NCBI GenBank assembly: GCA_016285185.1
Contig: JAEEQG010000095.1
Coordinates: 1 to 40,010 of the forward strand
DNA: 40,010 bases
Origin: Spirochaetota bacterium
GTDB lineage: Bacteria > Spirochaetota > Spirochaetia > Treponematales > Treponemataceae
Reading direction: 5' to 3'
Below are positions 1 through 40,010 of the stretch, one piece after another (positions within the stretch are counted from its first letter, which is position 1; each line of letters begins with the position of its first letter). Made by a program: the position numbers and the translations under genes. Below the pieces are notes generated by a model, which was not told the DNA's origin, made no database searches, and was given only the letters and a program-made list of their open reading frames with translations.

Positions 1-1
1 C

Positions 2-1423
2 AACATTATTGCGGAAATTGTTGAAGCCAAAAAGCGTGATGCACAAAAACTCGGATTTACGTTCGGTTGCAATGTACCTCAGCAGCGTACACGAAAAATC
101 AATCCGTTTATGGTGCAAAAAGGCGTTATCCTTGAAATAAAACGGGCAAGCCCTTCTAAGGGCGACATAGCTCCGAACCTCGACCCTGTCGAAACTGCAC
201 TGCTATACAAACAGAACGGAGCATCGGCTGTTTCGTGCCTGACAGAGCCTCATTATTTCAAAGGTTCTCTGAACGATTTGATGAATATTTGTGCAGCGAT
301 TCCCGATGTTGCCGTGTTGCGAAAGGATTTTTTGCTGGAAGAAGAAGAAATCGATATTGCATATCATTGTGGAGCGGACGCCGTTCTGTTGATAGCGGGA
401 ATCTTATCACTTGAAAAGCTACGTTACATGACGGCAAAATGCTCAAAGCTCGGTATTCGGGCACTTGTTGAAGTACGTACAGTTGAAGATGCGGATAAGG
501 TTCTGCAAGTCAAAAAGGACTTTGGCGATACAATCGTCTGTGGTGTTAATTCGCGTAATCTCAAGGATTTTACGATTGATTTGCTTGTTCCTGCCATGCT
601 CAAAAACAAGCTTGGCGGTAATGTTATTTTTGAAAGTGGTATTGAAACTCCGGAAGCTGCGGCTCATATCGCTGCAATGGGATTTACCGGAATTCTGCTG
701 GGTGAGTTTGCCGTACGCAATCCTCAAAAAGCGGGTGGCTTTATTCAGTCTTTTAGTTCCGCAGGCCAAAACAATTACGGTAAAATGCTGTTGCATCTTG
801 CGGAAAAAATCGATTTGCGCTCGGAACAAAAACCGCTTGTAAAAATATGCGGACTTACACGCAAAGAGGATGTTCTGCTTGCAGATTCGCTCGGTGCTGA
901 TTTTGTAGGTTTTGTGTTTGCGGACGGTTTTGCGCGGAATGTGTGTGGGAAGCGGTTTGATGCAATTAAGGATTGTCTTTCAGCTGTGAAAGCATTTAAG
1001 GTTGCGGTTGTTACTGATCCTCATTCATCCGAGGCGAAAACAGCAGTTGAACTGGTTAAAAGCGGTATACTTGATATGATTCAATTCCACGGCATTAAAT
1101 ATGAGGATGTTCCGTCTGAAATGCTGGGAATTCCGCACTATTTTGCGGTAACTTCCAAGTTAAATATTGAAGAAAACCCAGTCCGTTCACTTGTAAAATA
1201 CGGAGAACCGCGTATTTTGCAGGATTGCAGAACACATTCTTACAATAAAGCTCTGCCTCTGTGGATTGCAGGTGGTATTGTACCGGAAAACGCGGCTGAA
1301 CTTGTAGAACAGTTCCACCCTGAATTGGTTGATGTAAGCAGCGGAATAGAGGATGCGGATTCTGTTGGAATCAAGAATCCTGAAAAAATGAAACAGTTTT
1401 TTGCGAACCTGAAAAGGATTTGA
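2..1423 (+). CDS. trpCF: Bifunctional indole-3-glycerol-phosphate synthase / phosphoribosylanthranilate isomerase, 5' end cut off
   Basis: The reading frame is open from base 2, so the start codon lies before the window; the Met at 110 is internal, because the residues before it already belong to the TrpC N-terminus. The first ~250 residues are TrpC (closes CdRP to indole-glycerol phosphate), with the catalytic stretches EIKRASPSKG, RKDFLLEEEE, ALVEVRT, GVNSRNL and FESGIET. The TrpF half (PRA to CdRP) begins at about base 832 with KPLVKICGLTR, holding the catalytic Cys, and ends with DVSSGIE, holding the catalytic Asp. The CF fusion is the arrangement known from E. coli and many other bacteria. 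It lies 12 bases before trpB in a cytoplasmic tryptophan operon whose other genes must lie upstream. Identification is firm; only the 5' end is unknown. Confidence 0.96.
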   Translation, partial: NIIAEIVEAKKRDAQKLGFTFGCNVPQQRTRKINPFMVQKGVILEIKRASPSKGDIAPNLDPVETALLYKQNGASAVSCLTEPHYFKGSLNDLMNICAAIPDVAVLRKDFLLEEEEIDIAYHCGADAVLLIAGILSLEKLRYMTAKCSKLGIRALVEVRTVEDADKVLQVKKDFGDTIVCGVNSRNLKDFTIDLLVPAMLKNKLGGNVIFESGIETPEAAAHIAAMGFTGILLGEFAVRNPQKAGGFIQSFSSAGQNNYGKMLLHLAEKIDLRSEQKPLVKICGLTRKEDVLLADSLGADFVGFVFADGFARNVCGKRFDAIKDCLSAVKAFKVAVVTDPHSSEAKTAVELVKSGILDMIQFHGIKYEDVPSEMLGIPHYFAVTSKLNIEENPVRSLVKYGEPRILQDCRTHSYNKALPLWIAGGIVPENAAELVEQFHPELVDVSSGIEDADSVGIKNPEKMKQFFANLKRI

Positions 1424-1435
1424 TAGGAGAACAAC

Positions 1436-2695
1436 ATGTATAACACATCAGAAAACGGCTTTTTCGGCGAATACGGCGGAAAGTTTATTCCCGAAGTTTT
1501 ACGGGCTGCTGTTGACGAACTTGAAAATGCATTTAACAAATATATGGCGGATCCGGCGTTTCTTGAGGAACTTCGGATTTTGCGCAGAGACTATATCGGT
1601 AGAGAAACACCGCTTTTGTTTGCGGAAAAAACAACGCAGATGCTTGGCGGCGGGCAGGTATACATAAAGTTGGAAGGACTTGCGAACACCGGTGCACACA
1701 AGATAAACAACGCAATCGGACAGGTTCTTCTTGCAAAAAAAATGGGTAAAACCCGTATTATCGCGGAAACAGGTGCCGGTCAGCACGGGGTTGCAACAGC
1801 GGCAGCCTGTGCAAGGCTCGGTATGGAATGTGTCGTTTATCAGGGTGAAGTTGACGTGCGCCGCCAGCAACCGAATGTTGCCGCGATGGAATTATACGGC
1901 GCAAAGGTTGTTCCTGTAAAAAACGGCAGCCGCACACTTAAAGATGCTGTAAACGAAGCAATGCGTGACTGGGCTGCTAATTTTGAAACAACGCACTACT
2001 GTCTTGGTTCTGCGCTTGGTCCTGCGCCGTTCCCCGATATGGTACGTACATTTCAGTCTGTAATCGGTGATGAAGTAAAGCAGCAGTGTGCAGAACGCAA
2101 TATAAAAATTGATTCACTGGTTGCCTGTGTAGGCGGCGGTTCGAACGCAAGCGGTTTTTTTGCGCCGTTCTTTGATGACACAAGCGTAAAATTGTATGGT
2201 GCGGAAGCGGGCGGCACTGGTCCTGAAATCGGGAATAACGCTTGCCGTATGGCTGGAACTGCTGCGCGTGACGGAATCCTGCAGGGCTATAAGAGCCGCT
2301 TTCTTTTGGACGATGACGGCCAGGCTCAAAAGACAAGTTCTATTTCTGCCGGACTTGACTATCTTGGTATTTCTCCGCAGCTTGCAATGATGGGCAAAAC
2401 CGGACGAATTACATTCGCCGCGATTACTGACAGCGAAGCACTTAACGCAGTACAACATTTTGCCAAAAACGAAGGAGTATTAATGGCGCTCGAAAGCGCT
2501 CACGCAGCGGCATATGCGCTCAAGCTCGCACCGTCAGTTCCAAAAGACAAAGCTATTATCATCAATATGAGCGGACGCGGTGACAAGGATGTGTTCATCA
2601 CATCGCCGGTTTTCCGTCCTGAAGAATGGAAGGATTTTCTCCGTTCGGAATTGTTCCGGCTCGAAAACAACACAAACGTACACGAAGCACAGTGA
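1436..2695 (+). CDS. trpB: Tryptophan synthase beta subunit
   Basis: 419 residues, the usual TrpB1 length is ~400. It condenses indole with serine using PLP and works as an alpha2-beta2 complex with TrpA. The PLP lysine is K89 in the motif NTGAHKINNAIGQ. E111 in AETGAGQHGVATA is the catalytic glutamate, CVGGGSNASG is the phosphate-binding loop, and SGRGDKD closes the cofactor site. The start is set by AGGAG at 1427-1431, five bases before the ATG. It follows trpCF by 12 bases and precedes trpA by 8, so the three are co-transcribed and probably translationally coupled. No unusual residues were seen. Confidence 0.98.
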   Translation: MYNTSENGFFGEYGGKFIPEVLRAAVDELENAFNKYMADPAFLEELRILRRDYIGRETPLLFAEKTTQMLGGGQVYIKLEGLANTGAHKINNAIGQVLLAKKMGKTRIIAETGAGQHGVATAAACARLGMECVVYQGEVDVRRQQPNVAAMELYGAKVVPVKNGSRTLKDAVNEAMRDWAANFETTHYCLGSALGPAPFPDMVRTFQSVIGDEVKQQCAERNIKIDSLVACVGGGSNASGFFAPFFDDTSVKLYGAEAGGTGPEIGNNACRMAGTAARDGILQGYKSRFLLDDDGQAQKTSSISAGLDYLGISPQLAMMGKTGRITFAAITDSEALNAVQHFAKNEGVLMALESAHAAAYALKLAPSVPKDKAIIINMSGRGDKDVFITSPVFRPEEWKDFLRSELFRLENNTNVHEAQ

Positions 2696-2703
2696 GGAAT
2701 CAT

Positions 2704-3465
2704 ATGAGAAAGTTAATGTCACATCTTGTTGCAAATTATCCCACGCCCGAAACATCTTTTGCGGCTGCACAGGCGCTTGTCGCGGGCGGAACCGATATAC
2801 TTGAAATCCAGCTGCCTTTTTCAGATCCGAATGCGGACGGTCCCGTTATTCAGAATGCGTGTTCAACGGTTCTTTCTTCCGGTGCCACGACAAAAGACGG
2901 GCTTGATTTTATAGCCAAACTGCACAGCTCATTCCCAAACGTAAAAATTGCGCTGATGTCATATTGTTCGCTTATTGTAACGCCGGGTGTTGATTCGTTC
3001 TGCAAAAAAGCGGCTGCTGCAGGTGTTTCGGCGATGATTATTCCTGATTTACCTTTTGACTGCGATGAGGGGCTTGGTGCGGCATGCTCCAAATACGGAA
3101 TGGAGCAGATTCCGGTTGCGGCCCCCAGTATGAGCGAAAAGCGTATGAGTACGCTTCTCGACAAGGGATTCAGCACGATTTATGCGGCACTTCGAGCCGG
3201 TATTACTGGTTCAAAAACAACAATAGATGACGGAACAATCAGCTTTCTTAAAAGGCTTGCAAAACCGAATAAAGACGGTGTTATTCCGCACATTTACGGC
3301 GGCTTCGGCATAAGCACAGGAGAACAGGCGGATGCATTGGAACAATATACGGAAGGAGTTGTTGCCGGTTCTGTATTTGTACGGATCATCGACCAGTACA
3401 GGAACAATGTTCCAAAAATGCAGGAAGTTCTCACCGCAAAAGCAGAAGAAATCAAAGGAAGATAG
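2704..3465 (+). CDS. trpA: Tryptophan synthase alpha subunit (short N-terminal form)
   Basis: Cleaves indole-3-glycerol phosphate and channels indole to TrpB. The chosen start is the ATG at 2704, preceded by GAGGAAT; an in-frame Met at 2626 lies inside trpB and would give a meaningless leader. The protein is 253 residues, against ~268 in E. coli. It starts directly at the first beta strand (MRKLMSHLVANYPTPETSF), so the usual N-terminal helix is missing. The catalytic residues are in place: E34 in ILEIQLPFSDP and D45 in NADGPVIQ. The flexible loop reads AALRAGITGSKT. It is the last gene of the trp operon. Function is firm; the short N-terminus looks like a subfamily trait rather than damage. 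Confidence 0.95.
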   Translation: MRKLMSHLVANYPTPETSFAAAQALVAGGTDILEIQLPFSDPNADGPVIQNACSTVLSSGATTKDGLDFIAKLHSSFPNVKIALMSYCSLIVTPGVDSFCKKAAAAGVSAMIIPDLPFDCDEGLGAACSKYGMEQIPVAAPSMSEKRMSTLLDKGFSTIYAALRAGITGSKTTIDDGTISFLKRLAKPNKDGVIPHIYGGFGISTGEQADALEQYTEGVVAGSVFVRIIDQYRNNVPKMQEVLTAKAEEIKGR

Positions 3466-3480
3466 TCCCTGTTTAATAAA

Positions 3481-3503
3481 CTTACAGAAAATGATACTGT
3501 AAG
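3481..3503 (+). other. 7-bp inverted repeat downstream of trpA
   Basis: The perfect arms CTTACAG (3481-3487) and CTGTAAG (3497-3503) flank a 9-base loop in the short gap between trpA and the MFS gene. No T-tract follows, so it is not a standard intrinsic terminator. It could be a weak terminator, an mRNA-stabilising hairpin, or an operator for the transporter gene that starts 15 bases later. Confidence 0.35.
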
Positions 3504-3518
3504 GTTGTAAATAATAAT

Positions 3519-4706
3519 ATGCTAAATAAATTGAAATTCGCATTTCGGGAAGATTCGCCCTGGAAATTGTTTTTTACTTCACTTGCCTTTTCCGGTCTTG
3601 CTTACGGTATATACAAAGGAATGATAGACAATTATATGGCGGAAATTGTCAAAATGCAGGAATTTGAGCGTGGGCTTGCTGAATTCTTCCGTGAAATACC
3701 TGGCTTTCTTTTGGTTTTTATACTTGCTGCTTTTTATTCATTTTCTGCTGAACGATTGTACAAAATGGGTGCAATTATAGCCTGTGCAGGAATGGCGATG
3801 CTTTCACTTGTTCCGCCTGTGCAAGTTTTTGTTATTTTGGCTGTATGTCTGTATTCGTTGGGTGAGCATATTCAGCTTGGAATGAAAAATACACTGTCAC
3901 TGGAATATTCTCAATCAGGAAAAAGCGGTGTAGCACTTGGACATCAGAATGCGACATACCAAATAGGAACTCTTGCAGGATATGCTGTTGTCATTGTAGC
4001 TTTTGCATTGATTTCGGGTAAAGCACCGTTCAAACCGTTTTTTGTTGTTTCAACCTGTATCTTTGCTGTCAGCATGCTTTTTTCATTCAGGCTTCACGGT
4101 AAAAGTGCCGCGGATACCACAAAACAGCGGTTTTATTTTAGGAAAAAGTTTGTCAAATATTATATGCTGGAAGTTTTTTACGGAGCGCGGAAGCAGGTAT
4201 TCTTTACATTTGGACCGTATGTGCTCATTCTGTTTTATGGGGCGAATACTTCGACCATAAGTCTGCTTTTCGCTGTTTCTGCAATATTGTGTTTTTTTCT
4301 TAGTCCGAAAATTGGAAAATTGATTGATACGATCGGATACAAAATTGTAATGATAAGTGATACTCTTATTCTCGTTATTGTTTGCTTTTTTTACGGATTT
4401 GCGCATCACATCTTTCCACGGAATATTGCATTTATTGTCTGTTGCGTAAATTATGTGCTCGATTCAGTTATTTCGCTTGCATCGATGGCATCAAACGTAT
4501 ATGTGCAGGATATAAGCGACAGCCGAGAAGAGATGAAAAAGACTATCTCTACCGGCATTTCTGTAAATCATCTTATAACCATATTGATTGCCCTTTTTGG
4601 AGGCTGGATTTGGAAAGCCCTTGGAATTGAAACATTATTCATTGTTTCAGCAGTTCTCGGGCTTTGCAACAGCGCGTTTGCTGCAACCATCAAAACAAAG
4701 CGATAA
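3519..4706 (+). CDS. Major facilitator superfamily transporter, substrate unknown
   Basis: 395 residues, strongly hydrophobic, with about 12 predicted membrane spans in two halves split by a basic cytoplasmic loop near residues 190-215 (RLHGKSAADTTKQRFYFRKK). The fold and length fit the MFS. No signature distinguishes sugar, drug or peptide substrates. The residues between the first two spans (NYMAEIVKMQEFERGLAEFFREIPGF) resemble the loop seen in uncharacterised MFS proteins of anaerobes. The start at 3519 has no clear Shine-Dalgarno sequence. It follows trpA by 53 bases on the same strand, so it may be read from the trp operon; a role in aromatic amino-acid transport is only a guess from position. 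It converges on mglC. Confidence 0.8.
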   Translation: MLNKLKFAFREDSPWKLFFTSLAFSGLAYGIYKGMIDNYMAEIVKMQEFERGLAEFFREIPGFLLVFILAAFYSFSAERLYKMGAIIACAGMAMLSLVPPVQVFVILAVCLYSLGEHIQLGMKNTLSLEYSQSGKSGVALGHQNATYQIGTLAGYAVVIVAFALISGKAPFKPFFVVSTCIFAVSMLFSFRLHGKSAADTTKQRFYFRKKFVKYYMLEVFYGARKQVFFTFGPYVLILFYGANTSTISLLFAVSAILCFFLSPKIGKLIDTIGYKIVMISDTLILVIVCFFYGFAHHIFPRNIAFIVCCVNYVLDSVISLASMASNVYVQDISDSREEMKKTISTGISVNHLITILIALFGGWIWKALGIETLFIVSAVLGLCNSAFAATIKTKR

Positions 4707-4773
4707 CTCAAAAAAAGATTTCGTGCCGCTTTTCTGTATGAAGAAATTTACAAAGAAGGCGATTGGCACTATT

Positions 4774-4815
4774 AAAAAAAAGCCTGCAATCCCATATTGC
4801 TATGAAATTGCAGGC
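4774..4815 (-). terminator. Rho-independent terminator of the mgl operon
   Basis: The 9-bp perfect stem GCCTGCAAT (4782-4790) / ATTGCAGGC (4807-4815) is followed, in minus-strand sense, by eight T residues (A-tract at 4774-4781). It sits 12 bases after the mglC stop. It lies between the converging MFS gene and mglC, and the T-tract shows that it serves the minus-strand transcript. Confidence 0.85.
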
Positions 4816-4826
4816 AAACTGTTTAT

Positions 4827-6407
4827 TTATTTGCGTTTTAAGTATTTAACGCTATCAAGGGCAACAGCTGCTATGATAATGAAACCTTTGAAAACAAACT
4901 GGAGGTTTGTATCGATTCCAAGGAATGTAAGGCAGTATGTGAGGCCTGTAAAGATGATTACACCTATTACTGCACCACGGATTTTACCGATACCGCCGTT
5001 GAATGAGATACCGCCTACAACACAGGCTGCAATGGCATCAAGCTCAAAGCCCTGTCCTGTTCCGGCACTTGCATTTGCGCGGAATGCTTCCAGGAATGCA
5101 CCGCAACCATAGAAAATACCAGCCATGATGAAGATGCCCATTGTAACGCCGAATACGTTGATTCCGCTTACTGCAGCAGCTTCAGCATTACCGCCGACCG
5201 CATACATGTTTTTGCCGAATGTGGTCTTGTTCCAAATGAACCAGGCGACAAATATGGCGATTATTGCAGGTATTATCAGTTTTGGGAACGTAATCAGATT
5301 ACCGTTGACTACACCGAGAATCCAACGTCCTCCGATAAGGTCTTTGATATTTGAGTCGATTGAGCCGACCGGTGTACCGCTTGTTCCAAAGAACAAAAGA
5401 CCATAGATGATGAGCTGTGAAGAAAGTGTTGAAATAAACGGGTGGATTTTGAACTTTGCCGTAAAAAAGCCTGAAAAACAACTGAACATTACGCAGAGTG
5501 CAATTGAAAGAGAAAGTGCCATTGCAAGGCGACCTGCCATCGGAAGTCCTGTAAAATCCCATGGTTCCATACCGAAGAATGTGACGATATTTTTCGTTGG
5601 ATGAAGGATAAGTCCGGTTGTTACGGCACCGAGCGCAACCATACGGCAAACACTAAGGTCTGTACCGGCTATGAGGATTAGTCCTGCAACACCAAGTGCA
5701 TAGAACATTCTTGTTGATGACTGTTCAAGGATTGTTAAAATATTAGGTAATGAAAAAAGCTGTCCGTTGCCGGAAAGCGGTGCGATGATTACACAGACAA
5801 TAAAGAAAATGAGGATTGCGATATACAGTCCGTTTTCGAGCAGGAACTTTGACATCGTAAAGTTGTAGATGTAGTTCATAAAGTTCATGGTCATGTTTTC
5901 TTTAAAGTTTGTCTTTCCGTCACGGAGGGCACGGTTGAACATAACGTGATCAATGTAGGCCTGATTTTTGACACTCTTGTATTTTGCGATTTCCGTCTGG
6001 AATTTGTTTTTAGCATCAAAGAGTGCTGATTCGCCTTCGTATTTAGCTACATTGATTTCTTCTTTTTTGGTAAGCTTTGAAACGCGGTCGACTGTTGCAG
6101 CTTTAATTTCTGCGATGCGTTTTTTGTAGTTTGTCCGGCATTCTGCTTCGAGTGCGGACTGTTCTTCGTTTACCTGTTTAATATAAGCATCAGAAACAGT
6201 GTTTGCAAAAGCTACTGCTTTTTTAGAAAGCTCTTTGGCTTCTGCTTTGTGAGATGAGTCCTTGCGGAGTTCGGCAAGCCTCTCTGAGTATTTTTTTAGG
6301 ACTTCATTTTCTTCGAGCGGTTTTATGCTTTTTGATGCGATGTCTTTTTCAAGCTGTTTGAGGCTTTCTGCCTGCAACTGTTCTATTTCTGTATTAAAAT
6401 CTGCCAT
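4827..6407 (-). CDS. mglC: Galactose/glucose ABC transporter permease with N-terminal coiled-coil extension
   Basis: The C-terminal ~350 residues are an MglC/RbsC-type permease with several membrane spans. They carry ALGVAGLILIAGTDLSVCRMV and the conserved GGNAEAAAVSGINV and VVGGISFNGGIGKIRGAVIG blocks. E. coli MglC is ~336 residues; this protein has 526. The extra ~170 residues at the N-terminus are highly charged, rich in Glu, Lys and Ala, lack a signal peptide, and should form coiled-coil helices on the cytoplasmic side. The usual Gly in the LS-x-GR motif is Cys here. The start is supported by AAGGAAG upstream, and the gene follows mglA by 11 bases. It forms the membrane channel with MglA, fed by MglB. 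Confidence 0.93.
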   Translation of the reverse strand: MADFNTEIEQLQAESLKQLEKDIASKSIKPLEENEVLKKYSERLAELRKDSSHKAEAKELSKKAVAFANTVSDAYIKQVNEEQSALEAECRTNYKKRIAEIKAATVDRVSKLTKKEEINVAKYEGESALFDAKNKFQTEIAKYKSVKNQAYIDHVMFNRALRDGKTNFKENMTMNFMNYIYNFTMSKFLLENGLYIAILIFFIVCVIIAPLSGNGQLFSLPNILTILEQSSTRMFYALGVAGLILIAGTDLSVCRMVALGAVTTGLILHPTKNIVTFFGMEPWDFTGLPMAGRLAMALSLSIALCVMFSCFSGFFTAKFKIHPFISTLSSQLIIYGLLFFGTSGTPVGSIDSNIKDLIGGRWILGVVNGNLITFPKLIIPAIIAIFVAWFIWNKTTFGKNMYAVGGNAEAAAVSGINVFGVTMGIFIMAGIFYGCGAFLEAFRANASAGTGQGFELDAIAACVVGGISFNGGIGKIRGAVIGVIIFTGLTYCLTFLGIDTNLQFVFKGFIIIAAVALDSVKYLKRK

Positions 6408-6418
6408 ATATTACTTCC

Positions 6419-7912
6419 TTATAGATATTTAGCAGAAAGACGCAAAAGCTCTTCCTGATTAGTTTCTTTTGTATTTACGATTCCTGCCAGCCGATGATTT
6501 GACATAACGGCAATTCTGTTTGTGATACCGAGAATTTCAGGCATTTCACTCGAAACTACGATAATTGTTTTGCCCTCTTTTGCCATTTTTATAATCAACT
6601 GGTAGATTTCATATTTTGCACCAACATCAATACCTCGTGTCGGTTCATCCATCAGGAAAATATCCGGTTTGCGTTCCAGCCATTTTCCGATAATAACCTT
6701 TTGCTGGTTTCCGCCGGAGAGTGCCGTGATGTTTTCTTCTATCGAAGTACATTTTGTTCTCATCTGCTTTACTTCGCGATTAGCTGCTTCAGCCATTTTG
6801 CGCTCGGAAATGATACCGTTTGTTTTGTATTCTTCGAGGTTTGTAATAACAGTATTGAACTTGATGGTGTCCTTGCCGAACATTCCGTTCAGCTTTCGCT
6901 CTTCCGTGACCAGCGCAAAGTTGTAAGCCATTGCGTCCTTGCTGCTATTAAATCTCAGAGGTTTGCCGTCGAGTACTATTTCTCCCGAAGCGATTGTACG
7001 TACACCAAACAGGGATTCAAGCAGCTCGCTTCGTCCTGCACCTACGAGTCCATACAGACCAAAGATTTCGCCTTTCTTTACTGAAAAGGAGATGTCTTCA
7101 AGAACGGGATCGTATTTGGTTGTAAGATTTTTTACTTCAAAATATATATCGCCCGGATTGTTGTCTACATCCGGGAATCGCTTATCCAGTGATCGTCCGA
7201 CCATTGCAGAGATAAGCTCATTCATGTCCGTATCTTTAACTGGTTTTGTCAAAACCATGTTTCCGTCACGAAGTACAGAAACTTCGTCACAGATTTCAAA
7301 AACTTCATCCATCTTGTGTGAAATGTAGACAAAGGAAACGCCTTTGCTTTTTAAGTCGTTTACGATGGAAAACAATTTTTTTATTTCATTTTCTGTCAAA
7401 GAAGAAGTCGGCTCATCAAGAACAATCAATTTTGCATCGTAAGAAACTGCTTTTGCAATTTCTACCATTTGTCTTTGAGAAACTGACATCGTTCTCATAA
7501 TAGTTCTGCAGTTGATGTTCATATTGAGCGAAGAGAAGAGTTTGTTACTTTCTCTTTCCATTCTTGCTTCATCGATAACCCCAAATTTTTTGGGATAGCG
7601 TCCAAGAAAAAGGTTATCGGTAACAGTCCGGTCAAGACACTGGTTCAATTCCTGATGAACCATTGCAATACCGTTTTCGAGAGCTTCTTTTGGACTCTTA
7701 AAATCGATTGGTTTTCCCAAAAGGGAAATCTGTCCTTCATCTTTTGCATAAATACCGAAAAGGCACTTCATCATTGTTGATTTGCCTGCGCCGTTTTCTC
7801 CCATAAGCCCCATTACAGAGCCTTTTTTTACGGAAAAATTGATACCGTTGAGAACCGTATTTTTTGCAAATGATTTAGAGAGGTTTTTTATTTCAAGTAC
7901 CGTATCATTCAT
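6419..7912 (-). CDS. mglA: Galactose/glucose ABC transporter ATP-binding protein (two NBDs)
   Basis: Duplicated ATPase that powers the Mgl importer. The first domain has Walker A GENGAGKST (38-46), the signature region MSVSQRQMVEIAKA and Walker B LIVLDEP (162-168). The second has the degenerate Walker A GLVGAGRSE (288-296), LSGGNQQKV and FLMDEPTRGIDVG, as is normal for sugar importers of the MglA/RbsA type. I chose the ATG at 7912 (MNDTVLEIKN) because GGGA lies at the right distance upstream and family similarity begins there. Two earlier in-frame Met codons (7942, 7924) would add ten unsupported residues. The length is 497, against 506 in E. coli. It lies between mglB and mglC, after an intra-operon terminator. 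Confidence 0.96.
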   Translation of the reverse strand: MNDTVLEIKNLSKSFAKNTVLNGINFSVKKGSVMGLMGENGAGKSTMMKCLFGIYAKDEGQISLLGKPIDFKSPKEALENGIAMVHQELNQCLDRTVTDNLFLGRYPKKFGVIDEARMERESNKLFSSLNMNINCRTIMRTMSVSQRQMVEIAKAVSYDAKLIVLDEPTSSLTENEIKKLFSIVNDLKSKGVSFVYISHKMDEVFEICDEVSVLRDGNMVLTKPVKDTDMNELISAMVGRSLDKRFPDVDNNPGDIYFEVKNLTTKYDPVLEDISFSVKKGEIFGLYGLVGAGRSELLESLFGVRTIASGEIVLDGKPLRFNSSKDAMAYNFALVTEERKLNGMFGKDTIKFNTVITNLEEYKTNGIISERKMAEAANREVKQMRTKCTSIEENITALSGGNQQKVIIGKWLERKPDIFLMDEPTRGIDVGAKYEIYQLIIKMAKEGKTIIVVSSEMPEILGITNRIAVMSNHRLAGIVNTKETNQEELLRLSAKYL

Positions 7913-7953
7913 AATAATTCCCATTATACTGCAGTTTTTCAACTTATGGTATT

Positions 7954-8000
7954 AAAAAAAGAGCCTGTAAAAACTTTAAGCAGTGTTTCTACAGGCTCTT
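7954..8000 (-). terminator. Intra-operon terminator/attenuator between mglB and mglA
   Basis: The perfect 11-bp stem AAGAGCCTGTA (7959-7969) / TACAGGCTCTT (7990-8000) is followed, in minus-strand sense, by a T-tract (A-run at 7954-7960). It lies 28 bases after the mglB stop and 41 bases before mglA. No promoter was recognised between hairpin and mglA, so partial read-through is the likely way the transporter genes are expressed at a lower level than the binding protein. Confidence 0.85.
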
Positions 8001-8028
8001 AAGACCTGAATATCAGGTAAAGGTTAAA

Positions 8029-9279
<1,251 letters not shown>

Positions 9280-9308
9280 TTATAAACCTGAATATTCTAA
9301 TTTGTCAA
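9280..9308 (-). promoter_or_regulatory. mglB promoter
   Basis: Minus-strand -35 TTGACA (9308-9303) and -10 TTATAA (9285-9280) with a 17-base spacer, a near-consensus sigma-70 promoter. The predicted start, near 9273, falls just before the operator palindrome, so a bound repressor would block clearance. Upstream DNA (about 9310-9390) is very A/T-rich with phased A- and T-tracts. Confidence 0.7.
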
Positions 9309-9387
9309 ACAAAATTTTCAAAATTTGGTGAAATTTATTTAAATTTTCTATTTTTTTGTTATTTTTCAAGTTTTTTTAAATAAATAT

Positions 9388-9416
9388 TTGCATTTCTAAA
9401 AATGTTGTGTTATTGT
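9388..9416 (+). promoter_or_regulatory. Promoter of the LacI-type regulator / galTK
   Basis: -35 TTGCAT (9388-9393) and -10 TATTGT (9411-9416) with a 17-base spacer. The predicted start near 9423 falls inside the palindrome at 9422-9438. It is divergent from the mglB promoter, and the two -35 boxes are about 80 bases apart. Confidence 0.55.
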
Positions 9417-9421
9417 ATTAG

Positions 9422-9438
9422 CGTGTACGAACACGTAC
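9422..9438 (+). promoter_or_regulatory. Candidate operator at the regulator's own promoter
   Basis: Overlapping palindromes: CGTGT-ACGA-ACACG (9422-9435) and GTACG-AACA-CGTAC (9425-9438). The core CGAACACG (9428-9435) is shared with the mglB operator on the opposite strand. The position right at the predicted transcription start suggests autorepression of the regulator and coupled control of galT and galK. Confidence 0.6.
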
Positions 9439-9451
9439 GAGGGAGTTTTTT

Positions 9452-10474
9452 GTGACACTGGCAGAGATTGCGGAATATGCAAATGTTTCAGTAGGTACTG
9501 TAGACCGGGTCATTCATAATAGAAAAGGTGTTTCGGAAAAAACAAAACAACTGATTCTTTCTATTATAGATAAATATGGCTACCAACCTAATCCTATTGC
9601 AAGTCAGCTTAAAAGCAACAAGCCCTTTGTAATCGGGGTTTTGCTTCCGTTCCTTGAGACAGGTGATGATTATTATAGATATCTTTTTGACGGTATGAAT
9701 CAGGCAGTGGCGCAGCTTAGTCCGATAAAAATAGAACTGATTCTGGTTACCTTTGATCGTCAGGTTGCAGGTGATGCCCTAAAAAAAAGCTCTGTCTTTT
9801 TTGGCAGCATGGCAGAGAATCAGATTGACGCCCTTATCACCACTCCTGTTGTTCCCGAAGAACATATGGAAATTTTATCGAAGCTTGGCAAAAAGCCTTT
9901 TGTGTTTATTGATACACCGCTCGGCACTACGCAACCATTGACTACTATATCGCAGAATCCGTACAAGGGCGGCTACTGTGCCGGAAGAATTATGCGTATG
10001 TTTCAGGATAGCGGAAAATTTGCATGTATAAGAATGTATTCGGCTGGTTATAACCTTCGTGAAAGGACCCGGGGATTTACTGATTATATACAAAAAGATG
10101 CAGGCTCTGTTGTATTTGATGAAATTTGTACAGATATTTCGGATCTCGGATTGTATAACTTTATGAAAGATTTGTTTGCAAAGCACAATGATCTAAAAGG
10201 TGTATTTGTTCCTCATGCCGAAGTTACTTTGGCGACATATTTTCTTGTAGATCAGGGATTAAAGAGTCGCGTTACCGTTATTGGTTATGATTTGGTTAAA
10301 AAGAACAAAGAAGGATTGCTTGATGGAAGCATAGACTGTCTTATAGGACAAAGACCGGAACAGCAGGGGTCTGAAGCGGTATACAAATTATACCAATACT
10401 GTATGTTGCATCAGCAGGTACCGCCAAGAATCGATATGCCTATTGATATTTATTTTAAGGAAAATATTATTTAA
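9452..10474 (+). CDS. LacI-family transcriptional regulator of the galactose genes
   Basis: 340 residues starting at GTG 9452, with GGGAG (9441-9445) six bases upstream. The N-terminal helix-turn-helix reads TLAEIAEYANVSVGTVDRVI, of the GTVDRV subtype, followed by a hinge helix (PNPIASQLKS) that keeps the minor-groove Leu. Residues ~60-340 form a periplasmic-binding-protein-like effector domain (FVIGVLLPFLETGDDYY; VIGYDLVKKNKEGLLDGSID). It is divergent from mglB and lies one base before galT, so it probably senses galactose or a derivative and represses mglBAC and its own operon. The effector is inferred from context only; no symbol is assigned. Confidence 0.9.
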   Translation: MTLAEIAEYANVSVGTVDRVIHNRKGVSEKTKQLILSIIDKYGYQPNPIASQLKSNKPFVIGVLLPFLETGDDYYRYLFDGMNQAVAQLSPIKIELILVTFDRQVAGDALKKSSVFFGSMAENQIDALITTPVVPEEHMEILSKLGKKPFVFIDTPLGTTQPLTTISQNPYKGGYCAGRIMRMFQDSGKFACIRMYSAGYNLRERTRGFTDYIQKDAGSVVFDEICTDISDLGLYNFMKDLFAKHNDLKGVFVPHAEVTLATYFLVDQGLKSRVTVIGYDLVKKNKEGLLDGSIDCLIGQRPEQQGSEAVYKLYQYCMLHQQVPPRIDMPIDIYFKENII

Positions 10475-10475
10475 T

Positions 10476-11996
10476 ATGAATATTTTTGATGAAATAAACA
10501 GACTTGCTTCATATGGACTCAAAACAGGACTGATTGAAAAGCAGGATTTGATTTATGTAAAAAACCAGTTACTTTCTGCACTTGGGATTGATGGTTTTGA
10601 ATCTCCCGAACAAGTTACTGATATTCCTACTGTAGAAGTATTGGATTTGGAAGATATATTAAAAAACATTCTTGGGTATGCTGTTGAAAAAAAACTTATC
10701 AACGGGGATAGTGCAACTGCACGGGATTTGTTTGATACAAAACTCATGGGTATAATGACGGACAGACCGTCAAACATTGTCGCCAAATTTAATAAATTAT
10801 ATGAAATTTCTCCGATGAGGGCCACCGACTGGTTTTATAAATTCAGTCAGGATACTGATTACATAAGGCGATACAGAATATGCCGTGATATAAAATGGAT
10901 CAGTAAAACCGAATTCGGCGATATGGATATAACAATAAACCTTTCAAAACCGGAAAAAGACCCAAAGGCGATTGCGGCTGCAAAAAATGCCAAAAACATT
11001 GGTTATCCAAGCTGTTTGTTGTGTAAAGAAAATGAAGGCTATGCAGGACGTATCAATCATCCTGCCCGCAATAACCACAGAATAATTCCTGTTGAACTGG
11101 CGGGAGAAAAATGGTGGTTCCAATATTCGCCGTATGTGTATTATAACGAGCATTGTATTGTTTTTAACGACTCGCATATTCCGATGCAAATTTCAAAAAA
11201 AACATTCCAGCGTCTTTTGGATTTTATAACCCTGTTTCCGCATTATGTACTTGGTAGTAATGCAGACCTTCCGATTGTAGGTGGCTCAATTCTTACGCAT
11301 GATCATTTTCAGGGCGGAGCTTATGTTTTTCCTATGGCAAAAGCACCGATTCAAAAGAAAATCCGAATAAAAGGATTTGAAGATGTTAAAGCAGGAATTG
11401 TAAAATGGCCTATGTCCGTTTTGCGTATAAAAAGTGCGGATAAAAAACGGATAGTGGAACTGGCTGACCACATACTGCAAAAGTGGCGCAATTATACGGA
11501 TGAAGCCGCTTTTATCTTTGCGGAAACTGACGGTGAAAAGCATAATACACTTAATCCTATTGCCCGTCGTCGTGACAACCTGTACGAAATGGATTTGGTT
11601 CTCCGCAATAACATAACAACTGCCGAACACCCGCTTGGTGTTTATCATCCGCATGCGGAGCTTCATCACATCAAAAAAGAAAACATAGGTCTGATTGAAG
11701 TAATGGGTCTTGCAATCCTTCCCGGCAGACTTAAAAACGAATTCGGTGATTTGGCAAAGGCTCTTGTTCAAAACAAGGACATCAGCGCTGACGAAACTCT
11801 TGGCAAACATTCCGACTGGATAAATGAACTTAAAGAAAAATACGGTTCGTTTGCGGACAAATCCGAAGCCGAAACTTTTGAAATTCTTAAAATAGAGGCG
11901 GCAATAGTTTTCAGCAAGGTTTTGGAACATGCAGGTGTTTACAAATGTAATGCGGAAGGTCTCAAGGCCTTTGAAAGATTTATATCAACATTATAG
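10476..11996 (+). CDS. galT: Class II (Firmicutes-type) UTP-hexose-1-phosphate uridylyltransferase
   Basis: 506 residues, the length of the class II GalT family (~490-500), not the ~350 of E. coli GalT. It exchanges UMP between UDP-glucose and galactose-1-phosphate in the cytoplasmic Leloir pathway. The nucleophile region is HDHFQGG (275-281), corresponding to the HPH site of class I. Family blocks ISPMRATDWFYKFSQD and ELHHIKKENIGLIEVMG are clear. I chose the ATG at 10476, one base after the regulator stop; an in-frame Met at 10443 lies inside that gene. AAGGA at 10457-10461 is rather distant, so translational coupling to the regulator is likely. galK follows after 33 bases. Confidence 0.94.
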   Translation: MNIFDEINRLASYGLKTGLIEKQDLIYVKNQLLSALGIDGFESPEQVTDIPTVEVLDLEDILKNILGYAVEKKLINGDSATARDLFDTKLMGIMTDRPSNIVAKFNKLYEISPMRATDWFYKFSQDTDYIRRYRICRDIKWISKTEFGDMDITINLSKPEKDPKAIAAAKNAKNIGYPSCLLCKENEGYAGRINHPARNNHRIIPVELAGEKWWFQYSPYVYYNEHCIVFNDSHIPMQISKKTFQRLLDFITLFPHYVLGSNADLPIVGGSILTHDHFQGGAYVFPMAKAPIQKKIRIKGFEDVKAGIVKWPMSVLRIKSADKKRIVELADHILQKWRNYTDEAAFIFAETDGEKHNTLNPIARRRDNLYEMDLVLRNNITTAEHPLGVYHPHAELHHIKKENIGLIEVMGLAILPGRLKNEFGDLAKALVQNKDISADETLGKHSDWINELKEKYGSFADKSEAETFEILKIEAAIVFSKVLEHAGVYKCNAEGLKAFERFISTL

Positions 11997-12029
11997 AAGA
12001 TAAATATAAAAAATAGGAGATAGCTCAAA

Positions 12030-13226
12030 ATGACAATTGATTTAACTTTTACAGAATATACACCGGAAGACCTAAAAAAAGCCTTTATCAAACTTTACGG
12101 TGGAAGTGCGGCAGCTGTTAACACATATTCTTCTCCGGCAAGAATCAACATTATAGGTGAACATATTGATTACAACGGTGGCAAGGTTTTTCCCGCAAGC
12201 ATAAACCGTTATCTTTATATTGCAATCCGAAAACGCACTGATTCCAAAGTTTTGTATAATGATGTCAGATTTCCGGGCAGCTACGAATTTGATATTAATC
12301 AGAATTTTGTTTATGACAAGGCTAATGATTATGCCAACTATTTGAACGGTATTTTACAGCAGTTAAAAGAACGTGGTTTTAAGTTTAGCTGTGGTTTTGA
12401 AATTCTTATGGCTTCGAATATTCCGGCTGGTGGTGGAATCTCTTCTTCTTCGGCGCTGGAGTGTGGTTTTGCTTATGCGGTAATCGATACGTTCGGCTTC
12501 AATCTTGATCGCATAGAAATTGCAAAGCTTGGTCAGATGAGCGAGCACAATTTTATGAACGTAAAATGCGGAATCATGGATCAGTTCATAATTGCGACCG
12601 GTAAAAAGAATTATGCAGAACTTCTTGACTGTAACACGCTTGAATATGAATATGTTCCACTTGAGCTCGGTGATTACAGATTTGTTGTTATGAATACAAA
12701 CAAAGTACGCAAGCTTGCGGATTCAAAATACAACGAGCGCCGCGGACAATGCGAGCAGGCTTTGAAAATTCTTCAGGATAATGGCGTAAAGATTGGTGCG
12801 TTGTGCGAATTGACACCCGCTGATTGGGAAAAGCATTCGTATCTTGTGTCTGATCCTATTTTGAATAAACGTGCAAAACACTGCATTGCCGAGAATCAGC
12901 GTGTAATTGACGCAGCAGCTACACTCAAAGCAGGAAACCTGAAAAAACTTGGTCAGCTTTTGAATGCCAGTCACAAATCCTTAAAAGAAGATTACGAAGT
13001 AACCGGTATAGAACTCGACACACTTGCGGAAACTGCTCAAAACCAGGATGGTTGTTTGGGAGCAAGAATGACTGGAGCTGGCTTTGGTGGTTGTGCCATT
13101 GCGCTTGTTCATAAAGATAAAATTGATACATTTATCGAAAAAGTTCAAACTGAGTATGAAAAAGTAATCGGTTACAAAGCAGGCTTTTTCCAGTGCGAAA
13201 CTGGTGACGGTGTGAAAAAGCTTTGA
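12030..13226 (+). CDS. galK: Galactokinase
   Basis: 398 residues, GHMP kinase family (E. coli GalK is 382). It phosphorylates galactose at C1. The galactose-binding signature ARINIIGEHIDYNGG (37-51) supplies Glu44, His45 and Asp47. The ATP loop is PAGGGISSSSALECG, the catalytic Asp lies in KCGIMDQF, and the third GHMP motif is GARMTGAGFGGCAIAL. The start at 12030 has TAGGAGA upstream. It is last in the regulator-galT-galK operon. No galE or galM is present in the window, so the epimerase must lie elsewhere. Confidence 0.96.
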   Translation: MTIDLTFTEYTPEDLKKAFIKLYGGSAAAVNTYSSPARINIIGEHIDYNGGKVFPASINRYLYIAIRKRTDSKVLYNDVRFPGSYEFDINQNFVYDKANDYANYLNGILQQLKERGFKFSCGFEILMASNIPAGGGISSSSALECGFAYAVIDTFGFNLDRIEIAKLGQMSEHNFMNVKCGIMDQFIIATGKKNYAELLDCNTLEYEYVPLELGDYRFVVMNTNKVRKLADSKYNERRGQCEQALKILQDNGVKIGALCELTPADWEKHSYLVSDPILNKRAKHCIAENQRVIDAAATLKAGNLKKLGQLLNASHKSLKEDYEVTGIELDTLAETAQNQDGCLGARMTGAGFGGCAIALVHKDKIDTFIEKVQTEYEKVIGYKAGFFQCETGDGVKKL

Positions 13227-13245
13227 TGTGAAAAGGCAGCTTTTT
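13215..13245 (+). terminator. Possible terminator at the end of galK
   Basis: The 8-bp arms AAAAAGCT (13215-13222) and AGCTTTTT (13238-13245) bracket the galK stop codon with a 15-base loop, followed by T-rich DNA. The stem is A/T-rich and overlaps coding sequence, so terminator strength is uncertain. Confidence 0.4.
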
Positions 13246-13341
13246 ATACACTTTTTTACAGCTTTTTGATATTTTTTATATACTATTCTCAAATCCAGTG
13301 TATTATCATATGTTGTATAAATCGAATTTCACGGAGTTTTT

Positions 13342-15369
13342 ATGACATACTATGTAGATATTGCGGCAAATTCAGACGGAGACGGTTCAAAGGCAAGGCC
13401 GTTCAATCGAATCCAACAGGCGGCAGATATTGCTATTGCCGGTGATGAAGTAATTGTTGCACCCGGCGTATATCGTGAGGCGGTAAATCCCAAGAACGGT
13501 GGAACGGCGGACAAGCGGATTGTGTACCGTTCCGAAAAACCGCTGGCAGCGCACATAACCGGCGCCGAAGAAGTTAAAAACTGGACCGGCATCGGGGGCA
13601 ACGTTTACAGCACTCGTGTTTCAAATAAGATTTTTGGTGATTACAATCCCTATAAAACACTCGTAAGCGGCGACTGGTTCATCGCTTTTTTTACAGCGCA
13701 TACCGGCGATGTATTTCTAAACGGCAAATCTATGTATGAAGTTCAGTCGCTTGATGATGTTAAAAATCCCAAAGTATATATTCCGTCCTGGGATCAGGAG
13801 TTTTCGGTTTACACATGGTACTGCGAACAGGATGAGACAAAGGACGAAACAGTTTTTTATGCCAATTTCCAGGGTAAAGACCCGAACAAAGAAAACGTAG
13901 AAATAACTGTCCGCCGCAATTGCTTTTATCCGTCAGAAGAAGGCAGAGGCTTTATAACACTGAGCGGTTTTACTGTTTCGCAGGCGGCAACGCAGTGGGC
14001 ACCGCCTACGGCGTATCAGGAAGGAATGATTGGTCCGCACTGGTCAAAAGGCTGGATTATAGAAGACTGTGAAGTGTATGAATCAAAGTGTTCCGGCATT
14101 TCACTAGGCAAATACTGCCAGCCTAATAACGATAACAAATGGCTCAAATGGAAATATAAGGACGGTACACAGACCGAGCGAGACTGCATTTGCCAGGCAC
14201 AGGCAGAAGGCTGGACAAAGGAAAACATTGGTTCGCATATTGTGCGCCGGTGCAACATTCATGACTGCGGGCAGACCGGTATTGTAGGTCACTTAGGCGG
14301 TGTTTTCTCTCTCATCGAAGACAACCACATTCATCATATCAACAACAAACAGAACCTCGCTGGTGCTGAAATCGGCGGAATTAAAATGCACGCTGCTATA
14401 GACTGTATTTACCGACGCAATCACATTCATCACTGTACACGCGGTCTTTGGCTCGACTGGCAGGCACAGGGAACGCGCGTAACGCAGAACTTGTTCCATG
14501 ACAACGCTTTGCCCAAAGAATACAACCAGAACAAGGAAAGCGGTATTGGTTGCGGTGAAGATTTGTTCATAGAGGTAAGCCATGGTCCGACATTGCTCGA
14601 CAACAACATATTCCTTTCCGACCGGGCTGTAAAGCTTTGTACACAGGGGGTTGCGCTTGTTCATAACATCATTGCGGGCGGTTTGGTCGGTGTAGGCAGA
14701 GGCACGAACAACGGTGCGCCGGGAGAACCTTCCCCGCGTTACACGCCATACCATATGCCGCACCGCACGGAGATAGCCGGTTTTATGACGATTTTGCACG
14801 GCGACTGCAAGTTTTACAATAATATCTTTATTCAGCGCAAAATGCGTCCTGCAATGCTTGAAGGAATGTTTCTTTCAATGATGAACGGTAATGACTGGGA
14901 TGACGGCAATATTGTTGCCGGAACAATTCCGTTTGATGCATACCCGACTTTTGACGAATGGAACTCGCTGTTTGAAGGCTATTGCGGTATGGGGTCGGAA
15001 GCGACAAACCGCTACTATTCAAAGCTTCCTGTTTGGGCTGGCGGTAATCTGTACTTTAACGGCGCAAAGCCCATGAAAAAGGAAGCGGATGCATATGTTG
15101 ACCTGAAAAACCAGGTGGAAATTTCCTGTGAAGAAAAGAACGGAAAGGTCTTCCTCAAGACGAATGTGTACGATTTTCTTCCTAAGGAAGCATGCAGGCT
15201 GATGAAAACCGACGACATTATGATGGCGTTTGAGCCAGAAGAAAAGTACGAAAACCCTGACGGTACGCCTATTGTGTTTGACACGGATCTAATCGGCAAA
15301 AAACGCGGTTCATCTCCAATTGCTGGTCCGTTTGTTGATGGATCTGAAGTAAAAGAGGCCTTGTTTTAG
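13342..15369 (+). CDS. GH120-family beta-xylosidase, right-handed beta-helix
   Basis: 675 residues, no signal peptide, so cytoplasmic. The sequence opens with a DUF1565-like beta-helix start (YYVDIAANSDGDGSKARPF). It follows closely my memory of the GH120 beta-xylosidase XylC of Thermoanaerobacterium saccharolyticum: GDVFLNGKSMYEV, NVEITVRRNCFYP, WAPPTAYQEGMIGP, NWSKGWIIED (here HWSKGWIIED) and LWLDWQAQGTRV. By that alignment D372 in LWLDW is the nucleophile and E411 in FIEVSHGP the acid/base. They are 39 residues apart here, against 23 in XylC, because of a 16-residue insertion (about 395-410). It would release xylose from imported xylo-oligosaccharides. GGAG lies upstream of the ATG; no convincing promoter was found. 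Confidence 0.88.
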   Translation: MTYYVDIAANSDGDGSKARPFNRIQQAADIAIAGDEVIVAPGVYREAVNPKNGGTADKRIVYRSEKPLAAHITGAEEVKNWTGIGGNVYSTRVSNKIFGDYNPYKTLVSGDWFIAFFTAHTGDVFLNGKSMYEVQSLDDVKNPKVYIPSWDQEFSVYTWYCEQDETKDETVFYANFQGKDPNKENVEITVRRNCFYPSEEGRGFITLSGFTVSQAATQWAPPTAYQEGMIGPHWSKGWIIEDCEVYESKCSGISLGKYCQPNNDNKWLKWKYKDGTQTERDCICQAQAEGWTKENIGSHIVRRCNIHDCGQTGIVGHLGGVFSLIEDNHIHHINNKQNLAGAEIGGIKMHAAIDCIYRRNHIHHCTRGLWLDWQAQGTRVTQNLFHDNALPKEYNQNKESGIGCGEDLFIEVSHGPTLLDNNIFLSDRAVKLCTQGVALVHNIIAGGLVGVGRGTNNGAPGEPSPRYTPYHMPHRTEIAGFMTILHGDCKFYNNIFIQRKMRPAMLEGMFLSMMNGNDWDDGNIVAGTIPFDAYPTFDEWNSLFEGYCGMGSEATNRYYSKLPVWAGGNLYFNGAKPMKKEADAYVDLKNQVEISCEEKNGKVFLKTNVYDFLPKEACRLMKTDDIMMAFEPEEKYENPDGTPIVFDTDLIGKKRGSSPIAGPFVDGSEVKEALF

Positions 15370-15376
15370 CCTGTAA

Positions 15377-15403
15377 CCTGCGGTTGTCTTATGCAGCCGC
15401 AGG
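15377..15403. terminator. Stem-loop between the converging GH120 and YkgJ-type genes
   Basis: Perfect 7-bp arms CCTGCGG (15377-15383) and CCGCAGG (15397-15403), extendable to ~10 bp with one G-T pair, with the stop codon of the minus-strand gene in the loop. There is no T-tract on either side, so it is a candidate bidirectional terminator or 3'-end stabiliser only. Confidence 0.35.
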
Positions 15404-16054
15404 AGTATCAGGACTTTGAGGGTTATCATTCATATCTATTATCCAAAGCAGCCAGTGGATTTTTGAAGGCAAAATATCACGGACAAGTTCTGTGTTTTCC
15501 GAATCGAAAGACAACGTATCCCGCATAAAATCACTCATCGCCGGGGGAATTGCACCTAAAGCCGACACAATTTCGTTCCCGATGTACTGCCGGTGTTCAA
15601 GCGGTGGTTCATGAGCAGCCAAAGCTGTTGCCGGGTAGAATTTGCAAGGTTTCCAAACTTTTTCACCTGTTTTTGAATATGAACAGCAAGCTCCGAAAAA
15701 TCGACAGACAAAAGGCCGTCCTCCGTATATGGAACAGTGATAAGGGCTTTTCGGGTTATAAAACTGGCAACCTGTAGGTCTTTTAAAAGGAAATTCTCTT
15801 TCTACCACTTTTAAAGCGGTTTCATATTGGTTTTCCAAAAGCCATGCCGCCATGTACAGGGCTTCGTATTCAAATAAATCCGGTTCAAAGTTTTCACAGC
15901 ACTGCCCGCACCCGGAAATACACAAAAAATCTGTAGCTTTGTACCATTTTTCCTGTTCATCTCTGATTCTTTGGTAGGTGGCTTCCATTTTTGCAAGAAT
16001 TTCGTAAGCTGCTGTTCCTTTCGTTTTTTCTAAAATTGTTTGAATCTGAGTCAT
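15389..16054 (-). CDS. YkgJ-type cysteine-cluster (metal-chelating) protein
   Basis: 221 residues, cytoplasmic. Cysteines cluster in CISGCGQCCENFEPD near the N-terminus and again in GCQFY, CSIYGGRPFVCRFFGACC and KPCKFYP. This is the pattern of the YkgJ/UPF0153 family, thought to chelate zinc or iron; no member I can recall has a proven enzymatic role. It is the last gene of the minus-strand cluster, 4 bases after the MBL-fold gene, with GGAA about eight bases before its ATG. Family assignment is good, function unknown. Confidence 0.85.
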   Translation of the reverse strand: MTQIQTILEKTKGTAAYEILAKMEATYQRIRDEQEKWYKATDFLCISGCGQCCENFEPDLFEYEALYMAAWLLENQYETALKVVEREFPFKRPTGCQFYNPKSPYHCSIYGGRPFVCRFFGACCSYSKTGEKVWKPCKFYPATALAAHEPPLEHRQYIGNEIVSALGAIPPAMSDFMRDTLSFDSENTELVRDILPSKIHWLLWIIDMNDNPQSPDTPAAA

Positions 16055-16058
16055 AGTT

Positions 16059-16709
16059 TTATTCCGGCTGCTTTACACTTCCGTCCGGGTTAAAGAAATC
16101 TTCTACGCAGATAGTCGTTTCGCCAGGCTTTCTGCGCTCGAAAATCTCTTTATGCAGCTTTATGAGAGCTGTACGTTCCTGAATAAAGTTTTTGTCGTGA
16201 TCAAGACAGACGTATTGGCACGTCAGCGATTCCAAGAAGTCAATTTCGGCTTTTAATAGCTGCACATTGTATGTGTGGTTGCCGATTTTTTCCTTGCAGT
16301 AGGTACTGTCGCCCATAAAAGCGTAATCGCCGCAGACAAGACACAAACAGCCTTTCGCATGGCTGGACGGTACTTCACATATTTCAATCATGGGATTTCC
16401 TTCAAATACCTCTCTGCCTTTTACGATGTTGCCCCGGAATGTACAGCGTTTTGTGTATGAGGTAAGGTAAAGATTGTCGTATTTTACCCGGAACAGATTC
16501 ATGATATGGTCTGGATGAAAATGCGAAAGCACGATGTTCTTTGGACCGCTGATGTTGTTTATAAGGTCACTGGCGGTTGAAGTTACGCCCACGTCAAAAA
16601 TCCAGGTTGATTTATCGGTTTTGATGAAAATAACATCGCACGAAAGCGGCTTTGAGCTTGCCGGCAGGTACGAAATATTATCTGTTATGGATATAAGCGG
16701 ATTATTCAT
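16059..16709 (-). CDS. Metallo-beta-lactamase-fold hydrolase, substrate unknown
   Basis: 216 residues with the full metal-binding set of the MBL fold: HFHPDH (HxHxDH) after the first strands, a His in PSSHAKGCL, an Asp in FMGDSTY and a final His in VCLDHDKNF. There is no signal peptide, so it is cytoplasmic. The short length and lack of extra domains fit glyoxalase II-like or small generic MBL hydrolases; the substrate cannot be told. It lies 4 bases after the MscS gene and 4 bases before the YkgJ-type gene, so the three are translated from one message. Confidence 0.85.
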   Translation of the reverse strand: MNNPLISITDNISYLPASSKPLSCDVIFIKTDKSTWIFDVGVTSTASDLINNISGPKNIVLSHFHPDHIMNLFRVKYDNLYLTSYTKRCTFRGNIVKGREVFEGNPMIEICEVPSSHAKGCLCLVCGDYAFMGDSTYCKEKIGNHTYNVQLLKAEIDFLESLTCQYVCLDHDKNFIQERTALIKLHKEIFERRKPGETTICVEDFFNPDGSVKQPE

Positions 16710-16713
16710 ATGA

Positions 16714-17574
16714 TTATTTTTCCGGATTCTTGATTTTTACATCAAGCTGTTTATACGGAATTTCGATGTTCTTCTGTTTGAAAACTTCAAAGATTTTCGG
16801 AGCCAGAGAATTCTTGGTCGCCCAAAAATCATTTTTGTCAAACCATACACAAAGAGTAAGATCTACGCTTGATTCACCGAATTTGTCAAAATTGACGCTC
16901 GGTGGCGGATCTTTTAATATGTGTTCGTTTTTGTCTGCAATTTCAAGCAGAGTGTTTTTAACGGTTTCAAGATTGTCAGTGTCGTAAGAAACGCTTATCG
17001 GTAACGTCATTCTTCGATTTTCGTTGTAGGTTGTGTTAATAAGGTTTGCCTTGATGATTGTTTCGTTAGGAATACGTACAATCTGGTTGTCCGGGGTTTT
17101 GATTTTTACCGAAAGCAGGTCGACTGACTGAACTGTTCCCGAAATATTATCAACTGTAATGTAATCGCCGATTCTAACAGCATTTTCGCCTAAAAGAAAT
17201 ACACCGCTTATAATATTTGATATTGATGTTTGGGCGGCGAAACCGATTGCAACTCCGGCAATTCCTGCAGCGCCCAACAGGGCGGAAAGTTTTACGCCAA
17301 AAAGGCTTGCAATGTAAAGTACAATGCATCCGTAATAAATATATTTCAGAACTTTCTTGACGATAAAAATCTGCTGCTGGTCCAGTCTTTTTGTAAGCCC
17401 TTTTTGAAGACTCTTGCGTATCAGCTTGTAAGCAATTGCCATAACAAAAAGTGTCAGTGCAACGGAAAGCACTTTAAATAAAAAATCCAACGAAAAAATG
17501 TAATTACTGATTTTTGTTAAAAAATTAAATGTTTGTTTTGTAGATTCCGTTATCATCTGGGCTGTTTCTTCCAT
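16714..17574 (-). CDS. mscS: Small-conductance mechanosensitive channel (MscS family)
   Basis: 286 residues, exactly the size of E. coli MscS (286). Three membrane helices: ~28-50, ~70-90, and the pore-lining TM3 with the Gly/Ala-rich sequence LLGAAGIAGVAIGFAAQ. The cytoplasmic vestibule follows from FLLGENAVRIGDYITV to the end. It opens at high membrane tension and releases solutes during hypo-osmotic shock. The start is fixed by GGAGGAACCG before the ATG. It sits in the minus-strand operon, 45 bases after nth. The family is certain; equivalence to MscS rather than a paralogue is likely. Confidence 0.92.
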   Translation of the reverse strand: MEETAQMITESTKQTFNFLTKISNYIFSLDFLFKVLSVALTLFVMAIAYKLIRKSLQKGLTKRLDQQQIFIVKKVLKYIYYGCIVLYIASLFGVKLSALLGAAGIAGVAIGFAAQTSISNIISGVFLLGENAVRIGDYITVDNISGTVQSVDLLSVKIKTPDNQIVRIPNETIIKANLINTTYNENRRMTLPISVSYDTDNLETVKNTLLEIADKNEHILKDPPPSVNFDKFGESSVDLTLCVWFDKNDFWATKNSLAPKIFEVFKQKNIEIPYKQLDVKIKNPEK

Positions 17575-17619
17575 CGGTTCCTCCGTGTTTTTTTAGTTTA
17601 AACTTATAACGGATAGTCG

Positions 17620-18267
17620 TCAATCTGTTGTTTGTACATTATTCTTTTTGCAGTATTTGCTTATGAGGCACTCATCGCATTTGGGGTTTCGGGCGGTACA
17701 GACATATCTTCCGTGGAGAATAAGCCAGTGATGCGCATGCTGCATATATTCCGCGGGGATTAGACTTACTAAATCCTGTTCCACTTTTTCAGGTGTTTTG
17801 CCTTCTGAAAAGCCGATACGGGGTGCAAGGCGCAGGAGATGAGTATCGACCGGCATTACGGCCTGATGGTAAACTACATTCAAAATAACGTTTGCGGTTT
17901 TTCTGCCTACACCCGGCAATGTCATGAGTTCTTCGCGTGTTGAAGGAATTTGGGAATTGTATTTTTTTGCCAGAATCCGGCTAAGTTCCATAACGTGTTT
18001 TGCCTTGGAATGATAAAGCCCTATTGATTTTATGAAGCTGATAAGCTTTTCTTCGCCGAGGGCGAGCATCTTTTCAGGAGTATCCGCAATTTCATAGAGG
18101 GCTTTTGTTGCCTTGTTCACGCTTTTGTCGGTTGTTTGCGCGGAAAGAACAACGGAAACAAGCAGTGTAAAATCGTTTTTTGCTATGAGTTCAGTCTGTG
18201 GATTGGGATTTTGAGCCTTGAAAGTCTCGAAAATGCTGACAATGTCCCCATGAGATAAAAACTTCAT
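17620..18267 (-). CDS. nth: Endonuclease III (DNA glycosylase/AP lyase)
   Basis: 215 residues; removes oxidised pyrimidines and cuts the abasic site in base-excision repair. The helix-hairpin-helix is LPGVGRKTANV with the catalytic Lys K123, and VDTHLLR gives the catalytic Asp D141. The iron-sulfur cluster ligands are C190, C197, C200 and C206 (spacing C-X6-C-X2-C-X5-C). I prefer the ATG at 18267 (MKFLSHGD). An upstream TTG at 18285 would add six residues without family support. TATAAT, preceded by TG at the extended -10 position, lies exactly six bases before the ATG, so a leaderless transcript is possible besides read-through from the TPR gene 26 bases upstream. Confidence 0.95.
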   Translation of the reverse strand: MKFLSHGDIVSIFETFKAQNPNPQTELIAKNDFTLLVSVVLSAQTTDKSVNKATKALYEIADTPEKMLALGEEKLISFIKSIGLYHSKAKHVMELSRILAKKYNSQIPSTREELMTLPGVGRKTANVILNVVYHQAVMPVDTHLLRLAPRIGFSEGKTPEKVEQDLVSLIPAEYMQHAHHWLILHGRYVCTARNPKCDECLISKYCKKNNVQTTD

Positions 18268-18273
18268 GAGGAC

Positions 18274-18282
18274 ATTATAGCA
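18274..18282 (-). promoter_or_regulatory. Extended -10 promoter immediately before nth
   Basis: Minus-strand TGCTATAAT: TG, one base, then a perfect TATAAT, ending 6 bases before the nth ATG. No good -35 box is seen at 16-18 bases, which is normal for extended -10 promoters. Transcription would start at or within one base of the ATG. Confidence 0.5.
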
Positions 18283-18293
18283 CAAAATCTATA

Positions 18294-21125
18294 CTAGAAA
18301 GAGAATTTTTCAGTGTCGCATCTGTATAGAACACGTCTGATTTTTGAATCAAGTGCAGCAGAAAGATGCTTGTCGGGAACGCTTTGTGCCAATCCCTGCA
18401 AGTAAAGGAATGTGTTGCTTATGTCCTTTGTTGTCGGCTTCTTTTCTTCCTGACTTACGTCTTTTTCCTGTGAGCGCTTTACAAAGGTTGTCGGTGCATC
18501 GGTATGAGTCTCATTCGGTGTAGGTTCGTATTTTTCAACGATTTTTTCTACCGTATTGGTCTCATTAAGCAGACCTGGCTTTCCTTCCAGTCTGTTGATT
18601 ACCGATTCAAGCTTTAAGCGTTCATCACTTGTAAGGAACAGCGTTTTTTTAGGTTGTGGAAGGTAATTGCACAAGTCGCGGACATAGTTAAACATTTCCG
18701 CAACACTTGCTGTTTCGGGATTTTTTGGTTTTTCTTCTTTGTCGCGCAGTTTGTTCAATGCTTTTCGTATTGCATCCTGCATTTCTTTTTTAAGCTTTCT
18801 GGCCCTTGCACGCTTTGCGTCCAGTTCATCTTCAAGTGCCTGAGCTTTTTCGTTCAAAAGCTCTTTCTCGCGTTCCATCGCCTTGTCCATAGCGTCATTG
18901 GAAGGATTTGGATATTGGGGCTGATGAACCGGAGGTTCATTATAGTACGGTGGTTGCTGTACCGGCGGCTGAGGAGTCTGCTGCTGCGGTGGCGCATACT
19001 GTGGTTGAGGAACAACAGGAGGCGTATATGGTGGATACTGGACCGGTTGTGGCGGATAATACTGAGGTTGTGGGGGATACTGTACCGGTGGCTGTTGCTG
19101 ATATGGCTGTTGAGGGGCAGCCGGCGGAATGTAAGGGGGCGTTTGTGCAGGCGGCTGTTGCGGCAATGGAGCAGAATCCGGTACAAGTTCCATTTTTACG
19201 GGTTTTGGTTCTTCTGGCGGAGCTTCGCCCTGCAAATCCAAAAATTCTTCTTTTTCAACTAAATCTGAAAGTTTTTTTACCGGAGGAGCTAAAGGATCGA
19301 ATTCTTCCTTAGTGTCATTGGGATCTGCATCTATCGGAATATCATCTCCTGAGCCAAGAATGAGTGATTCAAAGCCGTCTTCATTGGAATCGATTTCTTC
19401 ATCGTCAATGTCAAAAGTAACAGGTGCGGGATCTTCGTCCAGAGTTGAGTCACGCAGAGAATCCATATCGTCATCGTGTATCGAGAATGAATCATCTGCA
19501 CGGCTTGCCTCTGCAAGTGATTCCATATCGTTGTTGATAATATCTGTATCTTCTTCGGATATTTCGGCAAGAGGATTTTGTTCTGACAGCAAACGAAGAT
19601 TTTCGGCAAATTTGTTGTCGTTTGAGAATGGTTTTAAGGAATTCTCATAGCTTTCAATACTGCTTTCCAAATCGCTCAAATCAGTTGTTGATCCGCTGTG
19701 CATTGATAGGATTGATTCCAGCAGTTCAGAGACTTTTTCGTTGTCGGGGTACATTTTGTGCAGCTTGGAAACAGCTGCAAGCAGGGAAGTATTGTTGCAG
19801 TCCATTGATGCAACTTTTTTGAAAACTTTTATCGCATTGTCAATCTCGTCCATTTCAGAATATAAAATTCCGAGATAAATCCATGCATCACAGTCGTTAT
19901 TTCGTTCTGAAAGATAAAAACGCATCTGCACTTCGGCGGCTTCATAATTGCCTGCTTCGTAAAGAATTCTGGCGGCTTCAAAACGGTAAGTTATGTTTTC
20001 GGGCTTGAGTTTTATGCCCTTTTCAAAGCAGTGCATAGCTTTGATTTCTTCGCCTTTTATGAGGAAATATATTCCCAAAAGACATAACGCATCTGGCTGG
20101 TTTGGATCTGTATCAAGTATTTTTTGTATCCGCTTGCTTGCTTCAGAATACTTTTTGATGTCCATAAGCAGCTTTGCACACTGCAACTTAATGGTTATGT
20201 TGGAATCCATCTGCTTTTCGAGGTTTAAAAGTAGATCAAGCGCTTCGTCGGCTCTGTTCTGTTTTTGGAGCAAAGAAACTTTTTCTGTCAAAGCGGCCAG
20301 ATTGCTGCTGTCCAGTTCAAGAGCTTTGTTGAATTCGGCTTCGGCACCCTCAAAGTTGTTTTCCTGCATCAGCAGTTTACCCAAAGCAATGTGAGTTTTG
20401 GGGTTGTCCGAGGAAATATCTGTCGCTTTACGTAAAAGGTTTTCGGCTTCGTCGTTTTTTCCACAGCGGTGAAGCATGTCGGCGTATCCATGCATTGCTT
20501 CAATCCAGCCCGGTTTTTTGCGCAAGGCGTTTTCATAGGCGGCCTGTGCTTCTTCTTTTCTGCCCAGAGCATCAAGACTTAAGGCAGAATTGTAGTGCAG
20601 AATCGGGTGGTTGGGATCGGCAAGCTGTGCCTGATGAAACATTTCAAGTGCTTTTTCGTGGTTGCCCTGTTTTGCGTATATACAACCAAGGTGATTGAAT
20701 GCGAGAACGTCTTTTGGGTTATCAGTTATTACCTTTGTAAAACAGTCGATGGCTTCTTTGTCAGAACCCATTACTTTGTATGTTTGTCCCAGATTGTAAT
20801 AAAGAAGGTTTTCATTTTTTTTGAGTGCAAATGCTTTTGTAAGAATATCTATTGAATCCTGATTCCGGTTCAATCTGCGGTAAATACCGCCAAGATTGTT
20901 CATTGCGTCAAAATCATCGCCCTGCAGTGAAAGGATTTTTTGGTATGTTTCCAGTGCCTTGGTATCATCGCCGGAGGTTACATACATTTTACCCAGTTTA
21001 GACAAAACCTGCACGTTGTTCGGATCTTTTGCGAGCAGTCCGTTCAACAGCTTTTTCGCAAGAACGTAGTCATGTGAAAGATATGCGTCTGTTGCACGAG
21101 CCAGAGTAGAATCTATGTTCCTCAT
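18294..21125 (-). CDS. Large TPR protein with acidic, Pro/Gln-rich and coiled-coil regions
   Basis: 943 residues, no signal peptide or membrane span. Residues ~1-480 are consecutive tetratricopeptide repeats of ~34 residues (e.g. NNLGGIYRRLNRNQDSIDIL; NHLGCIYAKQGNHEKALEMF), a protein-binding superhelix. Residues ~485-640 are acidic and low in complexity. Residues ~650-742 are a Pro/Gln/Tyr-rich linker of PPQ- and YPP-type repeats. A charged coiled coil follows (~745-795: KELLNEKAQALEDELDAK), then a folded C-terminal helical part. Its start codon overlaps the stop of the upstream LamG/FN3 gene (ATGA). Likely a cytoplasmic scaffold; function unknown. Large open frames on the other strand here only reflect composition. 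Confidence 0.9.
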   Translation of the reverse strand: MRNIDSTLARATDAYLSHDYVLAKKLLNGLLAKDPNNVQVLSKLGKMYVTSGDDTKALETYQKILSLQGDDFDAMNNLGGIYRRLNRNQDSIDILTKAFALKKNENLLYYNLGQTYKVMGSDKEAIDCFTKVITDNPKDVLAFNHLGCIYAKQGNHEKALEMFHQAQLADPNHPILHYNSALSLDALGRKEEAQAAYENALRKKPGWIEAMHGYADMLHRCGKNDEAENLLRKATDISSDNPKTHIALGKLLMQENNFEGAEAEFNKALELDSSNLAALTEKVSLLQKQNRADEALDLLLNLEKQMDSNITIKLQCAKLLMDIKKYSEASKRIQKILDTDPNQPDALCLLGIYFLIKGEEIKAMHCFEKGIKLKPENITYRFEAARILYEAGNYEAAEVQMRFYLSERNNDCDAWIYLGILYSEMDEIDNAIKVFKKVASMDCNNTSLLAAVSKLHKMYPDNEKVSELLESILSMHSGSTTDLSDLESSIESYENSLKPFSNDNKFAENLRLLSEQNPLAEISEEDTDIINNDMESLAEASRADDSFSIHDDDMDSLRDSTLDEDPAPVTFDIDDEEIDSNEDGFESLILGSGDDIPIDADPNDTKEEFDPLAPPVKKLSDLVEKEEFLDLQGEAPPEEPKPVKMELVPDSAPLPQQPPAQTPPYIPPAAPQQPYQQQPPVQYPPQPQYYPPQPVQYPPYTPPVVPQPQYAPPQQQTPQPPVQQPPYYNEPPVHQPQYPNPSNDAMDKAMEREKELLNEKAQALEDELDAKRARARKLKKEMQDAIRKALNKLRDKEEKPKNPETASVAEMFNYVRDLCNYLPQPKKTLFLTSDERLKLESVINRLEGKPGLLNETNTVEKIVEKYEPTPNETHTDAPTTFVKRSQEKDVSQEEKKPTTKDISNTFLYLQGLAQSVPDKHLSAALDSKIRRVLYRCDTEKFSF

Positions 21126-22606
21126 TTTGCCTTCCTAAGCGGTCTTGCATATACTTCTTTCGATAACTCTCCTGTTATGCGTTCATCCAAAGAAGAATAT
21201 GCCGAAATCGCAAAATAATAAATTTTACCGTTTTGCAGGCCTGTAATACGATAAGACAGAACATCGCCAACCTGTATGGGAGAAACACCCTCTGCCGCAA
21301 TCCGTCCAAGATACTCACCTGGATGTTCCCCGTAATAAATGGTATAACCGCCAACTGTATAATCGACAGACGGTGACCAGGTTAAATCTACGTAAGAATT
21401 GCCGCTGGTTGCTTCAACAACCGCAGGTGGAAGAGGCGGTTCTGTTGCTTCATATGACAAAACAAGCTCTGAAACGGACGGGGTTTTTATCCCGTTACCA
21501 TCAGGATATAATTCTACGGCAATTTGTAAATATTTACCAGTGACACCTTTTATTTCTTCCTGTAAAGAAACCGGCTCCCATTCGGGATAACTATCTGTCC
21601 ATTCATAAAAATTATCGCCGCCACGGACAAAAAAAGCCATTCCTGTTTCAGGCGGAATCGTTGTTGTTGCGTCCAGCTGTTTCAGTGAGGAATTAAAACC
21701 GTCTGTTTCTATAGGTTGGGTTTCAAAGCGACCGCCTTTAGAATTATACATGGTGATTGAAGTATCTGTTTGTGATTCTCTTGTGATAATGAAATCATCT
21801 ATCAAACCGCTGTAGTGTGAACACAACTGAATATCAGCCGGGACGCCGAGATAAGCGTTAAGAATCTGGGAATCTTCTCTGCTTGAAATGGTAACGTACT
21901 GTAAAGCTTCTGTTTTGCCGTTTATTTTATATTCCAATAGTCCTGTCTCATCATCATATGACAGGAAATGGTGAGTCCATTGCTGTGGAATAATGCTGCT
22001 CACAGAAGTCAGTGTTATTTCGTCCTTAACAATTTGTCCGCTGCTGAAGATATTATGAAAATTCCACTCAATGTGATTGTTGAAAAAACAAGCTCTAATA
22101 ACCTGATACATTGACTGCTTGTTTATGTTACGTGAAGAGCGCCAGTTAAAAATCAGTTCTCCGTTTTCTGCAATCGCAGGGTAAAGCCAGAATTCAATGG
22201 TAAAGGAACCTGTAAGACCTTCTGAGCCAAAAAGGCTTCCTTCTTTACCTTTAAGTACCAGCCCCTGATTACTGAGCTGGGTCATACCGGTTCCGTTGCC
22301 CATCTGGGCTTTTGCAGAAAGCTCTATGTTTGAGGTGACTATTTCGTAATTGTTGGCTTCATCGTAAATTGCTCCATCATCGAACGAAATGAGCAAATCA
22401 GTTGATGAATTTGTTTTTGCGTAATTTGTGGAAAGTTGAATAGCATCATATCCGAAACGGCCTTTGTCAAAAACAACAGAATCCATATAGGACAAAGGCT
22501 CCCAGCCGTTTTTTCCGCCGAGAATTATTTTTTGCGAAGATGCATAAACTGACATTGAAAGAAATAAAATACCCAGAATTGAAAAAAATATTTGTTTTTT
22601 TAGCAT
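21122..22606 (-). CDS. Secreted protein with LamG-like and fibronectin type III domains
   Basis: 494 residues. The signal peptide MLKKQIFFSILGILFLSMSV is followed by YASSQ, with cleavage probably after YA; no lipobox Cys. Residues ~100-290 resemble a concanavalin-A/LamG jelly roll (GSFTIEFWLYPA, LGVPADIQLCSHYSGLIDDF). Residues ~390-490 are one FN3 domain (PPAVVEATSGNSYVDLTWSP through YYFAISAYSS). Such domains bind carbohydrate or protein, and a periplasmic or surface position is expected. GGTGA lies before the ATG. Translation is coupled to the TPR gene by a 4-base overlap. The start is only 20 bases from that of the divergent uvrC. Exact function unknown. Confidence 0.85.
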   Translation of the reverse strand: MLKKQIFFSILGILFLSMSVYASSQKIILGGKNGWEPLSYMDSVVFDKGRFGYDAIQLSTNYAKTNSSTDLLISFDDGAIYDEANNYEIVTSNIELSAKAQMGNGTGMTQLSNQGLVLKGKEGSLFGSEGLTGSFTIEFWLYPAIAENGELIFNWRSSRNINKQSMYQVIRACFFNNHIEWNFHNIFSSGQIVKDEITLTSVSSIIPQQWTHHFLSYDDETGLLEYKINGKTEALQYVTISSREDSQILNAYLGVPADIQLCSHYSGLIDDFIITRESQTDTSITMYNSKGGRFETQPIETDGFNSSLKQLDATTTIPPETGMAFFVRGGDNFYEWTDSYPEWEPVSLQEEIKGVTGKYLQIAVELYPDGNGIKTPSVSELVLSYEATEPPLPPAVVEATSGNSYVDLTWSPSVDYTVGGYTIYYGEHPGEYLGRIAAEGVSPIQVGDVLSYRITGLQNGKIYYFAISAYSSLDERITGELSKEVYARPLRKAK

Positions 22607-22620
22607 ATTTTCACCATAAT
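22592..22620 (+). promoter_or_regulatory. uvrC promoter placed directly before the ATG
   Basis: -35 TTGTTT (22592-22597), 17-base spacer, -10 CATAAT (22615-22620), ending six bases before the uvrC ATG. The promoter overlaps the first codons of the divergent LamG/FN3 gene. No Shine-Dalgarno sequence precedes the ATG, so the message may be leaderless. Confidence 0.5.
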
Positions 22621-22626
22621 GTATTT

Positions 22627-24525
22627 ATGATAGATGCAGAACAAATCCGCAAACAGTTACATGATACCGCATTAAAAGCCCCGAAAAGCAGCGGAGTTTA
22701 TCTATGGCGCGATGAAAGCGGAACTGTAATCTACGTCGGAAAGGCAAAAAACCTCAAAAACAGGCTTTCGTCTTATTTTTCCGGGCAAAAGGACATTAAA
22801 ACCCGCACTCTTGTCGCCAAAGCCAAGTCTATTGAATATATTACAACAGGAAATGAGTACGAAGCTCTGATTCTCGAAAATACGCTCATAAAAAAGCATA
22901 ATCCGCGTTTTAACATCGACCTTAAAGACGATAAAAGTTATCCGGTTCTACGCATAACTAACGAGGATTTTCCCCGTATTTTCAAAACCCGTAGAATTAT
23001 CGAAGACGGTTCAAGATATTTTGGGCCTTTCCCCAATGTTGCCGCCTTGGATGATTTTATCGAAAATCTTTACCGGCTGTATCCTGTCAGGCGATGCAAA
23101 AGATTCCGTAAGCGCACTAATCCTTGTATGTATTATCATATAAAACAGTGCGCAGCCCCCTGTTGTAACAAAATTTCAAAAGAAGACTATATTCCATATA
23201 TCGATGAAATTATACGATTACTTGAGGGTGAAGGCGAATCAGCTGTTAAAAAATTGGAAGAAGAAATGAAAGCTGCCGCAAGGAATCTTCAGTTTGAAAA
23301 AGCGGCTAGAATGCGTGATGGAATCCGTGGAATAATAACGCTTCATGAACAGAATAATGTTGAAGATTTTGACCCCGAGGGGCGTGATTACATTGCCAGT
23401 GCTTCAGAGGGAACGCTTATTTCGTTTGCGGTAATGCGTATGCGTTCTGGCAAACTTGTTGCACGGGATATTTACAGAACAAGAAGCATCAATGATGAAG
23501 AAGATGCGATGGAAGAGTTTCTGCTCGCATATTATACGGAAGCTTCCAAAATCCCGCCTCGAATTTTTATTCCAGTACGTAAAGGTATTGTTCTTGCCAG
23601 GCAGTATTTTTCGCAGCAATTCGGCGTAAATCCTTCGATTGCGGCAATTCGTGAAACAATGCCTAATGCAAAACGTCACATGGCTGTACTAGAAATGGCG
23701 AGGCAAAATGCAAAAGAAGATATCATACGACGTGTTCGTGAACGCGGCGATATTCCTGCCATGAAAGAACTGATGAATGTTTTGGATTTGCCAGGTCTAC
23801 CGTCACGAATAGAAGGTTTTGATATTGCGCATATCGGTGGTAAGCTCCCGGTTGCAAGTTTGGTAAGTTTCTACAACGGTAATCCTGACAAAAAGAACTA
23901 CAGGTATTTCAGGCTTAAAACAACTGATGGCATAATCGATGATTTTGCTTCGATGAGAGAGGCTTCCAGACGTCGGTATACCAGACTTCTGCGCGAAAAA
24001 TCAGATCTGCCCGACCTGATAGTTATCGACGGTGGTATCGGACAAGTTAATGCGGTCAACGGTATTTTGTCGGAACTCGGTTTGTCGATACCGATAATTG
24101 GGCTTGCAAAGCGTGATGAAGAAATATACCGACCGAACAATTCCGAGCCACTTTGTCTGCCAAAAAGAAGTGACGCTTTGCGGCTTTTACAGCGTGTGCG
24201 TGATGAAACCCACCGTTTTGCTACAAGCCGGAACCAACGTTTGCGTACAAAGCAGAATACTTCGGTTATTTTTGAAAAAATACCTAACGTGGGCAAGGTT
24301 CGCGCAAAAAAACTGCTTGATGAATTCGGTTCTCTTGACAAGCTTATTGCGGCTGAGCCGGAAGCCGTTTATTCCGCGGCAGGTTGTTCTCTTGAGCAGG
24401 CAAAACAAATTTTGGATAATGCTAAAAAACTGAAAACAGAAAGTCCTCATACTGCGCAGCCTGCAAGGGAAAATCGTGACAAGCACATAGAGAACCTTGC
24501 TTTGAAGGCTTTGGGTGACGGCTAG
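22627..24525 (+). CDS. uvrC: Excinuclease ABC subunit C
   Basis: 632 residues (E. coli 610). It makes both incisions in nucleotide-excision repair, with UvrA and UvrB. The N-terminal GIY-YIG nuclease contains GVYLWRDESGTVIYVGKAKN (23-42). A UVR motif that binds UvrB lies in AARNLQFEKAARMRDGI. The C-terminal RNase H-like nuclease shows GFDIAHIGG, LPDLIVIDGGIGQ and HRFA. A tandem helix-hairpin-helix ends the protein (EKIPNVGKVRAKKLLDEFGS). I chose the ATG at 22627 (MIDAEQIRKQ); an in-frame Met at 22540 lies inside the divergent gene and would add an unrelated leader. No ribosome-binding site is visible. Confidence 0.96.
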   Translation: MIDAEQIRKQLHDTALKAPKSSGVYLWRDESGTVIYVGKAKNLKNRLSSYFSGQKDIKTRTLVAKAKSIEYITTGNEYEALILENTLIKKHNPRFNIDLKDDKSYPVLRITNEDFPRIFKTRRIIEDGSRYFGPFPNVAALDDFIENLYRLYPVRRCKRFRKRTNPCMYYHIKQCAAPCCNKISKEDYIPYIDEIIRLLEGEGESAVKKLEEEMKAAARNLQFEKAARMRDGIRGIITLHEQNNVEDFDPEGRDYIASASEGTLISFAVMRMRSGKLVARDIYRTRSINDEEDAMEEFLLAYYTEASKIPPRIFIPVRKGIVLARQYFSQQFGVNPSIAAIRETMPNAKRHMAVLEMARQNAKEDIIRRVRERGDIPAMKELMNVLDLPGLPSRIEGFDIAHIGGKLPVASLVSFYNGNPDKKNYRYFRLKTTDGIIDDFASMREASRRRYTRLLREKSDLPDLIVIDGGIGQVNAVNGILSELGLSIPIIGLAKRDEEIYRPNNSEPLCLPKRSDALRLLQRVRDETHRFATSRNQRLRTKQNTSVIFEKIPNVGKVRAKKLLDEFGSLDKLIAAEPEAVYSAAGCSLEQAKQILDNAKKLKTESPHTAQPARENRDKHIENLALKALGDG

Positions 24526-24541
24526 GACAGGAATCAGATAA

Positions 24542-25225
24542 ATGAAGATATATGCAGCTGATTGTTCAGTTTTAAAAGACGAAAAGCTTTTTGCGGAATG
24601 TTTTGAATTAATGTCTGAAAAACGCAAACAAACCATAAATCAATATAAGGCGGAAAAAGACCGGATGCGTTCGCTTGGTGCCGGAATGCTTCTGAATCTG
24701 GCTTTAGCGGAAACTTACCCGGAAGTGCCGCTGCCTCCTGAGCTTGATTTTCAGAAAGACGGGAAGCCGCTTCTTACCGGTTTTGACTACATTCATTTTA
24801 ATTTATCTCATTCCGGAACTTACGCCGTGTGTGCGTTGGATGATTCTGCTATTGGAATTGACATTGAACGTATAAAACCTGCCAAAGCTGGTATTGCTGC
24901 ACGCTTTTTCAGCGCTGAAGAAAACGAATTCTTGAAAACTCTTCCAAACGGAGAGCAAAAAGCTTTTTTTGTTGTTTGGACACGGAAAGAAGCGTTTTTA
25001 AAAGCATTAGGTAAAGGCCTGCGCATGGATTTAAGGTCTTTTTCCGTTTGCAAAAAAGATAGCGGAGTTCAGGAGATTTTTGAAATTTTACAGGAAGGAA
25101 GGAGCAGTGGTTGGTTCTGTACTTCCATGGAGTTTGGAGAAAACTACATTATTTCCACCTGTTCTCAGAATGCGGATTTACCGTCCGGTGTCAAAACGCT
25201 CAATTTGGCTTTTAACGGCAGATGA
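24542..25225 (+). CDS. 4'-phosphopantetheinyl transferase (Sfp/AcpT type)
   Basis: 227 residues, the Sfp/Gsp length, longer than the ~120-residue AcpS. It moves phosphopantetheine from CoA onto a carrier-protein Ser. The motifs are FNLSHSG (87-93), the Mg-binding GIDIER (105-110) and WTRKEAFLKALGKGL (146-160). No polyketide or nonribosomal peptide genes are present, so acyl carrier protein of the fatty-acid system is the most likely target. It follows uvrC by 16 bases and shares its transcript. The last 61 bases overlap the 3' end of the opposite-strand lipoprotein gene. Family is firm, partner inferred. Confidence 0.92.
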   Translation: MKIYAADCSVLKDEKLFAECFELMSEKRKQTINQYKAEKDRMRSLGAGMLLNLALAETYPEVPLPPELDFQKDGKPLLTGFDYIHFNLSHSGTYAVCALDDSAIGIDIERIKPAKAGIAARFFSAEENEFLKTLPNGEQKAFFVVWTRKEAFLKALGKGLRMDLRSFSVCKKDSGVQEIFEILQEGRSSGWFCTSMEFGENYIISTCSQNADLPSGVKTLNLAFNGR

Positions 25226-26157
25226 TCTGACCAGCCATAATCGGAATATACCTTGTATGGTATTGGAATCCCGTTTTCGTCTGTATGTGTACCGTCGGAA
25301 ACAGTTGAAAAATCTTGTAATATTGAAGAATCCAACGGTTTGCACAGAAAAATGTTATCGATTTTTTCCCATTTGTCCTGATAATAATATGAGCCTGTGT
25401 CTTCAAAGTTTTCGGACAAAAACCAAGGCGTAAAAACCTGTGTCTTCTCTTTAAATCCCTGTAAAAGAATTGTTCCATTTTCATACCATTCAAATTCCGA
25501 AACATCCTGATTAAAATCGCCTACAGCAGCAATCAGCGGTATTTCCGCAGGAACGGTGGAAATTGACGATGCCAGAAGGTTTTCCTGCATACGTCGGAAA
25601 CCTGCGGTTTGAATGTGAGTTTTGGAATTTTTCGATTTCCAATGTACGACAAACAAACATAAATCCGATTTTTTTGAGTTTTCCAACGAAATGAAAATCT
25701 GTAATTGCGGCCGCAGTTCAACTTCATTACGGGAATCAGCTGAAAAAAATTGAACCTGTGCGGTTTTTAACGAGGTTATAGGATAACGTGAAAGTACTCC
25801 GCATCCGAAAACTCCGTCGCTTTCTTTCGCAAAAGCACAGTATTTGTAAGGTTTATCCATTGAAAGGTAATTAAGAATGTCTTTAAGGACTTCCTCATTT
25901 TCGATTTCCTGTAATGCAAGAATATCGACATCTAATTCCTTTATTACAGCAGAAAGCTTTTTTAAACGATGGATATACTTTTCTTCATTCCATTTGCTCT
26001 TTGGTCCGGAAAAATCGCTGTATTCCGTTCCATCCGTGACGGAATCAAAAAAACACTGAACATTGTATGTTGCAAGTGTAAAAGATTCCGGTTTTTTATC
26101 ATTCCGGCATGAAGCCAGAAGTAAAACTGTTGAAATAATAAAACAAATCTTTTTCAT
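25165..26157 (-). CDS. Lipoprotein of the endonuclease/exonuclease/phosphatase family
   Basis: 330 residues. The signal sequence MKKICFIISTVLLLASC ends in a lipobox (LASC, lipidated C17), so it is membrane-anchored and faces the periplasm or outside. The EEP-fold motifs are in order: TLATYNVQ, ILALQEIEN (metal Glu), VLSRYPI, VVHWKSK, GDFNQD and SDHLPL (catalytic Asp-His). EEP members include extracellular nucleases and phosphodiesterases; nuclease activity for nutrient salvage is plausible but unproven. No Shine-Dalgarno is seen upstream; TATGTA stands 6 bases before the ATG. Its last 61 bases overlap the PPTase gene. Confidence 0.9.
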   Translation of the reverse strand: MKKICFIISTVLLLASCRNDKKPESFTLATYNVQCFFDSVTDGTEYSDFSGPKSKWNEEKYIHRLKKLSAVIKELDVDILALQEIENEEVLKDILNYLSMDKPYKYCAFAKESDGVFGCGVLSRYPITSLKTAQVQFFSADSRNEVELRPQLQIFISLENSKKSDLCLFVVHWKSKNSKTHIQTAGFRRMQENLLASSISTVPAEIPLIAAVGDFNQDVSEFEWYENGTILLQGFKEKTQVFTPWFLSENFEDTGSYYYQDKWEKIDNIFLCKPLDSSILQDFSTVSDGTHTDENGIPIPYKVYSDYGWSDHLPLKAKLSVLTPDGKSAF

Positions 26158-26225
26158 ACTATATACATAGTTTTAAAAAGGTTTTTTTGCACTTAAAAAA
26201 TAATAATTGTTCGAAAAATGCTTTA

Positions 26226-26254
26226 TTGTGAAATTAGTAATTTTATGCTACATT
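26226..26254 (+). promoter_or_regulatory. mtnN-luxS promoter placed directly before the ATG
   Basis: -35 TTGTGA (26226-26231), 17-base spacer, -10 TACATT (26249-26254), ending six bases before the mtnN ATG. No ribosome-binding site precedes this ATG, so a leaderless message is possible. Confidence 0.5.
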
Positions 26255-26260
26255 ATTACT

Positions 26261-26953
26261 ATGATAAAAATAGGCATTATTGGAGCTATGCAGGTTGAAA
26301 CAAAACATTTGCTTTCAATCATGCAGAACACAAAACAGACAAAACGGGCAAATCTCGTTTTTAACGAAGGCGAAATACACAACAAACAGGTTGTTCTGGT
26401 TCAAAGCGGTATCGGTAAAGTAAATGCGGCTATCTGTGCCACCATTCTTATAAACGATTATAAAATTACTCATCTCATAAACAGCGGTGTAGCCGGTGGT
26501 CTGAATGAGAAACTGCATTTGTTTGACATAGTAGTATCAACGGATGTTGTTCATCATGATGTTGATGCTGTGGCGTTCGGTTATGATATTTGCAGGATTC
26601 CTGGGCTTGAAACGACATTTTTCCCTGCTGATAAAAAACTCATTTCCATAGCAAAAAAAGCTTTCGAAAAAGGAAGTTTTTCGCAGCATATTCATGAGGG
26701 TAGAGTTGCAACAGGAGATGTTTTTGTAAATTCTGACGAGCGCAAAAAATATATAAAAGAAATTTGTAATCCATATTGTGTTGAGATGGAAGGTGCTGCT
26801 ATAGCCCAAACCTGCTGGTTGTTTTCTGTTCCTTTCGTTATTATCCGCTGTATTTCGGACATGGCGGAAAATACAGATGAAGTTTATGAAGAAGAGAAAG
26901 CTGCCGCAATAAGCGGTTTTCTTGTTGAGAATATGATAAAGCTTATAGACTGA
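26261..26953 (+). CDS. mtnN: 5'-methylthioadenosine / S-adenosylhomocysteine nucleosidase
   Basis: 230 residues (E. coli 232). It cleaves the glycosidic bond of S-adenosylhomocysteine and methylthioadenosine. Catalytic E13 lies in IGIIGAMQVE, the ribose-binding E177 in CVEMEGAAIAQ and the catalytic Asp D200 in CISDMA. SGVAGGLNEKLHLFDIVVST is the phosphorylase-fold core. The ATG at 26261 matches the family start; an in-frame codon at 26207 would add a hydrophobic stretch with no support. The next gene is luxS, 13 bases on, whose substrate S-ribosylhomocysteine is this enzyme's product. Confidence 0.96.
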   Translation: MIKIGIIGAMQVETKHLLSIMQNTKQTKRANLVFNEGEIHNKQVVLVQSGIGKVNAAICATILINDYKITHLINSGVAGGLNEKLHLFDIVVSTDVVHHDVDAVAFGYDICRIPGLETTFFPADKKLISIAKKAFEKGSFSQHIHEGRVATGDVFVNSDERKKYIKEICNPYCVEMEGAAIAQTCWLFSVPFVIIRCISDMAENTDEVYEEEKAAAISGFLVENMIKLID

Positions 26954-26966
26954 AAAGGAGTTAGAT

Positions 26967-27452
26967 ATGGAAAAGAAATATAACGTAGAAAGCTTTAATC
27001 TTGATCATACAAAGGTTTTTGCACCGTATGTAAGGCTTGCATCAAGAAAAACAGGTGAAAAAGGTGATGTAGTCACAAAATTCGATATCCGCTTTATGCA
27101 GCCTAATAAAGAATTTATGCCTATTGCTGCGATTCATACACTGGAACATCTGGTTGCAGAATATATTCGCGATGAAATAGCCGGAATAATCGACTTTTCA
27201 CCTATGGGTTGCCGTACTGGTTTTTATCTTACTTTGTTCGGTGATGTAAAAGAAGCTGTTATTGCGGAAAAAATGCTGAATGTGCTTTCCAAGGTAGCAT
27301 CATGGCCGGATGACAAACCTGTCCCAGGGCTTGACCCTAGAGAATGCGGTAACTACAAGGAACATGATTTGGCAACCGCAAAAGTTCTTGCCAAAAACTG
27401 GGTTGATGGCATAAAAACGAAAGGCTTCGACCCCTTTGTCAAAAACAACTAA
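26967..27452 (+). CDS. luxS: S-ribosylhomocysteine lyase (AI-2 synthesis)
   Basis: 161 residues, typical for LuxS. It splits S-ribosylhomocysteine into homocysteine and DPD, the precursor of autoinducer-2. Metal ligands H57 and H61 lie in HTLEHL, C127 in ECGNYKEHDL, and the catalytic C82 in SPMGCRTGFY. AAGGAG stands eight bases before the ATG. It forms a two-gene unit with mtnN, recycling the methyl-donor by-product. Whether AI-2 is used as a signal cannot be told, since no LuxP/Lsr-type receptor is present here. Confidence 0.97.
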   Translation: MEKKYNVESFNLDHTKVFAPYVRLASRKTGEKGDVVTKFDIRFMQPNKEFMPIAAIHTLEHLVAEYIRDEIAGIIDFSPMGCRTGFYLTLFGDVKEAVIAEKMLNVLSKVASWPDDKPVPGLDPRECGNYKEHDLATAKVLAKNWVDGIKTKGFDPFVKNN

Positions 27453-27467
27453 AAGGCGAGTCCTTTT
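27451..27467. terminator. Weak stem-loop between luxS and the converging acyl-CoA synthetase gene
   Basis: AAAAGG (27451-27456) pairs with CCTTTT (27462-27467) around a 5-base loop, immediately after the luxS stop and touching the stop of the opposite gene. It is short and lacks a G/C-rich stem, so it is a weak bidirectional terminator at best. Confidence 0.3.
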
Positions 27468-29233
27468 TAGGGTTCGTTTTTCCAAATTTCTGCAGCCATT
27501 TCTCGTAGTTTGAACTTTTGAACCTTACTGCTTCCTGTCAAAGGGAACTCATTAACAAAAGCAATGTATTTAGGTATTTTGAACCATGCAATCTGATTAT
27601 TGCAGGCATCCTGAATATCTTTTTCAGTCAGCTTTGCATCTGGCTGCAGGATAATGAAAGCACCGGGTTGTTCGCCATATTTTTTGCTTGGAACGGCAAC
27701 AACCTGAACATCTTTTACTCCCGGAATATGTGAAATAAAGTCTTCAACCTCTTTTGGCGAAATATTTTCACCACCGCGAATGATTAAGTCCTTAAGCCGT
27801 CCTGTAATATAAAAATACCCGTTACTGTCCATTCTGCCGACATCCCCGGAATGAAGCCATCCGTATTCATCGATAAATTTATATGTTGCAACAGGTTCTT
27901 TGTAATAGCCGTTCATAACATTGTAACCGCGGCAGCAGATTTCTCCGTCTTCATCAATATCACAAAAATCACCCGTATCGGGATTAATTATAGCAACTTC
28001 AATCCCTGGCAGTGCCTGTCCGATTGAAAAGCATTTTTTCTCAATATCCGGTTCAAAATAGCGTGTTTGCGTCATTACCGGACCGGCTTCCGTAAGTCCG
28101 TAAGGTATGGTTATTTCCTCCATGTTCATCCGTTCTATGCATTGCTGCATTCTTATGACCGGACATGATGAGCCGGACATAATTCCTGTACGCAGGCTTG
28201 AAAAATTGTATTTGTTAAAATCCGGATGATCCAAAAGTTGTATGAACATTGTTGGAACACCATATAAGGCTGTGCATTTTTCCTGATCTACGGCTTTCAT
28301 GACCTGAACAGGATCATATTTTTCGAGCATAATCATTGCTGCGCCATGATTTACGCATGCCATAACACCGAGAACCATTCCAAAGCAGTGAAACAGAGGA
28401 ACCGGAATGCAGACTCTGTCGCGTGACGACAAGTTTTGACATGCGCCGATCCAGTAGCCGTTATTACCAATATTCCGGTGTGAAAGCCGTACTCCTTTCG
28501 GGTTGCCTGTTGTGCCGGACGTAAATTGCATACAAACGGTAACATTGTCTTTACATTCTTTCTGGCGGTTGAGATATTCTTCCACCGGGGTGTTTTCTTT
28601 TAAATCAAGAATATCGTTTATAGAAGAAAATCCTTCGGGAATATCTTCACCGATATAGAATATACGCTTTAAGAAAGGATATTTAGAGCAGGATATATTT
28701 GTGTTTTTAGGGGTGTTTCGCAATTCGGGTACGATATCAAACAGAATATCAACGTAGTTGGCATCCCTGTAACCATGTGTAACAAAAAGCCATGATGTAT
28801 CGGACTGTGTAAGGACACCGTCAATTTCAGCCTTTTTAAGGTGCATGTTTACAGGAATAAAAATAGCTCCGATTTTGGCGGTTGCAAAGAGCAACGGAAT
28901 CCACTCGGGCACATTTGTTGCCCAAATTGCGACTTTATCGCCATGCTTGACCCCCATGCTCATAAGACCCCTTGCGAGAGAGTCTACAAGATCTGAAAAC
29001 TGTCTCCAGGTTAATCTGAAATTTCTATCAGGGTAAACAAGCGCATCCTGTGTGCCAAAAAAACGTACAGTTTGATCAAGAGTCTGTCCTAAAGTAAGTT
29101 TGTGGACAATCGGATGATTGTTCCATGCTGTACCGACAGAAAATGCCTGTGTAAAAGGCGGCATATCCGGAGCTGAACCATAAGGCATCTGGGGAGTATA
29201 CATTTTGTATTTTACTGCAACTGTGTCTGACAT
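27467..29233 (-). CDS. Fatty acyl-CoA synthetase (AMP-forming)
   Basis: 588 residues from the ATG at 29233, which has GGAG six bases upstream; an in-frame ATG at 29251 is less likely because it would swallow that site. The ANL fold is complete: P-loop FTSGTTGNPKGV, IPYGLTEAGPV, the hinge region SGDVGRMDSNGYFYITGRLKD, and the acylation Lys near SSKVQKFKL. It resembles the ACSF2/YngI group of medium- and long-chain synthetases, which activate free fatty acids to acyl-CoA. It is divergent from the fatty-acid synthesis operon, which suggests use of exogenous fatty acids under common control. Chain-length preference is unknown. Confidence 0.9.
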   Translation of the reverse strand: MSDTVAVKYKMYTPQMPYGSAPDMPPFTQAFSVGTAWNNHPIVHKLTLGQTLDQTVRFFGTQDALVYPDRNFRLTWRQFSDLVDSLARGLMSMGVKHGDKVAIWATNVPEWIPLLFATAKIGAIFIPVNMHLKKAEIDGVLTQSDTSWLFVTHGYRDANYVDILFDIVPELRNTPKNTNISCSKYPFLKRIFYIGEDIPEGFSSINDILDLKENTPVEEYLNRQKECKDNVTVCMQFTSGTTGNPKGVRLSHRNIGNNGYWIGACQNLSSRDRVCIPVPLFHCFGMVLGVMACVNHGAAMIMLEKYDPVQVMKAVDQEKCTALYGVPTMFIQLLDHPDFNKYNFSSLRTGIMSGSSCPVIRMQQCIERMNMEEITIPYGLTEAGPVMTQTRYFEPDIEKKCFSIGQALPGIEVAIINPDTGDFCDIDEDGEICCRGYNVMNGYYKEPVATYKFIDEYGWLHSGDVGRMDSNGYFYITGRLKDLIIRGGENISPKEVEDFISHIPGVKDVQVVAVPSKKYGEQPGAFIILQPDAKLTEKDIQDACNNQIAWFKIPKYIAFVNEFPLTGSSKVQKFKLREMAAEIWKNEP

Positions 29234-29259
29234 TTTATCTCCATTTGTCATTTTAGTTA

Positions 29260-29288
29260 TTTATGACACTTTTAGGCTAAAATGTCAA
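29260..29288 (-). promoter_or_regulatory. Acyl-CoA synthetase promoter with overlapping palindrome
   Basis: Minus-strand -35 TTGACA (29288-29283), 17-base spacer, -10 CATAAA (29265-29260). The spacer is itself an inverted repeat: TGACA-C-TTTTAG (29264-29275), one central G, then CTAAAA-TGTCA (29277-29287). A regulator bound there would cover the whole promoter. Confidence 0.55.
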
Positions 29289-29306
29289 TAAAAATTACTT
29301 GTGATA

Positions 29307-29335
29307 TTGACAAAATTAGTCAAAGTGTAAATAAT
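29307..29335 (+). promoter_or_regulatory. Promoter of the fab-acc operon
   Basis: -35 TTGACA (29307-29312), 17-base spacer, -10 AATAAT (29330-29335), giving a start near 29342 and a leader of ~50 bases before fabH. A small inverted repeat, TTGAC (29307-29311) / GTCAA (29319-29323), overlaps the -35 box. Confidence 0.6.
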
Positions 29336-29344
29336 CTCTCTGAG

Positions 29345-29369
29345 ATGACACAATTGTATATTTTGTCAT
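29345..29369 (+). promoter_or_regulatory. Candidate operator in the fabH leader
   Basis: Inverted repeat ATGACACAA (29345-29353), a 7-base spacer, TTTTGTCAT (29361-29369), with 8 of 9 positions matching. Its ATGACAC half-site and ~25-base span resemble the repeat over the divergent acyl-CoA synthetase promoter. It lies just after the predicted start of the fab operon, a position suited to repression. Confidence 0.45.
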
Positions 29370-29390
29370 ATTGAATATTAAGAGGTTTTT

Positions 29391-30347
29391 ATGCCAGTAA
29401 GAATTTGTGGAATAGGTAAAGGCATACCTGCAAAAAAGGTCATGAACGATGAGTTGCCGGCTTCTCTTGAAACATCCGATGAATGGATAAAATCACATAC
29501 AGGTATTTCCAGCCGTTATATTGTAGATGAAAACGGATCTTCTGCTACTCTTGGCATGAGCGCGTGCAAAGACGCTCTCAAAGATGCTGACCGGAAAGGT
29601 TTTTCAGTTAAAGCGGAAGATATCGATTTGATTGTTTGTGCTACAGCCGCTGCCGAATATTGGAGTTTTCCTTCCAATGCGTGCTTGATTCAAAAAGAAC
29701 TGAAAGCTTCAAAATCCGCTGCTTTTGATATAAGCGCCGCTTGTTCCGGTTTTATATACGGTTTACAGGTTGCCAGATCTCTGATGCTGCAGATGAAGTA
29801 CAAATATGCGCTTGTAGTCGGTGCGGAAGCATTGTCTAAAATATCGGACTGGAACGACCGTTCAACCTGCGTGTTATTTGGTGACGGCGCGGGTGCCGCC
29901 GTTCTTAAGAACGATGATACATTTGAAGAAAGCTTCGGCTCATTTGTTCTGGGCGCGGACGGAAACGGTTGTGACAGTCTGTATCTTGGGAAAGAAGATC
30001 ATCATATACACATGGACGGCAGGGCAGTATATTCCTTTGCCGTCGGTAAAATGGCGGAAATTATTGAAACACTGCTCAAAAAAGAAAATCTTACAATTGA
30101 TGATATTGATTATGTTGTTTGTCATCAGGCAAATGAGCGAATTATTCAGGCTGCTGCCAAACGATTGAATTATCCTATGGACAAATTTGTTTTGAATATA
30201 GCTGATTATGGTAATACTTCCAGTTCTTCCATACCAATAGCTCTTGTTGATATGGAAAAAGACGGGCGATTAATTCCGGGTAAAAAACTTCTTCTTGCTG
30301 GTTTTGGTGCAGGACTTACTTGGGGAGGTTGCTTCCTAAAATGGTAA
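29391..30347 (+). CDS. fabH: Beta-ketoacyl-ACP synthase III
   Basis: 318 residues (E. coli 317). It condenses acetyl- or branched acyl-CoA with malonyl-ACP to start fatty-acid synthesis. The catalytic triad is C118 (ISAACSGF), H245 (VCHQANERI) and N275 (GNTSSSSIP). AGAGG precedes the ATG by seven bases. It is the first gene of the ten-gene fab-acc operon, and its last 7 bases overlap fabD. Confidence 0.97.
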   Translation: MPVRICGIGKGIPAKKVMNDELPASLETSDEWIKSHTGISSRYIVDENGSSATLGMSACKDALKDADRKGFSVKAEDIDLIVCATAAAEYWSFPSNACLIQKELKASKSAAFDISAACSGFIYGLQVARSLMLQMKYKYALVVGAEALSKISDWNDRSTCVLFGDGAGAAVLKNDDTFEESFGSFVLGADGNGCDSLYLGKEDHHIHMDGRAVYSFAVGKMAEIIETLLKKENLTIDDIDYVVCHQANERIIQAAAKRLNYPMDKFVLNIADYGNTSSSSIPIALVDMEKDGRLIPGKKLLLAGFGAGLTWGGCFLKW

Positions 30348-31273
30348 AATACGGTTTTTTGTTCCCCGGACAAGGGGCACAGTTTCCCGGAATGATGAAA
30401 GATTTGTGCGAAAATTTTACGGATGGTAATACGTTTTTGGATGATTATTCAAAAATAGCAGGTTTTCCCGTACAACAGCTTTTATGGGAATCATCTGCAC
30501 AGGAGCTTTCACGGACAGACAAAAGCCAGACAGCAATAACTGCTGCCTCACTTCTTGTTGTTGAATTCCTCAAAAGTCAAAACATAACTCCCGCATTTGC
30601 CGCCGGATTCAGTCTTGGAGAATGGGTTGCACTCAAGGTTTCAGAAGTTCTTTCATTTGAAGAGATTGTTTACATAATTAAACGGCGTGGAGAAATTATG
30701 CAGGAAGTCTGCGATTCCATCTCTTCTAATTCGGCTAATCCTCCGGGAATGGCGGCTGTGCTCGGATTGGACGGTAACATTGTCCAATCCGTACTAAAAG
30801 ACCGTAAAGATGTTTTTGCAGCAAATTTGAACAGTTCACAACAAACTGTAATATCAGGCACTTGTGATGGTTTGGCTTGGGCAGAAGAAAGCCTTAAAGA
30901 TGCAGGGGCAAAAAGAATTATACGGCTCAAAGTAGCAGGTCCTTTTCATTCACCTCTTATGATGGATGCCGCTGAAAAATTCAGTAAAGTTTTGGATTCA
31001 ATCACTTTCAAAAACCCACTGATTCCTATTTTCTCGAATGTGACAGGAAGTAGAATCAGTACAGGCGAAGAAATAAAACAGAATGCCGTTAAACACATAA
31101 TTTCGCCGGTTTTGTGGGTAGATGAAGAAAACAGTATCCACAATTTTTGTACAAATACGGATGAGTGGAAACTTGTAGAAGTCGGACCTGGAAAGGTTCT
31201 TGCCGGATTGTGGGGAAAAACGGAATTCGCACAGCAGATCCCGTGCATTTCATGGGAAGAAATAAAATCATAA
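30341..31273 (+). CDS. fabD: Malonyl-CoA:ACP transacylase
   Basis: 310 residues. It loads malonate onto ACP. The oxyanion loop is FPGQGAQFPGM near the N-terminus. The nucleophile S91 lies in AGFSLGEW, with Phe in place of the usual His of GHSLG, and H203 in AGPFHSPLM. I chose the ATG at 30341, which overlaps the fabH stop by 7 bases and starts the family fold at once; an in-frame ATG at 30320 lies in fabH. GGGAGG upstream, around 30323-30330, is a little distant. Function is secure from motif and context. Confidence 0.95.
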   Translation: MVKYGFLFPGQGAQFPGMMKDLCENFTDGNTFLDDYSKIAGFPVQQLLWESSAQELSRTDKSQTAITAASLLVVEFLKSQNITPAFAAGFSLGEWVALKVSEVLSFEEIVYIIKRRGEIMQEVCDSISSNSANPPGMAAVLGLDGNIVQSVLKDRKDVFAANLNSSQQTVISGTCDGLAWAEESLKDAGAKRIIRLKVAGPFHSPLMMDAAEKFSKVLDSITFKNPLIPIFSNVTGSRISTGEEIKQNAVKHIISPVLWVDEENSIHNFCTNTDEWKLVEVGPGKVLAGLWGKTEFAQQIPCISWEEIKS

Positions 31274-31288
31274 AGTCAGGAGAGTCAA

Positions 31289-32035
31289 ATGGATTTATTA
31301 AAGGGTAAAAAAGCATTGGTAACTGGTTCTTCACGCGGAATCGGCAAAGAAATAGCGATACGCTTTATAGAAGAAGGTGCGGAAGTCTGGGGGTTATGCA
31401 CAAAACCGTCCGCTGCAAAGGAAGAACTTGAATCGTCAGCAAAGAAAGCAGGAACAGCTTATCATGAAATTTACGCAAACGCGGCTGATGACGAGCAGTT
31501 TTCTACAGTAATAAAGGCTGCTCTTAAAGAAGCTGGTTCATTTGACATTCTTGTCAACAATGCCGGAATAACGAGAGACGGTTTGTCTTTCAGAATGAAA
31601 AAGCAGGATTGGGATGACGTACTGAAAGTAAATCTTACAGCCGCATTCTTATCATCCCAAATCATAGCGGCGGATATGATACGCAACCGTAAAGGTTCAA
31701 TAATAAACATGAGCAGTATCGTAGGTTTGCATGGTCAGGGCGGACAAGTCAATTATGCTGCAAGTAAGGCTGGTTTAATCGGTTTGACAAAGAGTCTTGC
31801 AAAGGAAACAGGAAGCCGCGGTGTGCGAGTAAATGCGATTGCTCCCGGTTTTATCACTACGGATATGACAGATGCCATTTCAGAAGAAGCCAGAAAAAAC
31901 TGGATTGAGACAATCCCGCTCAAACGTGCCGGAACACCTCTGGACATAGCTAATGCGGCTGTTTTTCTCGCATCGGATATGTCAACTTACATAACAGGAA
32001 TTGTTCTTGGTGTAGACGGCGGAATGGGAATTTAG
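31289..32035 (+). CDS. fabG: 3-oxoacyl-ACP reductase
   Basis: 248 residues, classical short-chain dehydrogenase. It reduces beta-ketoacyl-ACP with NADPH. The dinucleotide loop is VTGSSRGIGK (11-20), the fold motif NNAG (90-93), and the catalytic residues are S143, Y156 and K160 in MSSIVGLHG and NYAASKAG. CAGGAGAG stands before the ATG. It is 15 bases after fabD and 9 bases before fabF, in the middle of the fatty-acid operon. Confidence 0.97.
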   Translation: MDLLKGKKALVTGSSRGIGKEIAIRFIEEGAEVWGLCTKPSAAKEELESSAKKAGTAYHEIYANAADDEQFSTVIKAALKEAGSFDILVNNAGITRDGLSFRMKKQDWDDVLKVNLTAAFLSSQIIAADMIRNRKGSIINMSSIVGLHGQGGQVNYAASKAGLIGLTKSLAKETGSRGVRVNAIAPGFITTDMTDAISEEARKNWIETIPLKRAGTPLDIANAAVFLASDMSTYITGIVLGVDGGMGI

Positions 32036-32044
32036 GAGGTAGAT

Positions 32045-33307
32045 ATGCAAAAAAGACGAGTTGTAATAACCGGTATGGGAGCGGTCACTCCTGTAGGTAA
32101 TAGTATAGATGAAATGTGGGCCTCTATCCAGGCTGGGAAAAGTGGAATAGGCTTGATAAAAAATTTTGATTCTTCAAAAAACAGCGTAAAAATCGGCGGC
32201 GAAGTAAGGGATTTGGACCTAACACAGTGGGTAGACAAAAAAGATGCCCGCAAGATGGCACGCTTTACAAAATATGCTGTAGCAGCGGCTGCACAGGCTG
32301 TAATCGATGCTGGACTCAGCAAAGCTGACTTTGAGAACGGACTTGGTGAACGTACTGGTGTTTTTGTCGGTGTCGGCATCGGTGGTTTTGAAATTCTTGA
32401 ATCATCAATGCAAAAATACTTTGAAGCGGGCCCGGAACGAATCCCGCCGCTTTCAATCCCGATGCTTATTCCTAACGAAGCACCAGGAAATATAAGCATG
32501 CTGTTCGGTATAAAAGGACCGTCAATGTCAATCTCAACCGCGTGTGCCTCAGGCTCTGATGCGCTTGGAAATGCGCTTGACCAAATTCGTTCCGGCAGAA
32601 TCGATATGTGTCTTGCAGGTGGTGCAGAAGGTGCCGTAACAGGTTATGGAATCGGCGGTTTCAGTGTTTTGCAGACTCTTGCCCATTCTTATAACGACAA
32701 TCCCGAAAAAGCAAGCCGTCCGTTTGACAAAAAACGCGAAGGCTTTGTTATGGGCGAAGGTTCTGCAATCCTGATACTAGAAGAACTGGAACACGCAAAA
32801 AAACGTGGTGCAAAAATATATGCTGAATTTGCAGGTTACGGGGCAACATCAGATGCTTATCATATTACAAGTCCGAGTCCTGACGGAAGTGGCGGTGCTG
32901 CAGCTATAAAAAAAGCTCTTGAAGATGCACAAATAAAACCGGAAGAAGTTCAGTATTACAATGCGCATGGAACTTCAACTCCCGTTAATGATCCTGCCGA
33001 AACGGCAATGGTAAAAACCGCATTCGGAGCTCATGCATACAAGATGAAGATTTCATCAACTAAAAGTATGACAGGACACTGTCTTGGAGCTGCTGGTGCA
33101 ATAGAAGCCGCTATTTGTGTGAAAGCGGTACAGGACGGTTTTTATCCACCCACAATCAACCTTGATGAACCGGATATAGAAGCAGGTTGTGATTTGGATT
33201 ATGTTCCAAATGTAGGTGTTAAGGGCAGCATAGACTGCGCTGTTTCCGGTTCGCTTGGTTTTGGCGGACATAACGGTGTTGTTGTTATAAAAAAATTCAA
33301 GGATTAG
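32045..33307 (+). CDS. fabF: Beta-ketoacyl-ACP synthase II
   Basis: 420 residues (E. coli FabF 413). It carries out chain elongation by condensing acyl-ACP with malonyl-ACP. The Cys-His-His triad is C167 (STACASGSD), H308 (NAHGTSTPVND) and H345 (KSMTGHCLGAAGA). The C-terminal GFGGHNGVVV motif is present. TAGGAGG lies seven bases before the ATG. No fabB or fabA is in the cluster, so any unsaturated-fatty-acid route must be elsewhere or absent. Confidence 0.97.
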   Translation: MQKRRVVITGMGAVTPVGNSIDEMWASIQAGKSGIGLIKNFDSSKNSVKIGGEVRDLDLTQWVDKKDARKMARFTKYAVAAAAQAVIDAGLSKADFENGLGERTGVFVGVGIGGFEILESSMQKYFEAGPERIPPLSIPMLIPNEAPGNISMLFGIKGPSMSISTACASGSDALGNALDQIRSGRIDMCLAGGAEGAVTGYGIGGFSVLQTLAHSYNDNPEKASRPFDKKREGFVMGEGSAILILEELEHAKKRGAKIYAEFAGYGATSDAYHITSPSPDGSGGAAAIKKALEDAQIKPEEVQYYNAHGTSTPVNDPAETAMVKTAFGAHAYKMKISSTKSMTGHCLGAAGAIEAAICVKAVQDGFYPPTINLDEPDIEAGCDLDYVPNVGVKGSIDCAVSGSLGFGGHNGVVVIKKFKD

Positions 33308-33309
33308 AT

Positions 33310-33741
33310 ATGGATTATTTGACAGACGATATAGAATCACTGATTCCTCACAGAAAACCATTTAAATTTGTTGACAGAATTATCAGTGCCGACAAAGAAA
33401 AAATCGTAGCGGAACGCACATTTACCGATGAAGATTTCTTCTTTAAGGGGCACTTCCCGCAATATCCTGTTGTTCCCGGCGTAATTCTGATTGAAACAAT
33501 GGCACAGGCAGGCGGAGCAGGTTTGAGTTATCAGAAAATCTTTGATGACAATTCTTTGTTCTTTTTGGGTACGGTTGATAAAGTAAAATTCCGTCATCAG
33601 GTACGTCCCGGCGACACAGTAAGGCTTGAAGTGACAAATCTGCGTGTTTCGCCAAGAATGATTAAGCAGCAGGGCATTGCCTATGTTGGTGAAGAAGTTG
33701 CCGCCGAAGCAACCTGGATGTGTTTGGTAGGAAACGCATAA
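33310..33741 (+). CDS. fabZ: 3-hydroxyacyl-ACP dehydratase
   Basis: 143 residues, a single hot-dog domain. It removes water from 3-hydroxyacyl-ACP to give trans-2-enoyl-ACP. The active site is H48 in FKGHFPQYPVVPGV and E62 in LIETMAQAGG. The start HRKPFKFVDRI region matches the family. It begins two bases after the fabF stop, with AAGGA inside the end of fabF, so the genes are coupled. Its product is the substrate of the FabV reductase encoded next. Confidence 0.96.
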   Translation: MDYLTDDIESLIPHRKPFKFVDRIISADKEKIVAERTFTDEDFFFKGHFPQYPVVPGVILIETMAQAGGAGLSYQKIFDDNSLFFLGTVDKVKFRHQVRPGDTVRLEVTNLRVSPRMIKQQGIAYVGEEVAAEATWMCLVGNA

Positions 33742-33753
33742 AAGGAGATTGAA

Positions 33754-34986
33754 ATGATAGTAAAACCAATGGTAAGAAGTAATATCTGTTTGAATGCACA
33801 TCCTGAAGGATGCAGAAAGAATGTTCTTGACCAGATTGAATATGTAAAAAAAGAAACTGAAAAACGTGGCAAAAGTGGTACTGGCATAGGATATAAAGGT
33901 GCTGGTGCGCCAAGATGCGTGCTTGTTCTCGGTTGTTCAAACGGCTACGGTCTGGCAAGCAGAATAAGTGCCGCATTCGGGTATGGGACCTCTACAGTCG
34001 GAGTCTCGTTCGAGAAATCTGGTACTGCTACAAAAGGTGGAACTCCGGGTTGGTACAACAATCTTGCATTCGATCAATTCGCTGAAAAAGAAGGTCTTAA
34101 ATCCATAACATTAAACTGCGATGCTTTTTCCCATGAAACAAAACAGCAGGTTATCGATATAGCTAAAAAAGAAGGTTTTGTCTTTGATTTGGTTGTATAC
34201 AGTATTGCAAGTCCTGTAAGAACAGATCCCGACACAGGTGTAATGTATAAATCCGTCCTTAAGCCGATCGGAAAAGTATACAGCGGAAAAACAATTGATG
34301 CTTTCACCAACGAAATAAAAGAAGTAAGTGCCGAACCAGCAACGGAAGAAGAAGTTGCAAATACCGTAAAAGTAATGGGCGGTGAAGACTGGAAGCTGTG
34401 GATACATAAACTCAACGAAGCTTCTGTTCTTTCAAAGGATTGTATAACAGTTGCATATTCCTATATCGGTCCGGAAGTTTCACAGGCAATTTACCGCACA
34501 GGAACAATCGGCAAGGCTAAGGAACACCTCGAGAAAACCGCAAGGGAACTTGATTCTGAATTCGGCAGTTCCGGCATGAGAGCTTTTGTTTCTGTAAACA
34601 AAGGGCTGGTTACCCGTGCGAGCGCGGTTATTCCGATTATTCCGCTTTATCTTTCAACTTTGTTCAAAGTAATGAAAGAAAAAGGATTGCATGAGGGGTG
34701 TATAGAACAAATGTACCGCCTTTTTTCACAGAGGTTGTATATCAGCGCAGACAGGACAAAAACTCCGGTTCCTGTTGATTCGGAAAACCGTATCCGCATT
34801 GATGACTATGAAATGCGGGATGATGTTCAAAAAGAAGTTTCTGCAATAATGCCGACCGTTACAAGTGAAAACAGCAGTAATCTTGTTGACCTTGCGGGCT
34901 ACAGACATGATTTTCTTGCAGCAAACGGTTTTGATGTTACTGGTGTTGATTACGAAGCTGAAGTTGACCAGTTTGACAAAATTTGA
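33754..34986 (+). CDS. fabV: Trans-2-enoyl-ACP/CoA reductase, FabV/TER family
   Basis: 410 residues. It closely follows my memory of the T. denticola trans-2-enoyl-CoA reductase: IVKPMVRSNICLNAHPEGC at the start, the NADH-binding loop VLGCSNGYGLASRI, SPVRTDPDTG, AYSYIGPE, and LAGYRHDFLAANGFDV at the end. The catalytic Tyr-X8-Lys signature of FabV is in YRTGTIGKAK. Lying between fabZ and accB, it most likely does the last step of the elongation cycle, since no FabI, FabK or FabL gene is nearby. AAAGGAG stands before the ATG. It is known that FabV-type reductases resist triclosan. Confidence 0.96.
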   Translation: MIVKPMVRSNICLNAHPEGCRKNVLDQIEYVKKETEKRGKSGTGIGYKGAGAPRCVLVLGCSNGYGLASRISAAFGYGTSTVGVSFEKSGTATKGGTPGWYNNLAFDQFAEKEGLKSITLNCDAFSHETKQQVIDIAKKEGFVFDLVVYSIASPVRTDPDTGVMYKSVLKPIGKVYSGKTIDAFTNEIKEVSAEPATEEEVANTVKVMGGEDWKLWIHKLNEASVLSKDCITVAYSYIGPEVSQAIYRTGTIGKAKEHLEKTARELDSEFGSSGMRAFVSVNKGLVTRASAVIPIIPLYLSTLFKVMKEKGLHEGCIEQMYRLFSQRLYISADRTKTPVPVDSENRIRIDDYEMRDDVQKEVSAIMPTVTSENSSNLVDLAGYRHDFLAANGFDVTGVDYEAEVDQFDKI

Positions 34987-34994
34987 GGGTAAAA

Positions 34995-35438
34995 ATGAAT
35001 CAGGAATTTGTTACAAAATTAATACAGCAGTTTGATAAAAGTTCAATTTTTTCAATGGATTTCGCAGCAGACGGAATTTCTCTTTCCCTTAAAAAAGGAC
35101 CGGTTCCAGCAGAACCCCATATAAAAGATAACCAAACGCCTTTAAAAGCTAGTGTTGCTGAACCGCTTGAAAAGCAGACTGTTACGGCAATAGAGAAGGC
35201 TGATTTTATAAAAAGTCCTATAGTGGGTACTTTCTATAAATCACCGTCACCGGATACACCTGCTTATGTACAAGAAGGCAGCACGGTAAAAGCCGGTCAG
35301 CCTCTTTGTATTCTTGAAGCTATGAAGATGATGAACACACTGGAAGCTGAGTATGACTGCAAAATTGAAAAAGTGTTCGCTGCAAACGGTGATTTAGTAG
35401 AATTCAACCAGCCTCTTTTTCAGGTAAGCAGGATATGA
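34995..35438 (+). CDS. accB: Acetyl-CoA carboxylase biotin carboxyl carrier protein
   Basis: 147 residues. A short N-terminal helical part and a flexible Pro/Ala-rich linker (~35-65) lead to a biotinyl domain from SPIVGTFYKSPSPD to the end. The biotin acceptor is the Lys of LEAMKMMN. I chose the ATG at 34995, which has GAGGG five bases upstream; an in-frame TTG at 34983 overlaps the fabV stop and is unlikely. The stop overlaps the start of accC by four bases. The biotin is carboxylated by AccC and discharged by AccA-AccD. Confidence 0.95.
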   Translation: MNQEFVTKLIQQFDKSSIFSMDFAADGISLSLKKGPVPAEPHIKDNQTPLKASVAEPLEKQTVTAIEKADFIKSPIVGTFYKSPSPDTPAYVQEGSTVKAGQPLCILEAMKMMNTLEAEYDCKIEKVFAANGDLVEFNQPLFQVSRI

Positions 35439-36754
35439 TAAAAAGGCTTCTCATCGCTAACAGAGGTGAAATCGCTGTCAGGATAATCCGCACATGTCGT
35501 GAAATGGGAATAGAAACTGTTGCAGTTTATTCTATCCCCGACAAAGACTGTATGCATGTCAGAATGGCAGACAAGGCCGTCTGTATAGGACCTGCTGCTT
35601 CTGAAAAAAGCTATCTGAATACCAATGCTCTTATAACAGCAGCTGTAAAAAGCAACTGTGAAGCGATTCATCCTGGAGTCGGTTTTCTTTCTGAGAGCGC
35701 GGAATTTGCACGTAAAGTACAAAAAGCCGGCTTAATCTGGATTGGGCCTGATCCAGAAACAATAGAACTACTGGGTGACAAAATACGGGCGCGTGAAACC
35801 GCATTAAAATACGGTTTACCGGTGACGCCCGGATCAAACGGCGCTATAAAAAGCAAAAAAGATGCCGTTAAAGTTGCCGCAGAATGTGGTTATCCCGTGA
35901 TAATAAAAGCAGCTTCCGGCGGTGGCGGAAAAGGAATGAGGATTGTTTCCCGTGAAGATGATTTGGAAGAAAACTGCAGAATAGCTTCTTCCGAAGCAGA
36001 AAAAAACTTTGGTGACAAAACCATATATATAGAAAAATACATGACTAATCCCCGCCATGTTGAACTCCAGGTTCTTGCAGACGGAAAAGGCAATGTACAG
36101 ATACTCGGTGAACGGGATTGTTCCCTGCAAAAAAATCATCAAAAGCTTGTGGAAGAAAGTCCTTCTCCTGCTGTTACTGATGACATGCGCAAAAAAATGT
36201 ATCAGGGAGCCCAGAATCTTTTTTCAGGCTTAAAGTACAAAGGAGCGGGAACAATAGAATTTTTGGTTGAAGAAAACTCCTTTTATTTTATGGAAGTTAA
36301 TGCCCGTATTCAGGTTGAGCATACTGTTTCTGAGATGATCAGCGGTGTAGATATTGTTCGTCGGCAAATTCTTGCATGTTGCGGCGTTAATTGCGATATG
36401 TCTCCCGTATCCTTGCAAGGTTGGGCGATAGAAGCGCGTATAAACGCCCTTACCCCCGGTAAAATTACTGACTTATGTGTTCCTGGCGGATTCGGTGTAC
36501 GTTTTGACAGCTTTTTATATCGTGATTATACGGTTGTACCCTTTTACGATTCTATGATTGCAAAACTCATTGTTCATGACATAAACAGAGAATGTGCCCT
36601 CAAAAAACTTAAAAGGGCTTTGGATGAGCTTGAAATTGAAGGAATAAAAACAAATATCGAAGAGCAAAAAAAGTTGATTCAAAATCAAAAGTTTGTTTCC
36701 GGAAAATTCGGAACAAGTTTGTATGCGGAAATAACACAGGGAGAAAACCAATAG
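35435..36754 (+). CDS. accC: Acetyl-CoA carboxylase, biotin carboxylase subunit
   Basis: 439 residues (E. coli 449). It uses ATP and bicarbonate to carboxylate the biotin of AccB. The N-terminus LLIANRGEIAVRI, the glycine-rich ATP loop AASGGGGKGMRI, the HVELQVLAD strand, the EVNARIQVEHTVSE metal-binding motif and the active-site RRQ region are all present. It overlaps accB by four bases (ATGA) and ends one base before accD. No missing residues noticed. Confidence 0.96.
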   Translation: MIKRLLIANRGEIAVRIIRTCREMGIETVAVYSIPDKDCMHVRMADKAVCIGPAASEKSYLNTNALITAAVKSNCEAIHPGVGFLSESAEFARKVQKAGLIWIGPDPETIELLGDKIRARETALKYGLPVTPGSNGAIKSKKDAVKVAAECGYPVIIKAASGGGGKGMRIVSREDDLEENCRIASSEAEKNFGDKTIYIEKYMTNPRHVELQVLADGKGNVQILGERDCSLQKNHQKLVEESPSPAVTDDMRKKMYQGAQNLFSGLKYKGAGTIEFLVEENSFYFMEVNARIQVEHTVSEMISGVDIVRRQILACCGVNCDMSPVSLQGWAIEARINALTPGKITDLCVPGGFGVRFDSFLYRDYTVVPFYDSMIAKLIVHDINRECALKKLKRALDELEIEGIKTNIEEQKKLIQNQKFVSGKFGTSLYAEITQGENQ

Positions 36755-36755
36755 T

Positions 36756-37535
36756 ATGGCAGAAATGATAGAATGCACCCACTGTAAAATAACAAGAAGC
36801 GAAGATATTTTCAAACAGAACCTGATGGTGTGTCCGGAATGCGGTACACATTTGAGAATGAGTGCCTATGACAGAATCAAATATCTTGCGGATCAGGATT
36901 CTTTTGAAGAACTGTTTGAGAATTTCAAAAGTATTAACCCGATAGAAATGGACGGCTACGAGGAAAAACTGAGTATCGCCGAGAAAAAAACCGCTATGAA
37001 AGATGCTGTTGTTACCGGCAAATGTACAATCGGTGGCAATCCTGTGATTTTGGGAATAATGTCGTTTGCTTTTATGGGTGGCTCAATGGGATCCGTTGTC
37101 GGTGAAAAAATAACGCGTGCAATGCTAAAAGGAGCTGAAGAACGCATTCCTGTTATACTTTATACCACATCAGGCGGAGCGCGAATGCAGGAAGGGCTTT
37201 TTTCGCTCATGCAGATGGCAAAAACTTCAAGTGCTGCGGCTGAAATGGACGAAGTCGGAGTTCCTCTTTTTATAATGCTTTGTGATCCTACAACAGGAGG
37301 AGTAACTGCAAGTTTTGCCATGCTCGGTGATATTATCTGCGCGGAGCCTGGAGCCTTAATCGGCTTTGCGGGTACTAGAGTCATAGAAAGTACAATACGT
37401 CAAAAATTGCCGGAAAACTTCCAGCGTGCCGAATTCCAGCTCCAAAAAGGTTTTGTGGACTGCATTGTACCGCGGAGTGAACAAAGAAATTTTTTTATAA
37501 AAATGATTAAGGCACATTCTTTGGAGGCAAAATGA
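36756..37535 (+). CDS. accD: Acetyl-CoA carboxylase carboxyltransferase subunit beta
   Basis: 259 residues, compact compared with ~300 in E. coli. The N-terminal zinc ribbon has all four Cys (ECTHC near residue 8 and CPECG near residue 27). The crotonase-fold core carries TTSGGARMQEG and DPTTGGVTASFAMLGD. With AccA it moves CO2 from carboxybiotin to acetyl-CoA. GGGAG lies near the end of accC, and accA overlaps its stop by four bases, giving equal expression of the two subunits. Confidence 0.96.
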   Translation: MAEMIECTHCKITRSEDIFKQNLMVCPECGTHLRMSAYDRIKYLADQDSFEELFENFKSINPIEMDGYEEKLSIAEKKTAMKDAVVTGKCTIGGNPVILGIMSFAFMGGSMGSVVGEKITRAMLKGAEERIPVILYTTSGGARMQEGLFSLMQMAKTSSAAAEMDEVGVPLFIMLCDPTTGGVTASFAMLGDIICAEPGALIGFAGTRVIESTIRQKLPENFQRAEFQLQKGFVDCIVPRSEQRNFFIKMIKAHSLEAK

Positions 37536-38449
37536 GCGATATAAATGAAAATATAGTTGTAGAACTGGAAAACTTTGCAAAGGAAAAAGGACTGGATTTT
37601 TCATCAGAACTGGAAAGCATCAGTCAAAAAATAAAAGAACTCCAAACCGCTGCCGAAACAACATGGAAAAAAGTTGAGCTTGCGCGCCATCCGGACAGAC
37701 CCAGAACTTTGGATTATATAGGGCTTATTGTTGATGATTTTACGGAACTGCATGGTGACCGGTTTTTTGGCGATGATCCTGCAATGGTTGGGGGAATCGG
37801 CTTTATTGACGGAATCCCTGTAACCGTTATCGGAAATCAGAAGGGTAGAAATCTTAAGGAAACCGTTGAACGTAACGGAGGAATGTCCAATCCAGAGGGC
37901 TATAGAAAAGCTCTGCGCCTTGCAAAGCAGGCAGAAAAATTCCACAGACCTGTAATCACATTCATAGATACACAGGGAGCTTACCCAGGACAAGGTTCCG
38001 AAGAACGCGGAATCGGTGAATCAATAGCAGTCAATTTGCGGGAATTCAGCAGACTTAAAACACCTGTAATAAGTATCATCATCGGAGAAGGTGGTTCTGG
38101 AGGCGCTCTGGGAATTGGTGTCGGCGATAAAATCTACATGCTCGAAAATTCAATATATTCGGTAATATCTCCTGAAGGTTGTGCTTCAATTCTGCTGCGG
38201 GATGCCTCAAGAGCAAAAGATGCGGCTTCGATGCTCAAGATTACAAGCCGGGAAGTTTTGGATCTGAAAATTATAAACGGAGTTATCCCCGAAAGCGAGA
38301 ACGGGGCTCATACAAATCCTGCTGAAACTGCAAAGTCCATTAAAGCCCGCATTCTTGCGGACTTAAAAGACCTGATGCAGAGAAATCCGAATGTACTTGT
38401 CCGTTACAGGAACAAAAAAATACGAAAATTCGGGCGTTTCCAGGAATAG
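37532..38449 (+). CDS. accA: Acetyl-CoA carboxylase carboxyltransferase subunit alpha
   Basis: 305 residues (E. coli 319). Motifs LARHPDRPRTLDYI, ELHGDRFFGDDPAMVGG, DTQGAYPGQGSEERG and GEGGSGGALGIG define AccA. The N-terminal ~45 residues form a helical hairpin that packs on AccD. TGGAGG stands before the ATG, which overlaps the accD stop (ATGA). It is the last gene of the fab-acc operon. No recognisable terminator lies in the 15 bases before the converging mgtE stop. Confidence 0.96.
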   Translation: MSDINENIVVELENFAKEKGLDFSSELESISQKIKELQTAAETTWKKVELARHPDRPRTLDYIGLIVDDFTELHGDRFFGDDPAMVGGIGFIDGIPVTVIGNQKGRNLKETVERNGGMSNPEGYRKALRLAKQAEKFHRPVITFIDTQGAYPGQGSEERGIGESIAVNLREFSRLKTPVISIIIGEGGSGGALGIGVGDKIYMLENSIYSVISPEGCASILLRDASRAKDAASMLKITSREVLDLKIINGVIPESENGAHTNPAETAKSIKARILADLKDLMQRNPNVLVRYRNKKIRKFGRFQE

Positions 38450-38464
38450 GTACAAAGCCTTTTT

Positions 38465-39841
38465 TCACTTGAATAATAAAGTTTTTGCTATTCCGAAGTA
38501 AACTAAAAGCGACAGTGCGTCAACTGTCGTTGTGATAAACGGACTTGCCATTACTGCAGGGTCAAAGCCCAGTTTTTTTGCGCACAAAGGAAGAATACAA
38601 CCGATTGTTTTGGCTACCAGAACCGTAAGAATCATTGTCAGACATACGGTTAGCGCAACCATTACAGTAACATCGGGGTTGTGCATAAGAATTCGATCAA
38701 CAAGCATAATTTTGCCAAAGCAGACAATCGCAAGAACTGTTCCGCAAAGAAGCGCCGTACCTATTTCCTTTCCTATCGCCTTTGGCAAATCCGAAAAATC
38801 AAGCTCATTAAGCGAGATTGCGCGGATAACTGTTACTGATGATTGAGAACCCGAATTACCACCGGTGTCCATCAGCATCGGGATAAATGCCGTCAGAATA
38901 ACACAGGTAGAAAGTGCAGTTTCAAAGTTTGTAATAATCATTCCGGTAAAAGTTGCTGAAACCATGAGGAGCATGAGCCAGCCGATGCGGTGTTTGAACA
39001 GGTTGAACGGAGATGCGCGCAGATACGTCTTGTCCGACGGGGTCATACCAGCCATGATTTCGATATCTTCCGTAACCTCGTCTTCCATAACTTCGATAGC
39101 ATCATCGAATGAGATGATACCGACGATTCTGTCTTCGTTGTCAACGACAGGCAGTGCCATAAAGTTGTATTTGGAAATGAGCTGGGCAACTTCTTCCTGG
39201 TCGGTGTGTGTTTTTACGCTGATAACGTTTGTTTTCATCAAACTGTCGATTATCTGGTCGTCGTTTTTGGCAAGCAGCAGGTCTTTTACTGAGAGTCGTC
39301 CGATAAGCTTTCTGTTTTCTGTAACATAGCAGGTATAAAAGGATTTTTTGTCTACACCGTTTTTACGTATGTAGTTTATAGCCTGACCTACGGTTGTTCC
39401 ACGATTCAGTGAAACATATTCGGTGGTCATGATTGAACCTGCAGAATTCTCAGGATATTGGAGAATCTGGTTTATATCCTTGCGCATTGAAGCGTCAACA
39501 TGGTTCAAAATTCGCTCAACCACATTCGCAGGCATCTCATCGATCAAATCAACGGCTTCGTTTACGTACAACTCGTTAAGAATGGCAGTCAGTTCTGAAT
39601 CGGAAAAGCCCTTTATCAGCTGTTCCTGAAAATCGCTGTCCATTTCGATGAAGACATCGGCAGCAAGCGATTTTGGCAAAAGCCTGAAAATAACAGGAAT
39701 TAGCTTTTCATCAACGTCCTGAAGGATGGAAGCAACATCTGAAGGCGCCATTGTTGCCAAAACGTCTTTTACGGATGAAAACTTTTTTTCGTCCAATAGT
39801 TTGTGTATTGTTTTTTCAAAAGTAGTTGTCAGTTCTGCCAT
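38465..39841 (-). CDS. mgtE: Magnesium transporter MgtE
   Basis: 458 residues from ATG 39841, which has GGAG seven bases upstream; the ATG at 39847 is too close to that site. Domains in order: a helical N domain (~1-130), two CBS domains (~130-255; IMTTEYVSLNRGTT, SVKTHTDQEEVAQLI), a connecting helix, and five membrane helices (~280-458). The pore motif MLMDTGGNSGSQS and the ion-binding VDALSLLVYFG helix are kept. In known MgtE the cytoplasmic domains close the channel when Mg2+ is high. The leader upstream (39842-40002) is strongly self-complementary and may add RNA-level control. Confidence 0.95.
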   Translation of the reverse strand: MAELTTTFEKTIHKLLDEKKFSSVKDVLATMAPSDVASILQDVDEKLIPVIFRLLPKSLAADVFIEMDSDFQEQLIKGFSDSELTAILNELYVNEAVDLIDEMPANVVERILNHVDASMRKDINQILQYPENSAGSIMTTEYVSLNRGTTVGQAINYIRKNGVDKKSFYTCYVTENRKLIGRLSVKDLLLAKNDDQIIDSLMKTNVISVKTHTDQEEVAQLISKYNFMALPVVDNEDRIVGIISFDDAIEVMEDEVTEDIEIMAGMTPSDKTYLRASPFNLFKHRIGWLMLLMVSATFTGMIITNFETALSTCVILTAFIPMLMDTGGNSGSQSSVTVIRAISLNELDFSDLPKAIGKEIGTALLCGTVLAIVCFGKIMLVDRILMHNPDVTVMVALTVCLTMILTVLVAKTIGCILPLCAKKLGFDPAVMASPFITTTVDALSLLVYFGIAKTLLFK

Positions 39842-39845
39842 AATC

Positions 39846-40002
39846 ATTCTCCGTTAATTGTTTTATTTTAGAGATTTTTTATGGTCAAAGAAATTCGGAA
39901 TCGCCTAGAACTGTTGGGGTAAAGGAGAATCCGTTGTGTTTATGCTTTGACCTGGAGGATATGAGTCATTACTATTCCCGTCCGGCATAACGCTTCTCCT
40001 TT
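39846..40002 (-). promoter_or_regulatory. Self-complementary mgtE leader with alternative Shine-Dalgarno pairing
   Basis: Read as minus-strand RNA, AAAGGAGAA (40002-39994) pairs with UUCUCCUUU (39929-39921). The stem continues CGUU/AACG and AUGC/GCAU with one 6-base bulge, 17 pairs in total, and hides the start of the small ORF. The same downstream element (AUUCUCC, 39930-39924) is also complementary to the mgtE ribosome-binding site GGAGAAU (39852-39846). Two exclusive structures are therefore possible. No match to the known M-box was recognised. Confidence 0.4.
39905..39988 (-). CDS. Possible 27-residue leader ORF upstream of mgtE
   Basis: An ATG at 39988 is preceded by AAAGGAG at the ideal distance and followed by 26 further codons to a TAG at 39905. 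The peptide is polar and Pro-, Ser- and Asn-rich (it ends PLPQQF). A TAA in another frame just upstream would fit the end of a preceding gene. Both the ribosome-binding site and the ATG can be paired with sequence near the end of the ORF. The frame also stays open to the window edge, so it might instead be the C-terminus of a longer gene. It resembles no protein I know. Confidence 0.3.
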   Translation of the reverse strand: MPDGNSNDSYPPGQSINTTDSPLPQQF

Positions 40003-40010
40003 TTAAGTGA

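Follow-up and report, generated by a model that had tools for sequence, protein, structure and literature searches.

A conserved leader of mgtE in Treponema and clostridia, with a coding-constrained small open reading frame and covarying helices, as a candidate translational attenuator

The mgtE gene of the stretch of DNA analysed here (hereafter the window, one whole contig of 40,010 nt that ends at position 40010) is preceded by a leader that we consider, with hardly any reservation, to be real, conserved and specific to mgtE, and to consist of a coding-constrained small open reading frame (small ORF) and covarying helices. As for its function, we lean, with a good deal less assurance, towards a cis-regulatory translational attenuator, in which a helix between the small ORF and the gap upstream of mgtE (H2/H3) would alternate with a hairpin over the mgtE start (H4).

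In the window, the small ORF lies on the minus strand, with its ATG at 39988 and its stop codon ending at 39905, and it begins 147 nt upstream of the mgtE AUG at 39841 (Table 1). The positions that a preliminary description of this DNA had given for the ribosome-binding site (RBS), ATG and stop codon of the small ORF, for the element complementary to this RBS (anti-RBS) and for the mgtE AUG were all confirmed. This mgtE encodes the sole full MgtE found in its own genome. Two ORFs on the plus strand (36756-38449), which look like acetyl-CoA carboxyltransferase subunits (beta and alpha), converge on it. The contig ends only 8 nt beyond the small-ORF RBS; in another genome, G333, two contigs (L103, L125) terminate in, and share, one leader, and assemblies seem to break at this leader. 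A second copy of the leader in G333 (L125) was rejected as such, being the contig end that repeats the L103 leader.

Table 1. Coordinates of the leader elements and of mgtE in the window
Feature	Position	Strand	Basis
Small ORF (27 codons and stop), MPDGNSNDSYPPGQSINTTDSPLPQQF	39905..39988	-	Kept in 71 leaders; synonymous-only variation at several codons in relatives
Small-ORF RBS AAAGGAGAA, 5' strand of H1 (region 1)	39994..40002	-	Fold; H1 z -12.9 in 71 leaders
Anti-RBS ATTCTCCTTT, 3' strand of H1 (region 3), within the end of the small ORF	39921..39930	-	Fold, shuffles, 71 leaders
GGUCAAAG, 5' strand of H2 (region 2)	39945..39952	-	Best helix for L003; H2/H3 z -12.2 in 71 leaders
CUUUGACC, 3' strand of H2 (region 4)	39883..39890	-	Best helix for L003; 71 leaders
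CCAUAA and UCUCU, forming the 5' side of H4 and sharing bases with the end of the H2 3' strand	39870..39884	-	MFE fold; H4 z -6.9 in 71 leaders
mgtE RBS (GGAG, 39852-39849) with the AUG (39841-39839), together the 3' side of H4 (region 5)	39838..39852	-	Fold; 71 leaders
mgtE (Mg2+ channel/transporter)	38465..39841	-	Pfam MgtE_N, two CBS, MgtE

Relatives of mgtE were gathered from 148 genomes around the window and from GTDB contigs. The core set comprises 71 distinct leaders, of which Treponema contributed 27 and gut and rumen clostridia 44. Their leader peptides are 21-34 residues long; examples are MPDSSTCDSYPGQSRIKLSPYLNF (L005) and MGDGSSTGSYPGKYLLKLLLPIRSFLF (L034) in Treponema and MDGGSSTGTSAGRSKPHIRPVCAFPVKR (L103) in the clostridia. 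Outside the 71 are the near-duplicates L004, L033, L036, L037, L040, L041 and L116, the divergent leaders L064, L086, L108 and L112 together with L149 (whose mgtE N-terminus is absent), the loci L114, L131, L132, L062, L075, L091, L092 and L093, about 19 further clostridial leader loci and the leaders of distant spirochaetes. The coding, ribosome-model and strand-masking analyses used an earlier set (n = 62). A named cultured carrier of the leader is Treponema berlinense ATCC BAA-909 (L040). As regards the concern that the small ORF could be the C-terminus of a long upstream gene, a close relative (L004, MgtE 96% identical) has a leader peptide identical to that of the window, and its sequence runs on upstream, which rules out that the small ORF is only the end of a longer gene.

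The association with mgtE was also seen in searches by leader sequence. The covariance model R1, which was built from 21 clostridial leaders without any mgtE sequence, gave 4 matches among 274 Treponemataceae genomes, the genome of the window being one of those missed (the model is clostridia-built and has a lossy first search stage); in 295 genomes of a clostridial order it gave 11 matches, including the training leader L048. All 14 of the other R1 loci directly precede mgtE (in L114, an mgtE without its N-terminus). A Treponema sequence pattern matched 20 of the 274 genomes, while the reversed control pattern matched 0, and each of the 20 matches precedes mgtE (L149 being the same place as L114). 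A clostridial sequence pattern matched 1 of 391 genomes of the class, so either the leader is uncommon in the class or the pattern is too strict. At L114/L149 (G257:C1), the match of the mgtE downstream of the leader does not start until about residue 75, reflecting either a deletion or a misassembly. The mgtE match of L007 (G005:C80) carries one in-frame TAA, and the leader gap there is 135 nt long and has repeats, unlike its near relatives.

The pattern of substitutions is that of a coding sequence, and the small ORF looks translated. In the 27 clostridial leaders with equal spacing, codons 2 (GAC/GAT), 4 (GGN), 12 (GGN) and 14 (AGT/AGC) change only synonymously, and the mean entropy at codon positions 1, 2 and 3 is 0.49, 0.57 and 0.89, respectively; codon 3 of 19 Treponema leaders is GAT in 15 and GAC in 4. 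ATG, GTG and TTG all serve as starts, and all three stop codons are used. In the set of 62, no stop codon interrupts the frame as far as the end of the anti-RBS in 15/18 Treponema and 39/44 clostridial leaders; the corresponding counts are 7/18 and 28/44 for frame +1 and 0/18 and 8/44 for frame +2.

Every one of the 71 peptides has an Asp or Glu as its second or third residue, and only 11 of them have an acidic pair at most one residue apart within the first 10 residues. Within the first 14 residues, Pro is present in 25 of the 27 Treponema peptides and absent from 33 of the 44 clostridial ones. Charged prolyl-tRNA, which the preliminary description had offered besides magnesium as the signal, is hence not a general one, and the conserved Pro codons expected of a proline-codon attenuator were not found across the 71 leaders. 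We also considered that the conserved peptide start (D-x-G-S-S-x-G, SYPG or GRS) might stall the ribosome on a signal other than Mg2+, as a nascent-peptide arrest sequence or an amino-acid attenuator. The conservation of this start across two phyla and an invariant CGA at codon 13 in 27/27 clostridial leaders would suit such an arrest, but the peptides have no run of a single amino acid, most clostridial ones have no early Pro, as just given, and the controlled gene is a Mg2+ transporter gene in all cases, and we regard this reading as quite improbable.

The leader RNA was described as five regions in the following order: the small-ORF RBS (region 1), codons 4 to about 15-16 of the small ORF (region 2), the anti-RBS (region 3), the gap strand (region 4) and the mgtE RBS with its AUG (region 5). 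The proposed pairings are 1:3 (H1), 2:4 (H2/H3) and 4:5 (H4), of which 2:4 and 4:5 would be mutually exclusive. In an alignment of 21 clostridial leaders made with MAFFT without structure (A1), H1 and H2/H3 comprise 34 pairs, and 91% of the cells are paired, against 36-52% when the strands are slid; changes on both sides were found at 12 pairs, and 0 of 500 shuffles reached the covariation score. The loop AGUA between the two helices is conserved.

For all the 71 leaders, each 5' side was paired with its own 3' side and with permuted ones, and the duplex energies were compared. H1 had an energy of -15.16 with its own sides and -11.74 with permuted ones (z -12.9), and H2/H3, which joins the first half of the small ORF to the gap before mgtE, of -29.02 and -22.77 (z -12.2); for H4, between the gap strand and the mgtE RBS and AUG, z was -6.9. 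These z values are inflated by relatedness to some degree; the pairing of the anti-RBS with the mgtE RBS and AUG, taken from the same sequences, stays near zero (z +0.5, 3490 of 5000 permutations as low) and hence serves as an internal control. When permutation was restricted to within phyla, z was -11.1 for H1, -9.7 for H2/H3, -5.3 for H4 and +0.2 for the control. In Treponema alone, the group of the window itself, the values were -6.9 for H1, -4.8 for H2/H3 and -1.5 for H4, the last not significant (351/5000); in the clostridia alone they were -8.8, -8.4 and -5.2, respectively. Thus 1:3 and 2:4 covary in both phyla and 4:5 in the clostridia. In 11/27 Treponema and 22/44 clostridial leaders, H1 ranks among the top 2% when compared with shuffles of itself, and H4 covers the mgtE start too in some clostridia, e.g. 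L074 (UGUCGGUUUUUC with GAAAAACCGAUG). In a Treponema subgroup (L015, L137, L138, L143), the gap strand AGCCUGUC fits, by eye, GGCAGGCU, in the small ORF just before the anti-RBS; judging from these sequences, H2 seems to have moved there, away from codons 4-15.

The MFE fold of the window leader contains the long stem at the small-ORF RBS, although the whole-leader fold is barely better than shuffles (z -1.59, 16/200 as good). Of 500 dinucleotide shuffles of its 3' strand, a single one was as good as H1, so that the stem hiding the small-ORF RBS, which the preliminary description had drawn, was borne out in the window as well as by the covariation in related leaders. The MFE fold also contains the H4 hairpin, in which CCAUAA (39884-39879) pairs with UUAUGG (39843-39838) and UCUCU (39874-39870) with GGAGA (39852-39848). 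H2/H3 and this hairpin are pairings that the earlier description had missed. In the window alone, H2 was matched by 78/500 shuffles and H4 by 27/500, i.e. not or barely above chance, hence the support for both is the comparative evidence.

The same data bear on the switch that had been proposed from the window, in which the single element at 39930-39921 would pair with either the small-ORF or the mgtE RBS, the choice being set by Mg2+ or charged prolyl-tRNA. The letters are indeed complementary, but the pairing with the mgtE RBS does not covary, 159/500 shuffles of the window were as good as it, and Pro is not general in the peptides. This reading appears to us most improbable. What also stood of the earlier proposal is the idea that translation of the small ORF may control mgtE; the alternative that covaries is that between H2/H3 and H4.

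In the translational attenuator that we favour, ribosomes translating the small ORF well would cover region 2, leaving region 4 free to shut mgtE through 4:5 (OFF). If the small ORF were not initiated, or if translation were aborted in its first codons, 2:4 would form and release mgtE (ON), and H1 would then hold the small ORF silent. Since 1:3 and 2:4 have no strand in common, the ON state may be a pseudoknot acting as a latch, a topology that nested folding cannot assess. We infer this ON/OFF logic, the latch and, by analogy with Salmonella mgtL and mgtQ, the action of low Mg2+ on the ribosome through the acidic peptide start; low Mg2+ as the signal is suggested by the controlled gene and by the likeness to these two. 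Sensing of the MgtL type would imply that ribosomes drop off in low Mg2+ and that bL31/EttA counteract this loss.

The effect of the two alternative strands on the mgtE start was modelled in the set of 62. When the 3' strand of H2/H3 was taken up and the 5' part of the ORF was covered, the unpaired fraction of the mgtE RBS and AUG increased from 0.260 to 0.417, going up in 52/62 leaders and down in 9/62; in the control, with a neighbouring block masked, it was 0.259 (9 up and 7 down of the 62). For Treponema alone, taking up this strand gave 13 up and 4 down of 18 (p 0.12). With a modelled ribosome on codon 6, 9 or 12, the openness of the mgtE start decreased from 0.327 to 0.264-0.267, being lower in 28-29 and higher in 5-6 of the 62 leaders, with no clear effect in those of Treponema. 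The folding model thus points to an mgtE output that falls when the small ORF is well translated.

The promoter scan covered the leaders with enough upstream sequence, the window itself ending too early. A sigma-70-like site was found upstream of the small ORF in 22/26 Treponema and 40/43 clostridial leaders (62/69 in total), against 5.9 and 4.0 expected from mononucleotide shuffles, respectively. A separate mgtE promoter within the leader was rejected, with gap sites in 2/69 leaders (Treponema 2, clostridia 0) against 4.2 expected (2.6 and 1.6). As for a start of mgtE transcription downstream of 39905, the promoter-like sites of the relatives lie before the small ORF and not in the gap. The scan of L004, however, gave a 9-of-12 promoter match in the gap and, on the same strand, none ahead of the small ORF.

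A different output for the same leader and helices would be transcription termination, intrinsic or through Rho, coupled to translation of the small ORF as at mgtA/mgtL. In L005 and L006, H2/H3 is followed by a U-run in a terminator-like arrangement, and MgtL works through Rho according to the available part of PMC11282234. At least 4 T right after H2/H3 were found, however, in only 6/27 Treponema and 3/44 clostridial leaders (9/71), hence an intrinsic terminator is not general; moreover, L004 has no terminator-like site, and the conserved H4 points at the mgtE start. We consider termination as unlikely, although a reading to be kept in mind beside the translational one.

Beyond the core set, other spirochaetes have short ORFs before mgtE with stronger acidic/Pro motifs, namely MDDPDGSTDYHIRQY (L026, L029, L032), MNDSDGPGSSQPPEP (L170), MTDSDGPGSQPPEP (L171), MPDSDVDASQPPDP (L172), MPHSDVDSSQPPEP (L175) and MNDSEGPGSQPPEP (L166), and peptide starts with DDPD or PPEP occur among these distant relatives; weaker-motif ORFs precede mgtE in L157, L160, L167 and L174. 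In one set of 20 such regions the ORFs were chosen by eye in nine, and none was visible in 11. The motif SQPP[ED]P, which comes near to MgtL's EPDP, is common to L166, L170, L171, L172 and L175, where H1 is mostly not significant. Among 11 distant spirochaete leaders, H1 was strong in L026 and L032 (0/500 shuffles each), moderate in L160 (13/500) and without significance in the remaining eight (37-275 of 500), hence hiding of the RBS is not general in the distant spirochaetes.

In a tree of 92 MgtE, the leader-bearing genes of Treponema form, together with four leaderless ones, a group of 30 (support 100/99), which sits among leader-bearing clostridial genes when the tree is rooted at its midpoint; this root is for drawing only, and some deep forks are weakly supported. 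On the sequences compared, this suits a transfer of mgtE together with its leader, followed by some losses (L013, L016, L042, L043). In the Treponema with a more distant MgtE (L017, L018, L024, L030) we found no such leader and no Rfam match.

At the gathering score, Rfam had no match in the window and, in 40 loci, none except one tRNA in L069; the M-box (ykoK) model matched neither the window nor 20 leader-bearing loci. That no known riboswitch is recognisable here, as first reported for the window, therefore holds for the leader-bearing loci scanned too. Ten leader peptides had no match in NCBIfam and one match in Pfam, under the cut-off (E 0.3). Nonetheless, the RNA itself might sense Mg2+ or another ligand through an H1/H2/H3 pseudoknot, the ORF being secondary: both helices and the AGUA loop are conserved, the topology is that of a pseudoknot, and the gene is that of a Mg2+ transporter. 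A riboswitch is nevertheless improbable in our judgement, since the codons vary synonymously, the kinds of start and stop vary while the frame is kept, the distant spirochaetes keep acidic/Pro peptides with an H1 mostly not significant, and Rfam gave no match.

No family in Rfam, Pfam or NCBIfam matched the leader; it resembles the Salmonella mgtQ/mgtL leaders and would be a cross-phylum variant of that kind. It was undescribed in the literature searched, and a latched ON state was described there for no other Mg2+ leader; this search left most subscription papers and all preprints uncovered. According to the available part of PMC8092293, Salmonella mgtQ is an 8-codon ORF before mgtB, with Asp2 and Glu5 and with alternative stems, one of which hides the mgtB RBS, and less translation of mgtQ gives more MgtB. 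Both leaders have a short ORF with a strong RBS before a Mg2+ transporter gene, an acidic residue near its start and alternative stems, predicted ones in the case of mgtE, of which one hides the transporter RBS; that less small-ORF translation gives more transporter was established by experiment for mgtQ, and we infer it for the mgtE leader. As described in the same source, mgtQ differs in being an 8-codon ORF within an enterobacterial operon, ahead of a P-type ATPase gene, while the mgtE leader has a separate promoter-like site, an RBS hidden by H1, a long helix from the ORF to the gap, and occurs in spirochaetes and clostridia.

The likeness to MgtL, which had been noted from the window, holds for the presence of a leader peptide and for the acidic/Pro starts of the distant spirochaetes, while a close acidic pair occurs in only a minority of the core peptides (11 of 71). 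In the portions of text available (PMC11282234, PMC11552253), MgtL loses ribosomes at EPDP in low Mg2+, and an acidic pair in close spacing is linked to ribosome destabilisation (PMC11282234). The enterobacterial mgtL (the mgtA leader) is thus alike in its acidic/Pro start, EPDP against DDPD or PPEP in the distant spirochaetes, and in its alternative structures; it differs, by the same portions, in acting through Rho-dependent termination and in its peptide sequence, unlike the present ones as far as compared (PMC11282234, PMC11552253). Two leaders of mgtE itself are also to be considered. The mgtE motif of Thioalkalivibrio, compared by description only, is likewise a structured RNA upstream of mgtE in which the RBS and AUG of the gene take part, but it is a riboswitch candidate of one genus, and the passage on it describes no small ORF (PMC11109978). 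In Mycobacterium abscessus a ribosome-protected short ORF likewise precedes mgtE, but it coincides with an M-box, of which we found none here, and is called a VcgB homologue (PMC4974804).

A more specific and, in our view, tentative proposal is that of a portable switch that moved with mgtE between Clostridia and Treponema, in which the ribosome would be the Mg2+ sensor, and its failure on a peptide of 21-34 residues would let H1 and H2/H3 form a pseudoknot latch, silencing the small ORF and keeping the mgtE start open. The translation-based Mg2+-sensing leader ORFs in the literature found, as far as its accessible parts go, are those of enterobacterial mgtA, mgtCB and corA. Were a conserved ORF of this kind to act on mgtE in two further phyla, the same principle would have arisen for another transporter family, and the natural variants, with DDPD or PPEP starts against a single Asp, may tell what a nascent chain needs for a Mg2+-sensitive ribosome.
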